64,000 bases of DNA from Geothrix paludis (GTDB lineage Bacteria > Acidobacteriota > Holophagae > Holophagales > Holophagaceae). The translations under genes and the position numbers were made by a program. Under the pieces are notes generated by a model, which saw nothing but the letters and a program-made list of their open reading frames with translations, had not been told where the DNA came from and ran no database searches. This document shows positions 1 through 64,000 of the stretch, piece after piece (position 1 is the first letter of the stretch; each line of letters begins with the position of its first letter). The stretch spans positions 186,001-250,000 of the forward strand of contig NZ_JAKZLC010000002.1 in assembly GCF_022808815.1 (NCBI RefSeq), in the 5' to 3' direction.

Positions 1-168
1 AGCCTCCAGGTCATCCTGGGCCCGGAGCCGGCACTCCATGAGGGGCTGCTGGCCCTGCTGGCCTCCGGCAAGACGCCCATGGTGGCGCGGTTCGCCCAGG
101 CGCCGGTACCCATGGGCGGCAGCCAGGCCTGGCTGCTCTATTTCGCCCCATCCCAGCCCCAGTCCTGA
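1..168 (+). CDS. C-terminal fragment of an unrecognised protein
   Basis: The window opens inside a reading frame that runs 55 codons to a TGA stop. The residues are rich in Leu, Ala and Pro, and no motif can be recognised in so short a piece. The next gene begins 38 bases downstream on the same strand with its own ribosome site, so the two could share a transcript. Function unknown; the start lies outside the window. Confidence 0.6.
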   Translation, partial: SLQVILGPEPALHEGLLALLASGKTPMVARFAQAPVPMGGSQAWLLYFAPSQPQS

Positions 169-206
169 TCCGGTTGCCTGGTTCGAATCACTATGGAGTT
201 CCCCCG

Positions 207-1118
207 ATGAGTCTGTTGGTGGTTGGCAGTGTGGCCTTTGATGACCTGGAAACGCCCTTCGGCAGCCGCGAGCGCGCCCTGGGCGGCTCCGCGACCTACT
301 TCTCCCTGAGCGCCAGCCGCTTCCATCCCGTCCGCATCGTCGCCGTGGTGGGGGAGGACTTCGGTCCGGACCAGATGCGCGTCTTCGAAGGGCGCCCCAT
401 CGACCTGGCGGGCCTGTCGAAGGTCAAGGGCCTGAGCTTCCACTGGAAGGGGGCCTACGGCTACGACCTGAACGAGGCCCAGACCCTGGCCACGGACCTC
501 AACGTCTTCGCCGACTTCAAGCCGGTCCTGCCCGCGGGCTACAGGGAGTGCGAGTACCTCTTCCTCGGGAACATTGACCCTGTCCTGCAGTTGGACGTGG
601 TGCGCCAGATGGCGAAGCGGCCCAAATGGATCGCGCTGGACACCATGAACTACTGGATCCGGGGCGCCCGTCCGGCCCTGGACGCCGTCCTGAAGGAAGT
701 CGACATCCTCCTGGTGAACGATGCCGAGGTGCGGGAGCTCACCCAGGAATACAGCCTCATCAAGGCCTACAAGAAGGTCCGGGCCCTTGGCCCCAGCACC
801 CTGGTGGTCAAGCGCGGGGAATACGGCGTGGCCCTCTTCACGCCCGAGGGGATCTTCGCCGCCCCGGCCTACCCTCTCGAGAACGTGTTCGACCCCACCG
901 GGGCCGGTGACACCTTCGCCGGCGGCTTCCTGGGCTATCTGGCCTGGATCGAGCGGGCAGATGTGACCGCCCTGAAGCACGCCACCCTGGTGGGTTCGGT
1001 CATGGCCAGTTTCACGGTGGAGCAGTTCTCTACGGAACGCCTCGAGCAGATATCCCAGGATGAAGTTCGCAACCGCTTGGCATTATTTTCAGATATGATC
1101 CGCGTCGAAGACCTATAA
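207..1118 (+). CDS. PfkB/ribokinase-family sugar or nucleoside kinase
   Basis: A 303-residue ATP-dependent kinase of the PfkB fold, expected to phosphorylate a sugar or nucleoside in the cytoplasm; the substrate cannot be read from sequence. The N-terminus has the family beta-strand followed by the GG pair near residues 26-27 (ALGGSATY). The C-terminal signature DPTGAGDTFAGG starts at residue 229, which places the catalytic Asp of GAGD near residue 235. Length is normal for the family. An upstream in-frame start at 174 exists, but the ATG at 207 has GGAG eight bases ahead and matches the family N-terminus (LLVVGSVAFD). A LysM-protein gene follows 31 bases downstream on the same strand. Confidence 0.88.
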   Translation: MSLLVVGSVAFDDLETPFGSRERALGGSATYFSLSASRFHPVRIVAVVGEDFGPDQMRVFEGRPIDLAGLSKVKGLSFHWKGAYGYDLNEAQTLATDLNVFADFKPVLPAGYRECEYLFLGNIDPVLQLDVVRQMAKRPKWIALDTMNYWIRGARPALDAVLKEVDILLVNDAEVRELTQEYSLIKAYKKVRALGPSTLVVKRGEYGVALFTPEGIFAAPAYPLENVFDPTGAGDTFAGGFLGYLAWIERADVTALKHATLVGSVMASFTVEQFSTERLEQISQDEVRNRLALFSDMIRVEDL

Positions 1119-1149
1119 TCAGCACCACCTAATCCCCTGGGGGTCCCTG

Positions 1150-2310
1150 ATGCACCAGCCCAATCGTCTGCCTGTCGGTCGGCGGCGCGCCCTCGCGATG
1201 GCGCCCGGTCTCCTCGTGGCCCTGACCTTCGCGGTTCCGGCCCTTGTGGCCCAGGAGCCCGCTGGCACGATCAAGGTCGAGACCCACAGCTCGAAATGGG
1301 ATTATCCCAAGGAAATCCAGGTACCAGAAGGTTCCCGCACCCACATCGTGGAGAAGGGAGACACCCTCTGGGATCTGGCCGGGAAGTACCTGGGCAATCC
1401 TTACGCATGGCCCCAGATCTGGGAGCTGAACCAGTGGATCAAGGATCCGCACTGGATCTACCCTGGCGATCCCCTGATCATCGACCTGACGCGCGCCGTG
1501 GCGACCGCCGGCTCCGTCCCCGAATCCGTCTCCGGCCTCCAGCCTGACCGGCGGGGCGCCTACACGGCCGCCAGGCGGCCCGAGCTGGGCTTCGCCTTCC
1601 AGGACTTCATCCAGCTGCCCTTCTTCGCCCCCGACGGCGCCGAGGCCCACTACAAGAGCCAGGGCGCCTTCACCCTGACCGGGAACCGCCGGGATGACCG
1701 CCAGCACCTCGCCGAAGGCGAGACCGTCTACATGAACGGCGGCAGCGAGCAGGGCGTGAAGGTCGGCGACCGCTTCCTCATCCTCAAGACCGTGGCCCGC
1801 AAGGTCAAGCACCCCGCCACCAAGCACAAGATGGGCGACGTGGTGCAGCAGGTGGGCGTGCTCCGGGTGGTGACGCCCCAGCCCAAGGGATCCGTCGCCA
1901 TCATCGAGCGCTGCCTCGACGGCGTCGAGGTCGGCGATCATCTGGTGCGCTTCACCGAGCCGGCGAACCTGCCCCTCCAGCTCCGGACGGACACCACCGA
2001 TCCTGTGAAGGTGGCCCCGAACTCGGCCGTGGTGGTCTTCGCCCGCGATGCCCACGATCACACGGCCAACGGCGACATGGTGATCGTGGACAAGGGCGCC
2101 AATGATGGCCTGAAGGTGGGCGACGTGCTGCTGGCTGTCCGCACCAAGACCTTCCCCGTGGGTCCGGACGACGACCGGAAGAAGGCCACGGAGACCACCA
2201 CCCACTACATCGGCCAGGCCCTGGTGGTCCGCACGGACGCCCAGTCGGCCACCTGCCGCCTGCTCAGGACCACCGAGGAGATCCTCCTCGGCGACACCCT
2301 CACCCACTAA
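1150..2310 (+). CDS. Secreted LysM-domain peptidoglycan-binding protein
   Basis: A 386-residue exported protein. It has a basic N-terminus and a hydrophobic signal segment (about residues 15-35) ending AL-VAQ. One LysM domain lies at about residues 62-112 (HIVEKGDTLWDLAGKYLG, then a YPGDPLII end), a module that binds N-acetylglucosamine in peptidoglycan. The remaining 270 residues are beta-rich and contain repeated VGDxxL elements, which may be further small beta domains; no catalytic motif is visible. It probably acts in the periplasm as an envelope scaffold. A GC-rich hairpin follows its stop, shared with the convergent rsmG. Confidence 0.85.
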   Translation: MHQPNRLPVGRRRALAMAPGLLVALTFAVPALVAQEPAGTIKVETHSSKWDYPKEIQVPEGSRTHIVEKGDTLWDLAGKYLGNPYAWPQIWELNQWIKDPHWIYPGDPLIIDLTRAVATAGSVPESVSGLQPDRRGAYTAARRPELGFAFQDFIQLPFFAPDGAEAHYKSQGAFTLTGNRRDDRQHLAEGETVYMNGGSEQGVKVGDRFLILKTVARKVKHPATKHKMGDVVQQVGVLRVVTPQPKGSVAIIERCLDGVEVGDHLVRFTEPANLPLQLRTDTTDPVKVAPNSAVVVFARDAHDHTANGDMVIVDKGANDGLKVGDVLLAVRTKTFPVGPDDDRKKATETTTHYIGQALVVRTDAQSATCRLLRTTEEILLGDTLTH

Positions 2311-2337
2311 GCCCCTGAACAGGCTGGCGAAGACCGG

Positions 2338-2353
2338 GGCCCCTTCGGGGGCC
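2338..2353. terminator. Convergent hairpin with UUCG loop
   Basis: A 6-bp GC stem (GGCCCC/GGGGCC) closes a TTCG tetraloop between the convergent LysM and rsmG genes and abuts the rsmG stop codon. There is no T tract on either side, so termination here is inferred from position and structure only. Confidence 0.45.
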
Positions 2354-2938
2354 TCAGTCGTTCCGGCGCTTCAGCACCACCACCACGCGCCGCCCCCGGG
2401 TCGGCAGGGCATAGGGATGGGGGGCGGCCTCCCAGCCGGGGGGAAGAGCCTCCCCGGACCAGTCCGGCCCCTTGAGCGCCAGAAACGGAGCGCCCGGCTT
2501 TCCGTGCCGGTCCCACCAGGCCGCCAGCTGCCCCAGGGATCCCAGGGCCTTGGCGGTCCCGAGATCCGCCTCGAGGGTGGGCAGGTCCTCCAGACGGCCA
2601 TGTACGGGCCTGAGGTTGGGCAATGGCAGCTCCAGGACCACCTGGCGGACGAAGGCCAGCTTCTTGGCAGAGGCATCCACGGCGAGCACCTCCAAGTCCG
2701 GGCGGGCCAGGGCCAGCACCACCGCAGGGCAGCCCATGCCGGTTCCCAGATCCGCCACCCGGCTGCCGGGGGGAAGGGCCTCGAGGAAGGGGAGGAGCGC
2801 CGACGCATCCAGCAGCAGCTCTTCCCGCCGCTCGGATGGGGCGAGGGAGGTCAGGGCGTGGGTGCGGTTCCACCGCTCGAGCAGGTCCAGGTAGCGGCCC
2901 AGGGGCGCGGACAGGGAGGTGGGCAGGCGGGGCTCCAT
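2354..2938 (-). CDS. rsmG: 16S rRNA (guanine-527-N7) methyltransferase
   Basis: A 194-residue SAM-dependent methyltransferase that modifies G527 of 16S rRNA in the decoding-site region. The N-terminus carries the RsmG signature of an aromatic/Leu helix followed by WNRTHALTSL (about residues 23-32). The SAM-binding loop VADLGTGMGCPAVVLAL is at 61-77, and the family sequence ending in AVDASAKKLAFVRQ follows. It is slightly shorter than the E. coli protein (207 aa). It stands alone: the LysM gene converges on it and its own upstream region is an unusually AT-rich stretch. Loss of RsmG gives low-level streptomycin resistance in other bacteria (family knowledge). Confidence 0.92.
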   Translation of the reverse strand: MEPRLPTSLSAPLGRYLDLLERWNRTHALTSLAPSERREELLLDASALLPFLEALPPGSRVADLGTGMGCPAVVLALARPDLEVLAVDASAKKLAFVRQVVLELPLPNLRPVHGRLEDLPTLEADLGTAKALGSLGQLAAWWDRHGKPGAPFLALKGPDWSGEALPPGWEAAPHPYALPTRGRRVVVVLKRRND

Positions 2939-2959
2939 GCCTCCAGGATGCCAGGGATC

Positions 2960-3160
2960 GATCCACGGGATTGAATCCTTGGTGGACCGATCACTTCTCT
3001 TTTATATTCAATATTTTTACGTCATTTTGGTTCAGGTAGGCCAACACCCCGGTCTATCATCTGAATGATGAACATTGATGCATTTCATGCTTCTAGAATG
3101 AAAACATTGACGAATGGCTCAATAGCCCCCATGATGTATTCCCTTTGACTGATCTTCCAC
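2960..3160. other. AT-rich intergenic stretch between rsmG and ybeY
   Basis: This spacer is strikingly richer in A and T than its surroundings (runs such as TTTTATATTCAATATTTTTACG). It lies between the divergent rsmG and ybeY starts, so it should hold both promoters. Several TATAAT-like hexamers are possible and none can be chosen with confidence. No convincing gene is seen on either strand. Confidence 0.5.
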
Positions 3161-3171
3161 AGGAGCCGGCC

Positions 3172-3900
3172 ATGACTGATACCAAGCTGCCCTTCCAGAT
3201 CGATTGGTCGAGCCGGAGCAAAATGCGTGGGCCTGGCGAGCAGTCCCTCGGGAAGCTGCTTCATAGCCTTCGGGATCGGCTTGCTCCAGGCGCTCAGGGT
3301 GTATCGCTGACTTATGTCGATGATCGCGGCATGAGAAAACTCAATCGCGAACACCGCGGGAAAAACATGACGACGGATGTGCTGAGTTTCCCCTCAAGCG
3401 CTGAAAAGGGGGCGTTCCCGCACCTCGGCGATATCGTGATCAGCCTTCCCACCGCCGAGAAAATGGCCAAGAAGTTCGGTGTCAGCCGGCGCCGCGAAGT
3501 CGAGACGCTGGTGATCCATGGCTTCCTTCATCTCTGCGGCCACGACCACGAAAAAGACCAGGGCGAGATGATGGCGCTCCAGGCGCAGCTTGAGCGCGAC
3601 CTGCTCGAGACCGAACCCCTGTCCATGAGCCTCAAGCGGGGCCGCAAGCCGGGCAGCAAGGTCAAGAAGCTCAAGGACGGCACCCGGGTGGTGGTGACGG
3701 GCCGGGCCGCCGCGGCCCTGGTCCGCCGCGAGCGCGTGAAGAAGGAAAAGAAGGTCAAGGTGCGCAAGGTGGCCAAGCCGAAGGAGACCGTCGCGAAGCG
3801 CGGCCCAGGCCGGCCCCGCAAGGAGGCCGCCGCGGCTCCCGCGAAGCGCGTCCTCCGCCGTCGTCGGCCGAGCCCTTCCCGGAGCGGCGTCATCGCCTAG
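3172..3900 (+). CDS. ybeY: YbeY endoribonuclease with long basic AT-hook-like tail
   Basis: A 242-residue protein. Residues 1-150 are YbeY, a zinc-dependent endoribonuclease needed for 16S rRNA 3'-end maturation and ribosome quality control. The zinc site HGFLHLCGHDH sits at 116-126, and the family segment TTDVLSFP lies just after residue 66. Usual YbeY proteins stop near 150-160 residues; this one continues for about 90 residues rich in Lys, Arg, Ala and Pro. The tail has two AT-hook-like cores, KRGRKPGSK (155-163) and KRGPGRPRK (209-217). The ATG at 3172 is preferred over an in-frame TTG at 3145 because AGGAG lies six bases upstream. The first 100 codons use more A/T-ending codons than the tail. 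The tail suggests nucleic-acid binding (inference). Confidence 0.9.
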   Translation: MTDTKLPFQIDWSSRSKMRGPGEQSLGKLLHSLRDRLAPGAQGVSLTYVDDRGMRKLNREHRGKNMTTDVLSFPSSAEKGAFPHLGDIVISLPTAEKMAKKFGVSRRREVETLVIHGFLHLCGHDHEKDQGEMMALQAQLERDLLETEPLSMSLKRGRKPGSKVKKLKDGTRVVVTGRAAAALVRRERVKKEKKVKVRKVAKPKETVAKRGPGRPRKEAAAAPAKRVLRRRRPSPSRSGVIA

Positions 3901-3988
3901 CCGGGTTCTCAACCTCCGCGTGGAAAAAGGGGCCGAAGGCCGATAAAATGGCCCTTTGGCCCGGCCCCGGGCCCCCATCGGAGCCCCT

Positions 3989-4708
3989 GTGATCAACCTC
4001 CTGCTCGGCCTGGGCGCCGCCCTCGCCGTGATCCTGCTGTCCACCTTGCTCAGCATCAAGCTGTGGATCAGCGTGCCCATCGGCATCCTCGCGGGTGCCG
4101 GCCTCTTCATCTGGCAGGGCCGCAAGGTCCAGCAGGAGCTCGAGAAGATCTTCACCCGGGCCGGCGATCAGCTGAAGAAGCAGCAGTTCGATAAGGCCAT
4201 CGAGATCATGAAGGAGGGCTACCGCTTCGCCTCCCGCCAGTTCCTCGTGAAGGGCAGCATCGACGGCCAGATCGGCGTGGTGCAGTACCTGCGCAAGAAG
4301 AACGAGGAGGCCGAGCCCCTGCTGGCCTCCGCCTCCATGCAGCACTACATCGCCAAGGCCATGCTGGGCATCCTCCAGTGGAAGCGCGGCGAGAAGAAGA
4401 AGGCCAAGGAGACCTTCGCCCTGGCCCTCAAGGCCGGCAAGAAGGAGAGCCTGCTCTACGCCGTCTACGCCTACGTTCTGGTGGAGATGGGCGAGCGCGA
4501 CAAGGCCATCGAGACCCTCAACCAGGGCCTCGGTGTCTGCAAGGGCGACGAGCGCCTCATCACCAACCGGAACCTGCTGCAGAACGGCAAGGCCCTCAAG
4601 ATGAAGGTCTACGGGGAGCAGTGGTACCAGTTCATGCTCGAGCGCCCCATGATCCGCCAGGAGGCGCCGGCCTTCGCCCGCGTGTCGCGCCGGGCGCTGC
4701 GAGGCTGA
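3989..4708 (+). CDS. Membrane-anchored TPR-type protein
   Basis: A 239-residue protein with two N-terminal hydrophobic segments (about residues 2-20 and 26-42). A soluble helical region then runs to the end and contains TPR-like helix pairs (e.g. AKAMLGILQWKRGEKKKAKE and YVLVEMGERDKAIETLNQGL). Such proteins usually act as scaffolds or in envelope assembly; no enzyme motif is present. The GTG at 3989 is chosen because GGAG lies five bases upstream and translation from it opens directly into the membrane segment. A TTG start eleven codons earlier has no ribosome site. A strong hairpin follows the stop. Confidence 0.72.
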   Translation: MINLLLGLGAALAVILLSTLLSIKLWISVPIGILAGAGLFIWQGRKVQQELEKIFTRAGDQLKKQQFDKAIEIMKEGYRFASRQFLVKGSIDGQIGVVQYLRKKNEEAEPLLASASMQHYIAKAMLGILQWKRGEKKKAKETFALALKAGKKESLLYAVYAYVLVEMGERDKAIETLNQGLGVCKGDERLITNRNLLQNGKALKMKVYGEQWYQFMLERPMIRQEAPAFARVSRRALRG

Positions 4709-4714
4709 AGCCTG

Positions 4715-4749
4715 GCTTCGGAATCACCGCTGCGCGGTGATTCCGAAGC
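4715..4749. terminator. Perfect 16-bp hairpin between TPR gene and yebC
   Basis: GCTTCGGAATCACCGC and its exact complement flank a TGC loop seven bases after the TPR stop codon. The downstream run (ATTGAAACGAATCTTTTC) has only a weak T tract. The perfect 16-bp stem fits an intrinsic terminator for the TPR gene or a structured leader ahead of yebC. Confidence 0.6.
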
Positions 4750-4827
4750 ATTGAAACGAATCTTTTCACTCTTCAGCAAACGCGAAGCGGTTGCTGCACG
4801 GAACGAACGACTGAAGGAGCCCACCCC

Positions 4828-5559
4828 ATGTCCGGCCACAATAAATGGTCCACCATCAAGCACAAGAAGGGCGCCGCGGATGCCAAGCGCGGCAAGCTCT
4901 TCACGAAGATCCTCAAGGAGATCACCGTGGCCGCTCGCCTCGGTGGCGGCGACGTGAACAGCAACCCCCGCCTTCGTCTGGCGGTGGACCAGGCCAAGGG
5001 CAGCAACATGCCCAAGGACAACTGGGAGCGCGCCATCAAGAAGGGCACCGGTGAGCTCGAGGGCGTGACCTACGAGGAAGTGGTCTATGAGGCCTACGGT
5101 CCCGGTGGCGTGGCGATCCTCGTAGAGGCCATGACCGACAACAAGAACCGCACGACCCCGGAGGTCCGCAGCTACTTCACCAAGTTCGGGGGAGAGTTGG
5201 GCGCCCAGGGCTCCGTGGCCTACCTGTTCACCAAGGAGGGCCAGATCGTCGTGGAGCCGGAAGTCTCCGAGGACAAGGTCATGGAAGTGGCCCTGGAGGC
5301 CGGCGCCGACGACGTGGCCAACGAGGGCGAGGCCTGGGTCATCAAGACCAGCCCCGAGTCCTACCAGGCCGTCAAGGATGCCGTGGACGCCGCCAAGCTC
5401 CCCGTCATCGAAGCCAAGATCATCATGGCCCCCAGCACCAGCACCGCCCTCGAAGGCTCCAAGCTCGCCAGCTTCCTCAAGCTGGTGGACCTGCTGGAGG
5501 ACAACGACGACGTGCAGAACGTGTGGCACAACGGCGACTACGAGGAACCCGAGGACTGA
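4828..5559 (+). CDS. yebC: YebC/PmpR-family translational regulator
   Basis: A 243-residue YebC-family protein. These were long annotated as transcriptional regulators; recent work on family members shows a role in translation, easing ribosome stalling at proline-rich stretches. The N-terminus [18 protein letters not shown] is the family signature, and full length matches the usual 240-250 residues. AAGGAG lies upstream of the ATG at proper spacing. The last ten codons ([10 protein letters not shown]) are part of a 178-bp segment repeated immediately downstream, so two extra out-of-context copies of this C-terminus follow the stop codon. No ruvC or ruvA neighbour is present, unlike the common arrangement. 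Confidence 0.95.
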
Positions 5560-5921
5560 GGTCCCGTGCCCCACGCCCTCCGGGGCGGACGCTGAGCGGC
5601 CGGGTCTCCCGGCCGCACGCGTCTCTGGCTGCCCGCGATCGCAGGCCGCACCGCGGCCTGCTCCCACTCCCCCGCTTCGCGGGCTCGCGGAGCGGGGCCC
5701 CCGGCACAACGGCGACTACGAGGAACCCGAGGACTGAGGTCCCGTGCCCCACGCCCTCTGGGGCGGACGCTGAGCGGCCGGGTTTCCCGGCCGCACGCGT
5801 CTCTGGCTGCCCGCGATCGCAGGCCGCACCGCGGCCTGCTCCCACTCCCCCACTTCGCGGGCTCGCGGAGCGGGGCCCCCGGCACAACGGCGACTACGAG
5901 GAACCGGAAGACTGAGGTCCC
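5527..5921. repeat. 178-bp tandem repeat carrying the yebC 3' end and a three-hairpin module
   Basis: Copy 1 begins at 5527, copy 2 at 5705 and a partial third copy at 5883. The first 39 bases of each unit are the last ten yebC codons, the stop and GAGGTCCC. The other 139 bases form a GC-rich module with three hairpins (copy 1: 5596-5616, 5641-5661, 5671-5696). Copies 1 and 2 differ at only three bases, all transitions. The third copy has only the 39-bp part, with two changes. The region between yebC and the carboxypeptidase gene is therefore repeat, with no further gene seen. Confidence 0.92.
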
Positions 5922-5964
5922 AAACTGGTGCTCGGCAAGCTAGGGGAGCCTTTCGGCGCCCCAG

Positions 5965-7614
5965 CTATTCCTGCGCCTTCGGCGCGGGAATCGGGCTGGC
6001 GAGGACCGGGGTGCCCTCTCCCTTTCCCACCGCCAGGATGGGGAACCTCGGCGGCTCGCCCCACATGCCGTTGCCTCGGAGCAGGACCGTGTGGAAGAGA
6101 CCCCAGAACACCAGGCTGTCGGTGCTGCGCGGGTCCAGCAGGTAGAAGGCCAGGCGCCCGAGGGGCTGGTCCAGGGGGACGTAGAGGGCCCGGTCCAGAA
6201 CCGCGGGCGTCCAGGGCAGCTCCATGGGCTTCGGCGCGGCCCCCGCCTTCCAGGCGCCTTGCAGCTCCAGCGTGAACACGCCCTGGTAGGCCGAGGACGA
6301 GAGCTTGCGGCCCGCCTCCTCGAAGCGGAGGAGAGGCAGGGTCCGCGGCCGCGCGCGGCCTTCCAGCACCTTCAGGCCGTGGGCTTCCAGAAGGGGGCGG
6401 ACCGCGGCGGCGAAGGCCGGATCCACCAGGTAGCCCGCCGGAACCGCCACGAAGTCCTGGCCCTCGAAGCCCACGAAGCTGGGCAGCACCAGGTGGGTGC
6501 GGGATTTCTCTCCCACCACGCGGCCCTTCTCGTCGCGGATGGGATCCACCCACTCGAACGCGGCACGTTCGACTTCCTTCAGCTTCGCGGAAAGGGGGAG
6601 GGACACGGATTCCTTCGTCCAGGCTTCGGTCCAGCGGGCCTGGGCCATCTGGATCTCACCCCGGATCTCACCGCGGTGCTCCGCCATCCAGGTCAGGCAG
6701 GCCAGCACGAAGCGGCGCGTGTCGGCGATACGGTCGGGCCAGCGGCGGTAGACATAGCTCTCCGAGAGCACCGCCAGGCGGTTGCGCAGGGCCGGGTAGT
6801 TGGTCAGCAGCCGGGGATGGGCGTCGTAGGTCTCCCAGGCCGTGGGGGGCTTCTCCGGGGTGGGCTTGTAGGGCACGAAGTTGCCGTAGTCGTAGGTGGG
6901 CATGCCTTCGGCCTTCAGGCGCTCGCGCACTGCCACCAGCATCTTCCGGTTGAAGGCCAGCAGGCCCTCGTCCGCGCCCAGGGTGCAGGCAGGGCCGTGG
7001 GTGAGGTGGAAGCCGTGGGTGCTGCCGTTGGTGGTGTGGAGATCCAGTACCGCCGCCGGGTCGAAGTCCCGCAGCATGGCCAGGAGCCAGCGGGTGTTGG
7101 GCGCCGCGGCCTTCATGAGATCGCGATTGAGGTCAAGGCCCTGGGCATTCTCGCGCCGGCCCACGCCGCTCTCCGTGGGGTTGGGCTGCCAGGGCCGGAT
7201 GGCGGGATCCAGCGCGTCCGTGCCATCAGCGTTGTAGGCGGGCATGACCACCAGGTCGAGGTCGCGCCGCAGTTCCGGGTGCTTGCCCTGGAGGAGCTCG
7301 CGGACGATCTGCTGGATGGCCTCCTTGCCCTCCACCTCGCCCGCATGGATGTTGGCGTTCACGTAGACGCGGAGCGGATCCTTCCCCGTGCCCCTCAGGC
7401 GCCAGGCCAGCAGGGGCTTGCCGGTCTCCGTGGCCCGCGGCGCCCCTTTGGGCTGGTAGGGCTCCAGGCCCGGGGCCTGCTTCCGCAGCGCCTCCATGAA
7501 GGCCCGAACCTCCCCCACCGTGGAGGTCCGCCGGAGCTGCGTGCGCTCAGGGACAGTCTCCGGCCACCCGGCGAGGAGGCTCGTCCCCGCCAGGATCCAA
7601 ACCAGGCGCCGCAT
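5965..7614 (-). CDS. Secreted M14-family zinc carboxypeptidase
   Basis: A 549-residue exported metallopeptidase of the M14 (carboxypeptidase A) fold. It has a short signal peptide (about residues 1-16). Zinc ligands are visible as HxxE at H90/E93 (NIHAGEVEGKE) and H193 (LDLHTTNG). The substrate-binding Asn-Arg pair is in LDLNRD near residue 163, and a candidate catalytic Glu lies in LSESYVY. The C-terminal 200 residues are a beta-rich extension, common in secreted M14 enzymes. Likely substrate is peptide or a peptidoglycan-derived acyl-amino acid; it cannot be decided here. It starts four bases after the stop of the upstream membrane-protein gene, so the two form an operon. Confidence 0.82.
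   Translation of the reverse strand: MRRLVWILAGTSLLAGWPETVPERTQLRRTSTVGEVRAFMEALRKQAPGLEPYQPKGAPRATETGKPLLAWRLRGTGKDPLRVYVNANIHAGEVEGKEAIQQIVRELLQGKHPELRRDLDLVVMPAYNADGTDALDPAIRPWQPNPTESGVGRRENAQGLDLNRDLMKAAAPNTRWLLAMLRDFDPAAVLDLHTTNGSTHGFHLTHGPACTLGADEGLLAFNRKMLVAVRERLKAEGMPTYDYGNFVPYKPTPEKPPTAWETYDAHPRLLTNYPALRNRLAVLSESYVYRRWPDRIADTRRFVLACLTWMAEHRGEIRGEIQMAQARWTEAWTKESVSLPLSAKLKEVERAAFEWVDPIRDEKGRVVGEKSRTHLVLPSFVGFEGQDFVAVPAGYLVDPAFAAAVRPLLEAHGLKVLEGRARPRTLPLLRFEEAGRKLSSSAYQGVFTLELQGAWKAGAAPKPMELPWTPAVLDRALYVPLDQPLGRLAFYLLDPRSTDSLVFWGLFHTVLLRGNGMWGEPPRFPILAVGKGEGTPVLASPIPAPKAQE
5967..5991. terminator. 11-bp hairpin over the 3' end of the M14 gene
   Basis: ATTCCTGCGCC pairs with GGCGCGGGAAT around a TTC loop, with one G-T pair. 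It overlaps the final codons of the reverse-strand carboxypeptidase. No T tract follows, so the role as terminator is tentative. Confidence 0.35.
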
Positions 7615-7617
7615 GGA

Positions 7618-8094
7618 TCAGCGGGCCGTGAAAGCGGTGTCCGCCGTGGCGGGGAGGATGGTGGTCGGCGCCGGGCGGGCGCCGAAGAGCCCCTTGTTGT
7701 AGACGATGAAGCTGGAGGCCAGGAAGAGCACCAGGACCAGCAGGGCGGATCCCCGCTTGCCGGCCGCCAGGGCCTTGGGCGTCATTTCGGACAGGCCCAC
7801 CAGGACGACCACCAGCAGGAGCTTGATATGGAAGTAGTGGCCATGCTTCAGGGGGTTCTGGCCGCCCTGGATCATCAGGATCAGGAGGCCGATGCCGGCG
7901 ACCAGCGCCAGCCGGAAGGACCAGGCCACCACCTTCGCCCAGATCGTCGCGGCCAGACCCCGGATCTCTTCGCGGCCCTCCTCGAATCCGGAGAGGAGCA
8001 GCGCCACCACGGCCGCTCCGCCACCCACGGCCAAGGTCACGAAGTGCAGCCAGCGGACAAGATTCACGGCCTCGAGCTTCAGGTTCATGGTCAC
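7618..8094 (-). CDS. Four-helix membrane protein, CopD/HemJ-like
   Basis: A 158-residue integral membrane protein with four predicted helices. His residues sit at helix ends (RWLHFVTL near residue 16, and KHGHYFHIKLLLVVVL in the middle). This resembles the heme- or copper-associated CopD/HemJ/SirB2 style of small membrane proteins, but I cannot assign it to a family with certainty. It is the promoter-proximal gene of a two-gene operon with the M14 carboxypeptidase and is divergent from the Gfo/Idh gene. A second Met two codons in is an alternative start. Confidence 0.65.
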   Translation of the reverse strand: MTMNLKLEAVNLVRWLHFVTLAVGGGAAVVALLLSGFEEGREEIRGLAATIWAKVVAWSFRLALVAGIGLLILMIQGGQNPLKHGHYFHIKLLLVVVLVGLSEMTPKALAAGKRGSALLVLVLFLASSFIVYNKGLFGARPAPTTILPATADTAFTAR

Positions 8095-8155
8095 CCTCGC
8101 GAAGAAGACCCCCAGGGTAGCAGCCCTGCTAGGCTCGATTGGTCAGGAGGCTGTC

Positions 8156-9121
8156 ATGTCCAAGCTGCGCGTCGCCGTCGTGGGTGTGGGACACCTGGGC
8201 CAGCACCATGCGCGGATCGCCGCCTCCGCGCCGGACGCCGTGCTGACCGCCGTCGTGGATCCGGATCCAGCCCGGGGCCCGGAGATCGCGGGAAAATTCG
8301 GCGCCCCCTGGGCCGCCTCCCTGGACCAGGTGCTCGCGGAGGTGGACGCCGTCCAGATTGCCGCGCCCACGGGCTTTCACCATGCCCTCGGCGCCCAGGC
8401 CCTCAAGGCCGGCAAGCACGTCCTGATGGAGAAGCCCCTGGCCGCTTCCCTGGAAGAGGGCTCCGCCCTGCTGACGGCCCTGGCGGAGGCCCGGGCCGCC
8501 AAGCCGGGCCTCGTGGCCCAGGTGGGCCACCTGGAGCGCTTCAACCCCGCCGTGGCGGCCCTGCGCGACCGCGGCTTCAAGCCCCGTTTCCTGGAGGCCG
8601 TGCGCGTCTCGCCCTTCCCGGCCCGCAGCCTGGAAGTGGACGTGATCATGGACGTGATGATCCATGACCTCGACCTGCTGCGCGCCCTGGTGGGACGCCC
8701 CGTGGTGGACGTGGTGGCCGTGGGCGTGCCGGTGCTGACGCCCTACGCCGACCTGGTGAACGCCCGCCTGAAGTTCGAGGGCGGCGCCTTCGCCACCGTC
8801 ACCGCCAGCCGCGTGGCCCGCAAGAAGGAGCGCACCCTCCGCGCCTTCGGCGACAAGGAATACGCCAGCCTCGACTTCGCCGCCCAGAAGCTGGAGCTGC
8901 TGCGGCTGGTCATGGGCCCTGACGGCCCCGAAGTGCGCCCGGAGACCGCCAGCATCGAGGAGGGCGAGCCCCTCCGCCTCGAGATCGAAGCCTTCCACGC
9001 CGCCTGCCTGGGCCAGGGCCAGGAGGGCGTCACCTGGGAGGAAGGCCAGGAGGCCATGCGCGTGGCCGACCAGGTGCAGAAGGCCGTGGCCAAGAGCCTG
9101 GCGGAGATTCGGCAGGCGTGA
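8156..9121 (+). CDS. Gfo/Idh/MocA-family NAD(P)-dependent oxidoreductase
   Basis: A 321-residue oxidoreductase. The Rossmann motif is VGVGHLGQHHA (residues 9-19) and the family EKPLA stretch, containing the catalytic-region Lys, is at 92-96. A C-terminal alpha/beta domain of normal length follows. Members oxidise or reduce sugars and related polyols; the substrate is not evident. AGGAGG lies five bases before the ATG. A longer frame upstream is ignored because it overlaps the divergent gene. The stop overlaps the GTG of the serine-hydrolase gene by four bases, so translation is coupled. The neighbours (serine hydrolase, SpoIID) hint at a cell-wall sugar role, which is inference. Confidence 0.88.
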   Translation: MSKLRVAVVGVGHLGQHHARIAASAPDAVLTAVVDPDPARGPEIAGKFGAPWAASLDQVLAEVDAVQIAAPTGFHHALGAQALKAGKHVLMEKPLAASLEEGSALLTALAEARAAKPGLVAQVGHLERFNPAVAALRDRGFKPRFLEAVRVSPFPARSLEVDVIMDVMIHDLDLLRALVGRPVVDVVAVGVPVLTPYADLVNARLKFEGGAFATVTASRVARKKERTLRAFGDKEYASLDFAAQKLELLRLVMGPDGPEVRPETASIEEGEPLRLEIEAFHAACLGQGQEGVTWEEGQEAMRVADQVQKAVAKSLAEIRQA

Positions 9122-10074
9122 GCGGGTTCTACGACCTCGCCTCCCTCGCCAAACCCCTGGTGACGGCGCCGCTGGCGCTGGCCTTCCTGGACCTGGACGC
9201 GGATCGGCGCTGGGCGCTGGGCTTCCATGACCGTGAGGTGCCGCTCACGGCACGGCAGCTGCTGTCGCACAGCTCGGGCCTGCCGCCCTGGCGGCCCTTC
9301 ACGGGCGAACCCCTGGCCGCGCAGTTGCGGCGTCCCGTGCCGGACCACCCGTTGCTCCGCCCCGCGACGCCGGGCCTGGCCACCTACTCAGACCTGAACT
9401 ACCGCCTGCTGGCGGAGCTGGTGGAGGCCGAGACTCGCGTCCCCTTCCGGAGGCTCGGCGCGGCCTCGGGCCTCAGCCCCGCGCCCTGGCCGGAGGCCCC
9501 GGTGGTCCTGCCGGATGCCCCCGACGCCGAGGCCTGGCGGCTGGCCACGGACCAGCCTCTGCCCCCGCGGGATCCGCGCCTGCCCCAGGACGCCAACGCC
9601 CGGGCGGGCATGCCCGGCCACGCGGGCTTCGGCGTCACGGCTCCGCAGTTGGAAGCCGCCCTGGCCCGCTGGGTGGCCGCGGGCTGGCCGGCGCGCATGG
9701 CAGTGGAAGCCGCCGATGGAGAGAACGGATCCCGGTGGGGCCTCGGCCTCCAGGCGCTCTTCTCGGGTGGGGGCCGTTTCGGACAGTTGCTGTCCAGAAT
9801 TCCCGCCGACCTGGGGCTCCATGTGATCGAGGAGTCCACAACGGAGCTGCCTCCGCCCGCACCGTCCCTGGATCCCGAACCGGATTCCCTCTCGGGCTGG
9901 TGGTTCCACCTGGGCTACACGGGCCCCGCCCTCTTCTACCGGCCCGCGGATGGAACCTGTGTGGCCCTCCTGCTCCACCGGAGCGGACCGGCCGGAACGA
10001 TGCTCGACATGGAGGCGCTGCGGGCCCGGCGCTGGCAGGCCCTCTCCCGTTTCGTGGGACAATTCGGGGGATGA
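9118..10074 (+). CDS. Beta-lactamase-fold serine hydrolase, short N-terminus
   Basis: A 318-residue protein of the class C beta-lactamase/penicillin-binding fold. The nucleophile motif SLAK lies at residues 9-12 (FYDLASLAKPL), the family HSSGLPPW near 51-58, and a YSD triad candidate near 90 (TYSDLNYR). Most relatives have 40-70 residues and usually a signal peptide before SxxK. This one begins almost at the motif, and the GTG start overlaps the Gfo/Idh stop (GTGA), so no upstream extension in this frame is evident. It is followed by a four-base overlap with the SpoIID gene. Likely a cytoplasmic hydrolase or esterase, or an N-terminally shortened form. Confidence 0.78.
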   Translation: MSGFYDLASLAKPLVTAPLALAFLDLDADRRWALGFHDREVPLTARQLLSHSSGLPPWRPFTGEPLAAQLRRPVPDHPLLRPATPGLATYSDLNYRLLAELVEAETRVPFRRLGAASGLSPAPWPEAPVVLPDAPDAEAWRLATDQPLPPRDPRLPQDANARAGMPGHAGFGVTAPQLEAALARWVAAGWPARMAVEAADGENGSRWGLGLQALFSGGGRFGQLLSRIPADLGLHVIEESTTELPPPAPSLDPEPDSLSGWWFHLGYTGPALFYRPADGTCVALLLHRSGPAGTMLDMEALRARRWQALSRFVGQFGG

Positions 10075-12176
10075 AGCCCTTCCTCGTTCCCGCCCTGGTC
10101 CTGCCCTTCGTCGCCGCTCCCGCCGCCCAGCCCCCGCTGAAGATCGGGCTCGACACCCAGGCCACGGAATGGATCGTGTCCCTGGAGGGCGGCGGCCAGC
10201 TCTGCGACCGGGCGGGAAAGCCGGTCCTGCGGCTGGCGCCGGACGAGAAGGTCCGCATCTGGTGGGACAGCCGGGGGGTCTCGGACCCCACCAGCGAATA
10301 CCGCATCCAGGTGGGACGACCCCTGGGCACCGACGAGGCCGCGGCCCTGATGGCCCGCCTCCGGAAGCTGGGGGAGCCATCGGACCGCGTGAAGGTTCCG
10401 GACGCCGACACCTGGCGCGTGCTGATGGGCCATTTCCCGGAGGCCGCCAAGGCCGAGCCGCTGCTCCAGAAGCTCCAGGACCTGGGCTTCGAGGAGCTGT
10501 GGGTGGCCTCGGAACCCCGCGATGCCCAGCCGCGCAAGGGCCGCGCCCTCTACGCCGTCACCGAGCGCTACGAGCGGCGCCCCCTGCCCCTGGGCGGCGT
10601 GTGGCTGAAGCCCACGGGCGAACTCACCAGCCTCAATGGCAAGGGCCGCTACCGCGGCAAGGTAGAGATCTTCCCCAACGCGCAGGGCCGCCTGACCGTG
10701 GTGAACACCCTGGACCTGGAGACCTATCTGCGCGGCGTGGTGCCCAAGGAGATGGGCGCCTGGGAATTCCCCAGCCTGGAAGCCCTGAAGGCCCAGGCCG
10801 TGGCGGCCCGCACCTACGCCGTGGCCAACCGCGGCAAGCGCGCGGCGGACGGCTTCGACATGGGCGACACCGTGGCGGACCAGGTCTATGGCGGGCGCGA
10901 TGGCGAGCAGGCCCTCACGGACCGGGCCATCCAGGAGACCGAGGGCCTCTTCGCCACCTATGGCGGCAAGCCCATCCTGGCCCTCTTCATGGCCAACTGC
11001 GGCGGTCACACCGTGGACGTGTCCCAGGTCTTCGGCGGGGATGCCCCCTACCTCAAGGCCGCCACCTGCTATCCCGCCAAGCCCCTCACCCTGCCCTTCG
11101 CCTCCGGCGTGTCCGTGACGACGGAGGCTCAGCAGCCCTGGCTCACCTGGGACCTGCTGAGGCTGGCCGCGGACATCGTGCCGGTGGACTGGCTGAGCGG
11201 CGAGCGCCTGGCCCGTCCCGCCACCGCGGAGGATCTGGCGGCTCCCGTCCTGGCCCTCCAGCAGCGGCTGGGCCTCGAGCCCGCGCCCCTGTCCCGCCAG
11301 GGGCCCCTGATGCTCGCCCTGGCGCGCGCCCTGGGCCTGCAGCAGGTGGTGGAGGGGCAGGAGCGCCCCCAGGACGCGGCCTACTTCCTGCCTTCCGAGC
11401 TCCCCGCCGCGGATCGCCTGCTGGCCGCCTTCCTCACCCGGCGCGGCCTGGTGCCGGTGGCGGCCTGGGCCGCCCCGGAGCCGCCCACCCTGCGTCAGGC
11501 CCTCGCGGCCCTGGGCCGGATGTGGCAGGACCTGGAGCCCCTGGCGCTGGGCGAGGGCAGCCTGCTGATGGACCGCCAGGTCCGCCGGAAGCGGGGCGGC
11601 CCCGAGCCCCTGCCCCTCTCGCCGCGGCTGCTCCTCGCGGAGGAGGCGCCGGACGGGAGCCTGCGCCTGGTCCCGAAGGCCGACATCCAGGTGGGCGATC
11701 GCCTGAAGTGGATCCCCGAGGGCGGACCGGCCACCCTGCTGGTGCGCCGCCTCGATCCCGATGGCGCCGCCTGGGATCGCTACAGCCCCACGGCCCACTG
11801 GCGGGTGGAGTACGCCGAGGCGGAGCTGCTGGCCCTGGTGCGCAAGCGCATGAAGGTGCCAGGCATCCGCGAGCTCCGGGCCCAGCACAACCAGGAGGGC
11901 CGGGTGCTGGACCTGGCGCTGGTGGACACCCAGGGCGCGGTCCATCGCGTGCGGGGCATGCACATCCGCGGCCTGCTGGGCCTCAAGGACAACGTCTTCC
12001 GGTTCCTCACGCTCGGCCAGGGCACCCAGCGCCGCTGGGTGTTCTACGGGCGCGGCTGGGGGCACGGCGTGGGCCTGTGCCAGACCGGGGCCTACGGCAT
12101 GGCCCTGGAAGGCGCCACCTTCCAGCAGATCCTCCAGCACTACTACCCCGGGACCGAGCTCCGGAAGGTCGACTGA
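10071..12176 (+). CDS. SpoIID/LytB-domain protein with large central insertion
   Basis: A 701-residue exported protein with a cleavable signal (residues 1-16, ending AAPAAQ). The SpoIID core is visible in two parts: about residues 205-345 (LETYLRGVVPKEMGAWEFPS, then ALKAQAVAARTYAV and the MANCGGHT motif) and about 640-700 (GRGWGHGVGLCQTGAYGMA, ending LQHYYPGTEL). SpoIID-type proteins are lytic transglycosylases acting on denuded glycan strands, and occur in many non-sporulating diderms. The roughly 290 residues between the parts are an insertion without recognisable motif. Coupled by ATGA overlap to the serine hydrolase, which supports a shared cell-wall job. Confidence 0.88.
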   Translation: MKPFLVPALVLPFVAAPAAQPPLKIGLDTQATEWIVSLEGGGQLCDRAGKPVLRLAPDEKVRIWWDSRGVSDPTSEYRIQVGRPLGTDEAAALMARLRKLGEPSDRVKVPDADTWRVLMGHFPEAAKAEPLLQKLQDLGFEELWVASEPRDAQPRKGRALYAVTERYERRPLPLGGVWLKPTGELTSLNGKGRYRGKVEIFPNAQGRLTVVNTLDLETYLRGVVPKEMGAWEFPSLEALKAQAVAARTYAVANRGKRAADGFDMGDTVADQVYGGRDGEQALTDRAIQETEGLFATYGGKPILALFMANCGGHTVDVSQVFGGDAPYLKAATCYPAKPLTLPFASGVSVTTEAQQPWLTWDLLRLAADIVPVDWLSGERLARPATAEDLAAPVLALQQRLGLEPAPLSRQGPLMLALARALGLQQVVEGQERPQDAAYFLPSELPAADRLLAAFLTRRGLVPVAAWAAPEPPTLRQALAALGRMWQDLEPLALGEGSLLMDRQVRRKRGGPEPLPLSPRLLLAEEAPDGSLRLVPKADIQVGDRLKWIPEGGPATLLVRRLDPDGAAWDRYSPTAHWRVEYAEAELLALVRKRMKVPGIRELRAQHNQEGRVLDLALVDTQGAVHRVRGMHIRGLLGLKDNVFRFLTLGQGTQRRWVFYGRGWGHGVGLCQTGAYGMALEGATFQQILQHYYPGTELRKVD

Positions 12177-12253
12177 TTTTCGACCATGAAATCCCATTCT
12201 GGGATTGACGGAATGCCGTGGTGACCCCAGGTTAGCCTCCCCGGGAGGTGGTG

Positions 12254-13207
12254 ATGTCCATGGACGCCTGGATCCTCGGCGCGCCGCTGAAGGTGCTGCG
12301 GCAGGAGGACCATCCGTACCGGGAGACCACTCTGGCCACCCTGGGACGCCATGAGCTGGGCCTGAGCCGCCGGCGGTCCGCCGCCGGCCTCCCGGCCTGC
12401 GAGATCTTCCTGGACGGCCGGTCCATCTACCTGCCCGGGGCCGCGGCGCCGGATCGCGCCTGGTTCGACCTCTGCCGCGAGCTGGGCTACGAGCCTGCCC
12501 GCCACTGGGACTGGGACCCGGCCCTGATCCTCTTCCAGCAGGTGCTGCCGGCCCTCGCCGCGGACTGGCACGAACCGCCCCTGGCCCTCGACGCGCAGGG
12601 CCTTCCGGAGGGCGTCCTCAGCCTGGCCAGCCTGCGCCAGACCTTCGCGGAAGCCGTCGCCGACCTGCGCCGGAACAGCCTCGGTCCTGTGGGTGCCAAG
12701 GTGGCCGAGACCTTCGAATGGCTGCCCCTCCGCGCGGTCGTCTTCCATGACGATGCCCAGCTGCCCCTGGACTTCGAGGGCGCCGGCGCCTGCGGGCGGG
12801 TCTCCCTCTGGCTGGGGATCCACCGGGACCGGGCCGTGGCGCTGGACGGGCCCGCCCCCTATGGGCGCGGCCTCCGACGCTGGGTGGCCGGAGGTTCCGG
12901 CGACCTGCCGCCCACCGAAGCATTCCTCCGGGCCGCCGGCCTGGACCCCGAACCGCCCAAGGGCTTCGAGGCTGCCTTCGATGCGGCCCTCCATCGCCTC
13001 TGCCACCAGCTCGAGGGCCCCCTGGACGCCTACCGCCGCACCTATCCCGTGGGCATCCCCTGGCAGCGGGACCACCACGAGCGCCTCCTCGGCCGCACCA
13101 TCGTCGACCTCCGGCTGGGGGATCCCCCCGTGCTCATCCTGGACGATGGCACCGAGGTGGCCCTGGAGAACAAGCCCCTGCCCTCCTGGGAGCACGGCGG
13201 AATCTGA
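12254..13207 (+). CDS. Conserved-looking protein of unknown function
   Basis: A 317-residue soluble protein, not recognised. It has many Trp, His, Asp and Arg residues and no signal peptide or membrane segment. Several stretches look structured, such as DGRSIYLPGAAAP, EWLPLRAVVFHDDAQLPLDF and GIPWQRDHHERLLGRT, followed by a terminal beta segment (PPVLILDDGTEVALEN). The mix of acidic and His residues could bind metal, but no known motif fits. GGGAGG precedes the ATG by five bases; two in-frame GTG codons lie directly upstream. It converges with the DUF2238 gene and stands alone. Confidence 0.7.
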   Translation: MSMDAWILGAPLKVLRQEDHPYRETTLATLGRHELGLSRRRSAAGLPACEIFLDGRSIYLPGAAAPDRAWFDLCRELGYEPARHWDWDPALILFQQVLPALAADWHEPPLALDAQGLPEGVLSLASLRQTFAEAVADLRRNSLGPVGAKVAETFEWLPLRAVVFHDDAQLPLDFEGAGACGRVSLWLGIHRDRAVALDGPAPYGRGLRRWVAGGSGDLPPTEAFLRAAGLDPEPPKGFEAAFDAALHRLCHQLEGPLDAYRRTYPVGIPWQRDHHERLLGRTIVDLRLGDPPVLILDDGTEVALENKPLPSWEHGGI

Positions 13208-13249
13208 GCTCCGGGGAGGGCGCTGGGAACCGGGTCTCAGGCGCTGGAT

Positions 13250-13912
13250 TCAGGCGCCGGGTTCGGGTGAGGGTTCCGGCATCCGACGCAGCCACCGCAC
13301 CAGCGCCACCACCAGCATGGTGAGGAGGGCCCCGGCGGCGGCGGCCGTCATGTCCTTCTGGGCGTCCCAGATGTCCCCCTGGGTGCCGAGGAAGGCGTCG
13401 CCCAGCTCCGGGGCGGCGAGGCGGGCCGTGAGGCTCTCGATGATCTCGTAGACGGCGGAGGCCGCCAGCACCACATCCAGCGGCAGGTAGTAGTTCCAGA
13501 AGCCCCGGGTGCGGGCCACTCGCATGAACACCTCGCGGGCGGGGTAGGCCATCAGCAGGCCGAAGCTGAAGTGGACGATGCGGTCGAAGGGATTCCGCGC
13601 CAGCCCCCAGTGGGCCTTCATCCAGAAGCCCAGGGGCACGTTGGCGTAGGTGTAGTGGGCCCCGACCGCGTGCAGGGACAGGAACACGGCGATCAGCAGG
13701 TAGCTGAGGTCCGACAGGGGGAAGCGAGGATAGCTCCAGGCCAGCCCGATCACCGCGATGACCACCAGCAGGTTCTCCATCCGCCAGTCGCCGGGATAGA
13801 GGGGCCGGATGGCCGTCACGATCCAGACGAGGGCGTAGAGCAAGCAGAGGACCTGGAGGAACCGGTTCTCGCGGAAGGGGCGCGGGTTCGGCTGGGCGGC
13901 ATGGCTGAGCAT
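13250..13912 (-). CDS. DUF2238 (YjdF-type) inner-membrane protein
   Basis: A 220-residue membrane protein with about six hydrophobic helices. The family signature HTYA-like stretch appears as GAHYTYANVPLG near residue 85, followed by the conserved NPFDRIVHFSFG. This is the DUF2238/YjdF family of inner-membrane proteins, whose function is unknown. It lies eight bases downstream of the stop of the formate-dehydrogenase-like gene on the same strand and may be its operon partner. A membrane partner for that enzyme would be attractive, but nothing in the sequence shows it. Confidence 0.82.
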   Translation of the reverse strand: MLSHAAQPNPRPFRENRFLQVLCLLYALVWIVTAIRPLYPGDWRMENLLVVIAVIGLAWSYPRFPLSDLSYLLIAVFLSLHAVGAHYTYANVPLGFWMKAHWGLARNPFDRIVHFSFGLLMAYPAREVFMRVARTRGFWNYYLPLDVVLAASAVYEIIESLTARLAAPELGDAFLGTQGDIWDAQKDMTAAAAGALLTMLVVALVRWLRRMPEPSPEPGA

Positions 13913-13920
13913 GCCCCAGG

Positions 13921-16611
13921 TTACCGGACCTTCGAGTGGGCGGTGGGGTGCAGGCTCACCGCCGTGACCTTGTATTCAGGCGTCCCCGTGACCGCGTCCC
14001 GGCCCGGCCCTGTGGCCAGGTTCACGTAGGCGGCCACCGCATGGAAGGTGGCGAAGGGCTCGCCCCGCCGGACACGGTCCGTGGGGCGGACGCGGAGGGC
14101 GAAGGCCCCGTGACGGCTCCGCACCTGCACCGGGTCGCCCGCCGAAAGCCCCAGCTCCGCGGCGTCATCGGGATGGAGTTCCAGCTCATCGTCCGCCCGC
14201 AGCTCGTGGTTCCGGGTCCTCCCCGTCATGGTGGCGGCATTGAAGTGGAACAGGCTGCGGCCCGTGTTCAGCAGGAAGGGGAACTCGCGATCCGGAGCCT
14301 CCGGCGAAGGCGTCCAGGCCAGCGGGCGGAAGGTGGCGCGGCCTTCCGGGAAGGCTTCCGCGTGAAGCACCGGCGTACCGGGGTGGTCCTCGGCCGGGCA
14401 GGGCCACTGGAGGCCCCCTTCCCGGTCCAGCCGTGCATGGCTGATGCCCGCGATGGCCGGCCAGACCTGGCGCGCCTCCTCCCACACGGCCGCCGCATCC
14501 GGATGCGCGAACTGCGGGCCGGCGCCCAGCCGTTCCGCCAGGGCGGCCAGGATCGCCTGGTCCGTGCGGCTGTTCCCCTTCGGCGGCAGCACCCGGCGGA
14601 CGCGCTGGACGCGCCGCTCTCCGTTCATGAAGGTGCCCTCCTTCTCGAAGGGGCTGGCGGCGGGCAGGAAGACCGTGCCGAAGGCTTTGGCCGTCTCCGT
14701 GAGGAAGAGGTCCACCACGATGAGGGCCTCCAGCCCATGCAGGTTCTCGGCGGTCTCCCGCGCCCCGGGATGGCTCAGCAGCGGGTCATAGCCGATCACC
14801 AGCAGGGCCTTCAGCCGGCCCTCCCCCGCGGCGTCGATCATCTGCAGGGCGTTGAGACCCGGCGCCTGCGGCAGGTCGGCCCCCCAGACCTGCGCGTGGA
14901 CGCCCTTCGCCTGCTCTAGCTTCTGGTAGCCCGTGAGGCGGGAGGGCTCGCAGCCCATCTGGGCGCTGCCTTGGACGTTGTTCTGACCGCGCAGGGGATT
15001 CACCCCGCCACCCGGAATGCCCACGTTCCCCGTGAGCAGCGCGAGGTGGGCCAGGGCCGCCACGCCATCCGTGCCCTGCCGGTGCTCGGTGACCCCCAGG
15101 CCGTGGAAGGTCATGGCCGGCTTGGTAGTGGCGTATAGTCTCGCCGCGCGCCGGATGGCCTCGGGATCGATCCCGCAGAGGGCGCCCGCCCGCTCGGGAG
15201 TCCACGTCCGCAGGGAATCGGCATAGGCCTCCAGGTTGCGGGTGCGGGCCCCCAGGAACGTCATGTCCATGAGGTCCTCGGTGAGGATCACGTTCGCCAT
15301 GGCCTGCAGGAGGGGCAGGTTCGTGCCAGGCCGCGGGGCCAGGTGGTGCGTGGCCATTGCGGCCAGCTCCGTGCGGCGCGGATCGATCACGATGAGCGGC
15401 ACGCCCGACCGCGCGCGCTGGCGGAGGCGCGCGCCGACGATGGGGTGGTTCTCCGTGGGATTGGCGCCCACCACCATCAACAGGCCGGCCCGCTCGATGT
15501 CCGCGTAGCTGTTGGTGGCCGCCCCAGTGCCGAAGGTCTGGGCCAGCCCGGCGGCACTGGGGGCGTGGCAGACCCGGGCGCAGCAGTCCACGTTGTGGGT
15601 GCCCAGCGCCAGGCGCGCGAACTTCTGGGCCAGGTAGTTCTCCTCGTTGGTGGCGCGGCTGGAGGCCAGGACGCCGACGGCCTCCGGACCACCCGAAGCC
15701 TTCGCGACCCGGAGCGCCGAGGCGGCGGCGTCCAGCGCCTCCTCCCAGCTCACCGGCTCCCAGACGCCGCGGCGGCGGAGCATGGGCTCGGTGATCCGGT
15801 CCGGCGCCTCGTTGAAGCCCCAGCCGTAGCGGCCCTTCACGCAGAGGTGCCCCCGGCTCACGGGCGAGGCGACCACTGGACGGGCCTCGCTGATGCGTCC
15901 CTCGGTCACGCCCACGTCCAGCTCGCAGCCGGTGCCGCAGTAAGGGCAGGTGGTGCGGACCCAACGCTCCGGCAGCCCCGCGGCCAGGCGGGAGACGTCC
16001 TCGATGGCCCCCGTGGGGCAGGTGTCGGCGCAGGCGCCGCAGCTCACACAGGCGCTCTCCCGCAGGCCGGGCGAGAGCTCCGGGGCCAAGGCCAGGTCCC
16101 CGCCGCGCCCCGTGAACGTCCAGATGTTCTGCCCCTGCACCTCGTCGCAGATGCGCACGCAGCGCCCGCAGGCCACGCACCAGGACAGGTCCACGTCCAG
16201 GTAGGGATGCTCCGGATGCCTCGCCCCGGGCCTGCGCGCGCCCGATGGCGCCACGCCATAGGCGTCCAGCAGCTTCCGGAAGGGCTTCCCCGCCAGGCGC
16301 GCCGGATCCTCCACGGGGATATGCTCGGCCAAGCGCATCAGCATGGCCCGGCGGAAGTCCTCCAGGGCGGGCGTATGGGTCTCCACCACCATGCCCTCCT
16401 CCGCCGGGGTGGCGCAGGCGCAGGGTGGGCGCTCACGGCCCTCCACCTCGACCTCGCACAGCCGGCAGCTGGAGGCGGGCTTCAGCCGCGGGTCCGAACA
16501 GAGGGTGGGGATCTCGATGCCGTTCCGGCGGCAGGCCTCCAGCAGCGTGGTCCCCGGCTGCGTCGCGACGTCGCGGCCATTCACCCGCAGGCGGATGGGG
16601 GTTCCGGTCAC
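13921..16611 (-). CDS. Formate-dehydrogenase-type molybdopterin oxidoreductase with N-terminal Fe-S modules
   Basis: An 896-residue molybdo- or tungsto-enzyme resembling the catalytic subunit of NAD-linked or ferredoxin-linked formate dehydrogenase. In order: a [2Fe-2S] domain (C38, C49, C52, C64), a complex-I-G-like segment, two [4Fe-4S] clusters (CVACGRCVRIC at 145-155 and CVSCGACADTC at 188-198), then the FdhF domain with its own cluster (CPYCGTGC, 222-229). The sequence VDCCARVCH matches the E. coli FdhH site, with Cys348 where FdhH has selenocysteine. No FdhD, NADH-binding FdhB or maturation gene is nearby. Only a DUF2238 membrane protein follows. The electron partner is therefore unknown. 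Confidence 0.9.
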   Translation of the reverse strand: MTGTPIRLRVNGRDVATQPGTTLLEACRRNGIEIPTLCSDPRLKPASSCRLCEVEVEGRERPPCACATPAEEGMVVETHTPALEDFRRAMLMRLAEHIPVEDPARLAGKPFRKLLDAYGVAPSGARRPGARHPEHPYLDVDLSWCVACGRCVRICDEVQGQNIWTFTGRGGDLALAPELSPGLRESACVSCGACADTCPTGAIEDVSRLAAGLPERWVRTTCPYCGTGCELDVGVTEGRISEARPVVASPVSRGHLCVKGRYGWGFNEAPDRITEPMLRRRGVWEPVSWEEALDAAASALRVAKASGGPEAVGVLASSRATNEENYLAQKFARLALGTHNVDCCARVCHAPSAAGLAQTFGTGAATNSYADIERAGLLMVVGANPTENHPIVGARLRQRARSGVPLIVIDPRRTELAAMATHHLAPRPGTNLPLLQAMANVILTEDLMDMTFLGARTRNLEAYADSLRTWTPERAGALCGIDPEAIRRAARLYATTKPAMTFHGLGVTEHRQGTDGVAALAHLALLTGNVGIPGGGVNPLRGQNNVQGSAQMGCEPSRLTGYQKLEQAKGVHAQVWGADLPQAPGLNALQMIDAAGEGRLKALLVIGYDPLLSHPGARETAENLHGLEALIVVDLFLTETAKAFGTVFLPAASPFEKEGTFMNGERRVQRVRRVLPPKGNSRTDQAILAALAERLGAGPQFAHPDAAAVWEEARQVWPAIAGISHARLDREGGLQWPCPAEDHPGTPVLHAEAFPEGRATFRPLAWTPSPEAPDREFPFLLNTGRSLFHFNAATMTGRTRNHELRADDELELHPDDAAELGLSAGDPVQVRSRHGAFALRVRPTDRVRRGEPFATFHAVAAYVNLATGPGRDAVTGTPEYKVTAVSLHPTAHSKVR

Positions 16612-16667
16612 CAGCTTGTCTCCTGAAGGAAGGGGCGCTCAGCAGTATGCGCCGCCCGCCATGGAGT

Positions 16668-17099
16668 TCAAGGCTGGCCGTGCTGTTCCCACTTCACGCC
16701 GAAGTGGTCGAGGATGTGCTGGCGCTCCACGCGTTCCTGCTCGGCGATGCTCGCGTAGGGGTGGCGGAACACCACCCGGCGCACGCCGCGGCGCACCAGG
16801 GCGCGGCAGCAGGTGAGGCAGGGCTCGTGGGTGACGTAGGCCGTGGCGACATGGCCGTCGCAGAATCCCAGGGCGTTCTCCTCCGCGTGGCTGGTGTGCA
16901 GGCAGCGCTGGCCCGGCTTGCAGGTGTCTGGCGTGCAGTGCGGCATGCCGGGCAGCGCGCCGTTGAAGCCCGCCGCCGCGATGCCGCCATCGCCCCGCAG
17001 CAGCACCGCGCCCACCTGGAGGCGGCAGCAGGTCCCCAGGCGGCTCAGCTCCAGCGCCATGTTCATGAAGACTTCGTCCTTCAGCCGGGATCGCGTCAC
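16668..17099 (-). CDS. Deoxycytidylate (dCMP) deaminase family protein
   Basis: A 143-residue zinc deaminase, expected to convert dCMP to dUMP for thymidylate synthesis. Zinc ligands and catalytic Glu are H71-A-E73 (HAEENAL) and C94/C97 (PCLTCC). The insert with CTPDTCKPGQRC is typical of dCMP deaminases, some of which bind a second zinc there. The GTG at 17099 is chosen: AGAGGGG lies about six bases upstream and the length fits the family. An ATG pair at 17123-17126 would add eight or nine residues but lacks a ribosome site. ComE-type competence deaminases are the closest alternative. Gene stands alone between two AT-richer spacers. Confidence 0.85.
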   Translation of the reverse strand: MTRSRLKDEVFMNMALELSRLGTCCRLQVGAVLLRGDGGIAAAGFNGALPGMPHCTPDTCKPGQRCLHTSHAEENALGFCDGHVATAYVTHEPCLTCCRALVRRGVRRVVFRHPYASIAEQERVERQHILDHFGVKWEQHGQP

Positions 17100-17225
17100 G
17101 TCAGCCCCTCTGGAAACCTCCATCATCGCAAGAAGTGCGGGGTTCCGGGGCCCGCCAGGACCTCTCAACAGATCTGAATGTCTTTGGAATAAATCGTGCC
17201 CATCGTCACAGGGAGATGGGTTTGA

Positions 17226-17262
17226 TTGAAGTCGCAGATAGGCATAATAAAATATAGGCAGG
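17226..17262 (+). promoter_or_regulatory. Probable promoter and ribosome site for the secreted protein gene
   Basis: TTGAAG (17226-17231) and TAAAAT (17248-17253) are spaced 16 bases in a locally AT-rich stretch. GGCAGG (17257-17262) lies six bases before the ATG at 17269. The predicted transcript start would leave almost no leader. Matches are 4/6 and 5/6 to sigma-70 consensus. Confidence 0.45.
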
Positions 17263-17268
17263 TAATTT

Positions 17269-18360
17269 ATGAGACTCCGCCTTCTGACCCTCTTTGCCAC
17301 GCTGGTTCTCTGCGGCCCCCTTCCCCTGGACGCCCAGGCCCGGGCTTCGGCCCAGGGCTGGGACCCCGCCCGCGCGACGGGAGGATGGGCCTTCCAGGAA
17401 GTCGACGGCTCGCTGGTCTTCTTCGACCCGCCCACCCGCACCCTGCGTTCCTGGATGAAGGGGAACGGCCTCCTGTCCACCCTCCAGGTCACCCTTCCGG
17501 AGGTGCGGAAGGTCGCTGCGGCGCCGAAACCGGCGCCGACGGCGAGCGGCCCGGTCGCCACCGACTACGACGCGGCCGGCGCCATCCTTTACGGGATCCC
17601 CCGCCGCCAGCGGCCGCACACCCCGGCCGCGAAGCCGGCCGCGCAAGCGGTCCCGGAACCCGCCTGTGAAGCCGTGCCCGAGCGCTGGGTGATCGACTCC
17701 TACAGCCGGACCTGGATGGCCTGCGACGGCCGCCTGATCGTCCTCAACAAGGACGGCCAGATCGAGAGCGCCCTGGCGGTTCCCGCCGCCATCGAGGACA
17801 TGGCCGTTGGCCGCGAGGGCATCCTGGTCCTCTACCGGACCCTGAAGCCCTACCTCGAGAAGCGCGACCTCAGGACCGGCGCGGTGCTCTGGTCCTACGG
17901 CGACCGCACCCAGGTGAAGGACGCCGCGGCCCAGCCCCTGCTTGTCCCGCTCAACCGCATGGCGCTGGGGACGGATGGGACGGTGTACCTCGCGGAGGGC
18001 GCCAGCTTGGCCTTCACGGTCCTCGATCCCGCCCGGGGCCCCAAGGAGCCCGGCCAGACCTTCTTCACCTGCCACGACGCCCTGCCCGGCCGCGCCCTGT
18101 TGGGCCCGGTGGGCCGCGGACCCATGCTTTCCTGGGCGGGCAAGGACGTGATCTTCAGCGTCTTCACGCCCAGCCAGATCAAGTCCTGCGGCGCCCCCGA
18201 ATCCAAGGGCCTCGTGCTCGCCCGCTTCGACCTGCTCAACGGCGCCCTGGAGTGGATCCCGACCGAGCTTCCCGAAGGGCACCGGCTGGTGGGCCTCCTC
18301 GATCACGAGGCCGTCTTCCTGGCTCCCGGTGGAGGGCTGGCCTACGCCCCCATCCGGTGA
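17269..18360 (+). CDS. Secreted protein of unknown function, possible beta-propeller
   Basis: A 363-residue exported protein with a classic signal peptide (about 1-22, ending LDAQA). An Ala/Pro-rich linker runs over about 85-130. The rest alternates short beta-strands with turns (VIDSYSRTWMACDGRLIVLN, then GQIESALAVPAAIEDMAVG, then TGAVLWSYGD and GTDGTVYLAEGA), a pattern that suggests a PQQ- or NHL-like propeller. Three Cys in the mature part could pair. No catalytic motif is recognised. A GC-rich hairpin follows the stop and is shared with the convergent tRNA gene. Confidence 0.72.
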   Translation: MRLRLLTLFATLVLCGPLPLDAQARASAQGWDPARATGGWAFQEVDGSLVFFDPPTRTLRSWMKGNGLLSTLQVTLPEVRKVAAAPKPAPTASGPVATDYDAAGAILYGIPRRQRPHTPAAKPAAQAVPEPACEAVPERWVIDSYSRTWMACDGRLIVLNKDGQIESALAVPAAIEDMAVGREGILVLYRTLKPYLEKRDLRTGAVLWSYGDRTQVKDAAAQPLLVPLNRMALGTDGTVYLAEGASLAFTVLDPARGPKEPGQTFFTCHDALPGRALLGPVGRGPMLSWAGKDVIFSVFTPSQIKSCGAPESKGLVLARFDLLNGALEWIPTELPEGHRLVGLLDHEAVFLAPGGGLAYAPIR

Positions 18361-18393
18361 TCGGGCGGCGTTCCCCCCGCCGTCCTGACATTC

Positions 18394-18422
18394 GAGCAGA
18401 AGCTCCACCGGAGCTCCTGCTC
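18394..18422. terminator. Bidirectional hairpin between secreted-protein gene and tRNA-Arg
   Basis: GAGCAG and GCTCC pair with GGAGC and CTGCTC around an ACC loop, with a small internal bulge. The hairpin sits between a plus-strand stop and the 3' end of a minus-strand tRNA, so it can serve both transcripts. There is no long T tract. Confidence 0.5.
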
Positions 18423-18456
18423 GCTTTCGGAATGCCCGAGGCGGCCTGGGCAGGAA

Positions 18457-18533
18457 TGGTGGCCCCGATGCGATTCGAACGCACGACCTGCTCCTTAGGA
18501 GGGAGCTGCTCTATCCAGCTGAGCTACGGGACC
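18457..18533 (-). tRNA. tRNA-Arg (anticodon CCT)
   Basis: A 77-nt cloverleaf on the reverse strand. The acceptor stem GGTCCCG/CGGGGCC has one T-G pair, followed by discriminator A and an encoded CCA. The D arm closes with GCTC/GAGC. The anticodon stem GCTCC/GGAGC encloses loop CTCCTAA, giving anticodon CCT for AGG codons. The T arm is GTGCG-TTCGAAT-CGCAT. AGG is a minor Arg codon in a genome of this composition. Confidence 0.96.
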
Positions 18534-18977
18534 CACGCGGGTTTGCGAGGCTCCCAGTCTAGCAGTTGTGCCTTTGTTCTGGAGCCTCCCTCACCCGCAG
18601 GCCTGGGGCGGGCGGCTGGTCTCGGCTCCTTCGCGCGGGGTCATGGGCTTGTGGCGGACTTCGTGGAGGCCTGGAAGCGTGATCCGAAGACACCTACCGT
18701 CATCAAAGAGGAACTGGGGACGCTGACCATCCATGAGGCGTTCAAGGTCAAGTAGGCCCTACGGGTTCCGGCAATCCGGACGCGACGGAGCTCTCACCAC
18801 ACAGGCGTCCGGATGGCGATCGTTCCAGAAGGAGAGCAAATCATGCCCTGTTTTTGACAATTGATCCTCAATCCAGCCGCACCGATACAGCGACATCATT
18901 CCATCCATGCGCCATCGATCCGGCTTATCATGGGGGAAGGAAGCTGGATCGACTGATCCATCCGTCGAGCGAACGTC
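18534..18977. other. Gene-poor spacer between tRNA-Arg and the TatD gene
   Basis: A 444-base stretch with no complete gene seen. It contains a possible coding remnant (18645-18755), and further on a TTGACA hexamer (18854-18859) in AT-richer sequence before the TatD start. No good -10 partner was found at 16-18 bases. Composition is lower in GC than neighbouring genes, which fits decayed or promoter sequence. Confidence 0.5.
18645..18755 (+). pseudogene. Possible C-terminal remnant of a lost gene
   Basis: One frame reads about 36 residues with protein-like composition (VADFVEAWKRDPKT, then TVIKEELGTLTIHEAFKVK) and ends at a TAG. Upstream, the same frame runs into the tRNA and shows no sensible start or ribosome site. 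It looks like the tail of a gene whose 5' part was deleted, or a chance frame. The parent family is not recognised. Confidence 0.3.
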
Positions 18978-19691
18978 ATGCCCCCTCTCTTCGATGCCCA
19001 CAGCCACCTGCCGAAGGTCGGCGCGCCGGAGCCTGCGGTGAACGGCCGGGAACACCGGCGCGTGGTCTGTGGAACCTGCGAGGCGGATTGGCCCGCGGTG
19101 CTGGCCCACGCGGCTTCTCACGCGGAGGTTCTTCCGATGCTGGGCCTCCATCCCTGGTTCGTGAGGGATGCGGCACAAGGCTGGGAGGCACGGCTGGAGG
19201 CCCTGCTCCGCTCGCATCCCGCCGGCGTGGGAGAGTGCGGGCTCGACTTCGCGCGCAAGGAAGCGGATCGGGCCGGGCAGGAATCGGCCCTGCGGGTCCA
19301 GCTGCGCCTGGCCCACGCCCTGCGCCGGCCCGTGGCGATCCACGTGGTCAAGGCCTGGGGGACGCTGCTGGAGGTGCTCCGTGAGGAGGCGGTGCCCCCG
19401 GCCGGCGCCCTGGTCCATGCCTTCTCCGGAAGCCCCGAGACCGCCCGGGCGCTCCAGGCCATGGGCGTCTTCCTGTCGTTTTCGGGCGCGCTCCTCAAGC
19501 CCGAGCAGGCAGGCGTGCGGCAAGCCCTGCGGTCCGCTTCGCCATCCCGCCTGCTCCTGGAGACGGACGGCAGCGTGGAACTGGAGCGGGTGATGGAGGC
19601 CGCTGCGACGATCCGCGGGATCAGCGTGACGGATCTCGAGCTCCTGGCCTGGGAGAATGGGGGCCAGTGTTTCAAGGAGCTCATGGCATGA
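18978..19691 (+). CDS. TatD-family metal-dependent hydrolase
   Basis: A 237-residue TIM-barrel hydrolase of the TatD/YcfH family, linked to 3'-5' DNA exonuclease or D-aminoacyl-tRNA-type activities in relatives. Metal ligands fit the family: DAHSH (D6, H8, H10), GLHPW near 57, GECGLD with E86, then HVVKAWG, HAFSGS and ETDGS. It is somewhat shorter than typical TatD proteins (about 255-265), with short spacing in the N-terminal half. Its stop overlaps the tcdA start (ATGA), so the two are translated together. Confidence 0.88.
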   Translation: MPPLFDAHSHLPKVGAPEPAVNGREHRRVVCGTCEADWPAVLAHAASHAEVLPMLGLHPWFVRDAAQGWEARLEALLRSHPAGVGECGLDFARKEADRAGQESALRVQLRLAHALRRPVAIHVVKAWGTLLEVLREEAVPPAGALVHAFSGSPETARALQAMGVFLSFSGALLKPEQAGVRQALRSASPSRLLLETDGSVELERVMEAAATIRGISVTDLELLAWENGGQCFKELMA

Positions 19692-20425
19692 GGTGGTATT
19701 CCCGGAGTGAGCTGCTGCTCGGAGAAGCGGCCCTGGAGCGGCTGCGCGCCGCGCGCGTGACGGTCTTCGGCCTGGGCGGGGTGGGCTCCTTCGCCGTGGA
19801 GGCCCTGGCCCGCGCGGGCGTGGGGCATCTGCGCCTGGTGGACCACGACGTCGTCGGCCCCAGCAACCTCAACCGCCAGCTCTTCGCGCTGCGCTCCACG
19901 ATCGGCCAGCCCAAGGCCGAGGTGGCCGCCGCCCGGGTGCGGGACATCAACCCCGACTGCGACGTGGAGCCCCGCATCACCTTCATCCACACGGACACGC
20001 TGCCGGAGCTGCTCACGCCGCGGCCCGACGTGATGATCGACGCCATCGACTCCATGTCCTGCAAGGTGGCCCTCATGCGCACCGCACACGAGCAGGGCCT
20101 GCCCATCATCTCGGCCATGGGCGCCGGCGGGCGCACGGACAGCAGCCAGCTCCGCGTGGGCGACCTCAGCCACACGCGCCTCTGCCCGCTGGCGGCGCGG
20201 GTGCGCAAGGAACTCCGCAAGGTGGGCATCACCCAGGGCATCCGCTGCGTCTACTCGCTGGAACCCGCCGACAACAAGCGCCCCGCCAACCCCATCGACA
20301 TCGAGCCCCATCGCGGCCCGGGTCGCCAGCGCCGGCCCGTGGGCACCATTTCGTACATGCCCGCCATCGTGGGGATGAAGGTCGCCGAGGAGGCGCTGCG
20401 GCTGCTGCTGGAGCGCCCGGTCTAA
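19688..20425 (+). CDS. tcdA: tRNA threonylcarbamoyladenosine dehydratase (ThiF/E1 family)
   Basis: A 245-residue E1-like ATP-dependent enzyme that cyclises t6A37 of ANN-decoding tRNAs to ct6A. The ATP-binding motif GLGGVGS lies at 28-34, LVDHDVVGPSNLNRQ at 50-64, and the family DAIDSMSCKVAL segment follows. The last third carries the TcdA-type DxxHTRLCPLAARVRKELRK and SLEP segments. It starts within the TatD stop codon. The TAA stop shares its last A with the first base of a 272-bp inverted-repeat element, so the element lies flush against the gene. Confidence 0.93.
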   Translation: MRWYSRSELLLGEAALERLRAARVTVFGLGGVGSFAVEALARAGVGHLRLVDHDVVGPSNLNRQLFALRSTIGQPKAEVAAARVRDINPDCDVEPRITFIHTDTLPELLTPRPDVMIDAIDSMSCKVALMRTAHEQGLPIISAMGAGGRTDSSQLRVGDLSHTRLCPLAARVRKELRKVGITQGIRCVYSLEPADNKRPANPIDIEPHRGPGRQRRPVGTISYMPAIVGMKVAEEALRLLLERPV

Positions 20426-20694
20426 GAGTGCCTAACAAAACCCCCACGGGGTCGCGCGAGGGCCGCCGGGCGAGCGAGGCGAGGAACGCGAGGAGACGCG
20501 TAGCGGGTACTACGCGCGACGAGCGTGACGCGGCATCGCGACGCCCGCCGGCCCTCGCCCGGAGGGAGAACGCCAGGTGGGCGCCCCGCGTCGTCACGGC
20601 CCTTGAACGATGAACCGCATCGCCCTGCGGGCCCTTCCTTGCGGTGCATCCCACCTGGCTTTCTCGCGGCCCCGTCGGGGTTTTGTTAGGCACT

Positions 20695-20696
<2 letters not shown>
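20425..20696. repeat. 272-bp element with terminal inverted repeats and two internal hairpins
   Basis: The ends AGAGTGCCTAACAAAACCCC (20425-20444) and its exact complement (20677-20696) form a 20-bp terminal inverted repeat. Inside are two more inverted pairs: 20457-20472 with 20542-20557, and 20566-20581 with 20650-20665, each with one mismatch. CGCGTAG/CTACGCG sits in the first loop. The single strand could fold into a three-way junction. It fits exactly between two convergent stop codons and lends bases to both. It encodes no convincing protein, and target duplication is not clear. A MITE-like or terminator element is most likely. Confidence 0.88.
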
Positions 20697-22302
<1,606 letters not shown>

Positions 22303-22506
22303 GTAGGGCCCTCTTCATCAGATCCGGAACCGTTCAGACCAAGTCTCAATATAGACATTCGGATCCACTAGGCAAGATAGACCTAAAGCACGAGGCGGGA
22401 CTCGATCCAGGAGCGAGGCGGCCATCTGCAACCTGCCTGGCCGGAGTCCAATGATCGGGAGGGGGGACTGTTATGGTTCAAGATCGATCAGCCCATTCCG
22501 GTCCAC

Positions 22507-23385
22507 ATGCCTACCCTGTCCTTCTCCTGCCTGCGATTCCCCGATCTGAAAGAGCTGGATGAGCGCCTGATCCATCTCGCCGATCGGCCTGACCTGGAAG
22601 GTCCGCGGCGATTCCTGGCGGAATTCTGGTCCTTCGGCCTCAAGGAAGCCCGAGCCTGCCTCTTCGCAGGGCTCTTTTTCGGCGCCGTGTTCTCCATGCC
22701 GCGAGGCGGCCTGATGGGCCTGCCCCGCTACGACCTCCTGCTCCTCGTGGCCCTCGCCACCCAGGGATGGATGGTCTGGTCGCGGCTCGAGACCCTGGAC
22801 GAGCTCAAGGCCATCACGCTCTTCCACGTGATCGGATTCGCGCTGGAAGCCTTCAAGACCTCCCAAGGCATCAGGTCCTGGTCCTATCCGGACGACGCCT
22901 ACACCAAGATCCTCGGCGTGCCACTCTTCTCGGGCTTCATGTACGCGGCCATCGGCAGTTACCTCATCCAGGCCTGGCGCCTCCTCCACGTGCGCGTGGT
23001 CCACCACCCGCCGTACTGGATGGCGTGGATCCTGGCCACGCTGGTCTACGCCAACTTCTTCACCCACCACTTCATCGGCGATGTCCGCTGGTACTTGGCG
23101 GCCTGCGCGCTGGGTCTCTATGCTCGAGCCACCGTGATCTTCCGTCCCCTGGACCGGGAGCGGAAGATGCCCCTGCTGCTGGCCTTCGTACTGATCGGCT
23201 TCTTCATCTGGCTGGCCGAAAACGTCAGCACCTTCCTGGGCATCTGGAGATACCCGAACCAGCTCGGTGCCTGGTCGCGGGTGCACGTGGGCAAGTGGAG
23301 CTCCTGGTCGCTCCTCATCATCATGACCTTCACCATTGTGGCGAACCTCAAGCACATCAAGGAACGGATCCACGTGCCCGAGTGA
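22507..23385 (+). CDS. DUF817 (YoaT-type) membrane protein
   Basis: A 292-residue membrane protein with about seven hydrophobic helices after a 45-residue soluble N-terminus. Conserved-looking DUF817 features include KTSQGIRSWSYPD, GVPLFSGFMYAAIGSY, and the C-terminal VSTFLGIWRYPNQLGAW then HVGKWSSW. The function of the family is unknown. It is divergent from the hybrid kinase gene, and the roughly 200-base spacer must carry both promoters. It converges with ybiT 33 bases on. Confidence 0.88.
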   Translation: MPTLSFSCLRFPDLKELDERLIHLADRPDLEGPRRFLAEFWSFGLKEARACLFAGLFFGAVFSMPRGGLMGLPRYDLLLLVALATQGWMVWSRLETLDELKAITLFHVIGFALEAFKTSQGIRSWSYPDDAYTKILGVPLFSGFMYAAIGSYLIQAWRLLHVRVVHHPPYWMAWILATLVYANFFTHHFIGDVRWYLAACALGLYARATVIFRPLDRERKMPLLLAFVLIGFFIWLAENVSTFLGIWRYPNQLGAWSRVHVGKWSSWSLLIIMTFTIVANLKHIKERIHVPE

Positions 23386-23418
23386 GCCTAGGCCGCTTGG
23401 CGCATTCCGGGAAAGGGT

Positions 23419-25044
23419 CTACCGTCCCGTCGGGGCCCCGTACTCCGCGTAGGTCCCCTGGAAGTCCTCGATGCCATCGTCGGTGAGGTGCCAGATGCGG
23501 GTGGCCACCTCGTCGATGATGTCCTCATCGTGGGTCACGAAGAGGATCGTCCCCTCGTAGCGCTGGAGTGCGTCATTCAGGGCGATGACAGCTTCGAGGT
23601 CCAGGTGGTTGGTGGGTTCGTCCAGCACCAGGATGTTGGGCTTCTGCAGCATGAGCTTGCAGAACAGCAGGCGGCAGGACTCGCCGCCGCTCAGCACGTC
23701 CGTCATCTTATTGCCTTCCTCGCCGCGGAAGAGCATCTGCCCCATGACGCCGCGGATCTGCTCCTTGGTGGCGTCGGGATCGAACTGGTGCAGCCAGGTC
23801 ACCAGCTCGTAGCCCTTGGGGATGCTCTCGGCGAAGTCCTGCGAGAAGTAGCCCACGTTGGCCTCGTGGCCCCACTTCACCTCGCCGCCATCGAGCTTCA
23901 GCCCGCCTTCGGTCACCTGCGGGGCGTTGGCCAGCAGGGCGTTCAGCAGGGTGGTCTTGCCGATGCCGTTGCGGCCCATGATGGCGACCTTCTCACCGCG
24001 CTGCACCATGGCGGTGAAGCCCTTGATGACCTCGTGGCGGCCCCCCGTCCCGTCCTTGTCGGTGTCGTAGCCCTTCCGGATGTCCTCGAACTCCAGGGCG
24101 TAGCGGCCGCCGGGCTTGCCGAGGTTGAACTTGATGAAGGGGCGCTGGATGTTGCTGCGCGCCAGGTCGCTGGGCTGGAGGCGTTCCACCTCCTTGCGCC
24201 GGCTGTTCACCTGGCTGCTGCGGGTGCCGGCGGCGAAGCGCTGGATGAACTCGTTGAGCTGGGCGATCTTCTTCTCGCGCTGGGCGTTCTCGGACTCGAT
24301 GCGGCTGCGCACCTGGATCTTGGCCATGACCATGTCGTCGTAGCCACCGGTGTACTGGATGATCGTCTGGTAGTCGATGTCAGCGATGTGCGTGCAGACG
24401 TTGTTCAGGAAGTGGCGATCGTGGGAGATCACCACCACCGTGCCCTTGTAGCGGTCCAGGAACTCCTCCAGCCAGTGGATGGAGTCCAGGTCCAGGTGGT
24501 TGGTGGGCTCGTCCAGCAGCAGGGCCTCGGGATTGCCGAACAGGGCCTGGGACAGCAGCACGCGCACCTTCTGGCCGCCCTGCAGCTCGCTCATCTTGCG
24601 GTTGTGGAGCGCCTCGGGAATGCCCAGGCCATCCAGCAGGACGGCGGCGTCGCTCTCGGCGGTATAGCCATCTTCGTCGGCCACGACGCCTTCGAGCTCG
24701 GCCACGCGCATGCCGTCCTCGTCCGTCATCTCCGCCTTCTCGTAGATGGCGTCCCGCTCCTGCAGGGCCTTCCAGAGGCCCGCATTGCCCATGATCACCG
24801 TGTCGATGACCCGGAACTCGTCGAAGGCGAACTGGTCCTGCCGCAGGATGCCCATCTTGCGCGGCCGGATGACGTTGCCCGTCTGCTGCTCCAGCTCGCC
24901 CGCGAGGATCTTCATGAACGTGGACTTCCCCGCCCCGTTCGGCCCCGTCAGACCGTAGCGTCGGCCCGGGTTGAAGGTGGTGGTGACGTCCTCGAAGAGG
25001 ATCTTCGCGCCATAGCGCATGGTGACGTTCTGGACTGCAAGCAT
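23419..25044 (-). CDS. ybiT: ABC-F family ATPase, YbiT type
   Basis: A 541-residue soluble protein with two ABC ATPase domains and no membrane part. ABC-F proteins bind the ribosomal E site and relieve stalled or defective translation. Walker A is GPNGAGKST in domain 1 and GRNGIGKTT in domain 2. Signature motifs LQGGQ and LSGGE and Walker B LLLDEPTNHLD and LVLDEPTNHLD are intact. Length and the inter-domain linker (about 240-320, charged helices) match YbiT. The ATG at 25044 follows GGGAG at six bases; a longer in-frame extension to 25185 lacks a ribosome site and overlaps the divergent promoter region. Confidence 0.92.
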   Translation of the reverse strand: MLAVQNVTMRYGAKILFEDVTTTFNPGRRYGLTGPNGAGKSTFMKILAGELEQQTGNVIRPRKMGILRQDQFAFDEFRVIDTVIMGNAGLWKALQERDAIYEKAEMTDEDGMRVAELEGVVADEDGYTAESDAAVLLDGLGIPEALHNRKMSELQGGQKVRVLLSQALFGNPEALLLDEPTNHLDLDSIHWLEEFLDRYKGTVVVISHDRHFLNNVCTHIADIDYQTIIQYTGGYDDMVMAKIQVRSRIESENAQREKKIAQLNEFIQRFAAGTRSSQVNSRRKEVERLQPSDLARSNIQRPFIKFNLGKPGGRYALEFEDIRKGYDTDKDGTGGRHEVIKGFTAMVQRGEKVAIMGRNGIGKTTLLNALLANAPQVTEGGLKLDGGEVKWGHEANVGYFSQDFAESIPKGYELVTWLHQFDPDATKEQIRGVMGQMLFRGEEGNKMTDVLSGGESCRLLFCKLMLQKPNILVLDEPTNHLDLEAVIALNDALQRYEGTILFVTHDEDIIDEVATRIWHLTDDGIEDFQGTYAEYGAPTGR

Positions 25045-25172
25045 GCGGACTCCCGAACCGATCATTGTACGGGAGGAACCCTGTTTCTCCGAGAGCCAGC
25101 TCCAACCGAGGCCCTGCGGGCCCCGTTTGGAGATAGGCGACTTCGCCGCCGGACAAAAAAACGGAACCGGGG

Positions 25173-25210
25173 TTGACACATACACTTTTTATCGTAGGTT
25201 TTCCGGTGTA
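25173..25210 (+). promoter_or_regulatory. Promoter and possible BlaI-type operator
   Basis: TTGACA (25173-25178) is a perfect -35; TAGGTT (25195-25200) is a weak -10 at 16 bases. TACAC (25181-25185) and GTGTA (25206-25210) form an inverted pair across the promoter, reminiscent of the TACA/TGTA half-sites that BlaI/MecI bind. Self-regulation of the following blaI-type gene is inferred. Confidence 0.45.
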
Positions 25211-25225
25211 ACCCCAGGACACCCC

Positions 25226-25612
25226 ATGCGACATCCCCTGAACCGCCCCACCGATGTGGAACTCTCCATCCTTCGCGCCCTCTGGGACCTCGGTCCCGCC
25301 ACGGTCCGCCAGGTCCAAGAGGTGCTCGGCGCGGACCGGGAGCTGGCCTACACGGCCGTGCTGAAGATGATGCAGACCATGGTCGACAAGGGGCTGCTGC
25401 TTCGCGATGAATCGGGCCGCTCCCACATCTACCGTCCCGCCCAGGCCCGGGAGCACACCCTGAGGCACCTGGTGGACGACCTGCTGGAGCGCGCCTTTGG
25501 CGGCAGCGCCCTGGACCTCATGACCACGACCCTCTCAAGCCGGAAGCTGGACTCCGGCGAGCGAGAGGAGATCGCCCAGCTGCTGGCCAAGGCCAAGGAG
25601 AAGCGTCCGTGA
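25226..25612 (+). CDS. BlaI/MecI/CopY-family transcriptional repressor
   Basis: A 128-residue winged-helix repressor. The N-terminal half has the family pattern (PTDVELSILRALWDLGPAT, VRQVQEVL, then LAYTAVLKMMQTMVDKGLL), followed by a dimerisation helix region. Such repressors are cleaved or released when a membrane-bound M56 protease senses antibiotic or envelope stress. Here the M56 gene starts inside this stop codon (GTGA overlap), which is the classic bicistronic layout. The ATG at 25226 matches the family N-terminus. No beta-lactamase lies downstream, so the target is probably elsewhere. Confidence 0.9.
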   Translation: MRHPLNRPTDVELSILRALWDLGPATVRQVQEVLGADRELAYTAVLKMMQTMVDKGLLLRDESGRSHIYRPAQAREHTLRHLVDDLLERAFGGSALDLMTTTLSSRKLDSGEREEIAQLLAKAKEKRP

Positions 25613-27801
25613 TCCCCCTGCTCGAATCGCCCGCGGCCCAGCGCCTCGCCTGGACCCTGCTCCACTTCCTGTGGCAGGGTGCGCTGCTTGGCCTGGCGGC
25701 CCGGGTGGCGTTCTCGCTCCTCAAGCGGCGGCCTCCCCAGCTTCGCCATCTGGTGGGCTGCGCCTTCCTTCTGGCCTGCCTGGGGAGCGCAATCACCACC
25801 TTCCTGCTGCTTTCGCCGGTCCCTCATGTTTCGGGTCAGGGCCTGAACTTCGCCCTGCTTCCGGGCGCTCCAGAGGTTCCGTCCGCACCGCTCGTGGTGT
25901 CGGCAGCCGCACCCTCGATGATCACCTTTCCCTGGCAGGCCCGTCTGCAGCCGTACCTGCCCTGGATCCTGGCCGCATGGGGCGCGGGTGTCCTGGCCTT
26001 CAGCCTTCGCACCGTGGGGGGATGGCTCTGGCTTCGCCGCCTGAGAGCCACGGCCGCGCCCATCATCGAGCCGGCGTGGCTCGGGCGCCTGGTCCGCAGC
26101 GCCGCCCTCCGGCGCGCGGTGCGCTTCGTCGAGTCCGCCCGGGTGGCGACCCCCATGTGCATGGGCCTCGTGCGCCCCGTCATCCTCCTGCCCCTGGGCT
26201 TCTTCGCGAACCTCGACCCCCTAGCCGCCGAGGCGGTCCTGGCCCACGAGCTCGCTCACATCAAGCGCCTGGATGGCCTCGTCAACGGCCTCCAGTGCGT
26301 GATCGAAGTGCTCTTCTTCTTCCACCCCGCCGTGTGGTGGATCTCCCGCCGGATCCGGACCGAGCGGGAACACTGCTGTGACGATGCCGCCGTATTGGCC
26401 TGCGGTGACGCCGTCTTCTACGCCGAAACCCTGAGCCGCCTCGATGAATTCCGCGACCGGCCCCCATCCCTGGCGCTCCGCGCCAGAGGAGGCAATCTCA
26501 TGGAACGCCTGCGCCGCCTGCTCCTCGCCGATCCGCCCCAGCTGCGCTTCGCCACGCCCAGCCTGCTCCTCGTCGCCGCCTTGGCCCTGGTCTCATCACT
26601 CCCCGCCCAGGCGGAAAGGCTCGAAGCCGCGCTGACCCGGATCGAGGAAGCCGTGTCCCATCGGCCCGCCACGCTACCGGTCCCGGCCGGCATGCCCCAG
26701 GATCCCTTCGCCTCGAACCCGCGCGTCATTCCGCCCTTCGGGTCCATGTCGCTTCCCGGCGCCGCGGGGCCTGCCGGCACCCTCCCGGTCACCCAGGAGC
26801 CGGTGATGACACCTCCTCCATCCCCGGCCGGTGCCGAGACGCAACCCGCCCCGGTCCAGCCGCCCGTCAAGGAGACGTTTTATCCTGCCCCCACGAAAGC
26901 CCATCCCGCGCCCATCGCCATCCCGGTGGTCGACGCGAGGAGCCTGCCCATCCTGCCAGGGACGGCCGTCCGGACGCTCCAGGCGCCTTCGTGCCCCGTC
27001 CTCATCAAGGACGAGCTGCTCACCTGGCCGAAGAAGGGCTATGCGGTGCAGGTGCCCGGCCAGTCCCTGGCCAGGGCCACCCTCCAGAGCGAATCGAGCC
27101 TGGCCTATTTCCAGGTCCGGGCCCTCAACAAATGGGGAGCCCCGTTCGAGGGCAGCCGCCATGGCCTCGGAACTCCGGAAGCCGCCTTCCTCAACACCAG
27201 CGACACGCCCACGACCGTCTACTTCGTCGTATGGACGAGACCGGGGTACCCGAGCGACGGGAAGATCCAGATCCTGCTGACCATCGAACCCCTGGCCCCG
27301 GCCGCCGCGCCTTCGCAGGAATCCCGACCTGACGCCCCGGCTTCGGCGGAAACGCAGGGCACTCCGGTGGCCCTGGACAGCAGCCCCCAGCCCACCCCGA
27401 AGGAGGTCCGCCCCCTCGTCCGGACCGTCGTGGACAAGACCACCTGGGGCGCCACGGCGACCATCGTGGATCTGAAGGTTCGCGGCAAGGGCCGGTGGAA
27501 CCGCGCCTTCACGGACCACTGGCCCAGGGCGGAGGAAAAGGATCGTGCGATCCAGGCCATCGGCCCGGACATCGAGGGTTGGCTGATCGACTTCGAGACC
27601 GTATCCCGGGATCCCCAGAACGCGGCGCGCACCACCCGCCAGGCCTTCACCCTGCTTATGGACCGGGACCGGGTGATCCACTGGCGCCTGCAGTACCCCT
27701 GGACCCGGCCCAACGAGACCATGCCCGACATCAGCCGGCCGCGATACTCGGAACCGAAAGCCCCGCCCGTCCCACCGCTCCCCCCACCCCATCGTCCTTA
27801 A
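25609..27801 (+). CDS. M56-family (BlaR1-like) membrane sensor protease
   Basis: A 730-residue membrane metalloprotease. About four transmembrane helices occur in the first 310 residues; the zinc motif HELAH is at 213-217, with a downstream EREHCCDDAAV supplying the third ligand. A further hydrophobic segment lies near residues 315-335. In BlaR1 the C-terminus is a penicillin-sensing domain with SxxK. Here the 390-residue C-terminal part is Pro-rich (about 345-450), then a beta-rich region with no visible SxxK. The signal sensed is thus unknown. It is coupled to the BlaI-type repressor and ends before a strong bidirectional hairpin. Confidence 0.86.
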   Translation: MIPLLESPAAQRLAWTLLHFLWQGALLGLAARVAFSLLKRRPPQLRHLVGCAFLLACLGSAITTFLLLSPVPHVSGQGLNFALLPGAPEVPSAPLVVSAAAPSMITFPWQARLQPYLPWILAAWGAGVLAFSLRTVGGWLWLRRLRATAAPIIEPAWLGRLVRSAALRRAVRFVESARVATPMCMGLVRPVILLPLGFFANLDPLAAEAVLAHELAHIKRLDGLVNGLQCVIEVLFFFHPAVWWISRRIRTEREHCCDDAAVLACGDAVFYAETLSRLDEFRDRPPSLALRARGGNLMERLRRLLLADPPQLRFATPSLLLVAALALVSSLPAQAERLEAALTRIEEAVSHRPATLPVPAGMPQDPFASNPRVIPPFGSMSLPGAAGPAGTLPVTQEPVMTPPPSPAGAETQPAPVQPPVKETFYPAPTKAHPAPIAIPVVDARSLPILPGTAVRTLQAPSCPVLIKDELLTWPKKGYAVQVPGQSLARATLQSESSLAYFQVRALNKWGAPFEGSRHGLGTPEAAFLNTSDTPTTVYFVVWTRPGYPSDGKIQILLTIEPLAPAAAPSQESRPDAPASAETQGTPVALDSSPQPTPKEVRPLVRTVVDKTTWGATATIVDLKVRGKGRWNRAFTDHWPRAEEKDRAIQAIGPDIEGWLIDFETVSRDPQNAARTTRQAFTLLMDRDRVIHWRLQYPWTRPNETMPDISRPRYSEPKAPPVPPLPPPHRP

Positions 27802-27817
27802 CCCCGGGACGCAAGGG

Positions 27818-27860
27818 CCATCAAAGGAACGGCGCCTTCTGGGCGCCGTTCCTTTGATGG
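27818..27860. terminator. Perfect 19-bp bidirectional hairpin
   Basis: CCATCAAAGGAACGGCGCC pairs exactly with its complement around a TTCTG loop, between the convergent M56 and ssb genes. No T tract is present on either side, but the perfect stem and convergent context support termination for both. Confidence 0.7.
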
Positions 27861-27873
27861 ACGAACTCACGTC

Positions 27874-28329
27874 TCAGAACGGAATATCGTCATCCGGGAA
27901 GCTGCCGCCAGCGGCCGGGCTGGGGGCACCGTGGTCCTCGAAATCCTGGGCGCCGCCGCGGCTGTAGCCGCCTTCCCGGCTGCCGCCGCCATCTTCCATG
28001 CGGCCCAGCATGACGAAGTTGTCGCAGCGGATGTCGCAGGCGGTCTTCTTCACGCCGGCCTGGTCCGTGTACTCGCGGTACTGGATGCGGCCCTCGATCA
28101 TCACCTGCTTGCCCTTCCGCAGGTACTTCTCGGCGATCTCGGCCTGCTTGCCCCACACCACGATGTTGTGCCACTCGGTCTTGCTCTGCTTCTCGCCGGC
28201 CTGGTTCTTCCAGGTCTCGGTGGTGGCCACGGAGAACCGCGCCACACTCTGGCCCGAGGGCGTGGACTTCAGCTCGGGGTCGCGCCCGAGGTTGCCGATG
28301 AGCAGAACCTTGTTCAATGAACCGGACAT
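27874..28329 (-). CDS. ssb: Single-stranded DNA-binding protein
   Basis: A 151-residue SSB. The OB-fold covers about 1-110 (NKVLLIGNLGRDPELKSTPS, WHNIVVWGKQAEIAEKYLRK, IEGRIQYREY). A Gly/Ser-rich disordered linker follows, then the acidic tip DDDIPF that recruits repair and replication proteins. Length is in the normal range. It stands alone on the reverse strand, not with rpsF/rpsR, so it may be the replication copy or a second copy. GGAGG lies upstream of the ATG. Confidence 0.96.
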   Translation of the reverse strand: MSGSLNKVLLIGNLGRDPELKSTPSGQSVARFSVATTETWKNQAGEKQSKTEWHNIVVWGKQAEIAEKYLRKGKQVMIEGRIQYREYTDQAGVKKTACDIRCDNFVMLGRMEDGGGSREGGYSRGGAQDFEDHGAPSPAAGGSFPDDDIPF

Positions 28330-28427
28330 GATGTCCTCCTTTGTATCGGCGGAGCTCTCCGCCTCACCGTCGACTCAGACCATCTGAGGGGGTGGTAGGG
28401 TAATCACGATTCCCCCGGGGCCCAGGC

Positions 28428-29174
28428 ATGTCAAGCGGCAACTCAAATCTTCTGGTGAGCTGTAAAAACAAGTCCGGCGCCGAGAAGCATTACCTTCCGG
28501 CCCTGAAGGCTGCGGGCTGGGCGGGGCCCATCCTGCTGGTGACCCCGGGCGATCCCCTGCCGGATCTGGCCGGGATCGCCGGTCTCCTGCTGACGGGCGG
28601 CGATGACATCCACCCCCGGCACTGGGACGAGGCCGAAGACGTCCATCCCAAGGCCGACGTGGACGCCGGCCGCGATGCCTTCGAGATTCCCCTCATCCGG
28701 GCGGCCTGGGAGCGGCGCCTGCCCATCCTCGGCATCTGCCGTGGCGAGCAGGTCCTCAACGTGGCCCTGGGCGGCAGCATGATCCAGGACATCCCGGACC
28801 ACTACGGCTGCGAGCCCACCCGCCACCAGCACGGCACGCCCGAGATCCCGGACATGCGCCACCGCGTGCAGCTCGCCCCGGGCTCGCGCCTGCGGGCCCT
28901 GCTGGGCGAGGACGTCTTCCTCGTGAACAGCCGCCACCACCAGGCCGTGAAGCGCGTGGCGCCGGTCCTGGCGGCCGTCGGCTGGCACCTCGACACCGTC
29001 CACGCGGCCACCGGCCCGCTGGTGGAAGCCGTGGAGGCCACTGATCCCACCCGCTGGGTCTTCGGCGTCCAGTGGCACCCCGAGAACCTCGCCGGCCTCA
29101 AGGGCCCCGCCGGCGACGCCGCCCGCGACCTCTTCGCGGCGTTCGTCCAGATCGCAAGGCGGGGACAGGATTAA
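28428..29174 (+). CDS. Class I glutamine amidotransferase, PuuD/peptidase C26 type
   Basis: A 248-residue cytoplasmic hydrolase like gamma-glutamyl-GABA hydrolase (PuuD). The nucleophile C104 is in GICRGEQVLN, the oxyanion-side LLLTGGDDIHP is near 53-63, and the catalytic His/Glu are in QWHPE near 215-219. Substrates in the family are gamma-glutamyl amides. No polyamine genes are adjacent. The last codons (ARRGQD, stop) lie inside a 22-bp arm of an inverted repeat, so the C-terminus is partly written by a repeat element. Confidence 0.88.
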   Translation: MSSGNSNLLVSCKNKSGAEKHYLPALKAAGWAGPILLVTPGDPLPDLAGIAGLLLTGGDDIHPRHWDEAEDVHPKADVDAGRDAFEIPLIRAAWERRLPILGICRGEQVLNVALGGSMIQDIPDHYGCEPTRHQHGTPEIPDMRHRVQLAPGSRLRALLGEDVFLVNSRHHQAVKRVAPVLAAVGWHLDTVHAATGPLVEAVEATDPTRWVFGVQWHPENLAGLKGPAGDAARDLFAAFVQIARRGQD

Positions 29175-29281
29175 CAGGATGAAATGCTGGATTAACAGGA
29201 TTAAAGCCAAAGACAAGCAAAGCATTTTTTTGCTCTAATCCTGTTAATCCTTCAAATCCTGTTAATCCTGTCCCCGCTTTT
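29159..29281. repeat. Inverted repeat of AGGATTAAC units, probable terminator
   Basis: GCGGGGACAGGATTAACAGG begins the left arm (29159-29180); its complement is at 29256-29277. A second pair (29189-29203 with 29236-29250) repeats the same short unit. The loop holds TTTTTTT and a T run follows the right arm. The first arm overlaps the end of the amidotransferase gene. A large stem with direct internal repeats of about 9-11 bp. Confidence 0.85.
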
Positions 29282-29295
29282 TCTTTGGAGATCCG

Positions 29296-30084
29296 ATGTC
29301 CTCTCCCATCCGCTTCGAGATCCGCGACCGCATCGCCACGCTGACGCTGGACCGACCGGACAAGCTCAATGCTCTGGTGCCGGAGATGAAGGACGGCTTC
29401 GAGGAGGCGCTGGCGAAGGCCGCTGAGCCGGGCGTGAAGGCGCTCTTCCTGCGGGGCGCGGGGCGGGCCTTCTGCGCGGGCGGGGACCTCGGGTGGATCT
29501 CCGCGGCCCTGGCCGAGGAGCGCTGGGCGGAGCTGGAATCTCTGCTGGACCTGGGCGCGGCCGTGGCCCACGGCCTGGCCACGCTGCCGAAGCCCGTGGT
29601 GGCCGTGGTCCACGGCCCGGCAGCGGGCGCGGGCATGAGCCTGGCCCTCTGCGCGGATCTGCGGATCGCCACGCCCGAGGCGGCTTTCGGCATGGCCTTC
29701 GTGAAGATCGGCCTCCACCCGGACTGGGGCGGCAGCGTCATGCTCTCGCGCCTCGTGAATCCGGCCGTGGCGGCGGAGCTGATGATGACCGGCGACACCC
29801 TGGATGCCGCCCGCGCCCAGGCCCTGGGCCTCGTGAACCGCCTCGTGCCCGCGGATCAGCTGGAGGCGGCCGTGGAGGCCCTCGCCCACCGGCTGGCGGC
29901 GGGCCCCGCCGAAACCCTCGCCCGCATCAAGGCCACCCTGCTCCGCAACCAGGGCCTGGACGCCGAGACCCTGCGGGCGCGCCTCCAGGCCGAAGGCGCC
30001 CAGATGAAGGCGGCCATGCGGCACCCCAACGCCAAGGAGGGCCTGGCCGCCTTCTTCGAGAAGAGGGCGCCCCGATTCACCTGA
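29296..30084 (+). CDS. Enoyl-CoA hydratase/isomerase family protein
   Basis: A 262-residue crotonase-fold protein. The acyl-CoA oxyanion loop is FCAGGDLGWI (about 57-66), and the second is HGPAAGAGMSLALCADLRIA (about 98-117). The first catalytic Glu position of true hydratases is not clearly conserved in AFGMAFVKIGLHPDWGGS, where Asp may act instead. It may therefore be an isomerase or a ring-cleaving relative. Begins right after the preceding repeat with TTTGGAG as ribosome site. No beta-oxidation partners nearby. Confidence 0.85.
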   Translation: MSSPIRFEIRDRIATLTLDRPDKLNALVPEMKDGFEEALAKAAEPGVKALFLRGAGRAFCAGGDLGWISAALAEERWAELESLLDLGAAVAHGLATLPKPVVAVVHGPAAGAGMSLALCADLRIATPEAAFGMAFVKIGLHPDWGGSVMLSRLVNPAVAAELMMTGDTLDAARAQALGLVNRLVPADQLEAAVEALAHRLAAGPAETLARIKATLLRNQGLDAETLRARLQAEGAQMKAAMRHPNAKEGLAAFFEKRAPRFT

Positions 30085-30128
30085 TCCCCCATTCGAGGTG
30101 GTGCAAACCGGCATTGTGCTAGATTTTT

Positions 30129-30422
30129 ATGTCTATGCCACCCGTCCTCACCATCTGTGCCGATTGCGAACGCCAGGCCCTCCGCAGTCCCCGGCGCGGC
30201 AAGGCCATGACCGAGGCCCTGGCCTGCCTCACCCAGCTGCTCCTCGGCCGCAAGCGGCTTCAGGGGCTCCAGATCGTCCGGGAATCCTGCCTGCAGAACT
30301 GCCCCTTCGGGCGGATCTGCGTCGCCCTCAGCCAGGGCGACCAGGAAGTACGGCATCACCTCTCGCCGGACGAGGACCTCAAGGCCGTGGCGGCGAAGCT
30401 CGCGGGCACCGCCCGGAGTTGA
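30129..30422 (+). CDS. Small Cys-rich protein, DUF1636/thioredoxin-like ferredoxin type
   Basis: A 97-residue protein with an N-terminal CADC motif and a later CLQNCPFGRIC, an arrangement seen in DUF1636 and thioredoxin-fold [2Fe-2S] ferredoxins. It may bind a metal or an Fe-S cluster. The family role is not established. It follows the enoyl-CoA hydratase gene by 44 bases on the same strand and converges on the Ser/Thr kinase gene. Confidence 0.62.
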   Translation: MSMPPVLTICADCERQALRSPRRGKAMTEALACLTQLLLGRKRLQGLQIVRESCLQNCPFGRICVALSQGDQEVRHHLSPDEDLKAVAAKLAGTARS

Positions 30423-30428
30423 CTCACG

Positions 30429-33230
30429 CTAGCGGGACTCCGCCAGGAAGGCGGTCCGTGCGGCCTCGAGTTCGGTCCGGATCTCCGGAGCCTGGCGGCT
30501 GGGGTCCTCGGTCGCACGCACCAGCTCGGCCAGGGCCGCCTCGCGCTGGCCCGACCGGGCCGCCAGCCAGGCCTTGGCTCGATGGACGTAGGGCGAGTCC
30601 GCGGACCCGGCCGGGATGGCGAGGAGCCACTTCCCGGCTTCCTTCAGATCGGGCCGGGGCTTGCGGACCAGACATTCCGCGGCGGCGGCCTGGGCGTTCG
30701 CCCGGACATCCGGAGTCACCCCTTCCGGCAGGAGCTCGAGGACCTGCCGGTAGCCCGCCAGGGCCGGGCCGAATCGCTGCTGGAGGCGATCCAGCTCGGC
30801 CGCGTAGAACCGGCACTCGGCCTCGATGGTCCGCAGCCCCGAGGTCTCCGCGAGGTCGAGCGCGCGGCGGTGGAAGGCCGCGGAACCAGGCAGGTCCCCC
30901 TTCATCTGGGCGAGGATGCCGAGGTTCCGCAGGCAGGTGATGCGGCCCACCCGGTCGCCCACGGATTCCCGGATCGCCAGGGCCGCGGTCAGCCGCGCTT
31001 CGGCCGCCGGCAGGTCCCGGGCCATGAGCGCGACCACCCCCAGGTTGTTCTGGGCGAGGGCCTCGCCCCACCGGTTCCCCAACCCCTGCTGGAGGTTCAG
31101 GTTGCTCTGGTAGAGGGCTTCGGCGGTTCCGAGATCGCCCCGCTTCAGCGCCAGGTTGGCCAGGTTGTTCTGGGCCAGGGACTGGTACACCTTGTCCCCG
31201 GTCTGCTGGCTGAGCTGGAGGGATCGCTCGTAGAATTCCCGGGCCGCCTTGGACTTTCCCCGCTCGGCCGCGATCAGCCCCAGGTGGTTGTAGGCGATGA
31301 TCTCCCCATCCCGGTCGCCGATGGCCTGGGCCAGAGCCAGGGTGGCCTCCCGGAGCTTCTCGGATTCATCGAGCTGCCCGAGATCCTTGGCCAGGTAGGC
31401 CTTCAGGCCCAAAGTCCGCCCTTCGGCCCACCGATCCCCGGTGGCCTTCGCTGACATGAGCGCCCAGTTGGCGACCGCGGGCGCCTGATCCCGGCCGAGG
31501 CGGCGGAGGCAGGCGGCATAGGCCGACACGGCGCTGGAGAAGGCCGGGGCCTTCATGGCGGCGTCCTGGAGATACGGCTCGCTGCCCTTGAAGTCCCCCT
31601 TCAGGAACAGGGCCTTCCCCTGGGCATAGGCCGCAAAGGCTTGCGGCGGCACCGGCGTGTTCTGGATCGTGCTCGCCCGAAGCGGATCGACCTTCCGAAG
31701 CAGGTCGCTGGCGGCAGGATCCACCAGCTCGTAGGGCGCGAACGAATCCTGGCGAAGGGCCCGCGCCGCCCCCGAGAAGCGGACGCGTCCCGATCCGTCC
31801 ACCAGCTCGTAGGTCAGCACATTCACCTGCCCCGCGGGGTCCCGGCCCAGGGTCCCCCTGAGGAACAGCTGGGCGCCCAGGGCGTTGGCGATCCGAGGCT
31901 GGCTGGCCGGATCCAGGGCCTCTGAGGCGGAGATCCGGAGGGTCGACAGCACCCGGGCCACGGATTCGGGTTCCACCACGTCCAGGTGAGGCGAGCCCCG
32001 CAGGGCCGTCGACAGGAGCTCCGTCATGCCCACGCCCACCTGGGCCTCGAAGGCCGGATCCCCCGTGGCGTTGCGGATCGGCATGACCGCCATCCGCGGC
32101 GGCCGTCCCCTGCCGAGGTCCCCAATGATGCTGCGTCCGAACAAGTAGTAGCCGCCCCCCGCCACCACGCCGAGGCCGATCGCGAGGCCGGCGGCCCACC
32201 GGGCGGCGGGGTTCCCCGCCAGATGGCGGCTGATGACATCGGCCACCTGGCGGCTCGTGGGCCGCTTGGCCGCTTCCCGCAGGAGCATGGTCCGCAGCAG
32301 GGCCCCCAGCCATCGGGGCAGCCCCCGGCCCCGCAGCGGCCGGAGGTCGCCCTGGATGGTGGCCATCATCCTCTCCCGGCCCTCGCCGGGAAACGGGTGA
32401 TCCCCCAGCAGAAGCTCCCAGGCGACCACGCCCAGGGAGAACACGTCGCTCGGCGGACCGGCGCGCTTCCCGCGCATCTGCTCCGGAGACGCATAGGTGG
32501 GGCTGCCCATGAACACGCCGGCTTCCGTCATCTCGCCCCAGTCGGAAGGTGACGGAGAGGGATGCGCGGAGCCCACGCTCGTCCGCTCCTCCCGGTCCGG
32601 GGCCGGGACAGCCGCCAGCGTCGGTCCACCCTCCTGCGGGTTCAGACCCGCGAGGTTGAGGGCGTTTCCGGTCGGATCCTCCCCCTCGTCCGAGGCTGAA
32701 TCCACGAGCCTGGCCAGGCCGAAATCCAGGACCTTGACCTGGCCATCGGCATCCACCATCACGTTGCTCGGTTTCAGATCCCGGTGGATGATCCCCTTGC
32801 CGTGGGCCGCCTCCAGGGCGTAGGCGATAGAACGCAGCACCTGGAGCTTGCGCCGGAGGTCCAACCCCTTCGCCAGCTCGGCCAGGGTCTTCCCCTCGAT
32901 GAACTCCATGGCGATGTAGGCGCTCCCGTCCGCCTCCACCCAGTCGTGCACCTGGCACACGTTCCGGTGGTTGAGCTGGGCCAGCGCCTTGGCCTCCCGG
33001 CGGAACCTGGCCTTGGCCATGGCCTTCCCATCCTCGCCCAGGTGGATCGCCTTGAGGGCGACCCTCCGCTCCAGCACGGGGTCCCAGGCCAGGTACACCG
33101 CCCCCATGCCCCCGCGCCCCAGCAGAGCCTGCACCTGGAAGCGGCCGATCCGGGATCCCGCGGGCAGGACGCCGGCCCCGGAAGGGCGCCGGGACTCCGG
33201 ATCGGGAGGCGCTGGCGTCGCTGGCGGCAT
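30429..33230 (-). CDS. Eukaryotic-type Ser/Thr protein kinase with TPR-rich C-terminus
   Basis: A 933-residue membrane kinase. The kinase domain covers about 29-325: glycine loop GRGGMGAVY (38-46), K60 in RVALK, HRDLKPSN with D151, and DFG at 169-171; all key residues are present. A 45-residue acidic/Ser insertion follows DFG. One transmembrane helix lies near 342-366. The outer region has a FlgO/TolB-like segment (about 380-490) and then many TPR units to the end. This layout is typical of acidobacterial kinases. It starts 11 bases after the PH-like gene and so probably belongs to the transketolase-half operon. Confidence 0.93.
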   Translation of the reverse strand: MPPATPAPPDPESRRPSGAGVLPAGSRIGRFQVQALLGRGGMGAVYLAWDPVLERRVALKAIHLGEDGKAMAKARFRREAKALAQLNHRNVCQVHDWVEADGSAYIAMEFIEGKTLAELAKGLDLRRKLQVLRSIAYALEAAHGKGIIHRDLKPSNVMVDADGQVKVLDFGLARLVDSASDEGEDPTGNALNLAGLNPQEGGPTLAAVPAPDREERTSVGSAHPSPSPSDWGEMTEAGVFMGSPTYASPEQMRGKRAGPPSDVFSLGVVAWELLLGDHPFPGEGRERMMATIQGDLRPLRGRGLPRWLGALLRTMLLREAAKRPTSRQVADVISRHLAGNPAARWAAGLAIGLGVVAGGGYYLFGRSIIGDLGRGRPPRMAVMPIRNATGDPAFEAQVGVGMTELLSTALRGSPHLDVVEPESVARVLSTLRISASEALDPASQPRIANALGAQLFLRGTLGRDPAGQVNVLTYELVDGSGRVRFSGAARALRQDSFAPYELVDPAASDLLRKVDPLRASTIQNTPVPPQAFAAYAQGKALFLKGDFKGSEPYLQDAAMKAPAFSSAVSAYAACLRRLGRDQAPAVANWALMSAKATGDRWAEGRTLGLKAYLAKDLGQLDESEKLREATLALAQAIGDRDGEIIAYNHLGLIAAERGKSKAAREFYERSLQLSQQTGDKVYQSLAQNNLANLALKRGDLGTAEALYQSNLNLQQGLGNRWGEALAQNNLGVVALMARDLPAAEARLTAALAIRESVGDRVGRITCLRNLGILAQMKGDLPGSAAFHRRALDLAETSGLRTIEAECRFYAAELDRLQQRFGPALAGYRQVLELLPEGVTPDVRANAQAAAAECLVRKPRPDLKEAGKWLLAIPAGSADSPYVHRAKAWLAARSGQREAALAELVRATEDPSRQAPEIRTELEAARTAFLAESR

Positions 33231-33241
33231 GGCCTCCCCTC

Positions 33242-33544
33242 TTAGCGAATGCCCCGGCTCTGCGCGGCCTCGATGAGTTCCTTGATGCGGCGGGCGTCGG
33301 CCTTGGTGTGACCGTGGCTGGCGAGGGGGTCGCTGCCGCCGGTGCTTTCGATGGTGAGGTCGGACCAGAGCAGGCCCGTCTCGATGCGAACGCTGGCCAC
33401 CTTGGAGAGGTGGATGCTGATCTCGTTCACCGTGAACCAGGACCGCTTGCGGCGGATCACGGCACTGTCCGTCACCTCGATGACGGTGGTGAACAAGTGG
33501 TTGCCCTTCGTCCAGCGGCTGGCCTGGAAGGTCTCGGTGGCCAT
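33242..33544 (-). CDS. Small bacterial PH-like domain protein
   Basis: A 100-residue protein with alternating strands and a C-terminal helix (FTTVIEVTDSAVIRRKRSWF, then ISIHLSKVASVRIETGLLWS, ending in ADARRIKELIEAAQSRGI), the pattern of short bacterial PH (bPH2/YdbT-like) domains. These bind lipids or proteins; no exact role is known. Its ATG overlaps the transketolase stop by one base (TGATG), so it is translationally coupled, and the kinase gene follows at 11 bases. No membrane segment. Confidence 0.7.
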   Translation of the reverse strand: MATETFQASRWTKGNHLFTTVIEVTDSAVIRRKRSWFTVNEISIHLSKVASVRIETGLLWSDLTIESTGGSDPLASHGHTKADARRIKELIEAAQSRGIR

Positions 33545-34533
33545 CAGAGGGCGGCCTTGGCGGCGGCGGCCACGGCCTGGGGCGTGACGCCGTAGGCCTC
33601 CAGCAGCTTCTCGGGCTTGCCGCTCTGGCCGAACTGATCCTGCACGCCCACCCGGCGCAGGGGCATGGGATGGGCTTCCGACAGGATCTCGGCCACCACG
33701 CCGCCCAGGCCGCCGTGGGCCTGGTGTTCCTCGCAGGTGACCACCGCCCGGTGGGCCTTGGCCAGCTTCAGCAGGGTCTCCCGGTCGAAGGGCTTGATGG
33801 TGGGGCAGTGCAGCACCGTGGCCTCGATGCCTTCGGCGGCCAGGAGCTCCGCAGCGGCGAGGCAGATGGAGGTACCCAGGCCGCAGCCCACCAGCAGCAC
33901 GTCCGTGCCAGCGCTGGGCGCTTCCGCGCTTGGCCGCATCATCACGGCCTTGCCGATCTGGAAGCGATAGTCGTCGGCGTGGATGCGGGGGAACTTGTCG
34001 CGGGTGAGGCGGACGTAGACGGGTCCTTTGTGCGCGTAGGCCGCGCGGATGGCCTGCTTCGTCTCGATGCCGTCGGCGGGCGAGATCACCGTCATGCCCG
34101 GGATCATGCGCATGAGGGCCAGGTCCTCGAGGCACTGGTGGGTGCCGCCGTCCTCGCCCACGGTGAGGCCCGCGTGGGTGGCCACGATCTTCACGTTCTG
34201 GTGGCCCACGCCGCAGGCCTGGCGCACGAACTCGTAGGCGCGGCCGGTGGCGAACATGGCGAAGGTGCTCACGAAGGGCACCACGCCCGTGGTGCTCGCG
34301 CCCGCGGCGGCGGCCACCATGCCCTGCTCGGCGGCGCCCATGTTGAAGAAGCGCTCCGGGAAGGCCTTGGCGAACTTGCTGGTGCGGGTGGAGCCGGCCA
34401 GGTCCGCGTCGAAGACAACGAGGTTGGCGCCTTCGTTCCCCAGTTCCACCAGGGTGTCCCCGTAGGCGTCCCGCAGGCTGTCCATCACGACACCCGCCTT
34501 GCCGCCCACGCCCGCCGTCTCCATGCCCGCCAT
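33544..34533 (-). CDS. Transketolase C-terminal subunit (split transketolase)
   Basis: A 329-residue protein equal to the pyrimidine-binding plus C-terminal domains of transketolase. The catalytic Glu-type motif is in NMGAAEQGMVAAAAG (the Glu activates thiamine diphosphate). THAGLTVGEDGGTHQ and the C-terminal TCEEHQAHGGLGG are also family features. Split transketolases need an N-terminal partner carrying the GDG ThDP-binding motif; none is present within the window. The ATG at 34533 follows GGGAG; a longer frame upstream lacks family similarity. Followed by the PH-like and Ser/Thr kinase genes in one run. Confidence 0.88.
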   Translation of the reverse strand: MAGMETAGVGGKAGVVMDSLRDAYGDTLVELGNEGANLVVFDADLAGSTRTSKFAKAFPERFFNMGAAEQGMVAAAAGASTTGVVPFVSTFAMFATGRAYEFVRQACGVGHQNVKIVATHAGLTVGEDGGTHQCLEDLALMRMIPGMTVISPADGIETKQAIRAAYAHKGPVYVRLTRDKFPRIHADDYRFQIGKAVMMRPSAEAPSAGTDVLLVGCGLGTSICLAAAELLAAEGIEATVLHCPTIKPFDRETLLKLAKAHRAVVTCEEHQAHGGLGGVVAEILSEAHPMPLRRVGVQDQFGQSGKPEKLLEAYGVTPQAVAAAAKAAL

Positions 34534-34659
34534 GCCTGCTCCCATCGAAGGATCCATTCTACGCGAGGGAGGCCGGGACATGCCTCCGCTGGGCGGCCAG
34601 GTGAGGTCAGGCCGCCGCCAGACCCGCTGGTTTTGCCCGGAAGGCCTTAGGCTGGGGGC

Positions 34660-35571
34660 ATGGCCGCATTCCCGTCCCGGGCCTCGACCTGGATTCTGGC
34701 TGCCCTGCTCGGGCTGGTGGCCGCGCGTCTCGCCGTCATGCTGACACGATGGCGCCGCGGCGCCCTCCCCGGCACGCGCCTGCTGCTGCCGGCCGTGGTG
34801 CTGGCCGAGGGGCTGGGCCTCCTGCTGTCCGGCGGTGCGGCCTGGGTGCTGCGGCTCCGCCTGGGTTCGGCCCTGGCCCTCGAGCTCCTCCTGACCGTCC
34901 TGGCCATACGCGCCTGGCGGCGGGCGTCCGCCCTTCCCGGCGCCTGGCCCGAGGACCGGATCGCCGCCACCTTCGGGGCCTTCCTGCCCCTCCGCGCCGC
35001 CCGGCTCATAGCCCTGGAGCTGGTGATGGTGGGCGGCGCCACCCGCTTCCTGCTGGGCGGCTTCCGCGATCCCGCCCCCGAAGGGTTCAGCCACCACCGG
35101 GAATCCGCCCTCCGCAGCTTTCTCCCGGCCCTGCCCCTCCTCATCCCCGGCGACGTCCTTCTGCTCCACGCGCTCTTCCCGCGCTTGCCAGTCGGCCTGC
35201 GCTGGGCGATCCACGCCTCCACCGCCTACGCGGTGCTCTGGCTTGTGGGCCTCTACGCCTCGATCAAGGCCCGTCCCCACCAGATCCAGGACGGCGAGGT
35301 CCGCCTCCACCAGGGCCTGCTGAAGTCCGTGGCCTTCCCGACGGCCTCGGTGCGGTCCGCTGCACCCCTGCCGGACTTCGACGACGACTGGGCCCGCCAC
35401 GCCCACCTGAAGGGCGTGTCGAAGCTCGTCGCCAAGGGGGCGCCCCTGCTGGAGCTGGCCCTAGCCAGCCCCGTCCGGGTGGACGGGATGCTGGGCCCCG
35501 GCCGGCCCACGCAGCGGCTGCTGGTCTCCGTGGACGACCCGGCCGCCTTCCGCGCGGCGCTGGGGTGCTGA
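34660..35571 (+). CDS. Membrane protein of unknown function upstream of hrpB
   Basis: A 303-residue protein, not recognised. Five or six hydrophobic segments lie in residues 1-205 (e.g. STWILAALLGLVAARLAVML and HASTAYAVLWLVGLYASI). A soluble C-terminal part of about 95 residues follows, rich in short strands. That end (QIQDGEVRLHQGLLKSVAFP, ending LLVSVDDPAAFRAAL) resembles the PH-like soluble domains seen on some membrane proteins. Its stop overlaps the hrpB start by one base (TGATG). It is divergent from the transketolase-half gene. Confidence 0.72.
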   Translation: MAAFPSRASTWILAALLGLVAARLAVMLTRWRRGALPGTRLLLPAVVLAEGLGLLLSGGAAWVLRLRLGSALALELLLTVLAIRAWRRASALPGAWPEDRIAATFGAFLPLRAARLIALELVMVGGATRFLLGGFRDPAPEGFSHHRESALRSFLPALPLLIPGDVLLLHALFPRLPVGLRWAIHASTAYAVLWLVGLYASIKARPHQIQDGEVRLHQGLLKSVAFPTASVRSAAPLPDFDDDWARHAHLKGVSKLVAKGAPLLELALASPVRVDGMLGPGRPTQRLLVSVDDPAAFRAALGC

Positions 35572-38039
35572 TGCGCACGACTCTCCCCATCGACCCCCTG
35601 CTGCCGCAGATCGCGAACAGCCTGCGGGGCAACCCGAATCTGGTGCTCCAGGCCGACCCCGGCGCGGGCAAGACCACGCGGGTGCCGCCGGCCCTGCTGG
35701 AGGCGGGCCTCCTCGGGAGCGGCGAGTGCTGGATCCTGGAGCCCCGGCGCCTGGCCGCCCGCCTGGCTGCCACCCGCGTGGCCGACGAGCTGGGCGAGGC
35801 CCTGGGCGAGCGGGCGGGCTACGCCGTGCGCTTCGAGCAGAAGGTCTCGAAGGCCACGCGCCTGCGCTTCGTGACGGAAGGCCTGCTGCTGCGGCGGCTC
35901 CACGGCGATCCGCAGATGAAGGGCATCACCGCCGTGGTGCTGGACGAATTCCACGAGCGCCACCTGCACACGGACCTGGCCCTCACCCTCCTGCGCCGCC
36001 TCCAGCGCACGGCGCGGCCGGACCTGAGGCTCCTGGTCATGTCCGCCACCCTGGAACCCGGCCCCGCGGCCGCCTACCTGGACGCGCCGGTGCTGCAGAG
36101 CGCAGGCCGCGCCTTCCCAGTGGACACGGCCTTCCTGCCCCGCCCCGACGACCGGCCCGTGGAGCTGCAGGTGGCCGACGCCCTGGACCGCCTCTACGGC
36201 GAGGGGCTGAAGGACCACACGCTGGTCTTCCTGCCCGGCGCGGCGGAGATCCGCGCCTGCCTGAAGGGCTGCGAGGCCCTGGCCGCCCGGCGGGGCCTGA
36301 GCCTGCGGCCCCTGCACGGCGAGCTGTCGCCCGAGGCCCAGGTCTTCGCCCTGGAGGCCACCGACGCGCCCAAGGTCATCCTCAGCACGAATGTGGCGGA
36401 GAGCTCCGTCACCCTGGACGGCATCGGCGCCGTGGTGGACACGGGCCTGGGCCGGGAGGCCTCCCACTCGCCCTGGTCCGGCCTCTCGGGCCTGCGCACC
36501 GTGCGCATCAGCCAGGCGCGCTGCACCCAGCGCACGGGCCGCGCGGGGCGCACGGGCCCGGGCCGCTGCCTGCGCCTCTTCACGGAAGCCGACTTCCAGG
36601 CCCGGCCCGCCTTCGACACGCCGGAGTTGCAGCGCGCGGACCTGGCGGAACCTCTGCTGGCCCTGCATGGCATGGGCATCACGCGGCTTTCCGATCTCCA
36701 CTGGTTCGAGGCACCTCCCGAGGCCGCCGTGGCCGCCGCCGAGGGTCTGCTCACGCGCCTGGGCGCCCTGGCGGACGGCGCCCTCACGCCCGTGGGCCGG
36801 CGCATGGCGGACCTGCCCCTGCACCCACGCCTTGCGCGGTTGGCGGTGGCCGGCGAGGACCTGGGCATCCCGAGGCTGGTCCTCCGCGCCGCGGCCCTGC
36901 TGGAGACCGGCAGCCTGTCGGCCCGCCAGGGATTGGATCGCGCCCCCGTGAAGACGGGCCACGGCGCGGACTCGGACCTGCTGCTGCGCCTGGACCAGTT
37001 CGAGGAGGCCGAGGCCGCGGGCTTCGGCGCGGGCGCCTGCCGGGCCGCGGGGCTCGACGCCTCCGCCGTGCACCGCGCCAAGCGGGCCGTGCAGTCCCTC
37101 TCGCGCCTGCTGCCGGCCGCGCCGGAACCCACGGATGCCGAAGCGCGCCTGCTGAAGGCCCTGCTTGCCGGCTACCCGGACCGCGTGGGCCGGCTCTCCG
37201 CCAATGGCACCTGCGCCTTCGCGGGCGGCGGCGGCGCGAAGCTCGATCCCGCCAGCCGCGTGCGGCGCCCCGGCCTCGTCCTGGCCCTGGAGGCGGAGGC
37301 CGCGAAGCAGGGCACGGGCACCCAGGCCCTCGTCCGCCTGGCCTCCCGCTGCGAGGCCGACTGGCTGCTGGACGCCTTCCCCGAGCGCCTGGAGGCCGTG
37401 GACGAGCTGCAGTTCAACGCCTCCGCCGGTCGGGTGGAGCGCCGCTCCGAGATCCGCTTCGACGGCCTGGTGATCGACAGCAGCCGGGGGCCTGCGGATC
37501 CTTCGGACCCGCGGGCCGGGGAGCTGCTCGGGGAAGCGCTACGCGGCCGTCCCCTGGATGAGGTGCCGACGAGGTTCCTGGCGCGGCTGTCCTTCCTCCG
37601 GAAGCACCGGCCGGATCTGGACCTGCCGGAGGACCTCCTCGGCCCGCTGCTGGCGGGGGCCTGCGCGGGGCGGGCGACGCTGCGCGAGGTGCAGGAGGTG
37701 GACTGGCCCGCGGCCCTTCGCCAGGCCTTCCCCGCCGAGACCCTGCGCCTGCTGGACACCTGGGCCCCGGAGGCCATCCAGCTGCCCAAGGGCCGGCCCA
37801 CCAAGGTCCACTACGAGGACGACCCGCCCTGGATCGCCTCGCGCCTCCAGGACTTCTGGGGCCTCAAGAAGACGCCAACCGTGGCGGGTGGCGCCGTACC
37901 CCTGGTCCTGCACCTCCTGGCGCCCAACATGCGCGCCGTGCAGGTCACCACCGACCTCGCCGGCTTCTGGCAGCGGGCCTACCGGGAGCTGCGGCCGGCG
38001 CTCTCGCGGCGGTACCCCAAGCACCACTGGCCGGAATGA
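35571..38039 (+). CDS. hrpB: ATP-dependent DEAH-type helicase HrpB
   Basis: An 822-residue SF2 helicase. Walker A is ADPGAGKTT (K34), the DEFH form of the DEAH box is at 125-128, and SAT is in VMSATLE. Motif V reads ILSTNVAESSVTLDGI and motif VI QRTGRAGRTGPG. The HA2-like and HrpB C-terminal domains follow, ending in the family-typical YPKHHWPE. HrpB is widespread in bacteria; its RNA substrate is not settled. It is coupled to the preceding membrane-protein gene. A repeat-based hairpin follows the stop. Confidence 0.95.
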   Translation: MRTTLPIDPLLPQIANSLRGNPNLVLQADPGAGKTTRVPPALLEAGLLGSGECWILEPRRLAARLAATRVADELGEALGERAGYAVRFEQKVSKATRLRFVTEGLLLRRLHGDPQMKGITAVVLDEFHERHLHTDLALTLLRRLQRTARPDLRLLVMSATLEPGPAAAYLDAPVLQSAGRAFPVDTAFLPRPDDRPVELQVADALDRLYGEGLKDHTLVFLPGAAEIRACLKGCEALAARRGLSLRPLHGELSPEAQVFALEATDAPKVILSTNVAESSVTLDGIGAVVDTGLGREASHSPWSGLSGLRTVRISQARCTQRTGRAGRTGPGRCLRLFTEADFQARPAFDTPELQRADLAEPLLALHGMGITRLSDLHWFEAPPEAAVAAAEGLLTRLGALADGALTPVGRRMADLPLHPRLARLAVAGEDLGIPRLVLRAAALLETGSLSARQGLDRAPVKTGHGADSDLLLRLDQFEEAEAAGFGAGACRAAGLDASAVHRAKRAVQSLSRLLPAAPEPTDAEARLLKALLAGYPDRVGRLSANGTCAFAGGGGAKLDPASRVRRPGLVLALEAEAAKQGTGTQALVRLASRCEADWLLDAFPERLEAVDELQFNASAGRVERRSEIRFDGLVIDSSRGPADPSDPRAGELLGEALRGRPLDEVPTRFLARLSFLRKHRPDLDLPEDLLGPLLAGACAGRATLREVQEVDWPAALRQAFPAETLRLLDTWAPEAIQLPKGRPTKVHYEDDPPWIASRLQDFWGLKKTPTVAGGAVPLVLHLLAPNMRAVQVTTDLAGFWQRAYRELRPALSRRYPKHHWPE

Positions 38040-38060
38040 GCTGGATCAAACCAACAGATG

Positions 38061-38198
38061 GCTGGTCACGGAAAACACGGAATTCCACGGAAGGCACAGA
38101 AGGAAGAGCCAACCGGCCTGCTGATCCGGAACGAGACCCAAGTGCCCCTTTCCGTGCTTTCCGGCCTTTTTCTGTGCCTTCCGTGGCCAGCTTTTTCG
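38061..38198. repeat. Inverted repeat of CACGGAA units after hrpB
   Basis: CCACGGAAGGCACAGAA (38085-38101) pairs exactly with its complement at 38170-38186. The left side starts with further CACGGAA copies (38067-38084), and GCTGG/CCAGC extends the stem at its base. CTTTTTCGG follows. It lies between convergent hrpB and the HpaI-type gene and probably terminates hrpB. Confidence 0.82.
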
Positions 38199-38211
38199 GC
38201 TAGATCCCACC

Positions 38212-38880
38212 TCAGCCTCGCAACTCCTCGAGCATTGCCAGGGCCCCGGTCTCCAGCAGGGTGCTGTCCAAGCCCGTGGCCAGGAGGGTGAAACCGGCGG
38301 CCGCGTGGGGCCGCATCTCGGCGGCGGTCATGCGGAAGATGCCGAGCGGCATGGCGGCTTCGCGGCAGGCACGGGCGATGCGCTCCACTGCCTCGAGAAA
38401 GACCGGGTGATCGAACTGCTCGGAGATCCCCAGGCTGGCGCTCAGGTCGTAGGGCCCCACGAAGACCGCTGCCACGCCAGGCACCCGCACGATGGCGCCG
38501 ATGTCCTCCAGGGCTTCCCTGGACTCGGCCTGCACCACCACCAGGCCCCGACCCCGGACCACCCGGACGGCGGCCTCCGCCTGAGTCGCCGAATCCACAT
38601 GGGGCACGATGAGGCCCTCGGCGCCGACGGCGACTGCCTCCGCGAGAACCTCCGGATCCAGTGAAGGCACACGCAGCAGGCAGGGCACGGCACCCTTCAG
38701 GGCAGCCAGGGTGCGGGACGTTTCAGCGGGCCCGAAGCCCCCGTGCTCGCCGTCCAGGAACAGCCAGTCGAAGCCGGCCCGGGCCAGGGTCGTGGCCACC
38801 TCCGGGCGGGGGATCTGGACCAGGGTGCCGAGCAGCCGTTCGCCGGCGCGCAGGCGGTCGGGGAAGGGAGTCTGGGACAT
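38212..38880 (-). CDS. HpcH/HpaI-family aldolase
   Basis: A 222-residue class II pyruvate aldolase of the HpcH/HpaI fold. The metal-binding residues lie in FLDGEHGGF (Glu in the first third), the VVVQAESREALED helix, and the GPYDLSASLG motif that binds the substrate carboxylate. Members cleave 2-keto-3-deoxy sugar acids or 4-hydroxy-2-oxo-heptanedioate. It is shorter than the common 250-residue enzymes but core motifs are intact. GGAGGTG lies six bases before the ATG. Divergent from the GNAT gene. Confidence 0.88.
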   Translation of the reverse strand: MSQTPFPDRLRAGERLLGTLVQIPRPEVATTLARAGFDWLFLDGEHGGFGPAETSRTLAALKGAVPCLLRVPSLDPEVLAEAVAVGAEGLIVPHVDSATQAEAAVRVVRGRGLVVVQAESREALEDIGAIVRVPGVAAVFVGPYDLSASLGISEQFDHPVFLEAVERIARACREAAMPLGIFRMTAAEMRPHAAAGFTLLATGLDSTLLETGALAMLEELRG

Positions 38881-38947
38881 GGGCACCTCCACGTCCCAGA
38901 GTGGACCGGATCGGATCCGGGTGGGCCGGTTTGGTAACCTGGAGCCC

Positions 38948-39433
38948 ATGCTGACCTTCCGACCCATCCGGCCCGAGGACGACGCCGCCATGGCGGCCCT
39001 CATCCGCGCGGTGATGCCCGAGTTCGGCGCGGACGGACCCGGCTTCGCCCTCCACGATCCCGAGGTGGACTTCATGAGCCGGGCCTACGGCGTACCCGGC
39101 GCGGCCTACTTCGTGCTGGTGGACGAGGCCGGGAAGGTGGTGGGGGGCGCGGGCGTGGCGGCCCTTGAGGGCGGCGAGCCGGGCATCTGCGAGCTGCGCA
39201 AGATGTACTTCCTGCCAGAGGCCCGGGGCCGGGGTATGGGCGAGGCCCTGCTGCGCCACTGCCTCCAGGTGGCCAAGGCGTTGGGCTACCGCACCTGCTA
39301 CCTGGAGACCCTCACGGGCATGGACCAGGCCATGAAGCTCTACGGCAAGCTGGGCTTCCAGCCCCTCTGCGCACCCCTGGGCCGCACCGGCCACGGTGGC
39401 TGCGACCGCTGGTACGCTTTGGAACTGAGATGA
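38948..39433 (+). CDS. GNAT-family N-acetyltransferase
   Basis: A 161-residue acetyltransferase. The acetyl-CoA binding motif A is YFLPEARGRGMGEALL (RGxG pattern), followed by the C-terminal motif B YLETLTGMDQAMKLYGKLGF. The substrate cannot be told. The ATG is chosen because GGAG lies three to four bases upstream and the family N-terminus (LTFRPIRPEDDAAM) begins directly. Divergent from the aldolase gene; a short-period hairpin follows the stop. Confidence 0.88.
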   Translation: MLTFRPIRPEDDAAMAALIRAVMPEFGADGPGFALHDPEVDFMSRAYGVPGAAYFVLVDEAGKVVGGAGVAALEGGEPGICELRKMYFLPEARGRGMGEALLRHCLQVAKALGYRTCYLETLTGMDQAMKLYGKLGFQPLCAPLGRTGHGGCDRWYALELR

Positions 39434-39460
39434 AAGCCCACCACCGGACCATGGCTTTTC

Positions 39461-39574
39461 TCACCGTTCATCACCGTTTATCACCGGTTTCTAAACGTCT
39501 CTGTTTGCGTCTCGCTGGGGCCTCTTCCAAAGAAAAAGAAAGTTCAACCGGTGATGAACAGTGAGAAACGGTGA
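39461..39574. repeat. Inverted repeat built of 10-bp TCACCGTTCA units
   Basis: Three tandem 10-bp units (TCACCGTTCA, TCACCGTTTA, TCACCGGTTT) at 39461-39490 face three reverse-complement units at 39546-39574. The 29-bp arms match except for four positions. It lies between the GNAT and acpS genes and contains no gene; it could terminate the GNAT transcript. Confidence 0.85.
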
Positions 39575-39649
39575 TGAAGACAACGGCATCCTCTCCTTGG
39601 TGAATCGGATGTTTGTCTCTCGATGGTCCTCACGGGACGGGAGGCTGAT

Positions 39650-40018
39650 GTGATCCTCGGACTGGGTACCGACCTCTGCCCGCCCAGTCGCTGGCGGCAC
39701 CTCATCGAGCGCTTCGGGGTGGAGAAGGGCGCGCGACGGATTCTCCATCCGGAGGAGGCGGACTACCTGCTGGGAGGCAACCGGGAGCGGCTGCCCGAGC
39801 GCCTGGCGGGTCGCTGGGCGCTGCGGGAGGCCTTCGGCAAGGCCCTCGGCACGGGTCTGGATGGCTGGTCCTGGAAGGAGCTGCGCTACGTGAACGGGCG
39901 GATGTGGGCCGTGGGCGCCCTGGCCGACCTGCTGGCGGCCCGCGGCATCCGCAAGCTCCACGGCAGCGTCAGCCACGACGGAGACCTGGCCCTGGCCGTG
40001 GTCATCCTGGAGGATTGA
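39650..40018 (+). CDS. acpS: Holo-acyl-carrier-protein synthase
   Basis: A 122-residue phosphopantetheinyl transferase of the AcpS type; it moves 4'-phosphopantetheine from CoA to acyl carrier protein. Magnesium ligands fit the family: D8 in LGLGTDLC and E60 in WALREAFGKALG, with the catalytic-region K64. GTG at 39650 is preferred over ATG 39623 because GGGAGG lies five bases upstream and the family begins with IxGxGxD. It lacks the usual pdxJ neighbour. Confidence 0.9.
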   Translation: MILGLGTDLCPPSRWRHLIERFGVEKGARRILHPEEADYLLGGNRERLPERLAGRWALREAFGKALGTGLDGWSWKELRYVNGRMWAVGALADLLAARGIRKLHGSVSHDGDLALAVVILED

Positions 40019-40411
40019 CCTTCACAAGCACCCGGTGGATCCACGTAAGGACGATTCACCACCAAGACACCAAGACACCAAGAACGGCGGAAATACAGGA
40101 AACCGGTTCCTGGTTATCTGCGAGTTTCGGCCTGATCAGAGCTTCAAAAGCCTCCACGAAGAACACGAAGAAGAACACCAAGGCCACGAAGACCGGCTCC
40201 AGCCCCCGGCCGGGACATCCGGGCCTTCGGCCCCCGGCCGCGCACCGCGCGTCCGGGTTCGCGGGTGGCTCAGGGTGGCTTCCAGGGGTCACCATGGCCG
40301 CCGCCCGCGAAGGGATGTCCGCATTGGGTCGAGCGCCATTCGCGCTCTTTGTGCACCGCCGGGTGCCTTCATGTCCTTCGTGGAGATCTTTTCCTCGGAT
40401 GAGGCTCGCGC
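40019..40411. repeat. Repeat-filled spacer: 8-bp CACCAAGA units and a CACGAAG inverted repeat
   Basis: Between convergent acpS and lpxD. Three 8-bp units of ACCAAGAC lie at 40061-40084. CTCCACGAAGAACACGAAG (40152-40170) pairs with the complement-like 40367-40385 (two mismatches), enclosing about 195 bases that include a GC-rich palindromic core near 40200-40250. Further CACGAAG and CACCAAG units lie at 40171-40192. No convincing gene is seen. Confidence 0.8.
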
Positions 40412-41401
40412 CTAGCCCTTCCGCAGCTGCTTCATGAGCCGGGGCAGGCGGTTCAGGGCGGCCTGGGCCTCGGTCCACTCCTTGTGAGGCCGGGCGGGGA
40501 AGCCGGTGACGAAGCTGCCCTCGGGCAGGCTCTTGGCCACCACGCTGTTGCCGCCCACCACGCTGCGGCTGCCGATCTCGATGTGACCCACCACGCCCAC
40601 CTTGCCCGCCAGGGTCACGTAGTCGCCCAGCTTCGTGGAGCCGCTGATGCCGGTCTGGCTCACCAGCAGGCAGTGGTTCCCCACCTGCACGTTGTGGCCC
40701 ACCTGCACCTGGTTGTCGATCTTGGTGCCCGTGCCGATGCGGGTGGGGCCCAGCACGCCGCGGTCGATGCACACGCAGGCGCCGATCTCCACGTCGTCGC
40801 CCACCTCCACCCAGCCCACCTGGGGGATCTTGGCGTGGCGGCCCTCCACCAGCACGTAGCCGTAGCCGTCGCTGCCCACCACGGAGTTGGCGTGGATGGC
40901 CACGCGGTTCCCCAGCCGGGTGCGGCGGTAGAGCACGGCGCCGGAGAACAGCTCGCAGCCCTCGCCCAGCACGCAGTCGTCGCCGACATGCACGCCCGGA
41001 TGCAGCACGCAGCCTGCCCCGAGCACCGTCCGGGCCCCCACGGTGGCGCCGGGCGCGAGGCGGCATCCCGCGCCGATCACCGCGGTGGGATGCACGGGAC
41101 GGTCGCTCCACTCGGGAGCGGGCTCCGGGTGCAGCCAGCCGATGGCCTGGGCGAAGGCCCAGTAGGGATGCTTCACTCGGAGCACGGGATGCTCGCCCAT
41201 GTCCGCCGCCGCGTCCACGAAGATGAGACCCGCGGCACTTTCCCTGGCCTTCGCGGCATATTTGGGATTGGCCAGGAAGGAGACCGCCCCCGCCCCCGCC
41301 TCTTCCAGGGGCTTCACTTCGGAAATGGGCCGATCCGGGGGACAATGCTCGAGGCTGCCGCCCAGACGTTCCGCCAGCTCACGGGCTGTGATGATCGGCA
41401 T
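40412..41401 (-). CDS. lpxD: UDP-3-O-acylglucosamine N-acyltransferase
   Basis: A 329-residue trimeric acyltransferase of lipid A synthesis; it adds the N-linked hydroxyacyl chain to UDP-3-O-acyl-glucosamine. The N-terminal uridine-binding domain covers about 1-100, followed by a left-handed beta-helix of hexapeptide repeats. The region IHANSVVGSDGYGYV carries the catalytic His, and the C-terminal helix holds the ACP-binding end. GGAGGG lies five bases before the ATG. Its presence supports an LPS-bearing outer membrane. It is not clustered with fabZ or lpxA here. Confidence 0.95.
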   Translation of the reverse strand: MPIITARELAERLGGSLEHCPPDRPISEVKPLEEAGAGAVSFLANPKYAAKARESAAGLIFVDAAADMGEHPVLRVKHPYWAFAQAIGWLHPEPAPEWSDRPVHPTAVIGAGCRLAPGATVGARTVLGAGCVLHPGVHVGDDCVLGEGCELFSGAVLYRRTRLGNRVAIHANSVVGSDGYGYVLVEGRHAKIPQVGWVEVGDDVEIGACVCIDRGVLGPTRIGTGTKIDNQVQVGHNVQVGNHCLLVSQTGISGSTKLGDYVTLAGKVGVVGHIEIGSRSVVGGNSVVAKSLPEGSFVTGFPARPHKEWTEAQAALNRLPRLMKQLRKG

Positions 41402-41415
41402 GGCACCCTCCTCGT

Positions 41416-41457
41416 CAGTCTTCAGTCTTCAGCCTTCAGCCTTCAGTTTCCAGTCTC
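41416..41457. repeat. Six tandem 7-bp CAGTCTT-like units
   Basis: The units read CAGTCTT twice, CAGCCTT twice, CAGTTTC, CAGTCTC, in the spacer between the divergent lpxD and lgt starts. The run may space promoter elements or vary in copy number. No inverted partner was seen nearby. Confidence 0.8.
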
Positions 41458-41472
41458 CCGTCGGGATCCCGC

Positions 41473-42288
41473 ATGCATCCAGTTCTTTTCGAGATCGGTT
41501 CCTTCCCCCTGGGCACCTACGGGCTGCTGCTGGCCATCGCCTTCTTCGCGGGCACGGCCCTGGCCAAGCGGCAGGCGAAGCTGGATGGGCTGAACCCGGC
41601 CGCCATCACGGACCTGGCCATCGCCGTCCTCATCGCCGCCATCCTGGGCTCCAAGCTGCTGATGATCATCGTGGGCCTCTTCACGCCCGCCGGCCAGGAA
41701 GGCGCCATGACCTTCCGCGAGATCTTCACGATGTCCACGCTACGGGCCGGCGGGGCCATTCACGGCGGCATCATCGCCGCCACGGCCACCTTCTTCTGGA
41801 AGCTCCGCAAGGGCCAGGGCCTGCCCCTGCGCCTCACCGGCGACGCCCTGGTGCCCGGCGTGGCCCTGGGCCAGGCCATCGGCCGCCTGGGCTGCTTCTC
41901 CGCCGGCTGCTGCTACGGCACGGAAACCCACGTGGCCTGGGCCGCCACCTTCACCGATCCCATCGCCCACGCCTTCAGCGGCACCCCGCTCGACATCCCC
42001 CTGCACCCCGTGCAGCTCTACAACAGCTTCGCCAACCTCACGGTGATGGCCGTCCTCCTGCTGGCCCGCGGGAAACGCCAGTTCCAGGGCCAGATCTTCT
42101 CCCTCTACTTCCTGGTGGAGGGCCTGGGCCGCATTGTCACCGAGACCTGGCGCGGCGACGGGGACCGCGGCACGGGCTGGCTGGGCTGGGCCTGGCTCAG
42201 CACCGGCCGCCTCACGGGCGTAGCCTTCATGATGCTGGGCGCGGGCCTCTGGCTCTTCTGGAGCCGCCGGAAGGAAGCGACCCGATGA
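41473..42288 (+). CDS. lgt: Prolipoprotein diacylglyceryl transferase
   Basis: A 271-residue inner-membrane enzyme that moves diacylglycerol from phosphatidylglycerol to the lipobox Cys of prolipoproteins. About seven transmembrane helices. The signature GRLGCFSAGCCYG lies near residues 138-150, with the LHPVQLYNS motif near 177-185. Conserved Arg and His residues in these motifs fit the active site. Its stop overlaps the rluD-type start (ATGA), so the two are coupled. Lipoproteins in this window (Rieske, YncE-like) would be its substrates. Confidence 0.95.
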   Translation: MHPVLFEIGSFPLGTYGLLLAIAFFAGTALAKRQAKLDGLNPAAITDLAIAVLIAAILGSKLLMIIVGLFTPAGQEGAMTFREIFTMSTLRAGGAIHGGIIAATATFFWKLRKGQGLPLRLTGDALVPGVALGQAIGRLGCFSAGCCYGTETHVAWAATFTDPIAHAFSGTPLDIPLHPVQLYNSFANLTVMAVLLLARGKRQFQGQIFSLYFLVEGLGRIVTETWRGDGDRGTGWLGWAWLSTGRLTGVAFMMLGAGLWLFWSRRKEATR

Positions 42289-43265
42289 TCAGCCTCCGCG
42301 CCGAGGACGGCGCCCCCCGCCTGGACCGCTTCCTGGCGGACCGCTTCCCCGAGGTCCCCCGAGCGCGCTGGGACGCCCACGTGCGCACGGGCGAGGTGAA
42401 GGTGAACGGACAGCCGGTGTCCAAGGGCGGCGTGAAGCTGCGCCCCGGCGACCTGGTGGAGACGGAGCTGCCCATCATCGCCGCCCCGGCCGCGCACCTG
42501 GAGGCCGAAGCCATCGACCTGCCCACGCTGTTCGAAGACGGCCAGCTGTGGATCGTGGACAAGCCCGCGGGCATGGTGGTGCACCCCGGGCCGGGCCATG
42601 CCGGCGGCACGGTGGTGAACGCGCTCCTCCACCGGCTGAAGGCGCCCGTGATCCTCGAAGGCGCTGACGACGAAGGCGAGGACACCGAGGAGCTGGCTTC
42701 CGGATGGCCCGGCCTCGTACATCGCCTGGACCGCTACACCACCGGCTGCCTCTGCCTGGCCAAGACCGCCGAGGCCCAGCGCGCCATCCAGGCCCAGTTC
42801 AAGGCCCGCACCGTGGTGAAGCGCTACCTGGCCCTGGTGCGCCACTCGCCGCGCCTGCCCCAGCTAGGCAGCCTCCTCATCGACGAGCCCATCGCCCGCC
42901 ACAAGCAGGACCGCCTGCGCATGGTGGTGGCCGAGGGCGGGCGCCCCGCGCAGACCCGCATCCGCGTGCTGGCCCGCACCACCAGCGTGGCCCTGGTGGA
43001 GTGCGAGCTGCTCACGGGCCGGACGCACCAGATCCGCGTGCACCTGGCCCACCTGCGGGCCCCGCTCATGGGCGATCCGCTCTACGGCGGGCCAGGCCGC
43101 TGGAAGGATGTGGACGGCGGGACCCTGCTGCTGCCCCATCCGGCCCTCCACGCCTGGAAGCTGTCCGTGGACCACCCCCTGACCGGCGCCCGCATCGACG
43201 CGGTGGCGCCCATCCCCGAGGCCTTCCGCGCCCTCGCGGCCGCTCTGGGCTTGCCGGAGGTCTGA
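42285..43265 (+). CDS. RluD-family 23S rRNA pseudouridine synthase
   Basis: A 326-residue pseudouridine synthase. An S4-like RNA-binding domain covers about 10-60 (RLDRFLADRFPEVPRARW, with KVNGQPVSKG), and the catalytic domain has HRLDRYTTGCL holding the nucleophilic Asp, then the LLTGRTHQIRVH motif. This architecture fits RluD (positions 1911/1915/1917 of 23S rRNA), though RluC-type targets are possible. A 20-residue acidic insert (ADDEGEDTEE) precedes the catalytic motif. Coupled to lgt by overlap. Confidence 0.9.
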   Translation: MISLRAEDGAPRLDRFLADRFPEVPRARWDAHVRTGEVKVNGQPVSKGGVKLRPGDLVETELPIIAAPAAHLEAEAIDLPTLFEDGQLWIVDKPAGMVVHPGPGHAGGTVVNALLHRLKAPVILEGADDEGEDTEELASGWPGLVHRLDRYTTGCLCLAKTAEAQRAIQAQFKARTVVKRYLALVRHSPRLPQLGSLLIDEPIARHKQDRLRMVVAEGGRPAQTRIRVLARTTSVALVECELLTGRTHQIRVHLAHLRAPLMGDPLYGGPGRWKDVDGGTLLLPHPALHAWKLSVDHPLTGARIDAVAPIPEAFRALAAALGLPEV

Positions 43266-43298
43266 GGCCGGGGCATCATCCCCGTACCGGGAGGTGCC

Positions 43299-43763
43299 AT
43301 GTCCTCGCTCGCCCAGGCCCTGACGACGCTGAGAGGCTGGATGGAGACGTACCCCTTCCTGCCGGGGCTGGTCTTCGCGGCTCTCTGCCTCCTCCTGCTG
43401 TTCGCGGTGGCCCTGCCACGGCTCCGCTCCTGGCGCCGGGGCCAGGGGCGGCCCGTGCTGGATCCCCTCCAGGTCGAGGAGCTGCTCCAGGGCCCCGGCG
43501 TGCTGCTGGTGGACCTGCGGGACGAGGCGGCCTTCCGGCAGGGTCACATCCGGGGCTGTCTGCACGTGCCTTTCGCGGAGCTCACCAGGCGTTTCGGATC
43601 CCCGGACCCTCAGGCCAAGCGGGCCCTCGTCCTTGTGGACGAGACGGACGCGCTATCCCATCGCGCCCTCAGGCTCCTCACCGCCCGGGGCTTCGAGTGG
43701 GTCTACGTCCTCCAGGGCGGGATGCGGGCCTGGCGCGGAGCGAGCCGGCCAATGGTGAAGTGA
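43299..43763 (+). CDS. Membrane-anchored rhodanese-like protein lacking the active Cys
   Basis: A 154-residue protein with one transmembrane helix (about 18-42) and a rhodanese domain (LLVDLRDEAAFRQGHIRGCLHVPF is split here as LLVDLRDEAAF and RQGHIRGCLHVPF). The usual active-site loop CxxGxR is replaced by VDETDALSHRAL, so no sulfur-carrying Cys is present there. It is more likely a binding module than a sulfurtransferase. Its TGA stop directly abuts the TCA stop of the convergent AmpG gene. Confidence 0.85.
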   Translation: MSSLAQALTTLRGWMETYPFLPGLVFAALCLLLLFAVALPRLRSWRRGQGRPVLDPLQVEELLQGPGVLLVDLRDEAAFRQGHIRGCLHVPFAELTRRFGSPDPQAKRALVLVDETDALSHRALRLLTARGFEWVYVLQGGMRAWRGASRPMVK

Positions 43764-44978
43764 TCAGGCCCCGTCTGTCTCCTGCAGCCCCCATCGGTCC
43801 CAGAGCAGCAGCAGGAGAAGGCCCGGGATGGCCGCCGCGGCGCAGACAGGGAAGTAGAGCTTCCAGCCGTACCAGTCCGCCATGAAGCCCGTGAGGCCCG
43901 CGAAGAGCGTGCGCGGCAGGGCCATGAGGGCGCTGAACAGCGCGTACTGGGTACCGGTGTAGCTGCGGTTGCAGGCCCCCATAAGCAGGGCCGCGAAGGC
44001 GCTGCCCCCCATGCCGTAGGCCAGGTTCTCCAGGGTGTTCGCCGCCACCAGCAGGGGCAGGTGGCGGCCCAGCAGGGAGATGGTCCAGAAGCCCAGGATG
44101 CTGCCAGCCTGCACGAAGCCGCAGATCCAGAGCGCTTTGCGCAGGCTCATGCGCGTGAGCATCCAGCCGCCCAGCAGGCCGCCCAGGATGATGGCCACCA
44201 TGGCCGTGGTCTTCTGCACGAAGCCGATCTCGGTCTTCGTGAAGCCCATGCCCCGAAGCAGGAAGGGGATGGTCATGGATTCCGCCAGCCAGTCGCCCAG
44301 CTTGTAGAACACGGCGAAGGCCAGCAGGTAGGCGATGCCCCGGCGCTGGAGCAGATCCTTGAGGGGCCCGGAGATGGCCTCCCGCAGCGTGCGCGGGGCC
44401 CGGGCCACGGCGTCGGTGTTCTCCGCCAGCCAAGTGCCGATCATGCCCAGGACTGTGAGGCCGGCCATGGCGAGGTAGGTGGCCCGCCAGCCCAGCTTGT
44501 CCGCCAGGATGAGCGCCAGCCCGCCGCTCACCAGCATGGCCACGCGATAGGCCGCGATGTGGATGCTGTTGCCCAGGCCCAGGTGCTTCTGGTCCAGGGC
44601 CTCGGCGCGCCAGGCGTCCACGGCGATGTCGAAGGTGGCGCTGGTGACGGCCACGGCCAGGGCCGGGACCACCACGCGCAGCAGGTCCAGGTGCGGCTGG
44701 ATGAGGGCCAGCCGGGCGAGCGCCAGGGCCATACCCGCCTGCATGACCAGCATCCAGCCCCGCCGCCGGCCCAGGCCCGGTAGGGAGAAGCGGTCCAGGA
44801 AGGGCGCCCAGAACACCTTCAGGCTGTAGGGCAGCGTCACGAAGCTGAAGAGGCCGATGGTGGCCAGGCTCAGCTTCTCATCCGTCATCCAGGCCTTCAG
44901 CGTCGACCCCGTGAGGAACAGCGGGAGCCCCGACGCGAAGCCGAGAAGCAGGAGGACGGCATACTGGCGGGGCTTCAT
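43764..44978 (-). CDS. ampG: AmpG-type muropeptide permease (MFS)
   Basis: A 404-residue major-facilitator protein with about twelve helices. The N-terminus GFASGLPLFLTGSTLKAWM and the later DIAVDAWRAEAL are typical of AmpG, which imports GlcNAc-anhydro-MurNAc peptides for cell-wall recycling. AmpG relatives can carry other substrates, so the assignment is by family resemblance. It fits with the other cell-wall genes in this window (SpoIID, LysM, serine hydrolase). It stands alone in its strand run after the DUF2231 gene. Confidence 0.85.
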   Translation of the reverse strand: MKPRQYAVLLLLGFASGLPLFLTGSTLKAWMTDEKLSLATIGLFSFVTLPYSLKVFWAPFLDRFSLPGLGRRRGWMLVMQAGMALALARLALIQPHLDLLRVVVPALAVAVTSATFDIAVDAWRAEALDQKHLGLGNSIHIAAYRVAMLVSGGLALILADKLGWRATYLAMAGLTVLGMIGTWLAENTDAVARAPRTLREAISGPLKDLLQRRGIAYLLAFAVFYKLGDWLAESMTIPFLLRGMGFTKTEIGFVQKTTAMVAIILGGLLGGWMLTRMSLRKALWICGFVQAGSILGFWTISLLGRHLPLLVAANTLENLAYGMGGSAFAALLMGACNRSYTGTQYALFSALMALPRTLFAGLTGFMADWYGWKLYFPVCAAAAIPGLLLLLLWDRWGLQETDGA

Positions 44979-45008
44979 CCCACCAGCCTAACCGGAGTCA
45001 CCCGCCGC

Positions 45009-45482
45009 TCAGGGCTCGCCCCCGTGGGTGTGCAGGTCGTGGACCATGTGGCCGCCGAGGTGGCCCGTGCGGAGCACTGCCCCCACGCCCATGGCGCTGA
45101 CCAGCAGCCAGAGGATGAACAGGAGCCGGGCCAGGCGCGGCGGCAGGTCGCGATGGAGGAACCGGGCCGCCCCCAGGTGAAGGACCCAGGTCCCCGCCAG
45201 GATGCTGAAGATGCCCACGGTCCACTCGGCCGCCTCCTCATGCTGGTCCAGGGCGGCCCGCAGCGCCGGCGTCCGGTGCGCCAAGTTCTCCGCGGCGTCC
45301 CCCGTGGCCAGGGCCAGCAGCGCCCCGGCGAGCCCAAGCAGCAGCAGGAGCAGCGCCATGGCGTGGATGCCCCGGCGCTGGGCGGGCCAGAGCGCACCAA
45401 TGAGGAAGAGGAGCGGGGCCGTCATCAGCAGCGCGATGGGGAAGTGGACGATGGCGGGATGAAGGTGGTTGAAGGGGGGCAC
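45009..45482 (-). CDS. DUF2231-type four-helix membrane protein
   Basis: A 157-residue membrane protein with four helices and His-rich ends (FNHLHPAIVHFPIALLM at the start, GGHMVHDLHTHGG at the end). This is the DUF2231 pattern; such proteins are thought to bind heme or take part in redox membrane steps, but function is unproven. GTG at 45482 is chosen: GGAG lies five bases upstream and the family N-terminus begins there. A longer frame to 45599 is Arg/Pro-rich and probably not coding. Divergent from the Rieske gene. Confidence 0.8.
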   Translation of the reverse strand: MPPFNHLHPAIVHFPIALLMTAPLLFLIGALWPAQRRGIHAMALLLLLLGLAGALLALATGDAAENLAHRTPALRAALDQHEEAAEWTVGIFSILAGTWVLHLGAARFLHRDLPPRLARLLFILWLLVSAMGVGAVLRTGHLGGHMVHDLHTHGGEP

Positions 45483-45659
45483 GGGAGCTCCGGGGCGGAA
45501 TCGGCGGGATGTCCCGAACAGGATGCGCCCACGGCCAGGGCGGACGCCAGACCGGAGGGGCCGGTTTCTGCCATCCGGATCTGGGACCGTCGTGGGCACC
45601 GCCCCATCCTCGCCCCCAGGTCACGTGGCCACGGCCGCGGTCCCCCTTGAGGAGGTTCC

Positions 45660-46223
45660 ATGTCCCGCCCCGAACCATCCATCCCCGCCGCCACCCCCAG
45701 CCCGTCCAGCGGCCTCGACCGCCGGGAATTCTGCGCCTGCGCCCTCGCCGTGGCCGCCGCGGCCGCGGTCGTCTCCTGCGGGGGCGGCGGTGGCGGAGGG
45801 TCCGCCTCGGCGCCACCGCCTCCTCCTCCGCCACCTCCGCCCAGCACGGTCACCACCTCGGAGACGAAGGCCAGCATGCTGGCCCAGCCGTCGGGCACGG
45901 TGAAGGACTACACCACCACCGCCTCCGGCAGCTGCCCGCTGGTCTTCGGGGCCGCCCAGGGCTACTACCTGGTCCGGGACAGCGCCGGCATCTACGCCTT
46001 CAACGCGAGCTGCCTGCATCAGGGCGGGCGCCTCGGCCCCACGCAGACCGGCTTCAGCTGCCCCTGCCATGGCAGCCAGTACGACCTCAACGGCACCGTG
46101 ACCCAGGGTCCGGCGCCGGTGGGGTCCACCCTCCAGCACTACGAGGTCAGCGAAGCCACGCCGGGCGGGGCCCTGGTGATCGATCCCTCCAAGCCCGTCT
46201 CCGCCGCCACGCGGCTGACCTGA
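45660..46223 (+). CDS. Tat-exported Rieske [2Fe-2S] lipoprotein
   Basis: A 187-residue Rieske protein. The signal has DRREF with paired Arg at 21-22, a hydrophobic stretch, and lipobox VVSC with Cys40. A Gly run (41-47) and a run of ten Pro (about 52-61) act as a tether. The cluster is bound by C118/H120 (CLHQGG) and C134/H137 (CPCHGSQYD); the C118 loop lacks the disulfide Cys of bc1-type Rieske proteins. It probably transfers electrons at the outer face of the inner membrane or under the outer membrane. GAGGAGG-like site upstream. A DUF5777-like barrel gene follows 17 bases on. Confidence 0.88.
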   Translation: MSRPEPSIPAATPSPSSGLDRREFCACALAVAAAAAVVSCGGGGGGGSASAPPPPPPPPPPSTVTTSETKASMLAQPSGTVKDYTTTASGSCPLVFGAAQGYYLVRDSAGIYAFNASCLHQGGRLGPTQTGFSCPCHGSQYDLNGTVTQGPAPVGSTLQHYEVSEATPGGALVIDPSKPVSAATRLT

Positions 46224-46240
46224 CCCGGCCGGTGCCGCCC

Positions 46241-47032
46241 ATGACGCTCCGGCCGATCCTCCCGTTCCTCTGTTTCTCCCTGCTCCTCCCCGCCGGGCTG
46301 TCGGCCCAGGACTCGGATCTGCCCCTGGGCCTCAACCTGCCCACGGCGGACCACCTTGAGGGCTGGCAGCCCGCCATCCGCTTCACGCACCGCTTCACCG
46401 AATCCGCCAAGGGGAACTCGAAGGATCTCTATGGCCTGGATGGCGGCAACTTCCCGGGCCTGGGCTTCGACCTCGGCATCGCCGCGGTGCCGGGGCTCAA
46501 CGCCCAGATCTACCGCACGGCGGATGGCAAGACCGTCACCCTGGCCCTCCAGGAGCGGATCCTGAACCGCCCCCATGTCCGCCTGGCAGTGCGGGTGGAG
46601 CGCTTCGACGAGACCATCCAGCGGACCACCTACGCCTTCGGAACCGTGGGCATCTCCGGTGCGGCCGTGCAGCTCCCCGCGGAGCTTGTGGCGGGCGCCT
46701 TCACGGTCAGCCTCGTGCCCACCTGGCTGTCCCGCACCACCACTAGGGACCAGGCGCTCTTCACCGCCGGGGCGAGCTTCCGGTGGCGCTTCGCCGAAAG
46801 CCAGTCGGTCCTGGCCGAGTACTACCCCCGCCCCTCCCGCCTGGATCGTGCGACCTACGAGCCCGGCTACGCCGTGGGCTACCGCTACCAAACCAAGGGC
46901 CACCGCTTCACCCTCCTGGCCACCAACGTCCAGGGGACCACCGCCCACCAGGTCCTGGGCGGCGACTACGCCGGCGGCCCCAGGCCCCCCAGTCGCTGGG
47001 CCCTGGGGTTCAACCTGGTGCGGATCTTCTAG
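46241..47032 (+). CDS. DUF5777-like outer-membrane beta-barrel protein
   Basis: A 263-residue exported protein: signal peptide about 1-22 (ending GLSAQ), then amphipathic strands throughout (PAIRFTHRF, VTLALQERIL, RLAVRVERFD, FRWRFAESQSVLAEYYPRP) and a C-terminal Phe after strand NLVRIF, the usual signal for barrel insertion. It resembles the DUF5777 family, often found beside Rieske or YceI genes in other phyla (family knowledge). Co-directional with the Rieske gene at 17 bases, probably one operon. Confidence 0.75.
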   Translation: MTLRPILPFLCFSLLLPAGLSAQDSDLPLGLNLPTADHLEGWQPAIRFTHRFTESAKGNSKDLYGLDGGNFPGLGFDLGIAAVPGLNAQIYRTADGKTVTLALQERILNRPHVRLAVRVERFDETIQRTTYAFGTVGISGAAVQLPAELVAGAFTVSLVPTWLSRTTTRDQALFTAGASFRWRFAESQSVLAEYYPRPSRLDRATYEPGYAVGYRYQTKGHRFTLLATNVQGTTAHQVLGGDYAGGPRPPSRWALGFNLVRIF

Positions 47033-47041
47033 GATCCTTGC

Positions 47042-48070
47042 TCAGGGACGCGCGGGCTCCAAGATGCGGAGCCCGGGGCCGGAGCCCATGCGCTTCAGGG
47101 GAAAATAGAGCCAGTGCGTGCCAGGGTCGATGACCACGACGTGGGCGTTGGGGCCGACGTCCTGGTCTCTCTCCCGGCGGAGGGTGGCGCCCTCGCCGCG
47201 AAAGACAACCGCCGGGCCCGACTCGGCGGCGACCACGAGCCGCCGGGCCGCGGGGTCGAACGCGAGCACATCGGGATCCCGGCCCACGGGGAAGGAGGCG
47301 GTGACCTTGCCGACCGCGAGGTCCACCACCAGGAGTTTCGCATTCCCCTCGCAGGCCACGAAGGCCAGGTGGCGCTCCGGATCGAGGGCCAGGCCGTGGT
47401 TCCCCTCCGCGCCGGGCAGGTCCAGGCGGGCTATCACCGACAGGGCCGCCGGGTCGATGGTCACGAGCTGGTTCCGGCTTTGAACATTGCTGTAGATGCG
47501 CTGGGACACGGGGTCGTACTGGGTGTTGCCCACCTCGCCGCCCAGGGGGATGGCGGCCATGGCCCGGCGGGAGGCCGCGTCGATCACCACGACCTGCCCC
47601 CCCCGCTCGTCCGACACGAAGACGCGCCCGTGCTCGGGATCGAAGGCCAGCCCGTCCGGGAACCGCCCCGCCGGCACCCGGGCCAGCTCGCGCAGCGTGT
47701 CCGTGTCCAGGATCGCCACCTTCCCCTCGCCGGCCACGCTGACATACAGCTCGTGGCGGCCGGGGACCGCGAGGATGCCGGTGCAGCTCGGGAAGCCCGG
47801 CAGGACCGCCAGCACCTTGCGGGCGGCGGTATCAAAGACCACCACCTCGCCCGCGCCCATGTGGGCGAGGTAGAGCCGGTGGGCCGCGGCGTCGAGGCTG
47901 GCGTAGTCGAACCGGGAGGCGGCGCCCGGCAGGGGCACGTCCGCGACGGACACGAGCGGCGCGGGGGCCTTGGGCTTCGACTGGCAGGCCATGGGCGCCA
48001 GGAGCAGGAGGAGGGCCCAGGGGAACCCCCTGGTGGGCCGCGCGGAGGGTGGAACCGGCAGGAAGGTCAT
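47042..48070 (-). CDS. YncE-like beta-propeller lipoprotein
   Basis: A 342-residue protein with a signal ending in lipobox LAPMAC (Cys near 29), then seven-bladed YVTN-type propeller repeats of about 40 residues (e.g. GEVVVFDTAARKVLAVLPG, GKVAILDTDTLRELARVPAG, GQVVVIDAASRRAMAAIPLG). Such propellers bind proteins or ligands in the periplasm; no enzyme site is seen. It follows the DUF5916 barrel gene by 18 bases, last in a four-gene run headed by chrB and chrA. Confidence 0.85.
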   Translation of the reverse strand: MTFLPVPPSARPTRGFPWALLLLLAPMACQSKPKAPAPLVSVADVPLPGAASRFDYASLDAAAHRLYLAHMGAGEVVVFDTAARKVLAVLPGFPSCTGILAVPGRHELYVSVAGEGKVAILDTDTLRELARVPAGRFPDGLAFDPEHGRVFVSDERGGQVVVIDAASRRAMAAIPLGGEVGNTQYDPVSQRIYSNVQSRNQLVTIDPAALSVIARLDLPGAEGNHGLALDPERHLAFVACEGNAKLLVVDLAVGKVTASFPVGRDPDVLAFDPAARRLVVAAESGPAVVFRGEGATLRRERDQDVGPNAHVVVIDPGTHWLYFPLKRMGSGPGLRILEPARP

Positions 48071-48088
48071 GGGGACTCCCGGAGGGCA

Positions 48089-50248
48089 TCAAGGACGGAA
48101 GGTCCAGCGGAGCTTGGCGCTGAGGACCTCCTGGCGGGGAAGGAAGCGCAGCGGCCCGTTCAGGTCCGGCCGCTCCCAGCCTCGGGTCCAGACCAGGAAG
48201 GCCTCGGCCTGGGGGCGGACCTCCCATCGCAGGCGGAGGTTCGACCCCAGGCTTCGGGAGGCGGTGTCGTACTGCAGGAGGCCTGACAGGATCAGGCCCG
48301 GGGCCCATCCGTACTCACCGCGGAGCTGCAGCAGCCGCTGGGTGAAGTTCCCCCAGGGCAACCGCGCGAAGTCGTTCTCGGCGGAGGCGGTCCACCGGAT
48401 GTGGCCATCCCGGGCGTTCCCGCCCACGGACTGGATCCACTGGAAGAGGCGCCCGCCGTAGAACTCGCCGAACCAGACCGTCGTCCCCGCCTGCCACAGC
48501 CGCGTGGCCGCGCTCTCCGCCAGCAGCCGCCAGCGGTTGAACCGGTACTCCCCGGCCGGGATGACCACGCCGGGGCTGATCTCGAAGGGCTGGGCCAGCA
48601 CCTCCACCTGGGGCTGCCAGTTGGCCTCGAAGTGGTCGCCCGAGGCGGTCACCACATTGAAGGGGGCCGTGAAGAGCTCCGAGCTCTGGAGGTTCCCCCG
48701 GAGGCCCTCCACGCGGAAGAGGCTCACCTCGTAGAATGCCTGGCGGATCCACGCCAGGGACGGCGAGGCCGGGCGCGGCTGGTAGGCGAGGCCCGCGGAC
48801 AGCTGCCGCGTTCCCGGCCGCGGGAGGAAGCCCATGCCGGGATCCAGCGCCTCCCCGAAGCGGTTCACCTTCAGGCTGATGTCCCAGAGGTCGTTCGGAT
48901 AGTCGACCTTGAACCCCCAGCCCTCGGGATCTCCCTCCGGGAGGGCGGTCCCGGCGCTCCGGGCCGTCCACAGCCCCACCTCAAACAGCTTGTCGCCGAA
49001 GAGCCGGGAGGTCTGCCACACGGCGTCCAGCCCCGCCAGGCGGTTGCTCCCCGGCCCCTGTGGATTCCCCTGGGTGCCGATGGCACCGAGGCGGAGGTGC
49101 TCGTCCACATCCCAGCTCACGCGGGCGGCGGAGAGGTCCGTTCCGCCGCGCACCGCGGAGCCCTCCTGCCGGATCCTCAGGGCGCCCACCGACACCGGCC
49201 CCACGCGGCCGATGACCTTTCCGCCGCCGCTGAGGGGGACCGGCTCGCCCGCGGCCAGCCCCACGGTGCGGGAGAAGAAGGGGATGAAGTCGCTGTCCAG
49301 GCCGAGGCCGAACTGGAACTGGTTCGCGCCTTCCAGGAAGAAGGCCCGCTTCTCCGGGAAGTAGAGGGGGAAGCGCGTCAGGTTGATCTGGCGGGAGTCG
49401 ACCTCGGTCTCCGCGAAGTCCGGCCGGTAGGTGAGCATGCCGGACAGCTGGTTCGTGAGCGACGCCTCCACGTCGAGCCCCATCCGGCCCCGGGCGGAGT
49501 GTGTGCCTTCCTGGAAATCCGCCTGGCGCTGCGCCAGCAGGAAGGGGCTCACCGAGAGTCCGCTGCCCCGCTTCAGACCGGCCACGCCCTCCAGGGTGCC
49601 CGCCCGGCCCATATCCGGCAGCTTGGCGTCGAGGATGGGGGACGCCCAGCGCAGGGTCAGGCGCTCGCGGGCCACCTGGCGCTCGACGTTGAAGCCCCAC
49701 CGGTCCCGCGCCGGATCGAAGCGCAGGGTGCGGCTGGGGATGAAGATCTCGAGGCTCCAGCCGGAACCATCCCGGGCGGTGGCCGCCTCCCAGAGACCGT
49801 CCCAGTCGAGCGACACGGACTCGGGGCCGGAAACCAGCCCGTCGGCGCGGGCCCCCGACGCGTTCACCTGGAAGCTGTAGGCCGTGTGCCCGTCACCGAG
49901 GGTGTCCACCACGAGCGTCACCGCATCGTCGCCGCTGAAGTCCCCGTCCCGCTGGAGGGTGTGGGCGACGATCCCCGAGGGATCCGGATCCGCGCACCGG
50001 ATCCCCACGTACAAGCCTTCAGCGGCGACCAGGACCTTCGCGGTCGTGGCAAAGGGCGTCGGCGCGCCGGGGACCGGCGCCTGCTGGGTGAGGCGGATCT
50101 CCGGCGCCCCGAGCCAGGCGGCCTCGTCCAGGCGGCCGTCCACGCGGATCGGGGTGGAGGCGGGGGCGCCCCTCACCGTGGGCGGGGCCTCCGCCCATAG
50201 GCTTCCGCCCAGGCCGCCCAGAAGCGCCAGGACCACGCGTCTAGCCAT
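48089..50248 (-). CDS. CBM9-like/DUF5916 outer-membrane protein
   Basis: A 719-residue exported protein. The signal covers about 1-18. The N-terminal DOMON/CBM9-like domain (about 25-215) starts with IRVDGRLDEAAWLGAPEI, the common hallmark. A large strand-rich region like the DUF5916 barrel follows, with LTRFPLYFPEKRAFFLEGANQF. Such proteins are frequent in Acidobacteriota and Bacteroidota, of unproven function and possibly uptake. Its ATG lies inside the chrA stop codon region (eight-base overlap), so it is translated with the chromate transporter. Confidence 0.85.
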   Translation of the reverse strand: MARRVVLALLGGLGGSLWAEAPPTVRGAPASTPIRVDGRLDEAAWLGAPEIRLTQQAPVPGAPTPFATTAKVLVAAEGLYVGIRCADPDPSGIVAHTLQRDGDFSGDDAVTLVVDTLGDGHTAYSFQVNASGARADGLVSGPESVSLDWDGLWEAATARDGSGWSLEIFIPSRTLRFDPARDRWGFNVERQVARERLTLRWASPILDAKLPDMGRAGTLEGVAGLKRGSGLSVSPFLLAQRQADFQEGTHSARGRMGLDVEASLTNQLSGMLTYRPDFAETEVDSRQINLTRFPLYFPEKRAFFLEGANQFQFGLGLDSDFIPFFSRTVGLAAGEPVPLSGGGKVIGRVGPVSVGALRIRQEGSAVRGGTDLSAARVSWDVDEHLRLGAIGTQGNPQGPGSNRLAGLDAVWQTSRLFGDKLFEVGLWTARSAGTALPEGDPEGWGFKVDYPNDLWDISLKVNRFGEALDPGMGFLPRPGTRQLSAGLAYQPRPASPSLAWIRQAFYEVSLFRVEGLRGNLQSSELFTAPFNVVTASGDHFEANWQPQVEVLAQPFEISPGVVIPAGEYRFNRWRLLAESAATRLWQAGTTVWFGEFYGGRLFQWIQSVGGNARDGHIRWTASAENDFARLPWGNFTQRLLQLRGEYGWAPGLILSGLLQYDTASRSLGSNLRLRWEVRPQAEAFLVWTRGWERPDLNGPLRFLPRQEVLSAKLRWTFRP

Positions 50249-51380
50249 GGTAGAGGCCCAGGCCGAGCAGGCCCGCCGCCAGCACCAGCAGGGGCTCGGG
50301 GATCTTGGTCTTCCAGATGAGCCCGAGGGTGGCGAGGCCGATGAGGGCCGTGGGCAGGTCGCGGATGGCCCCCCGGCCCAGCACCAGCACCGCGCCGGCG
50401 ATGGCCCCTGTGGCCCCGGCCGTGACGCCCGTGACCAGGGCTTTCAGGCCCGGGTCCTTCCCGTGCCGCCGGAAGAACGGCGCGGCGAGCACCACCATCA
50501 GATAGACCGGGAGGAAGACGCCCACCGCGGCCGCGCAGGCGCCGAGGGGCCCGGCGACCAGGTAGCCGATGAAGGCCACGGTGATGACCACAGGTCCCGG
50601 CGTGATCATGGCGACGGCCACGGCATCCAGGAACTGACGCTCCGTGAGCCAGTGCCACTCGTTGACCACGCCGCCATGGAGGAAGGGCACGATGGCCAGG
50701 CCCGAGCCGAAGACGAATAGGCCCGCCTTGGCGAAGAACCAGAGCACCGTCCCGGCCGTGGCCGCCGGGACCACCCCCTGGGCCCCCGTCAGCAGCCAGG
50801 GCGCGAAGCCCGTCACCATCGGCCGCCGCCCGGGGCGGGCCCGGAGGATCCAGGCCAGGAGGCCCCCCAGCAGGACCAGGGAGATCCACTCCCGCCCCGT
50901 GAGGGCCGTCGTGGCGCCCACCACCAGGAAGATCCCCCAGGCCAGGGGGTCCTTCCGCAGGGTGGCCTTGCCGAGCTTGAAGGCGGACCGGGCGATGATG
51001 CCGATGACCGCCGCCCCGACGCCGTAGAAGACAGCCTGCATCCACCGGAGCCCGCCGTAGGCCACGTACAGCACGGAGAGCCCGATCACCATGAGGAAGG
51101 ACGGCAGGATGAAGGTGAACCCCACGAGTGTGGCCCCGAGCACGCCGGCCCGGACGTAGCCCAGGTAGATCGCCAGCTGGGCCGCCAGGGGTCCGGGCGC
51201 GAGCTGGGCCAGCGTCAGCGCCTCCTGGTAGTCCGCCTCGTTGATCCAGCCCCGCGCCTCCACCAGGTCCCGGTGCATGGCCCCCGCCAGCGCGATGGGA
51301 CCGCCGAACCCGAAGGCGCCGAGCTTCAGGAAGTAGAGGACGAAGGCCCGCAAGTGGGGGCGCCCATCCGCGGCGGTCAC
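50241..51380 (-). CDS. chrA: Chromate transporter
   Basis: A 379-residue inner-membrane CHR-family protein that exports chromate. Two homologous CHR halves are visible: FLKLGAFGFGGPIALAGAM near residues 17-35, and FFAKAGLFVFGSGLAIVPFL near the middle, each with the family GxFGxG-type start. About ten helices. GTG start overlaps the chrB stop (GTGA). It overlaps the DUF5916 gene by eight bases. Long-chain CHR type. Confidence 0.93.
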   Translation of the reverse strand: MTAADGRPHLRAFVLYFLKLGAFGFGGPIALAGAMHRDLVEARGWINEADYQEALTLAQLAPGPLAAQLAIYLGYVRAGVLGATLVGFTFILPSFLMVIGLSVLYVAYGGLRWMQAVFYGVGAAVIGIIARSAFKLGKATLRKDPLAWGIFLVVGATTALTGREWISLVLLGGLLAWILRARPGRRPMVTGFAPWLLTGAQGVVPAATAGTVLWFFAKAGLFVFGSGLAIVPFLHGGVVNEWHWLTERQFLDAVAVAMITPGPVVITVAFIGYLVAGPLGACAAAVGVFLPVYLMVVLAAPFFRRHGKDPGLKALVTGVTAGATGAIAGAVLVLGRGAIRDLPTALIGLATLGLIWKTKIPEPLLVLAAGLLGLGLYHG

Positions 51381-52306
51381 GCGGGGCTCCGTGCCAGGGC
51401 TTCCAGGAAGGCGTCCAGCACCACGGAGCCCGCCGCGAGCCGGTCCTCATCCGCGGCGTGCCGGAGGGCCACGCCCTGGATGACCCGCGCGAAGCCTTCG
51501 GTTTCCGGGCGCTGGAACCGGCGGTCTTTCAGATCCACGTCGTGGATCAGCTCGGCCAGGGGCCGGAGCCCCGGCGCGGGGAGGTCCAGGTGGTGGAGAA
51601 AGGTCTCGAAGCTGCAGCGGTCGCCTTCGTGGGTGAACTCGCCCTCGGCCATGTCGAAGCGGAGGTCCCCCCGCCGGTGCCGGTAGGCTTTCGGATCCAC
51701 GAACCGGAGGCGGGCCTCCGGGTCGATGAACCGGCGGATGAGCCAGGCGCAGGCGATCCGGTCCACATGGATGCCCTTCCGGGTGATCCAGGTGCGCCCG
51801 CGCAGCTCCTCCGCGGGGCTGGAAGGCAGGGTTTCCCTCGTGGGCAGGAGGCGGGCCTCGCAGGTGGCCAGCAGGTCCTCGACCTCGGCCCGGCGCGGGG
51901 CCCCGAAGAAGTCCAGGGCCTGGATCTCCTCCAGCCGGCGGCGGAAGCGCGCCAGGGCGCCGGCGTCCGCCTCCGCGGGCGCCTGGAGGGCAGTGCGGAG
52001 CTCCCCGGCAAGGGCCGCGTAGTCCCCGTCCCGCTCGGCCCGGAACCGGGCCACCACGTCCGAGTCAGACAGCCCTTCCATCAGGCTGGCCTCCACCACG
52101 GAGGCCTCTCCGCCGGCCCCTTCGATCTGCCGGACCATCCACTGGAGGTCCTCGGCGGAATCCTCCGAGGCCGGCAGGGCATGGACCGAGTTCTTGAGGG
52201 CCACGGCCCCCAGCGACTGGAGCTGGCGGCGGACCTTCACCCGCAGGTAGGCGGGCTGGGCGGGGAGTTGGTGGAAGAGGAGCATCCACCGCAGCGGGTC
52301 GGGCAT
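51377..52306 (-). CDS. chrB: Chromate resistance protein ChrB
   Basis: A 309-residue ChrB. The N-terminal half matches the sensing/regulatory part (LLFHQLPAQPAYLRVKVRRQ then LKNSVHALP), and the C-terminal half carries CAWLIRRFIDPEA, typical of the chromate-resistance exported domain. In other bacteria ChrB regulates chrA in response to chromate. The ATG at 52306 is preferred: GGGGTG lies upstream, and an earlier in-frame Met would place coding sequence inside a palindromic operator candidate. First gene of the chr run. Confidence 0.88.
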   Translation of the reverse strand: MPDPLRWMLLFHQLPAQPAYLRVKVRRQLQSLGAVALKNSVHALPASEDSAEDLQWMVRQIEGAGGEASVVEASLMEGLSDSDVVARFRAERDGDYAALAGELRTALQAPAEADAGALARFRRRLEEIQALDFFGAPRRAEVEDLLATCEARLLPTRETLPSSPAEELRGRTWITRKGIHVDRIACAWLIRRFIDPEARLRFVDPKAYRHRRGDLRFDMAEGEFTHEGDRCSFETFLHHLDLPAPGLRPLAELIHDVDLKDRRFQRPETEGFARVIQGVALRHAADEDRLAAGSVVLDAFLEALARSPA

Positions 52307-52328
52307 GGGGGTCACCCCACCCCAGAAT

Positions 52329-52366
52329 AGATTCACCTGCATCTCACGCAAGATTCAGGTGAATCT
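52329..52366 (-). promoter_or_regulatory. Palindromic operator candidate upstream of chrB
   Basis: AGATTCACCTG (52329-52339) and CAGGTGAATCT (52356-52366) form a perfect 11-bp inverted repeat with a 16-base spacer, 22 bases upstream of the chrB start. The 27-bp centre-to-centre spacing is between two and three helical turns. A site for ChrB or another regulator is inferred. Confidence 0.6.
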
Positions 52367-52443
52367 TTCCACCGAAATGAAAGCCGAAGCGCGACCTTAG
52401 ATCCTCGCGGTGCACGCGCCGCGGGGGGAACCCCCGGAGAGGG

Positions 52444-54375
52444 CTAATCCGCGAGCGTGCTCAGATCCCCCGGATCCTGCCCCAGGGCCCAGGCCTTGAG
52501 GGCCCGGCGGACGATCTTGCCCGAGCGCGTCTTGGGCAGGCTGGCTCGGATCTCGATGTCCGAGGGGGTGGCGATGCCGCCCAGGTCCTCGCGGACGTGG
52601 TCCTTGAGGCTGGCGATGAGGCCGGGGCCCGCCTCGACGCCGGCCTTGACCACCACGTAGGCCTTGATGCTCTCGCCCTTGATGGCGTCGGGGATGCCCA
52701 CCACCGCGCTTTCCGCCACGGCCGGATGGCGGATGAGCGAACCCTCGATGTCGGCAGTGCCGATGCGGTGGCCCGCCACATTGAGCACATCGTCGGAGCG
52801 GCCCAGCACGGCGATGTAGCCATCGGCATCCCGCACGGCCACATCCCCGGCGCTGTAGCAGCCGGGGATGTCACGCCAGTAGTCCTCGTAGCGCTTGGGG
52901 TCGTTCCACACGGTGCGCAGCATGTAGGGCAGCGGGAACTTGATCACCAAAAGACCGCCCTGGCCATCGGGCACGGGACTCCCGTCGCGATTCACCACGG
53001 CGAGTTGGGCTCCGGGCATGGGCTTGCCCGCCTTACCCGGCCGGACCTCGAAGGTGGGCAGGGTGCCGATGACGGGTCCGGCGATCTCCGTCTGCCACCA
53101 GTTGTCCACCACCTGGCCGTTTCCCTGTCCGACGAGATGCTGCTGGGCCCAGCGGTGGGCTTCGGGGTTCAACGGCTCGCCGGCGCAGGCCAGGAGACGC
53201 AGCTTGCTCAGATCGAACTTCCCGGGGGCCTCGGCGCCGTGGCTCATCCACATGCGCACGGCCGTGGGGGCCGTGAACATGACGTTCACCCCGAAGCGCT
53301 CGCAGAGCTCCCAGGTCACTTCCGGGCTGGGATAGTCCGGCGCGCCTTCGCGGCACAGCACGGTCGCCCCGATGCTGAGGGGGCCGTAGACGATGAAGCT
53401 GTGGCCCACGATCCAGCCGATGTCGGAGGTGCTCCAGTAGATGTCCCGCTCCTGGATCTGGTAGAAGGCCTTGCTCAGGTAGTTCACCCCCACCATGTAG
53501 CCGCCGGTGGCATGCACCACGCCCTTCGGTTTCCCCGTCGTTCCGCTGGTGTAGAGGATGAACAGCGGATGCTCGGCGTCCACCATCTCGGGCTCGCAGT
53601 GGATGTCGCGGCCCTGCTGGATGTCGTAGAAATCCTTCTCGCGCTCGCTGGCGAAAGTGACGGGCGCATCGCCGGGCCGCGAGCCGCGCCGGTGCACGAT
53701 GACGTGGTCCACGGTGGTCAGGTCGCGCACGGCCTCGTCCACGATGGGCTTGAGGGCGATGGCCTTGCCGCGGCGGTAGGTGAAGTCGGAGCACACGACG
53801 ACCTTGGCGCCGGCGTCCTCGATGCGGGTGCGCAGGGCCAGCGCCCCCATGCCCGCGTAGACCACACTGTGGATGGCGCCGATGCGGGCGCAGGCCAGCA
53901 TGGAGATGATGCCCTCGGGCGTGAGCGGCATGTAGAGGATCACGCGATCGCCCTTCTTCACGCCCAGCCGCTTGAGCGTGTTGGCGAAGCGGTTCATCTC
54001 GCGATAGAGGCGGTTGTAGGTGTAGGAGCGCTCGTCGCCGTCCTCGCCCACCCACAGCAGGGCGGCCTTGTTGCGCCGGTCGCTGTGCACGTGGCGGTCG
54101 ATGCAGTTCACTGTGGCGTTGAGCTTGCCGCCCAGGAACCAGGCGTGGTTGGGGGCGTTGAACTCGAAGACCTTGCTCCAGGGCTCGGCCCAGTCCAGGC
54201 CCCGGGCCTTGTCGGCCCAGAAGGCGCCGGGATCGGCCTCCGCCAGGGCCCGCTCCACCTCGTAGTTGATGGCCGCCTGCTTGGCCAGCCAGCCCCTCAT
54301 CGGAATGGGGGCCTCCCCCTTCTGCAGCGCCTGGATGGTCTTCTGCTGGGTGATGCTGATTTCCACGTCGCTCAT
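52444..54375 (-). CDS. acs: Acetyl-CoA synthetase (AMP-forming)
   Basis: A 643-residue acetate-CoA ligase of the ANL superfamily; it activates acetate through acetyl-AMP. The P-loop LYTSGTTGKPKGVVHATGGY, the WWQTE motif and the C-terminal PKTRSGKIVRR with K620 (the Lys acetylated in regulated family members) are present. N-terminal ACAS_N region and full length fit. The ATG at 54375 follows GGAG at six bases; the longer frame before it lacks family similarity. It opens a divergent pair with the DUF4287 gene. Confidence 0.95.
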   Translation of the reverse strand: MSDVEISITQQKTIQALQKGEAPIPMRGWLAKQAAINYEVERALAEADPGAFWADKARGLDWAEPWSKVFEFNAPNHAWFLGGKLNATVNCIDRHVHSDRRNKAALLWVGEDGDERSYTYNRLYREMNRFANTLKRLGVKKGDRVILYMPLTPEGIISMLACARIGAIHSVVYAGMGALALRTRIEDAGAKVVVCSDFTYRRGKAIALKPIVDEAVRDLTTVDHVIVHRRGSRPGDAPVTFASEREKDFYDIQQGRDIHCEPEMVDAEHPLFILYTSGTTGKPKGVVHATGGYMVGVNYLSKAFYQIQERDIYWSTSDIGWIVGHSFIVYGPLSIGATVLCREGAPDYPSPEVTWELCERFGVNVMFTAPTAVRMWMSHGAEAPGKFDLSKLRLLACAGEPLNPEAHRWAQQHLVGQGNGQVVDNWWQTEIAGPVIGTLPTFEVRPGKAGKPMPGAQLAVVNRDGSPVPDGQGGLLVIKFPLPYMLRTVWNDPKRYEDYWRDIPGCYSAGDVAVRDADGYIAVLGRSDDVLNVAGHRIGTADIEGSLIRHPAVAESAVVGIPDAIKGESIKAYVVVKAGVEAGPGLIASLKDHVREDLGGIATPSDIEIRASLPKTRSGKIVRRALKAWALGQDPGDLSTLAD

Positions 54376-54496
54376 GGAAGGCTCCGAGAACGGGGTGAGG
54401 TGGATTGGGTTGGAAGGTTGGGAGGGAAGGTAGCACGGTCGTGGAACCTGGAACCCATGACAGGGATCACAGCTAGACTTCCGGCCAGGAGTCCCC

Positions 54497-55138
54497 ATGG
54501 CCGTTCAATCCCAAGTCCCCTGCCCCTATGACCTACACCCCAGCGTGGCCCACATCCAGGCCATCCTCGCCAACCTCGAGCGGAACTCGGGTCGCAACCT
54601 GGCAGCCTGGGTGGCCCTGGCCCGGAAAGAGGCCCCGACCGACCTCAAGGGCTGCGCCGCCTGGCTGAAGGCCCAGGGTCTCGGCGGCAACCAGGCCGGC
54701 CTGGTCGCCCAGCGGGCCTGCGCCGCCCCCGGCCACGCCTTCGACGATGCGCCGGAAGGCTACCTGGCCGCGGCGCCCCGGTACGTGGAGGCTCAGTACG
54801 CGGGGAAGAAGGCCGCCCTGCGGCCGCTCTTCGAGGCCATCGTCCTCCGGGCCCGGGGCCTCGGCTCCGACGTGAAGGTCTGCCCCTGCGAGACCATCGT
54901 CCCCTTCTACCGGCATCACGTCTTCGCCGAAGTGAAGCCCTTCGCCTCGCGCCTGGACCTGGGCCTGGCGCTGGGCGATCCAGTCTCCGTGGCGGACCCC
55001 TCCGGGCGGCTCAAGGACACCGGCGGCTTCCGGAAGAAGGACCGGATCACGCACAAGCTGGAGATCACCACGGAAGGGGATCTCGAGGCAGCCCTGCCCT
55101 GGCTCCGGCACGCCTATGAGCGGGATGCCGAAGCCTGA
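54497..55138 (+). CDS. DUF4287/DUF5655 protein
   Basis: A 213-residue soluble protein in two parts: about 1-75 DUF4287-like (HIQAILANLERNSGRNLAAW) and about 85-205 DUF5655-like (VEAQYAGKKAALRPLFEAIV, VKVCPCETIVPFYRHHVF). Both domains are of unknown function, common in soil bacteria. AGGAG lies five bases before the ATG. Divergent from acs; a single gene. Confidence 0.82.
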   Translation: MAVQSQVPCPYDLHPSVAHIQAILANLERNSGRNLAAWVALARKEAPTDLKGCAAWLKAQGLGGNQAGLVAQRACAAPGHAFDDAPEGYLAAAPRYVEAQYAGKKAALRPLFEAIVLRARGLGSDVKVCPCETIVPFYRHHVFAEVKPFASRLDLGLALGDPVSVADPSGRLKDTGGFRKKDRITHKLEITTEGDLEAALPWLRHAYERDAEA

Positions 55139-55158
55139 GCGCCAGCCTCCGGTGCAAC

Positions 55159-56112
55159 TTAGTACCGGCTGGCGGTCTCCAGGGCGGCCATGTCCTCGGC
55201 GGTCAGCGCCAGCGAGACCGCGCGGATCAGGCTGTCCAGCTGGTCCAGGCTGGTGGCGCTGGCGATGGGGGCGGTGACGCCGGGATGCGCCATGAGCCAG
55301 GCCAGGGCCACCTCCGCGGGCCTGGCCCCGTGCCGCGTGGCCACGGTGTCCAGCGCTCCCAGGACGCGGAAGCCCCGCTCGTTCAGGTAGCCCTTGACCC
55401 CCTTCCCCCGCGGGCTCTTCCCGAGATCCGCTTCGCTGCGGTACTTCCCGCTGAGGAAACCCTTGGCCAGGCTGAAGTAGGTGATGACGCCCAGCCCCTC
55501 GGCCATGGCGAGGTCCCGCAGGGCGCCGTCATAGCTCTGGCGGTCGTAGAGGTTGTACTCGGGCTGCAGCACCTCGTAGCGGGGAAGCCCCTTGGCGGAC
55601 GCGCTGAGGGCGGCGCCCAGCTGGCCTGCGTCGTAGTTGGAGGCGCCGATGGACCGCACCTTCCCGGCGGCGATCAGCTTCTGGTAGGCGGCGAGGGTCT
55701 CCTCATGAGGCGTGCCCGGATCGAACTTGTGGGAGAGATACACGTCGATGTGGTCCGTCTGGAGGCGGCGGAGGGAGTCCTCCACCGCGCGCCCGATCCA
55801 GACCGCGGACAGGCCCTTCCGGTCCGGCCCCATCTCCATGCCCACCTTGGTGATGAGCACCACCCGGTCTCGGCAGCGGCGTTCCTTCATCCACTCGCCG
55901 AGGATCGTCTCCGATTCGCCGCCCTGGTTCCCGGGCTTCCAGACGGAGTAGACATCGGCCGTGTCCACGGTCTCGAAGCCGGCGTCCACGAAGCGGTCCA
56001 GGATCTCGAAGGAGGTCTTCCTATCGATGGTCCAGCCGAACACATTGCCGCCGAAGACCAGCGGCGAGATGGAGAGGCCAGTCCGGCCGAGGGGGCGCTT
56101 GGCGTGCGTCAT
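55159..56112 (-). CDS. Aldo/keto reductase
   Basis: A 317-residue NADPH-dependent aldo-keto reductase (YajO/Tas-like). The catalytic tetrad is D50, Y55, K89 and H128 (VDTADVYSVW, LITKVGM, YLSHKFD). The C-terminal cofactor-binding segment APIASATSLDQLDSLI is present. Substrate not assignable. Followed at 22 bases by the ybaK gene, which is upstream of it on the same strand; both may be one transcript. Confidence 0.92.
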   Translation of the reverse strand: MTHAKRPLGRTGLSISPLVFGGNVFGWTIDRKTSFEILDRFVDAGFETVDTADVYSVWKPGNQGGESETILGEWMKERRCRDRVVLITKVGMEMGPDRKGLSAVWIGRAVEDSLRRLQTDHIDVYLSHKFDPGTPHEETLAAYQKLIAAGKVRSIGASNYDAGQLGAALSASAKGLPRYEVLQPEYNLYDRQSYDGALRDLAMAEGLGVITYFSLAKGFLSGKYRSEADLGKSPRGKGVKGYLNERGFRVLGALDTVATRHGARPAEVALAWLMAHPGVTAPIASATSLDQLDSLIRAVSLALTAEDMAALETASRY

Positions 56113-56134
56113 CGAAACCTCCGAAAGTCGGCGC

Positions 56135-56617
56135 CTACGGAATCGCCACGTTCACTCGGACGACCTTCAGCACCCGCTCCAGATCCTTCGGATCCAGCCC
56201 CACGAGGAAGCCGCGGCTGCCGCCGTTGAGGTAGATGCGCGGTAGGTCGAAGATGCTTGTCTCGGCGTGGACGGACATGGCCTTCTTGGTGCCGAGGGGG
56301 CTGGTGCCTCCCACCAGGTAGCCGCTGTGGCGGTTGGCCACCTCGGGCTTGCAGGGCTGCACGGCCTTCGCGCCGATCTGGCGCGCCAGTTCCTTGGTGC
56401 TCACCTCCCGGTCCCCGTGCATGAGGATGATGAGCGGCGCGCCCTTCTCGTCCTCCATCACCAGCGTCTTGACCACCGCGTGCTCGTCCACACCCAATTC
56501 CCGGGCGCTCACGGCCGTGCCGCCGTGGTCCTCGTAGCGGTAGAGGTGCTCGGTGTAGGCCACGCCCGCCTGCCGGAGCAGCCGCGTGGCGTTGGTGGAT
56601 GGCGCCTTGGCGCTCAT
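56135..56617 (-). CDS. ybaK: Cys-tRNA(Pro)/Cys-tRNA(Cys) deacylase YbaK/EbsC
   Basis: A 160-residue trans-editing enzyme that hydrolyses mischarged Cys-tRNA(Pro). Family features: the N-terminal TRLLRQAGVAYTEHLYRYED, VVKTLVMED, and the GYLVGGTSPLGTKK loop. MSAK at 56617 is the family start; the longer frame overlaps the divergent promoter. Co-directional with the aldo-keto reductase gene. Confidence 0.9.
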   Translation of the reverse strand: MSAKAPSTNATRLLRQAGVAYTEHLYRYEDHGGTAVSARELGVDEHAVVKTLVMEDEKGAPLIILMHGDREVSTKELARQIGAKAVQPCKPEVANRHSGYLVGGTSPLGTKKAMSVHAETSIFDLPRIYLNGGSRGFLVGLDPKDLERVLKVVRVNVAIP

Positions 56618-56668
56618 GGCGCGACCTTGGTCATGGCACCATGATCCCACGCTCCGGCAGGAGACTCC

Positions 56669-57370
56669 GTGTCCATCTCGCCACCCGACCCCCTCCTGGC
56701 TCTCGCCCTCGTCGTGGTGGCCCTGGGCCTGTTGGACCGGCTGGGGCTCTGGATGGAGGCCCGCGGCTGGATCTACTGGCGACGTCGGCGGGCGCAGGGC
56801 TCCGCCCTGGGCGCCACCTTCCTCGAGCTGCAGAAGATTTTCGAATCAGGGAAGGCCGAGCATGTCATCGCCGCCCGGGAGAGCGCCGGGAAGGAGAGCC
56901 CGGATCCCATCGCCGGCCACCTGACGGCGGACCATGCCGAGATCGATGCGCTCTTCGGGGAGGCCCGGATGGCCATGGATCGCAGCCTCCAGCCGGAGGC
57001 GCACCGGGCCCTGGACCGGATCTGGATGCGCCTGGCCGTGCACATCCGCGCGGAGCACAGGGCCCTCTTCCCCGCCGTGGCCGAGGCCCGCCCAGACCTG
57101 GCGGAGGCCCTCCGGACCCTGCGCGAGGACCACGACTTCTTCATGGCCACCCTGGCCACGGCCGTGAACGCCCTCAAGGGACCCGGGCTGGACTGGACCG
57201 CGGCCCGGACCGCGGCCGAGGCCGTCCAGCGGCGCCTGGCCGCCCACAACGGCCTGGAGGAGGAGCGGATCTACCCCGTGGCGGACCAGCTCCCCGAGGT
57301 TCAGAGAAGGCACTTGGCCGGCGAGGTGTCGCGGGAACTGGCCACACTCCCGACGCGCTACGGAGGCTAG
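56669..57370 (+). CDS. Membrane-anchored hemerythrin-like protein
   Basis: A 233-residue protein. One N-terminal transmembrane helix (about 8-26), then a basic stretch (YWRRRRAQG) and a short DUF6191-like segment (FLELQKIFESGKAEH). A four-helix bundle follows with His/Glu ligands in HLTADHAEIDALF, HIRAEHRALFP, EDHDFFM and HNGLEEERIYP, the hemerythrin HHE pattern that binds a di-iron centre and oxygen or NO. GTG start with AGGAG five bases upstream. Its TAG stop and the NAT stop share CTAG. Confidence 0.85.
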   Translation: MSISPPDPLLALALVVVALGLLDRLGLWMEARGWIYWRRRRAQGSALGATFLELQKIFESGKAEHVIAARESAGKESPDPIAGHLTADHAEIDALFGEARMAMDRSLQPEAHRALDRIWMRLAVHIRAEHRALFPAVAEARPDLAEALRTLREDHDFFMATLATAVNALKGPGLDWTAARTAAEAVQRRLAAHNGLEEERIYPVADQLPEVQRRHLAGEVSRELATLPTRYGG

Positions 57371-58164
57371 CCTTCGAAGGCCCGGAAGCTCGCCCCCTCG
57401 GGCACGTCCAGCCCGAAGACCTCCCTCAGGACGGGGATGACCTCTTCCGGCGCCAGTTCGCGGCCATCGATGGCGTCGCCCCGGATCTCGGCATAGGCGC
57501 GGTTGCGGAGGATCCGGCGCACCTCGGGGCCCGGAAGCTGGGCCGTGAGGGTGGCCACGAAGCGGGACTCGGGATGGGTGCTGGTGTAGTGGTTGGCCAT
57601 CTCGTAGTCCACCGGGAACCGCTCCTCGGCCCGGAACGCGTAGAAGTCCACCCAGGCGCCGTCCTGGAGGCACTGGAGCACATTCAGGGGCTCCCCATCC
57701 GCCTCCTCGACCACGCGGTAGCGGCGCAGGAACTGGACATGGGGCTGGCCATCCAGCGGCAGGGGTTGCAGCAGCCCCTCCCCGCCGAAGCCCACGTCGC
57801 AGAGCCAGCGGCGGCCCTCCAGCAGCACCAGCAGCAGCATGTGGGTGCGGGGGAGCAGTGCGGTCGCGCCCCGTCGCACCCGGGCCTCGCAGGGGATGAC
57901 CTCGAAACCCACCCGCCGCAGCACCGCCAGGAACAGGCCATTCTGCTCGAAGCAGTAGCCGCCGCGTCGGCGCTGCACGAGCTTGGCCTGGAGCGAGGCC
58001 AGGTCCAGCCGGATGGGCAGGCCCATCTGGATGTCCAGGTTCTCGAAGGGGATGGTGGAGGCGTGGGCCAGATGCAGGGCCCGCAGTGTGGCCAGGTCGG
58101 GCCGCGGCTCGCCCGCGAAGCCGATCCGCCGCAGGTAGGCGTCCAGGTCGAGATCAGCGGACAT
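57367..58164 (-). CDS. nat: Arylamine N-acetyltransferase
   Basis: A 265-residue NAT. The catalytic triad is visible: C71 in RRGGYCFEQNG, H108 in LPRTHML, D123 in WLCDVGFGGEG. It acetylates arylamines or hydrazines using acetyl-CoA. The ATG at 58164 overlaps the tautomerase stop by eleven bases; a GTG four codons earlier is the alternative. The stop overlaps the convergent hemerythrin gene by a CTAG that encodes both stops. Confidence 0.93.
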   Translation of the reverse strand: MSADLDLDAYLRRIGFAGEPRPDLATLRALHLAHASTIPFENLDIQMGLPIRLDLASLQAKLVQRRRGGYCFEQNGLFLAVLRRVGFEVIPCEARVRRGATALLPRTHMLLLVLLEGRRWLCDVGFGGEGLLQPLPLDGQPHVQFLRRYRVVEEADGEPLNVLQCLQDGAWVDFYAFRAEERFPVDYEMANHYTSTHPESRFVATLTAQLPGPEVRRILRNRAYAEIRGDAIDGRELAPEEVIPVLREVFGLDVPEGASFRAFEG

Positions 58165-58534
58165 ACTGGGCTTCACCCTTCCCGAATGACCAGTCGGCCA
58201 GCTCGTTCTCCACCAGGCAGATCATCACGTCCTCGGGACGGAGGCCGGGATCCTTCGCCAGGTTTTCCACGATCCGGCGGTACAGCGCCTGCTTCATCTC
58301 CACGGTGCGTCCCTTCCGGAGCGTGATCTGGATGGCCACCCACTCCGGCGATCGATCGATGCCCAGGTAATGGGGATCGAAGATCAGGCCCGAGGCGTGC
58401 TCCGTCAGGATATGGAAGCGGTCGTCGGCCGGGGCGTTCACCGTCGCGGTAAGCGCCTCCTGGACGCCGTCCGACAGGGCCTGCCGATAGGCGTCGCTCA
58501 CGCTGGAACGATGGGAAATACGTACGAGAGGCAT
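58154..58534 (-). CDS. Tautomerase-superfamily protein
   Basis: A 126-residue protein of the 4-oxalocrotonate tautomerase superfamily (tautomerase_2 like). The N-terminal Pro after Met is the catalytic base; SDAYRQALSDGVQEALTATV and RFHILTEHASGLIFDPHYLG are family-like. The C-terminal helix ends in FGKGEAQYV. It is upstream of and overlapping nat, so both are one transcript. Substrate unknown. Confidence 0.86.
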   Translation of the reverse strand: MPLVRISHRSSVSDAYRQALSDGVQEALTATVNAPADDRFHILTEHASGLIFDPHYLGIDRSPEWVAIQITLRKGRTVEMKQALYRRIVENLAKDPGLRPEDVMICLVENELADWSFGKGEAQYVR

Positions 58535-58606
58535 GGGATCTCCTTCCGGGAGTCGCTCATTCTAGCCGTGGCCGGCGAGGATGTTACGACACTTGCAGAT
58601 GGAGGT

Positions 58607-59092
58607 TCAGCGGTTGTTCCAGGCCGCCACATTCCGCCGGATCTGGGCGGCGTGGACCTCCAGGTGGGCGGCGTAGTTCCGGAGCCAGTCATCGGTGCCG
58701 TAGGAACCGCTGTGGGTATGGCGTCCCACGCGGCCCCAGGCCGATTCGGGCAGCCGCTCGAGCGGGGCGATGGTGTGCGCCCTCGCCGCCTCGATGAGCC
58801 GCAGGGCCAGTTCCGGGTCCGAGGCGTGGTAGTCGAAGCGCTGAGCCCACGCGTTCTCGTCGTAGCCCACGATGAGGGGCTCCGGATCCGCCAGCAGGAG
58901 CCGGATGCGAATAGCGGCATAGGTCTCGGAGTCCGCGCAGTGGACCACCACCTCGTGGGCGCTCCACTTTCCCTCGGCGGGTCGCCAGGTGCGGGCCTCC
59001 GCCGGCACCTCCTCCCAGGCCCGGCGGAGCAGGGCGGGGCCCGTGCGGTAACGCAGGAGATGAGCTTCCCGGGTGGCAGCATCGAACGTCAT
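58607..59092 (-). CDS. DinB-like four-helix metalloprotein
   Basis: A 161-residue DinB/YfiT-type protein. Metal-binding His occur in WSAHEVVVHCADSE and HLEVHAAQI, in the pattern H-x-H typical of the fold. Such proteins act in thiol-dependent or stress reactions. GAGGTG lies before the ATG at 59092; a longer in-frame reading to 59167 is not supported. Co-directional with, and upstream of, the tautomerase gene. Confidence 0.85.
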   Translation of the reverse strand: MTFDAATREAHLLRYRTGPALLRRAWEEVPAEARTWRPAEGKWSAHEVVVHCADSETYAAIRIRLLLADPEPLIVGYDENAWAQRFDYHASDPELALRLIEAARAHTIAPLERLPESAWGRVGRHTHSGSYGTDDWLRNYAAHLEVHAAQIRRNVAAWNNR

Positions 59093-59191
59093 GGGACACC
59101 TCGACACCAGCATGGCGCAGCGGGCCCTGAAATGAAGCCTCGACTTGCGAGGCAACCGGGGCTTCAATGGGGGCCTCTCCCGGAGTTCCCC

Positions 59192-60898
59192 ATGCGCCTC
59201 CCGATGCGCCTCCCCGCGGCATGCCTCGCCCTTCCCCTGGTTGCTCTAAGCCTGTTGGCGGGTGACCGCGTCACGGGCCGGGCCTTCGCCACGCGCTCCG
59301 AGGTGGCGGCCCAGCACGGCATGGCCTGCACCAGTCAGGCCCTGGTCACCCAGATCGCCCTGGACATCCTGAAACAGGGTGGTTCCGCGGTGGATGCGGC
59401 CATCGCGGCGGACGCGGCCCTGGGCCTCATGGAACCCACCGGCAGCGGCATGGGCGGCGACCTCTACGCCATCGTGTGGGACGCGAAGGGCAAGAAGCTG
59501 CATGGCCTCAACGGCAGTGGCCGCTCGCCGAAGTCGCTCACCCTTGAGCACTTCAAGAAGCTGGGCCTGAAGCACATCCCACCGCAGGGGCCGCTCCCCG
59601 TGAGCGTGCCCGGCTGCGTGGACGGCTGGTTCGAACTGCACAAGAAGTTCGGCAAGCTGCCCATGACCCAGGTGCTGGCGCCGGCCATCAGGTACGCCAA
59701 GGAGGGCTTCCCGGTTTCGGAACTCATCGCCTACTACTGGGGTCGCAGCGTGCCAGTGCTGGGCAAGTACCCCGGATTCCTCGAGACCTTCACCGTGGAC
59801 GGCAAGCGGGGCCCCGTGAGCGGCGAGGTCTTCCGCAACCCGCGCCTGGCCAGGACGCTGGAAATCCTGGCCAGGGACGGCCGTGACGCCTTCTACAAGG
59901 GCGAGATCGCCCGGAAGATCGACGCCTACATGAAGGCCAACGGCGGCTTCCTCAGCTACGAGGATCTGGCCGCCCACCACTCGGACTGGGTGGAGCCCGT
60001 CAGCGTGAACTACCGCGGCTACGACGTGTGGGAACTTCCCCCCAACGGCCAGGGCATCGCGGCCCTCCAGATGCTGAACATCCTCGAAGGCTACGACTTC
60101 TCGAAGATCCCCTTCGGCAGCCCCCAGCATGTGCATCTCTTTGCGGAAGCCAAGAAGCTGGCCTTCGAGGACCGGGCCAAGTTCTACGCCGACGCGGCCT
60201 TCATGAAGGTGCCGCTCTCCTGGCTGCTGTCCAAGGAGTACGCCGCCCAGCGCCGCGCCCTCATCGGCGACCGTGCCTCGCGTCGCCTGGAAGCGGGCCA
60301 CCCGCCCCTCAAGGAAGGCGACACGGTCTACCTCACCACCGCCGACGGCGAGGGCAACATGGTGAGCCTCATCCAGAGCAACTACCGCGGCATGGGCAGC
60401 GGCATGACGCCCGGCGACCTGGGCTTCTGCCTCCAGGACCGTGGCGAGCTGTTCAACCTGGAAGAAGGCAACGCCAACACCTACGCCCCCGGCAAGCGCC
60501 CCTTCCACACCATCATCCCCGGCTTCATCACCAAGGATGGCGTGCCCTTCCTCAGCTACGGCGTCATGGGCGGCGAGTTCCAGCCCATCGGCCACGCGCA
60601 GATCGTGATGGACCTCATCGACTTCGGCATGAACGCCCAGGAGGCTGGCGACGCGCCCCGCATGAGCCACGACGGCTCGCCGGAGCCCACGGGCGAGAAG
60701 GGAAAGCTGCCGGGTACCATCCAACTGGAAAGTGGCTTCCCCTACGAGACCGTCCGCGAGCTCATGAACCGCGGTCATGGCGTGGGCTGGATGTTCGGCG
60801 GCTACGGCGGCTACCAGGCCATCCGCTGGGATCCCAGGCAGAAGGTCTACTTCGGGGCCAGCGAGTCGCGGAAGGACGGCCAGGCGGCAGGCTACTAG
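59192..60898 (+). CDS. ggt: Gamma-glutamyltransferase
   Basis: A 568-residue N-terminal-nucleophile hydrolase with a signal peptide (about 1-23). It hydrolyses glutathione and gamma-glutamyl compounds in the periplasm after self-cleavage before a Thr. The nucleophile is T378 in GDTVYLTTADGEGNMVS. The first half has GGSAVDAAIAADAALG and TGSGMGGD typical of the family. GGAG precedes the ATG by about six bases. Length fits a full precursor. Confidence 0.95.
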   Translation: MRLPMRLPAACLALPLVALSLLAGDRVTGRAFATRSEVAAQHGMACTSQALVTQIALDILKQGGSAVDAAIAADAALGLMEPTGSGMGGDLYAIVWDAKGKKLHGLNGSGRSPKSLTLEHFKKLGLKHIPPQGPLPVSVPGCVDGWFELHKKFGKLPMTQVLAPAIRYAKEGFPVSELIAYYWGRSVPVLGKYPGFLETFTVDGKRGPVSGEVFRNPRLARTLEILARDGRDAFYKGEIARKIDAYMKANGGFLSYEDLAAHHSDWVEPVSVNYRGYDVWELPPNGQGIAALQMLNILEGYDFSKIPFGSPQHVHLFAEAKKLAFEDRAKFYADAAFMKVPLSWLLSKEYAAQRRALIGDRASRRLEAGHPPLKEGDTVYLTTADGEGNMVSLIQSNYRGMGSGMTPGDLGFCLQDRGELFNLEEGNANTYAPGKRPFHTIIPGFITKDGVPFLSYGVMGGEFQPIGHAQIVMDLIDFGMNAQEAGDAPRMSHDGSPEPTGEKGKLPGTIQLESGFPYETVRELMNRGHGVGWMFGGYGGYQAIRWDPRQKVYFGASESRKDGQAAGY

Positions 60899-61062
60899 GA
60901 ATTAGCCCCGAAGTTAGCCCCGGCGACGGCGCCGGTGGGCGCTCCCCAGAGCGGCCCATGTAGAATGGACCCGGCGGGAGCCTATGCCTGCCCTCTGCGG
61001 GGGATGGTGCCCCGCCAAAGTCCTATCGTTCGCGCCCAGGGGCGTCCACAGGGGAGTTGACC

Positions 61063-63639
61063 GTGCTGCAAGCCTATCGCCAACACGTTGCCGAGCGTGC
61101 CGCCCTCGGGATTCCGCCCCTGCCGCTCACCGAGGCTCAGACCGACGAGCTCACCCGCCTGCTGGTCAACCCTCCCGCGGGCGAAGAAGCCTTCCTCCTC
61201 GACCTGCTGACCCACCGCGTCCCCGCCGGCGTGGACGACGCCGCCCGGGTGAAGGCCGGCTTCCTGGCTGCCGTGGCCAACGGCAAGGAGAAGGTGGCCC
61301 TGGTCTCCCGCGAGAAGGCGACGGAGCTGCTGGGCACCATGCTGGGCGGCTTCAACGTGAAGCCCCTCATCGACCTGCTGGACGACGCCACCGTGGGTGG
61401 CATCGCCGCCGAGGGCCTCAAGAAGACCCTGCTGGTCTTCGACGCCTTCGCGGATGTGAAGGCCAAGGCCGACCAGGGCAACAAGAACGCTCAGTCCGTG
61501 CTGAAGAGCTGGGCCGAGGCCGAGTGGTTCACCAGCCGCCCCGAAGTGCCCCAGAGCCTCACGCTCACCGTGTTCAAGGTGACCGGCGAGACCAACACCG
61601 ACGACCTGTCCCCGGCACCGGACGCGTGGAGCCGGCCCGACATCCCGCTCCACGCCCTGGCCATACTGAAGAACGCCCGCCCCGGCATCAACCCGGACGA
61701 GCCCGGCAAGGTGGGCCCCCTCAAACAGCTCGAGGGCCTCAAGGCCAAGGGGAACCTGGTGGCCTACGTGGGCGACGTGGTGGGCACGGGATCGAGCCGC
61801 AAGTCCGCCACCAACTCCGTGCTGTGGTTCACGGGCGAGGACATCCCCTTCGTTCCCAACAAGCGGTTCGGCGGCGTCTGCCTGGGCTCCAAGATCGCCC
61901 CCATCTTCTACAACACCATGGAGGATGCCGGCGCCCTGCCCATTGAGCTGGACGTCAACAGCATGGAGATGGGCGACGTCATCGAGCTGCGCCCCTACGA
62001 GGGCAAGGCCCTGAAGAACGGGAAGGTCATCGCCGAGTTCAAGGTAAAGTCCGACGTGATCTTCGACGAAGTGCGCGCCGGCGGCCGCATCCCCCTCATC
62101 GTGGGCCGGGGCCTTACCACCAAGGCCCGCGCGGCCCTGGGCCTGCCCGCCTCCATCGTCTTCCGCCTCCCGGCCGTGCCCAAGGACACCGGCAAGGGCT
62201 TCAGCTTGGCTCAGAAAATGGTCGGCAAAGCCTGCGGTGTGGTCGGCATCCGCCCCGGCACCTACTGCGAGCCGAAGATGACCACCGTGGGCTCCCAGGA
62301 CACCACGGGCCCCATGACGCGCGACGAGCTGAAGGACCTGGCCTGCCTCCAGTTCAGCGCCGACATGGTGATGCAGTCCTTCTGCCACACCGCGCCCTAC
62401 CCCAAGCCCGTGGACGTGAAGACCCACCGAGAGCTGCCCCCCTTCATCACGAATCGCGGCGGCGTGTCCCTGAAGCCCGGCGACGGCGTCATCCACAGCT
62501 GGCTGAACCGCCTGCTCCTGCCCGACACGGTCGGAACCGGCGGCGACTCCCACACCCGGTTCCCCATTGGCATCTCCTTCCCCGCGGGCTCGGGCCTGGT
62601 GGCCTTCGCCGCCGCCACCGGCGTCATGCCCCTGGACATGCCGGAATCCGTGCTGGTGCGCTTCAAGGGTGAGCTGCAGCCCGGCGTCACCCTGCGCGAC
62701 CTCGTGAACGCCATCCCCTACTACGCTATCCAACAGGGGCTGCTCACCGTCGAGAAGAAGGGCAAGAAGAACATCTTCAGCGGCCGCATCCTCGAGATCG
62801 AGGGCCTGCCCAAGCTGAAGGTGGAGCAGGCCTTCGAGCTGACGGACGCCTCCGCGGAGCGCTCCGCCGCCGGCTGCACCGTGCGCTTGGACAAGGAACC
62901 GATCATCGAGTACATGACCTCGAACATCACGCTCATGAAGTGGATGATCGCCAACGGCTACGAGCACCGCGAGACGCTGGAGAACCGCATCAAGGCCATG
63001 CAGGCCTGGATCGCCAAGCCCGAGCTGCTGGCCCCCGATGCCGACGCGGAATACGCCGCCGTCATCGAGATCAACCTCGCGGACGTGAAGGAGCCCATCG
63101 TGGCCTGCCCGAACGATCCCGACGATGTGAAGCTGCTGTCCACCGTGGCTGGCGACACGATCGACGAGGTGTTCATCGGCTCCTGCATGACCAACATCGG
63201 CCACTTCCGCGCCGCCGGGAAGCTGCTGGACGGCAAGACCGACCTCTCCACCCGGCTCTGGATCGCCCCCCCCACCAAGATGGACGCCTACATCCTCACC
63301 CAGGAGGGCTACTACGGCATCCTCGGCCGCACCGGCGCCCGCATGGAGATGCCCGGCTGCTCGCTGTGCATGGGCAACCAGGCCCAGGTCCGCAAGGGCA
63401 GCACGGCCATGTCCACCTCCACCCGCAACTTCCCCAACCGCCTGGGCCTCGACACCCGCGTCTACCTGGGATCCGCCGAGCTGGCCGCCATCTGCGCCCT
63501 CCTGGGGAAGATCCCCACGGTGGAGGAGTACAAGGCCCAGATCGGCGTCGTGGACGCCAAGGCGAAGGACATCTACCGCTACATGAACTTCGACCAGATC
63601 CGCGACTTCTCCGAAGTCGCGGATACAGTGAAAATCTGA
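61063..63639 (+). CDS. acnB: Aconitate hydratase B
   Basis: An 858-residue bifunctional aconitase/2-methylisocitrate dehydratase of the TCA cycle. The N-terminal HEAT-like domain begins as in E. coli AcnB ([16 protein letters not shown]). The [4Fe-4S] ligands are C708 (SCMTNIGH), C766 and C769 (GCSLCMGNQ), near the E. coli positions 710, 769 and 772. GTG at 61063 is chosen with AGGGGAG six bases upstream; a TTG two codons earlier is too close to that site. A 21-bp perfect hairpin follows the stop. Confidence 0.96.
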
Positions 63640-63651
63640 TCCTTTCCCTTG

Positions 63652-63696
63652 CTCGGAAAATGGCCCGGGGGCGCCGCCCCCGGGCCATTTTCCGAG
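63652..63696 (+). terminator. Perfect 21-bp hairpin after acnB
   Basis: Positions 63652-63672 pair without mismatch to 63676-63696 around a GCC loop, twelve bases after the acnB stop. No T tract follows, but the long stem next to a stop and before ribH suggests strong termination or mRNA stabilisation. Confidence 0.75.
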
Positions 63697-63756
63697 ATGG
63701 CGATCCGGCCATGTGTGCTAACCTCATCGTTCTTGACCACCTTTCGGGGGGTTCCC

Positions 63757-64000
63757 ATGGGGATCTTTGAGGGCCACATCCGCGTCCACGACGGCGACCG
63801 TTTCGCGCTGGTGGCCTCGCGTTGGAACGACTTCATCGTCGACCGCCTCATCGAGGGCGCGAAGGACTGCATCCTCCGCCACGGCGGCCATGAAGACCAG
63901 ATGGACCTCATCCGCGTCCCCGGGAGCTTCGAGCTGCCCCAGGCGGCCAAGCTGGCGGCTCAGAGCGGCCGTTACGCCGGCGTCATCGTGCTGGGCTCGG
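63757..64000 (+). CDS. ribH: 6,7-dimethyl-8-ribityllumazine synthase, 5' part
   Basis: An 81-residue N-terminal portion of lumazine synthase; the reading frame continues beyond the window edge. SRWNDFIVDRLIEGAKD (the ribityl-substrate loop) and VPGSFELPQAAKLAA are family motifs. It makes the penultimate intermediate of riboflavin synthesis. GGGGG-type ribosome site lies before the ATG. No FMN riboswitch is seen in the short leader after the acnB hairpin. Confidence 0.93.
   Translation, partial: MGIFEGHIRVHDGDRFALVASRWNDFIVDRLIEGAKDCILRHGGHEDQMDLIRVPGSFELPQAAKLAAQSGRYAGVIVLGS

Follow-up and report, generated by a model that had tools for sequence, protein, structure and literature searches.

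On sequence comparison, the Holophagaceae, a family of soil and sediment bacteria, have their own variant of the known enzyme YbeY, in which a normal endoribonuclease core is followed by a conserved basic C-terminal arm of putative function. The gene was analysed in a window of 64,000 nucleotides (C2:186001-250000) taken from the 3.41-Mb genome of a Geothrix (Acidobacteriota, Holophagaceae), for which Geothrix terrae SG184 is the closest named record, with a YbeY protein that is 99% identical. The features of the gene, in window coordinates, are as follows.

3172-3900, + strand: ybeY gene, a single open frame from ATG 3172 to TAG 3898-3900 (726 bases plus stop, 242 aa)
3172..3615, + strand: YbeY RNase core, residues 1-148, recognised by Pfam PF02130, TIGR00043 and a fold match
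3517..3549, + strand: metal-binding His box, H116-x3-H120-x5-H126, with the histidines unchanged in all 62 distinct sequences
3634..3732, + strand: motif M1, residues 155-187, KRGRKPGSKVKKLKDGTRVVVTGRAAAALVRRE, AT-hook-like arm, its pattern present in 62 of 62
3733..3795, + strand: variable Lys-rich linker, residues 188-208, entropy 1.63, dN/dS 0.25, pLDDT below 50 from 195
3796..3822, + strand: motif M2, residues 209-217, KRGPGRPRK, with the classical AT-hook core RGPGRPRK
3823..3843, + strand: variable Ala-rich linker, residues 218-224, mean entropy 1.87, dN/dS 0.31
3844..3900, + strand: motif M3, residues 225-242 plus stop codon, Arg cluster KRVLRRRR and terminal RSGVIA

The RNase core

Family matches and predicted fold both identify a normal YbeY endoribonuclease with a complete core. 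The Pfam model PF02130 matches residues 41-140 (8.6e-31, 106.9 bits against a cut-off of 25) and the NCBIfam model TIGR00043 matches residues 30-140 (1.6e-31, 108.9 bits against a cut-off of 45). In Foldseek searches the AlphaFold2 model resembles the solved YbeY structures 1oz9, 7y7o and 1xm5 with E values of about 1e-10 or better; for 1oz9 the E value is 6.3e-12 and the TM score 0.82 on the target. The protein shares its core, its His box, its fold and the conserved motifs with the YbeY family as modelled (PF02130, TIGR00043), whereas the C-terminal basic arm of 94 residues is found in the Geothrix protein and not in the models. An earlier note on this DNA had judged the RNase domain complete by about residue 150, in agreement with the core of residues 1-148, the two family matches and the intact His box. 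It had also described the tail as lying outside the standard family description, and both the Pfam and the NCBIfam models indeed end before it. When residues 151-242 were scanned alone, no family match was found in Pfam or NCBIfam, and no description of a YbeY tail of this kind was found in an open-access literature library (C-terminal extension, AT-hook, Holophaga).

Anatomy of the tail

The tail (residues 149-242) contains 17 Lys and 17 Arg, with 1 Asp and 4 Glu. For comparison within the family, 85 loci were reduced to 62 distinct sequences, some genomes being present in two collections. Among these the net charge per residue of the tail ranges from 0.22 to 0.36, and the tail is built of three conserved motifs spaced by variable linkers. 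M1 has the consensus KRGRKPGSKVKxLKDG(S/T)RVVVTGRAAxALVR, and its positions K155, R156, G157, R158, K159, G161, S162, K165, K168, G170 and V174-A180 are invariant in the 62 sequences. The conserved residues are not just charged, hydrophobic and small ones being kept as well (RVVVTGRAAxAL), and the GRK core of this motif is only AT-hook-like. By sequence, M2 is an AT-hook, a GRP core with basic flanks as given in PMC4822317, and may bind in the minor groove of AT-rich DNA as AT-hooks do. PGRP[RA]K is present in 61 of the 62 sequences; in the remaining one, L087, the gene runs off the end of its contig. The DNA pattern of M2 occurs once in the genome. The linker between M1 and M2 varies from 25 to 60 residues across the family. 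M3 is an Arg cluster ending in RSGV(I/L); the form R[SNT]G[VI][IL]x stands at the C-terminus of 59 of the 62 proteins (L087 is cut, L074 and L081 differ). A basic cluster begins 8-16 residues past the GRP in 60 of 62, a weak sign in so basic a tail.

The two cores that the earlier note had read in the tail, KRGRKPGSK and KRGPGRPRK, are found at residues 155-163 and 209-217. Its wider description of the tail as AT-hook-like or H1-like holds in part: the AT-hook-type cores are there and are conserved, but the tail is more than a low-complexity one of that sort. Constraint is strongest on M1, of about 33 residues, and the AT-hook cores lie within and next to it. The first core is part of this longer, predicted-folded motif (155-187), and a third conserved motif occupies the C-terminus. 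A histone H1-like Lys/Ala/Pro tail without fixed motifs was ruled out, as the sequences of M1 and M2 are fixed. Chance origin of the cores was also rejected: RGRK and GRP[RK] appeared together in 0.13% of 20,000 composition-preserving shuffles, and relatives keep the motifs.

Based on the alignment of 62 sequences, AlphaFold2 placed strands at residues 163-166 and 172-175 and a helix at 178-193, with pLDDT in the seventies, followed by disorder from about residue 195 (pLDDT below 50). For the full-length protein the overall pTM was 0.62 and confidence in the tail moderate to low. The module predicted alone, from 34 sequences, gave the same strands and helix with pLDDT of 84-88 in its middle part. 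M1 is predicted to be a beta-hairpin followed by a helix, an order that suggests a possible likeness to the H-NS/Lsr2-type DNA-binding domain. Structure searches with the module, whose small size allows no firm negative, yielded neither a Foldseek hit with E under 1 nor a VIA-align hit reaching Z 2, and did not support an H-NS-like hairpin-helix. The sequence of M1 had no significant match in the PDB; against Pfam, weak matches to PF17208 ("RNA binding Region") were obtained for 4 of 23 sequences (best E 0.009) and were not relied on.

Selection and codon composition

Mean column entropy over residues 149-187 is 0.37, equal to that of the catalytic stretch 104-133, and falls to 0.23 in M2, against 1.63 and 1.87 in the linkers and 1.13 in M3. 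Pooling within the genus gives dN/dS values of 0.046 (core), 0.048 (M1) and 0.031 (M2), compared with 0.27 in M3 and 0.25 and 0.31 in the linkers. Because dN/dS of M1 and M2 is close to that of the core while the linkers vary freely, strong purifying selection on the two motifs is indicated; by these measures, selection on M1 and M2 is as hard as on the enzyme itself, and on their spacing it is weak.

The G+C content of third codon positions (GC3) differs between the two parts of the gene, with a mean of 0.68 in the core and 0.84 in the tail; the core is lower in 61 of 62 sequences, and the minimum lies at residues 41-60. In the window, the core has a GC3 of 0.72 where 0.88 is predicted from the codon use of neighbouring genes, and the tail 0.94 where 0.89 is predicted. 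A recent foreign join of the tail would explain this gap poorly, as the gap persists family-wide. The first 100 codons or so of ybeY have an unusually low GC3 throughout the family (within 2939-3480 in the window), and a rough codon-based gene call set the start at 3331, missing the true start.

Distribution of the tail

The sample of the order comprised 77 genomes, all of the family Holophagaceae, and a YbeY match was obtained in 68. The tail is carried by 66 of these 68. In the other two (G002 and G003, genus g2, genomes of 0.9-1.2 Mb) the match ends at residue 153-154. No YbeY match was found in 9 of the 77 genomes, mostly fragmented drafts, and a third g2 genome (G001) gave none with the Pfam model. 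The g2 loci without the tail have the same gene order as the tailed loci, namely rsmG on the opposite strand, ybeY, a TPR gene and yebC; among the 85 family loci, rsmG is found in 83, the TPR gene in 82 and yebC in 81, and several of the exceptions are short contigs. In a tree of YbeY cores g2 falls inside the family, with weak support and long branches, which fits a loss of the tail in g2. Members of this genus (G001, G002, G003; L065, L068, L069) have reduced genomes, no convincing Era, and YbeYs without the tail. Further along the locus lies a 178-bp tandem repeat (5525-5921, 2.2 copies, 97% match), made up of the yebC 3' end, stop codon included, and of a GC-rich unit downstream. L031 and L061 each have two of these repeat units, whereas one is present in L035, in L037 and in others.

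The earlier note had allowed that a frameshift or sequencing error might join the tail to ybeY, or that relatives might lack any tail. Neither is the case: the tail is general in the family, as counted above, and the same fusion recurs in many independent genomes in the same gene neighbourhood. Frameshift or misassembly is excluded by the presence of this fusion in named isolates, among them G. fermentans DSM 14018, G. terrae, G. campi, G. rubra and G. limicola.

All ten YbeYs from sister families of the class, in genomes among the listed part of 389 matching genomes (L091-L100), are without the tail. A profile of M1 searched against 297 genomes of the phylum gave matches in 30, of which 26 were Holophagaceae YbeYs with E values of 1e-22 or better, covering 26 of the 27 family genomes (G001 was missed). 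Nothing convincing was found with it in the other 270 genomes; the four remaining matches were short, in large frames, with E of 0.004-0.01, and were taken as chance. A profile of the whole tail matched only ybeY in its own genome, with no second copy found elsewhere. In these searches the M1-M3 tail appears confined to Holophagaceae YbeY.

Conservation across Acidobacteriota YbeYs, the check that the earlier note had proposed, is accordingly partial: the motif-bearing tail is conserved in Holophagaceae, whereas other Acidobacteriota have no tail or a shorter Lys/Ala-rich one without the motifs. The latter were seen in YbeYs of another family (f10), which share a basic Lys/Ala-rich C-terminal extension; it is shorter, lacks M1, M2 and M3, and the length after the His box is 56-75 residues in L102, L103, L129 and L138. 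The phylum survey of tails covered 27 loci selected for long frames, so that no frequency follows, and two of the 27 had no readable core. The f10 tails seem to be of a different kind, which suggests more than one origin of basic tails on YbeY.

Putative function of the tail

The best explanation, towards which we lean modestly, is that the arm is specific to Holophagaceae and holds YbeY on the pre-30S particle or 16S rRNA. The core would carry out the cutting known for YbeY at the 3' end of 16S rRNA and in quality control. M1, as a small predicted-folded module, would form the arm together with M2 and M3, an AT-hook core and then an Arg cluster on flexible linkers. Close to the cut site, the arm could then grip structured rRNA in the immature 30S subunit, and this grip would lengthen the residence time of the enzyme or position it. 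We infer that the ligand is rRNA and that the arm would serve as an anchor in cis, acting on the ribosome. YbeY matures the 16S 3' end, with uS11 and Era as partners, according to PMC7515705 and PMC10582724. Because these partners and the substrate are ribosomal, a basic arm would most simply bind rRNA, and tethering to rRNA is a more economical reading than tethering to the nucleoid.

Several observations are in favour of an RNA-binding arm. They include the strong purifying selection on the motifs beside freely varying linkers and the net positive charge of all 62 tails. Short motifs of a binding type on disordered linkers form the expected pattern, and the 80 C-terminal residues of YbeY are the most basic among 411 predicted genes (464 kb of the genome). 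The sole other protein passing the basic-tail filter on these genes has RNB, cold-shock and S1 domains and is of the RNase R type, so that the two such tails found are both on RNases. This RNase R-type protein (L112:6319-8640, same genome) has a very basic end with a GRPPKK stretch. In E. coli RNase R, the Lys-rich C-terminal domain is reported as essential for recruitment to stalled ribosomes (PMC3949413). The likeness, an RNase with a flexible basic C-terminal arm that in RNase R targets ribosomes, is a functional analogy: YbeY is an unrelated enzyme, not of the RNB/S1 type, homology of the tails is not claimed, and the YbeY arm adds AT-hook cores and a predicted folded module. AT-hooks are described as binding RNA besides DNA, with a preference for RNA where basic patches lie about 12 residues from the GRP core (PMC4822317, PMC11354804). 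The YbeY tail resembles the extended AT-hook RNA-binding motif of Tip5 and PTOV1 in its GRP core and, more weakly for so basic a sequence, in a basic patch roughly 8-16 residues downstream; that motif is described in eukaryotes and is without a counterpart of M1, and RNA binding by the YbeY tail is putative. Against an RNA-binding arm, the YbeYs of sister families and, according to the family models, those of bacteria generally do their work with no tail of this kind. AT-hooks are classically DNA-binding, and no significant Pfam or PDB sequence match points to RNA binding.

A second explanation, which we regard as unlikely, is that the tail does not bind nucleic acid and instead docks on an assembly partner such as Era or uS11. 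An interaction of YbeY with Era, and fusion of the two in some Clostridia, are reported in PMC10582724. In those fusions YbeY is extended at its C-terminus, as in Geothrix, but by the GTPase-KH protein Era, whereas Geothrix has a separate Era and, as its extension, a short basic arm. The hydrophobic and small residues that M1 conserves besides charge would suit a protein contact; M2 and M3, which resemble nucleic-acid binders, speak against it. Era (TIGR00436) scores above the cut-off in 47 of the 50 order genomes whose completeness reaches 90%. Some of these passes, those of G001 and G002 among them, come from adding up adjacent partial matches within one frame of some 520 aa and are not regarded as Era. 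The Era matches in the three g2 genomes, whose YbeYs have no tail, are all weak and partial and lie in frames of this size. However, g2 is one clade and therefore one event, and its genomes are reduced (0.9-1.2 Mb): the losses of tail and Era may be independent, and genome reduction may explain both. Two genomes (G029 and G064) have no Era match yet keep the tail; both are fragmented drafts.

It is also improbable that the AT-hooks bind AT-rich DNA, notably the promoter between rsmG and ybeY, placing the enzyme in the nucleoid or repressing its own transcription. Two features of the window are concerned.

2939..3171, + strand: AT-rich divergent rsmG/ybeY intergenic region, GC 0.455
3107-3135, + strand: sigma-70-type promoter TTGACG-17-CATGAT, with the TTGAC hexamer widely kept in the family

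No other 180 bp in the window are as AT-rich as positions 2961-3140 (GC 0.40 vs 0.696), and equally low GC is found in 23 of 15,455 windows of 180 bp in 464 kb. The 180 bp upstream of ybeY lie on average 0.24 below the GC of the locus in 61 tailed loci, as against 0.01 below in 17 loci of other families, and two g2 loci without the tail (L068, L069) are also without the AT-rich region. This comparison is confounded, as the loci of other families do not have this gene arrangement and those of g2 have little or no gap there. Divergent intergenic regions are in any case AT-richer than genes (mean GC 0.605 for 41 regions, from a rough gene call in a genome sample), and a conserved sigma-70-type promoter alone needs AT-rich DNA. 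M2 is a canonical AT-hook core, but YbeY is an RNase. Bacterial proteins with AT-hook cores include WhiB7, which differs from YbeY in being a transcription regulator. CarD of Myxococcus, another bacterial AT-hook protein, is likewise a transcription regulator.

Much less credible is an autoregulatory tail, in which the arm would fold onto the core or the RNA channel and tune cleavage. For RNase R, the Lys-rich tail has been proposed to contact the core (PMC3949413), but the moderate to low AlphaFold2 confidence in the tail and the overall pTM given above speak against such a fold. A combined scheme is equally a long shot: M1 would be a new small folded nucleic-acid-binding domain and, with M2, would make YbeY a bifunctional protein, a 16S maturase that becomes a repressor of the rsmG-ybeY promoter when free of pre-ribosomes. 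If this were true, the load of rRNA maturation would set the transcription of two genes acting on small-subunit rRNA. Finally, a non-functional read-through or artefact has a negligible chance, with motifs kept in 62 distinct sequences under strong purifying selection.

Significance

To our knowledge, the recognition of its pre-30S site by YbeY is poorly understood. The Holophagaceae arm offers a natural experiment on this recognition, with three motifs as precise targets for mutation. As an RNase bearing an AT-hook, the protein joins the few bacterial AT-hook proteins, and its tail is an example of a long basic tail with a modular build and, in part, strict conservation.
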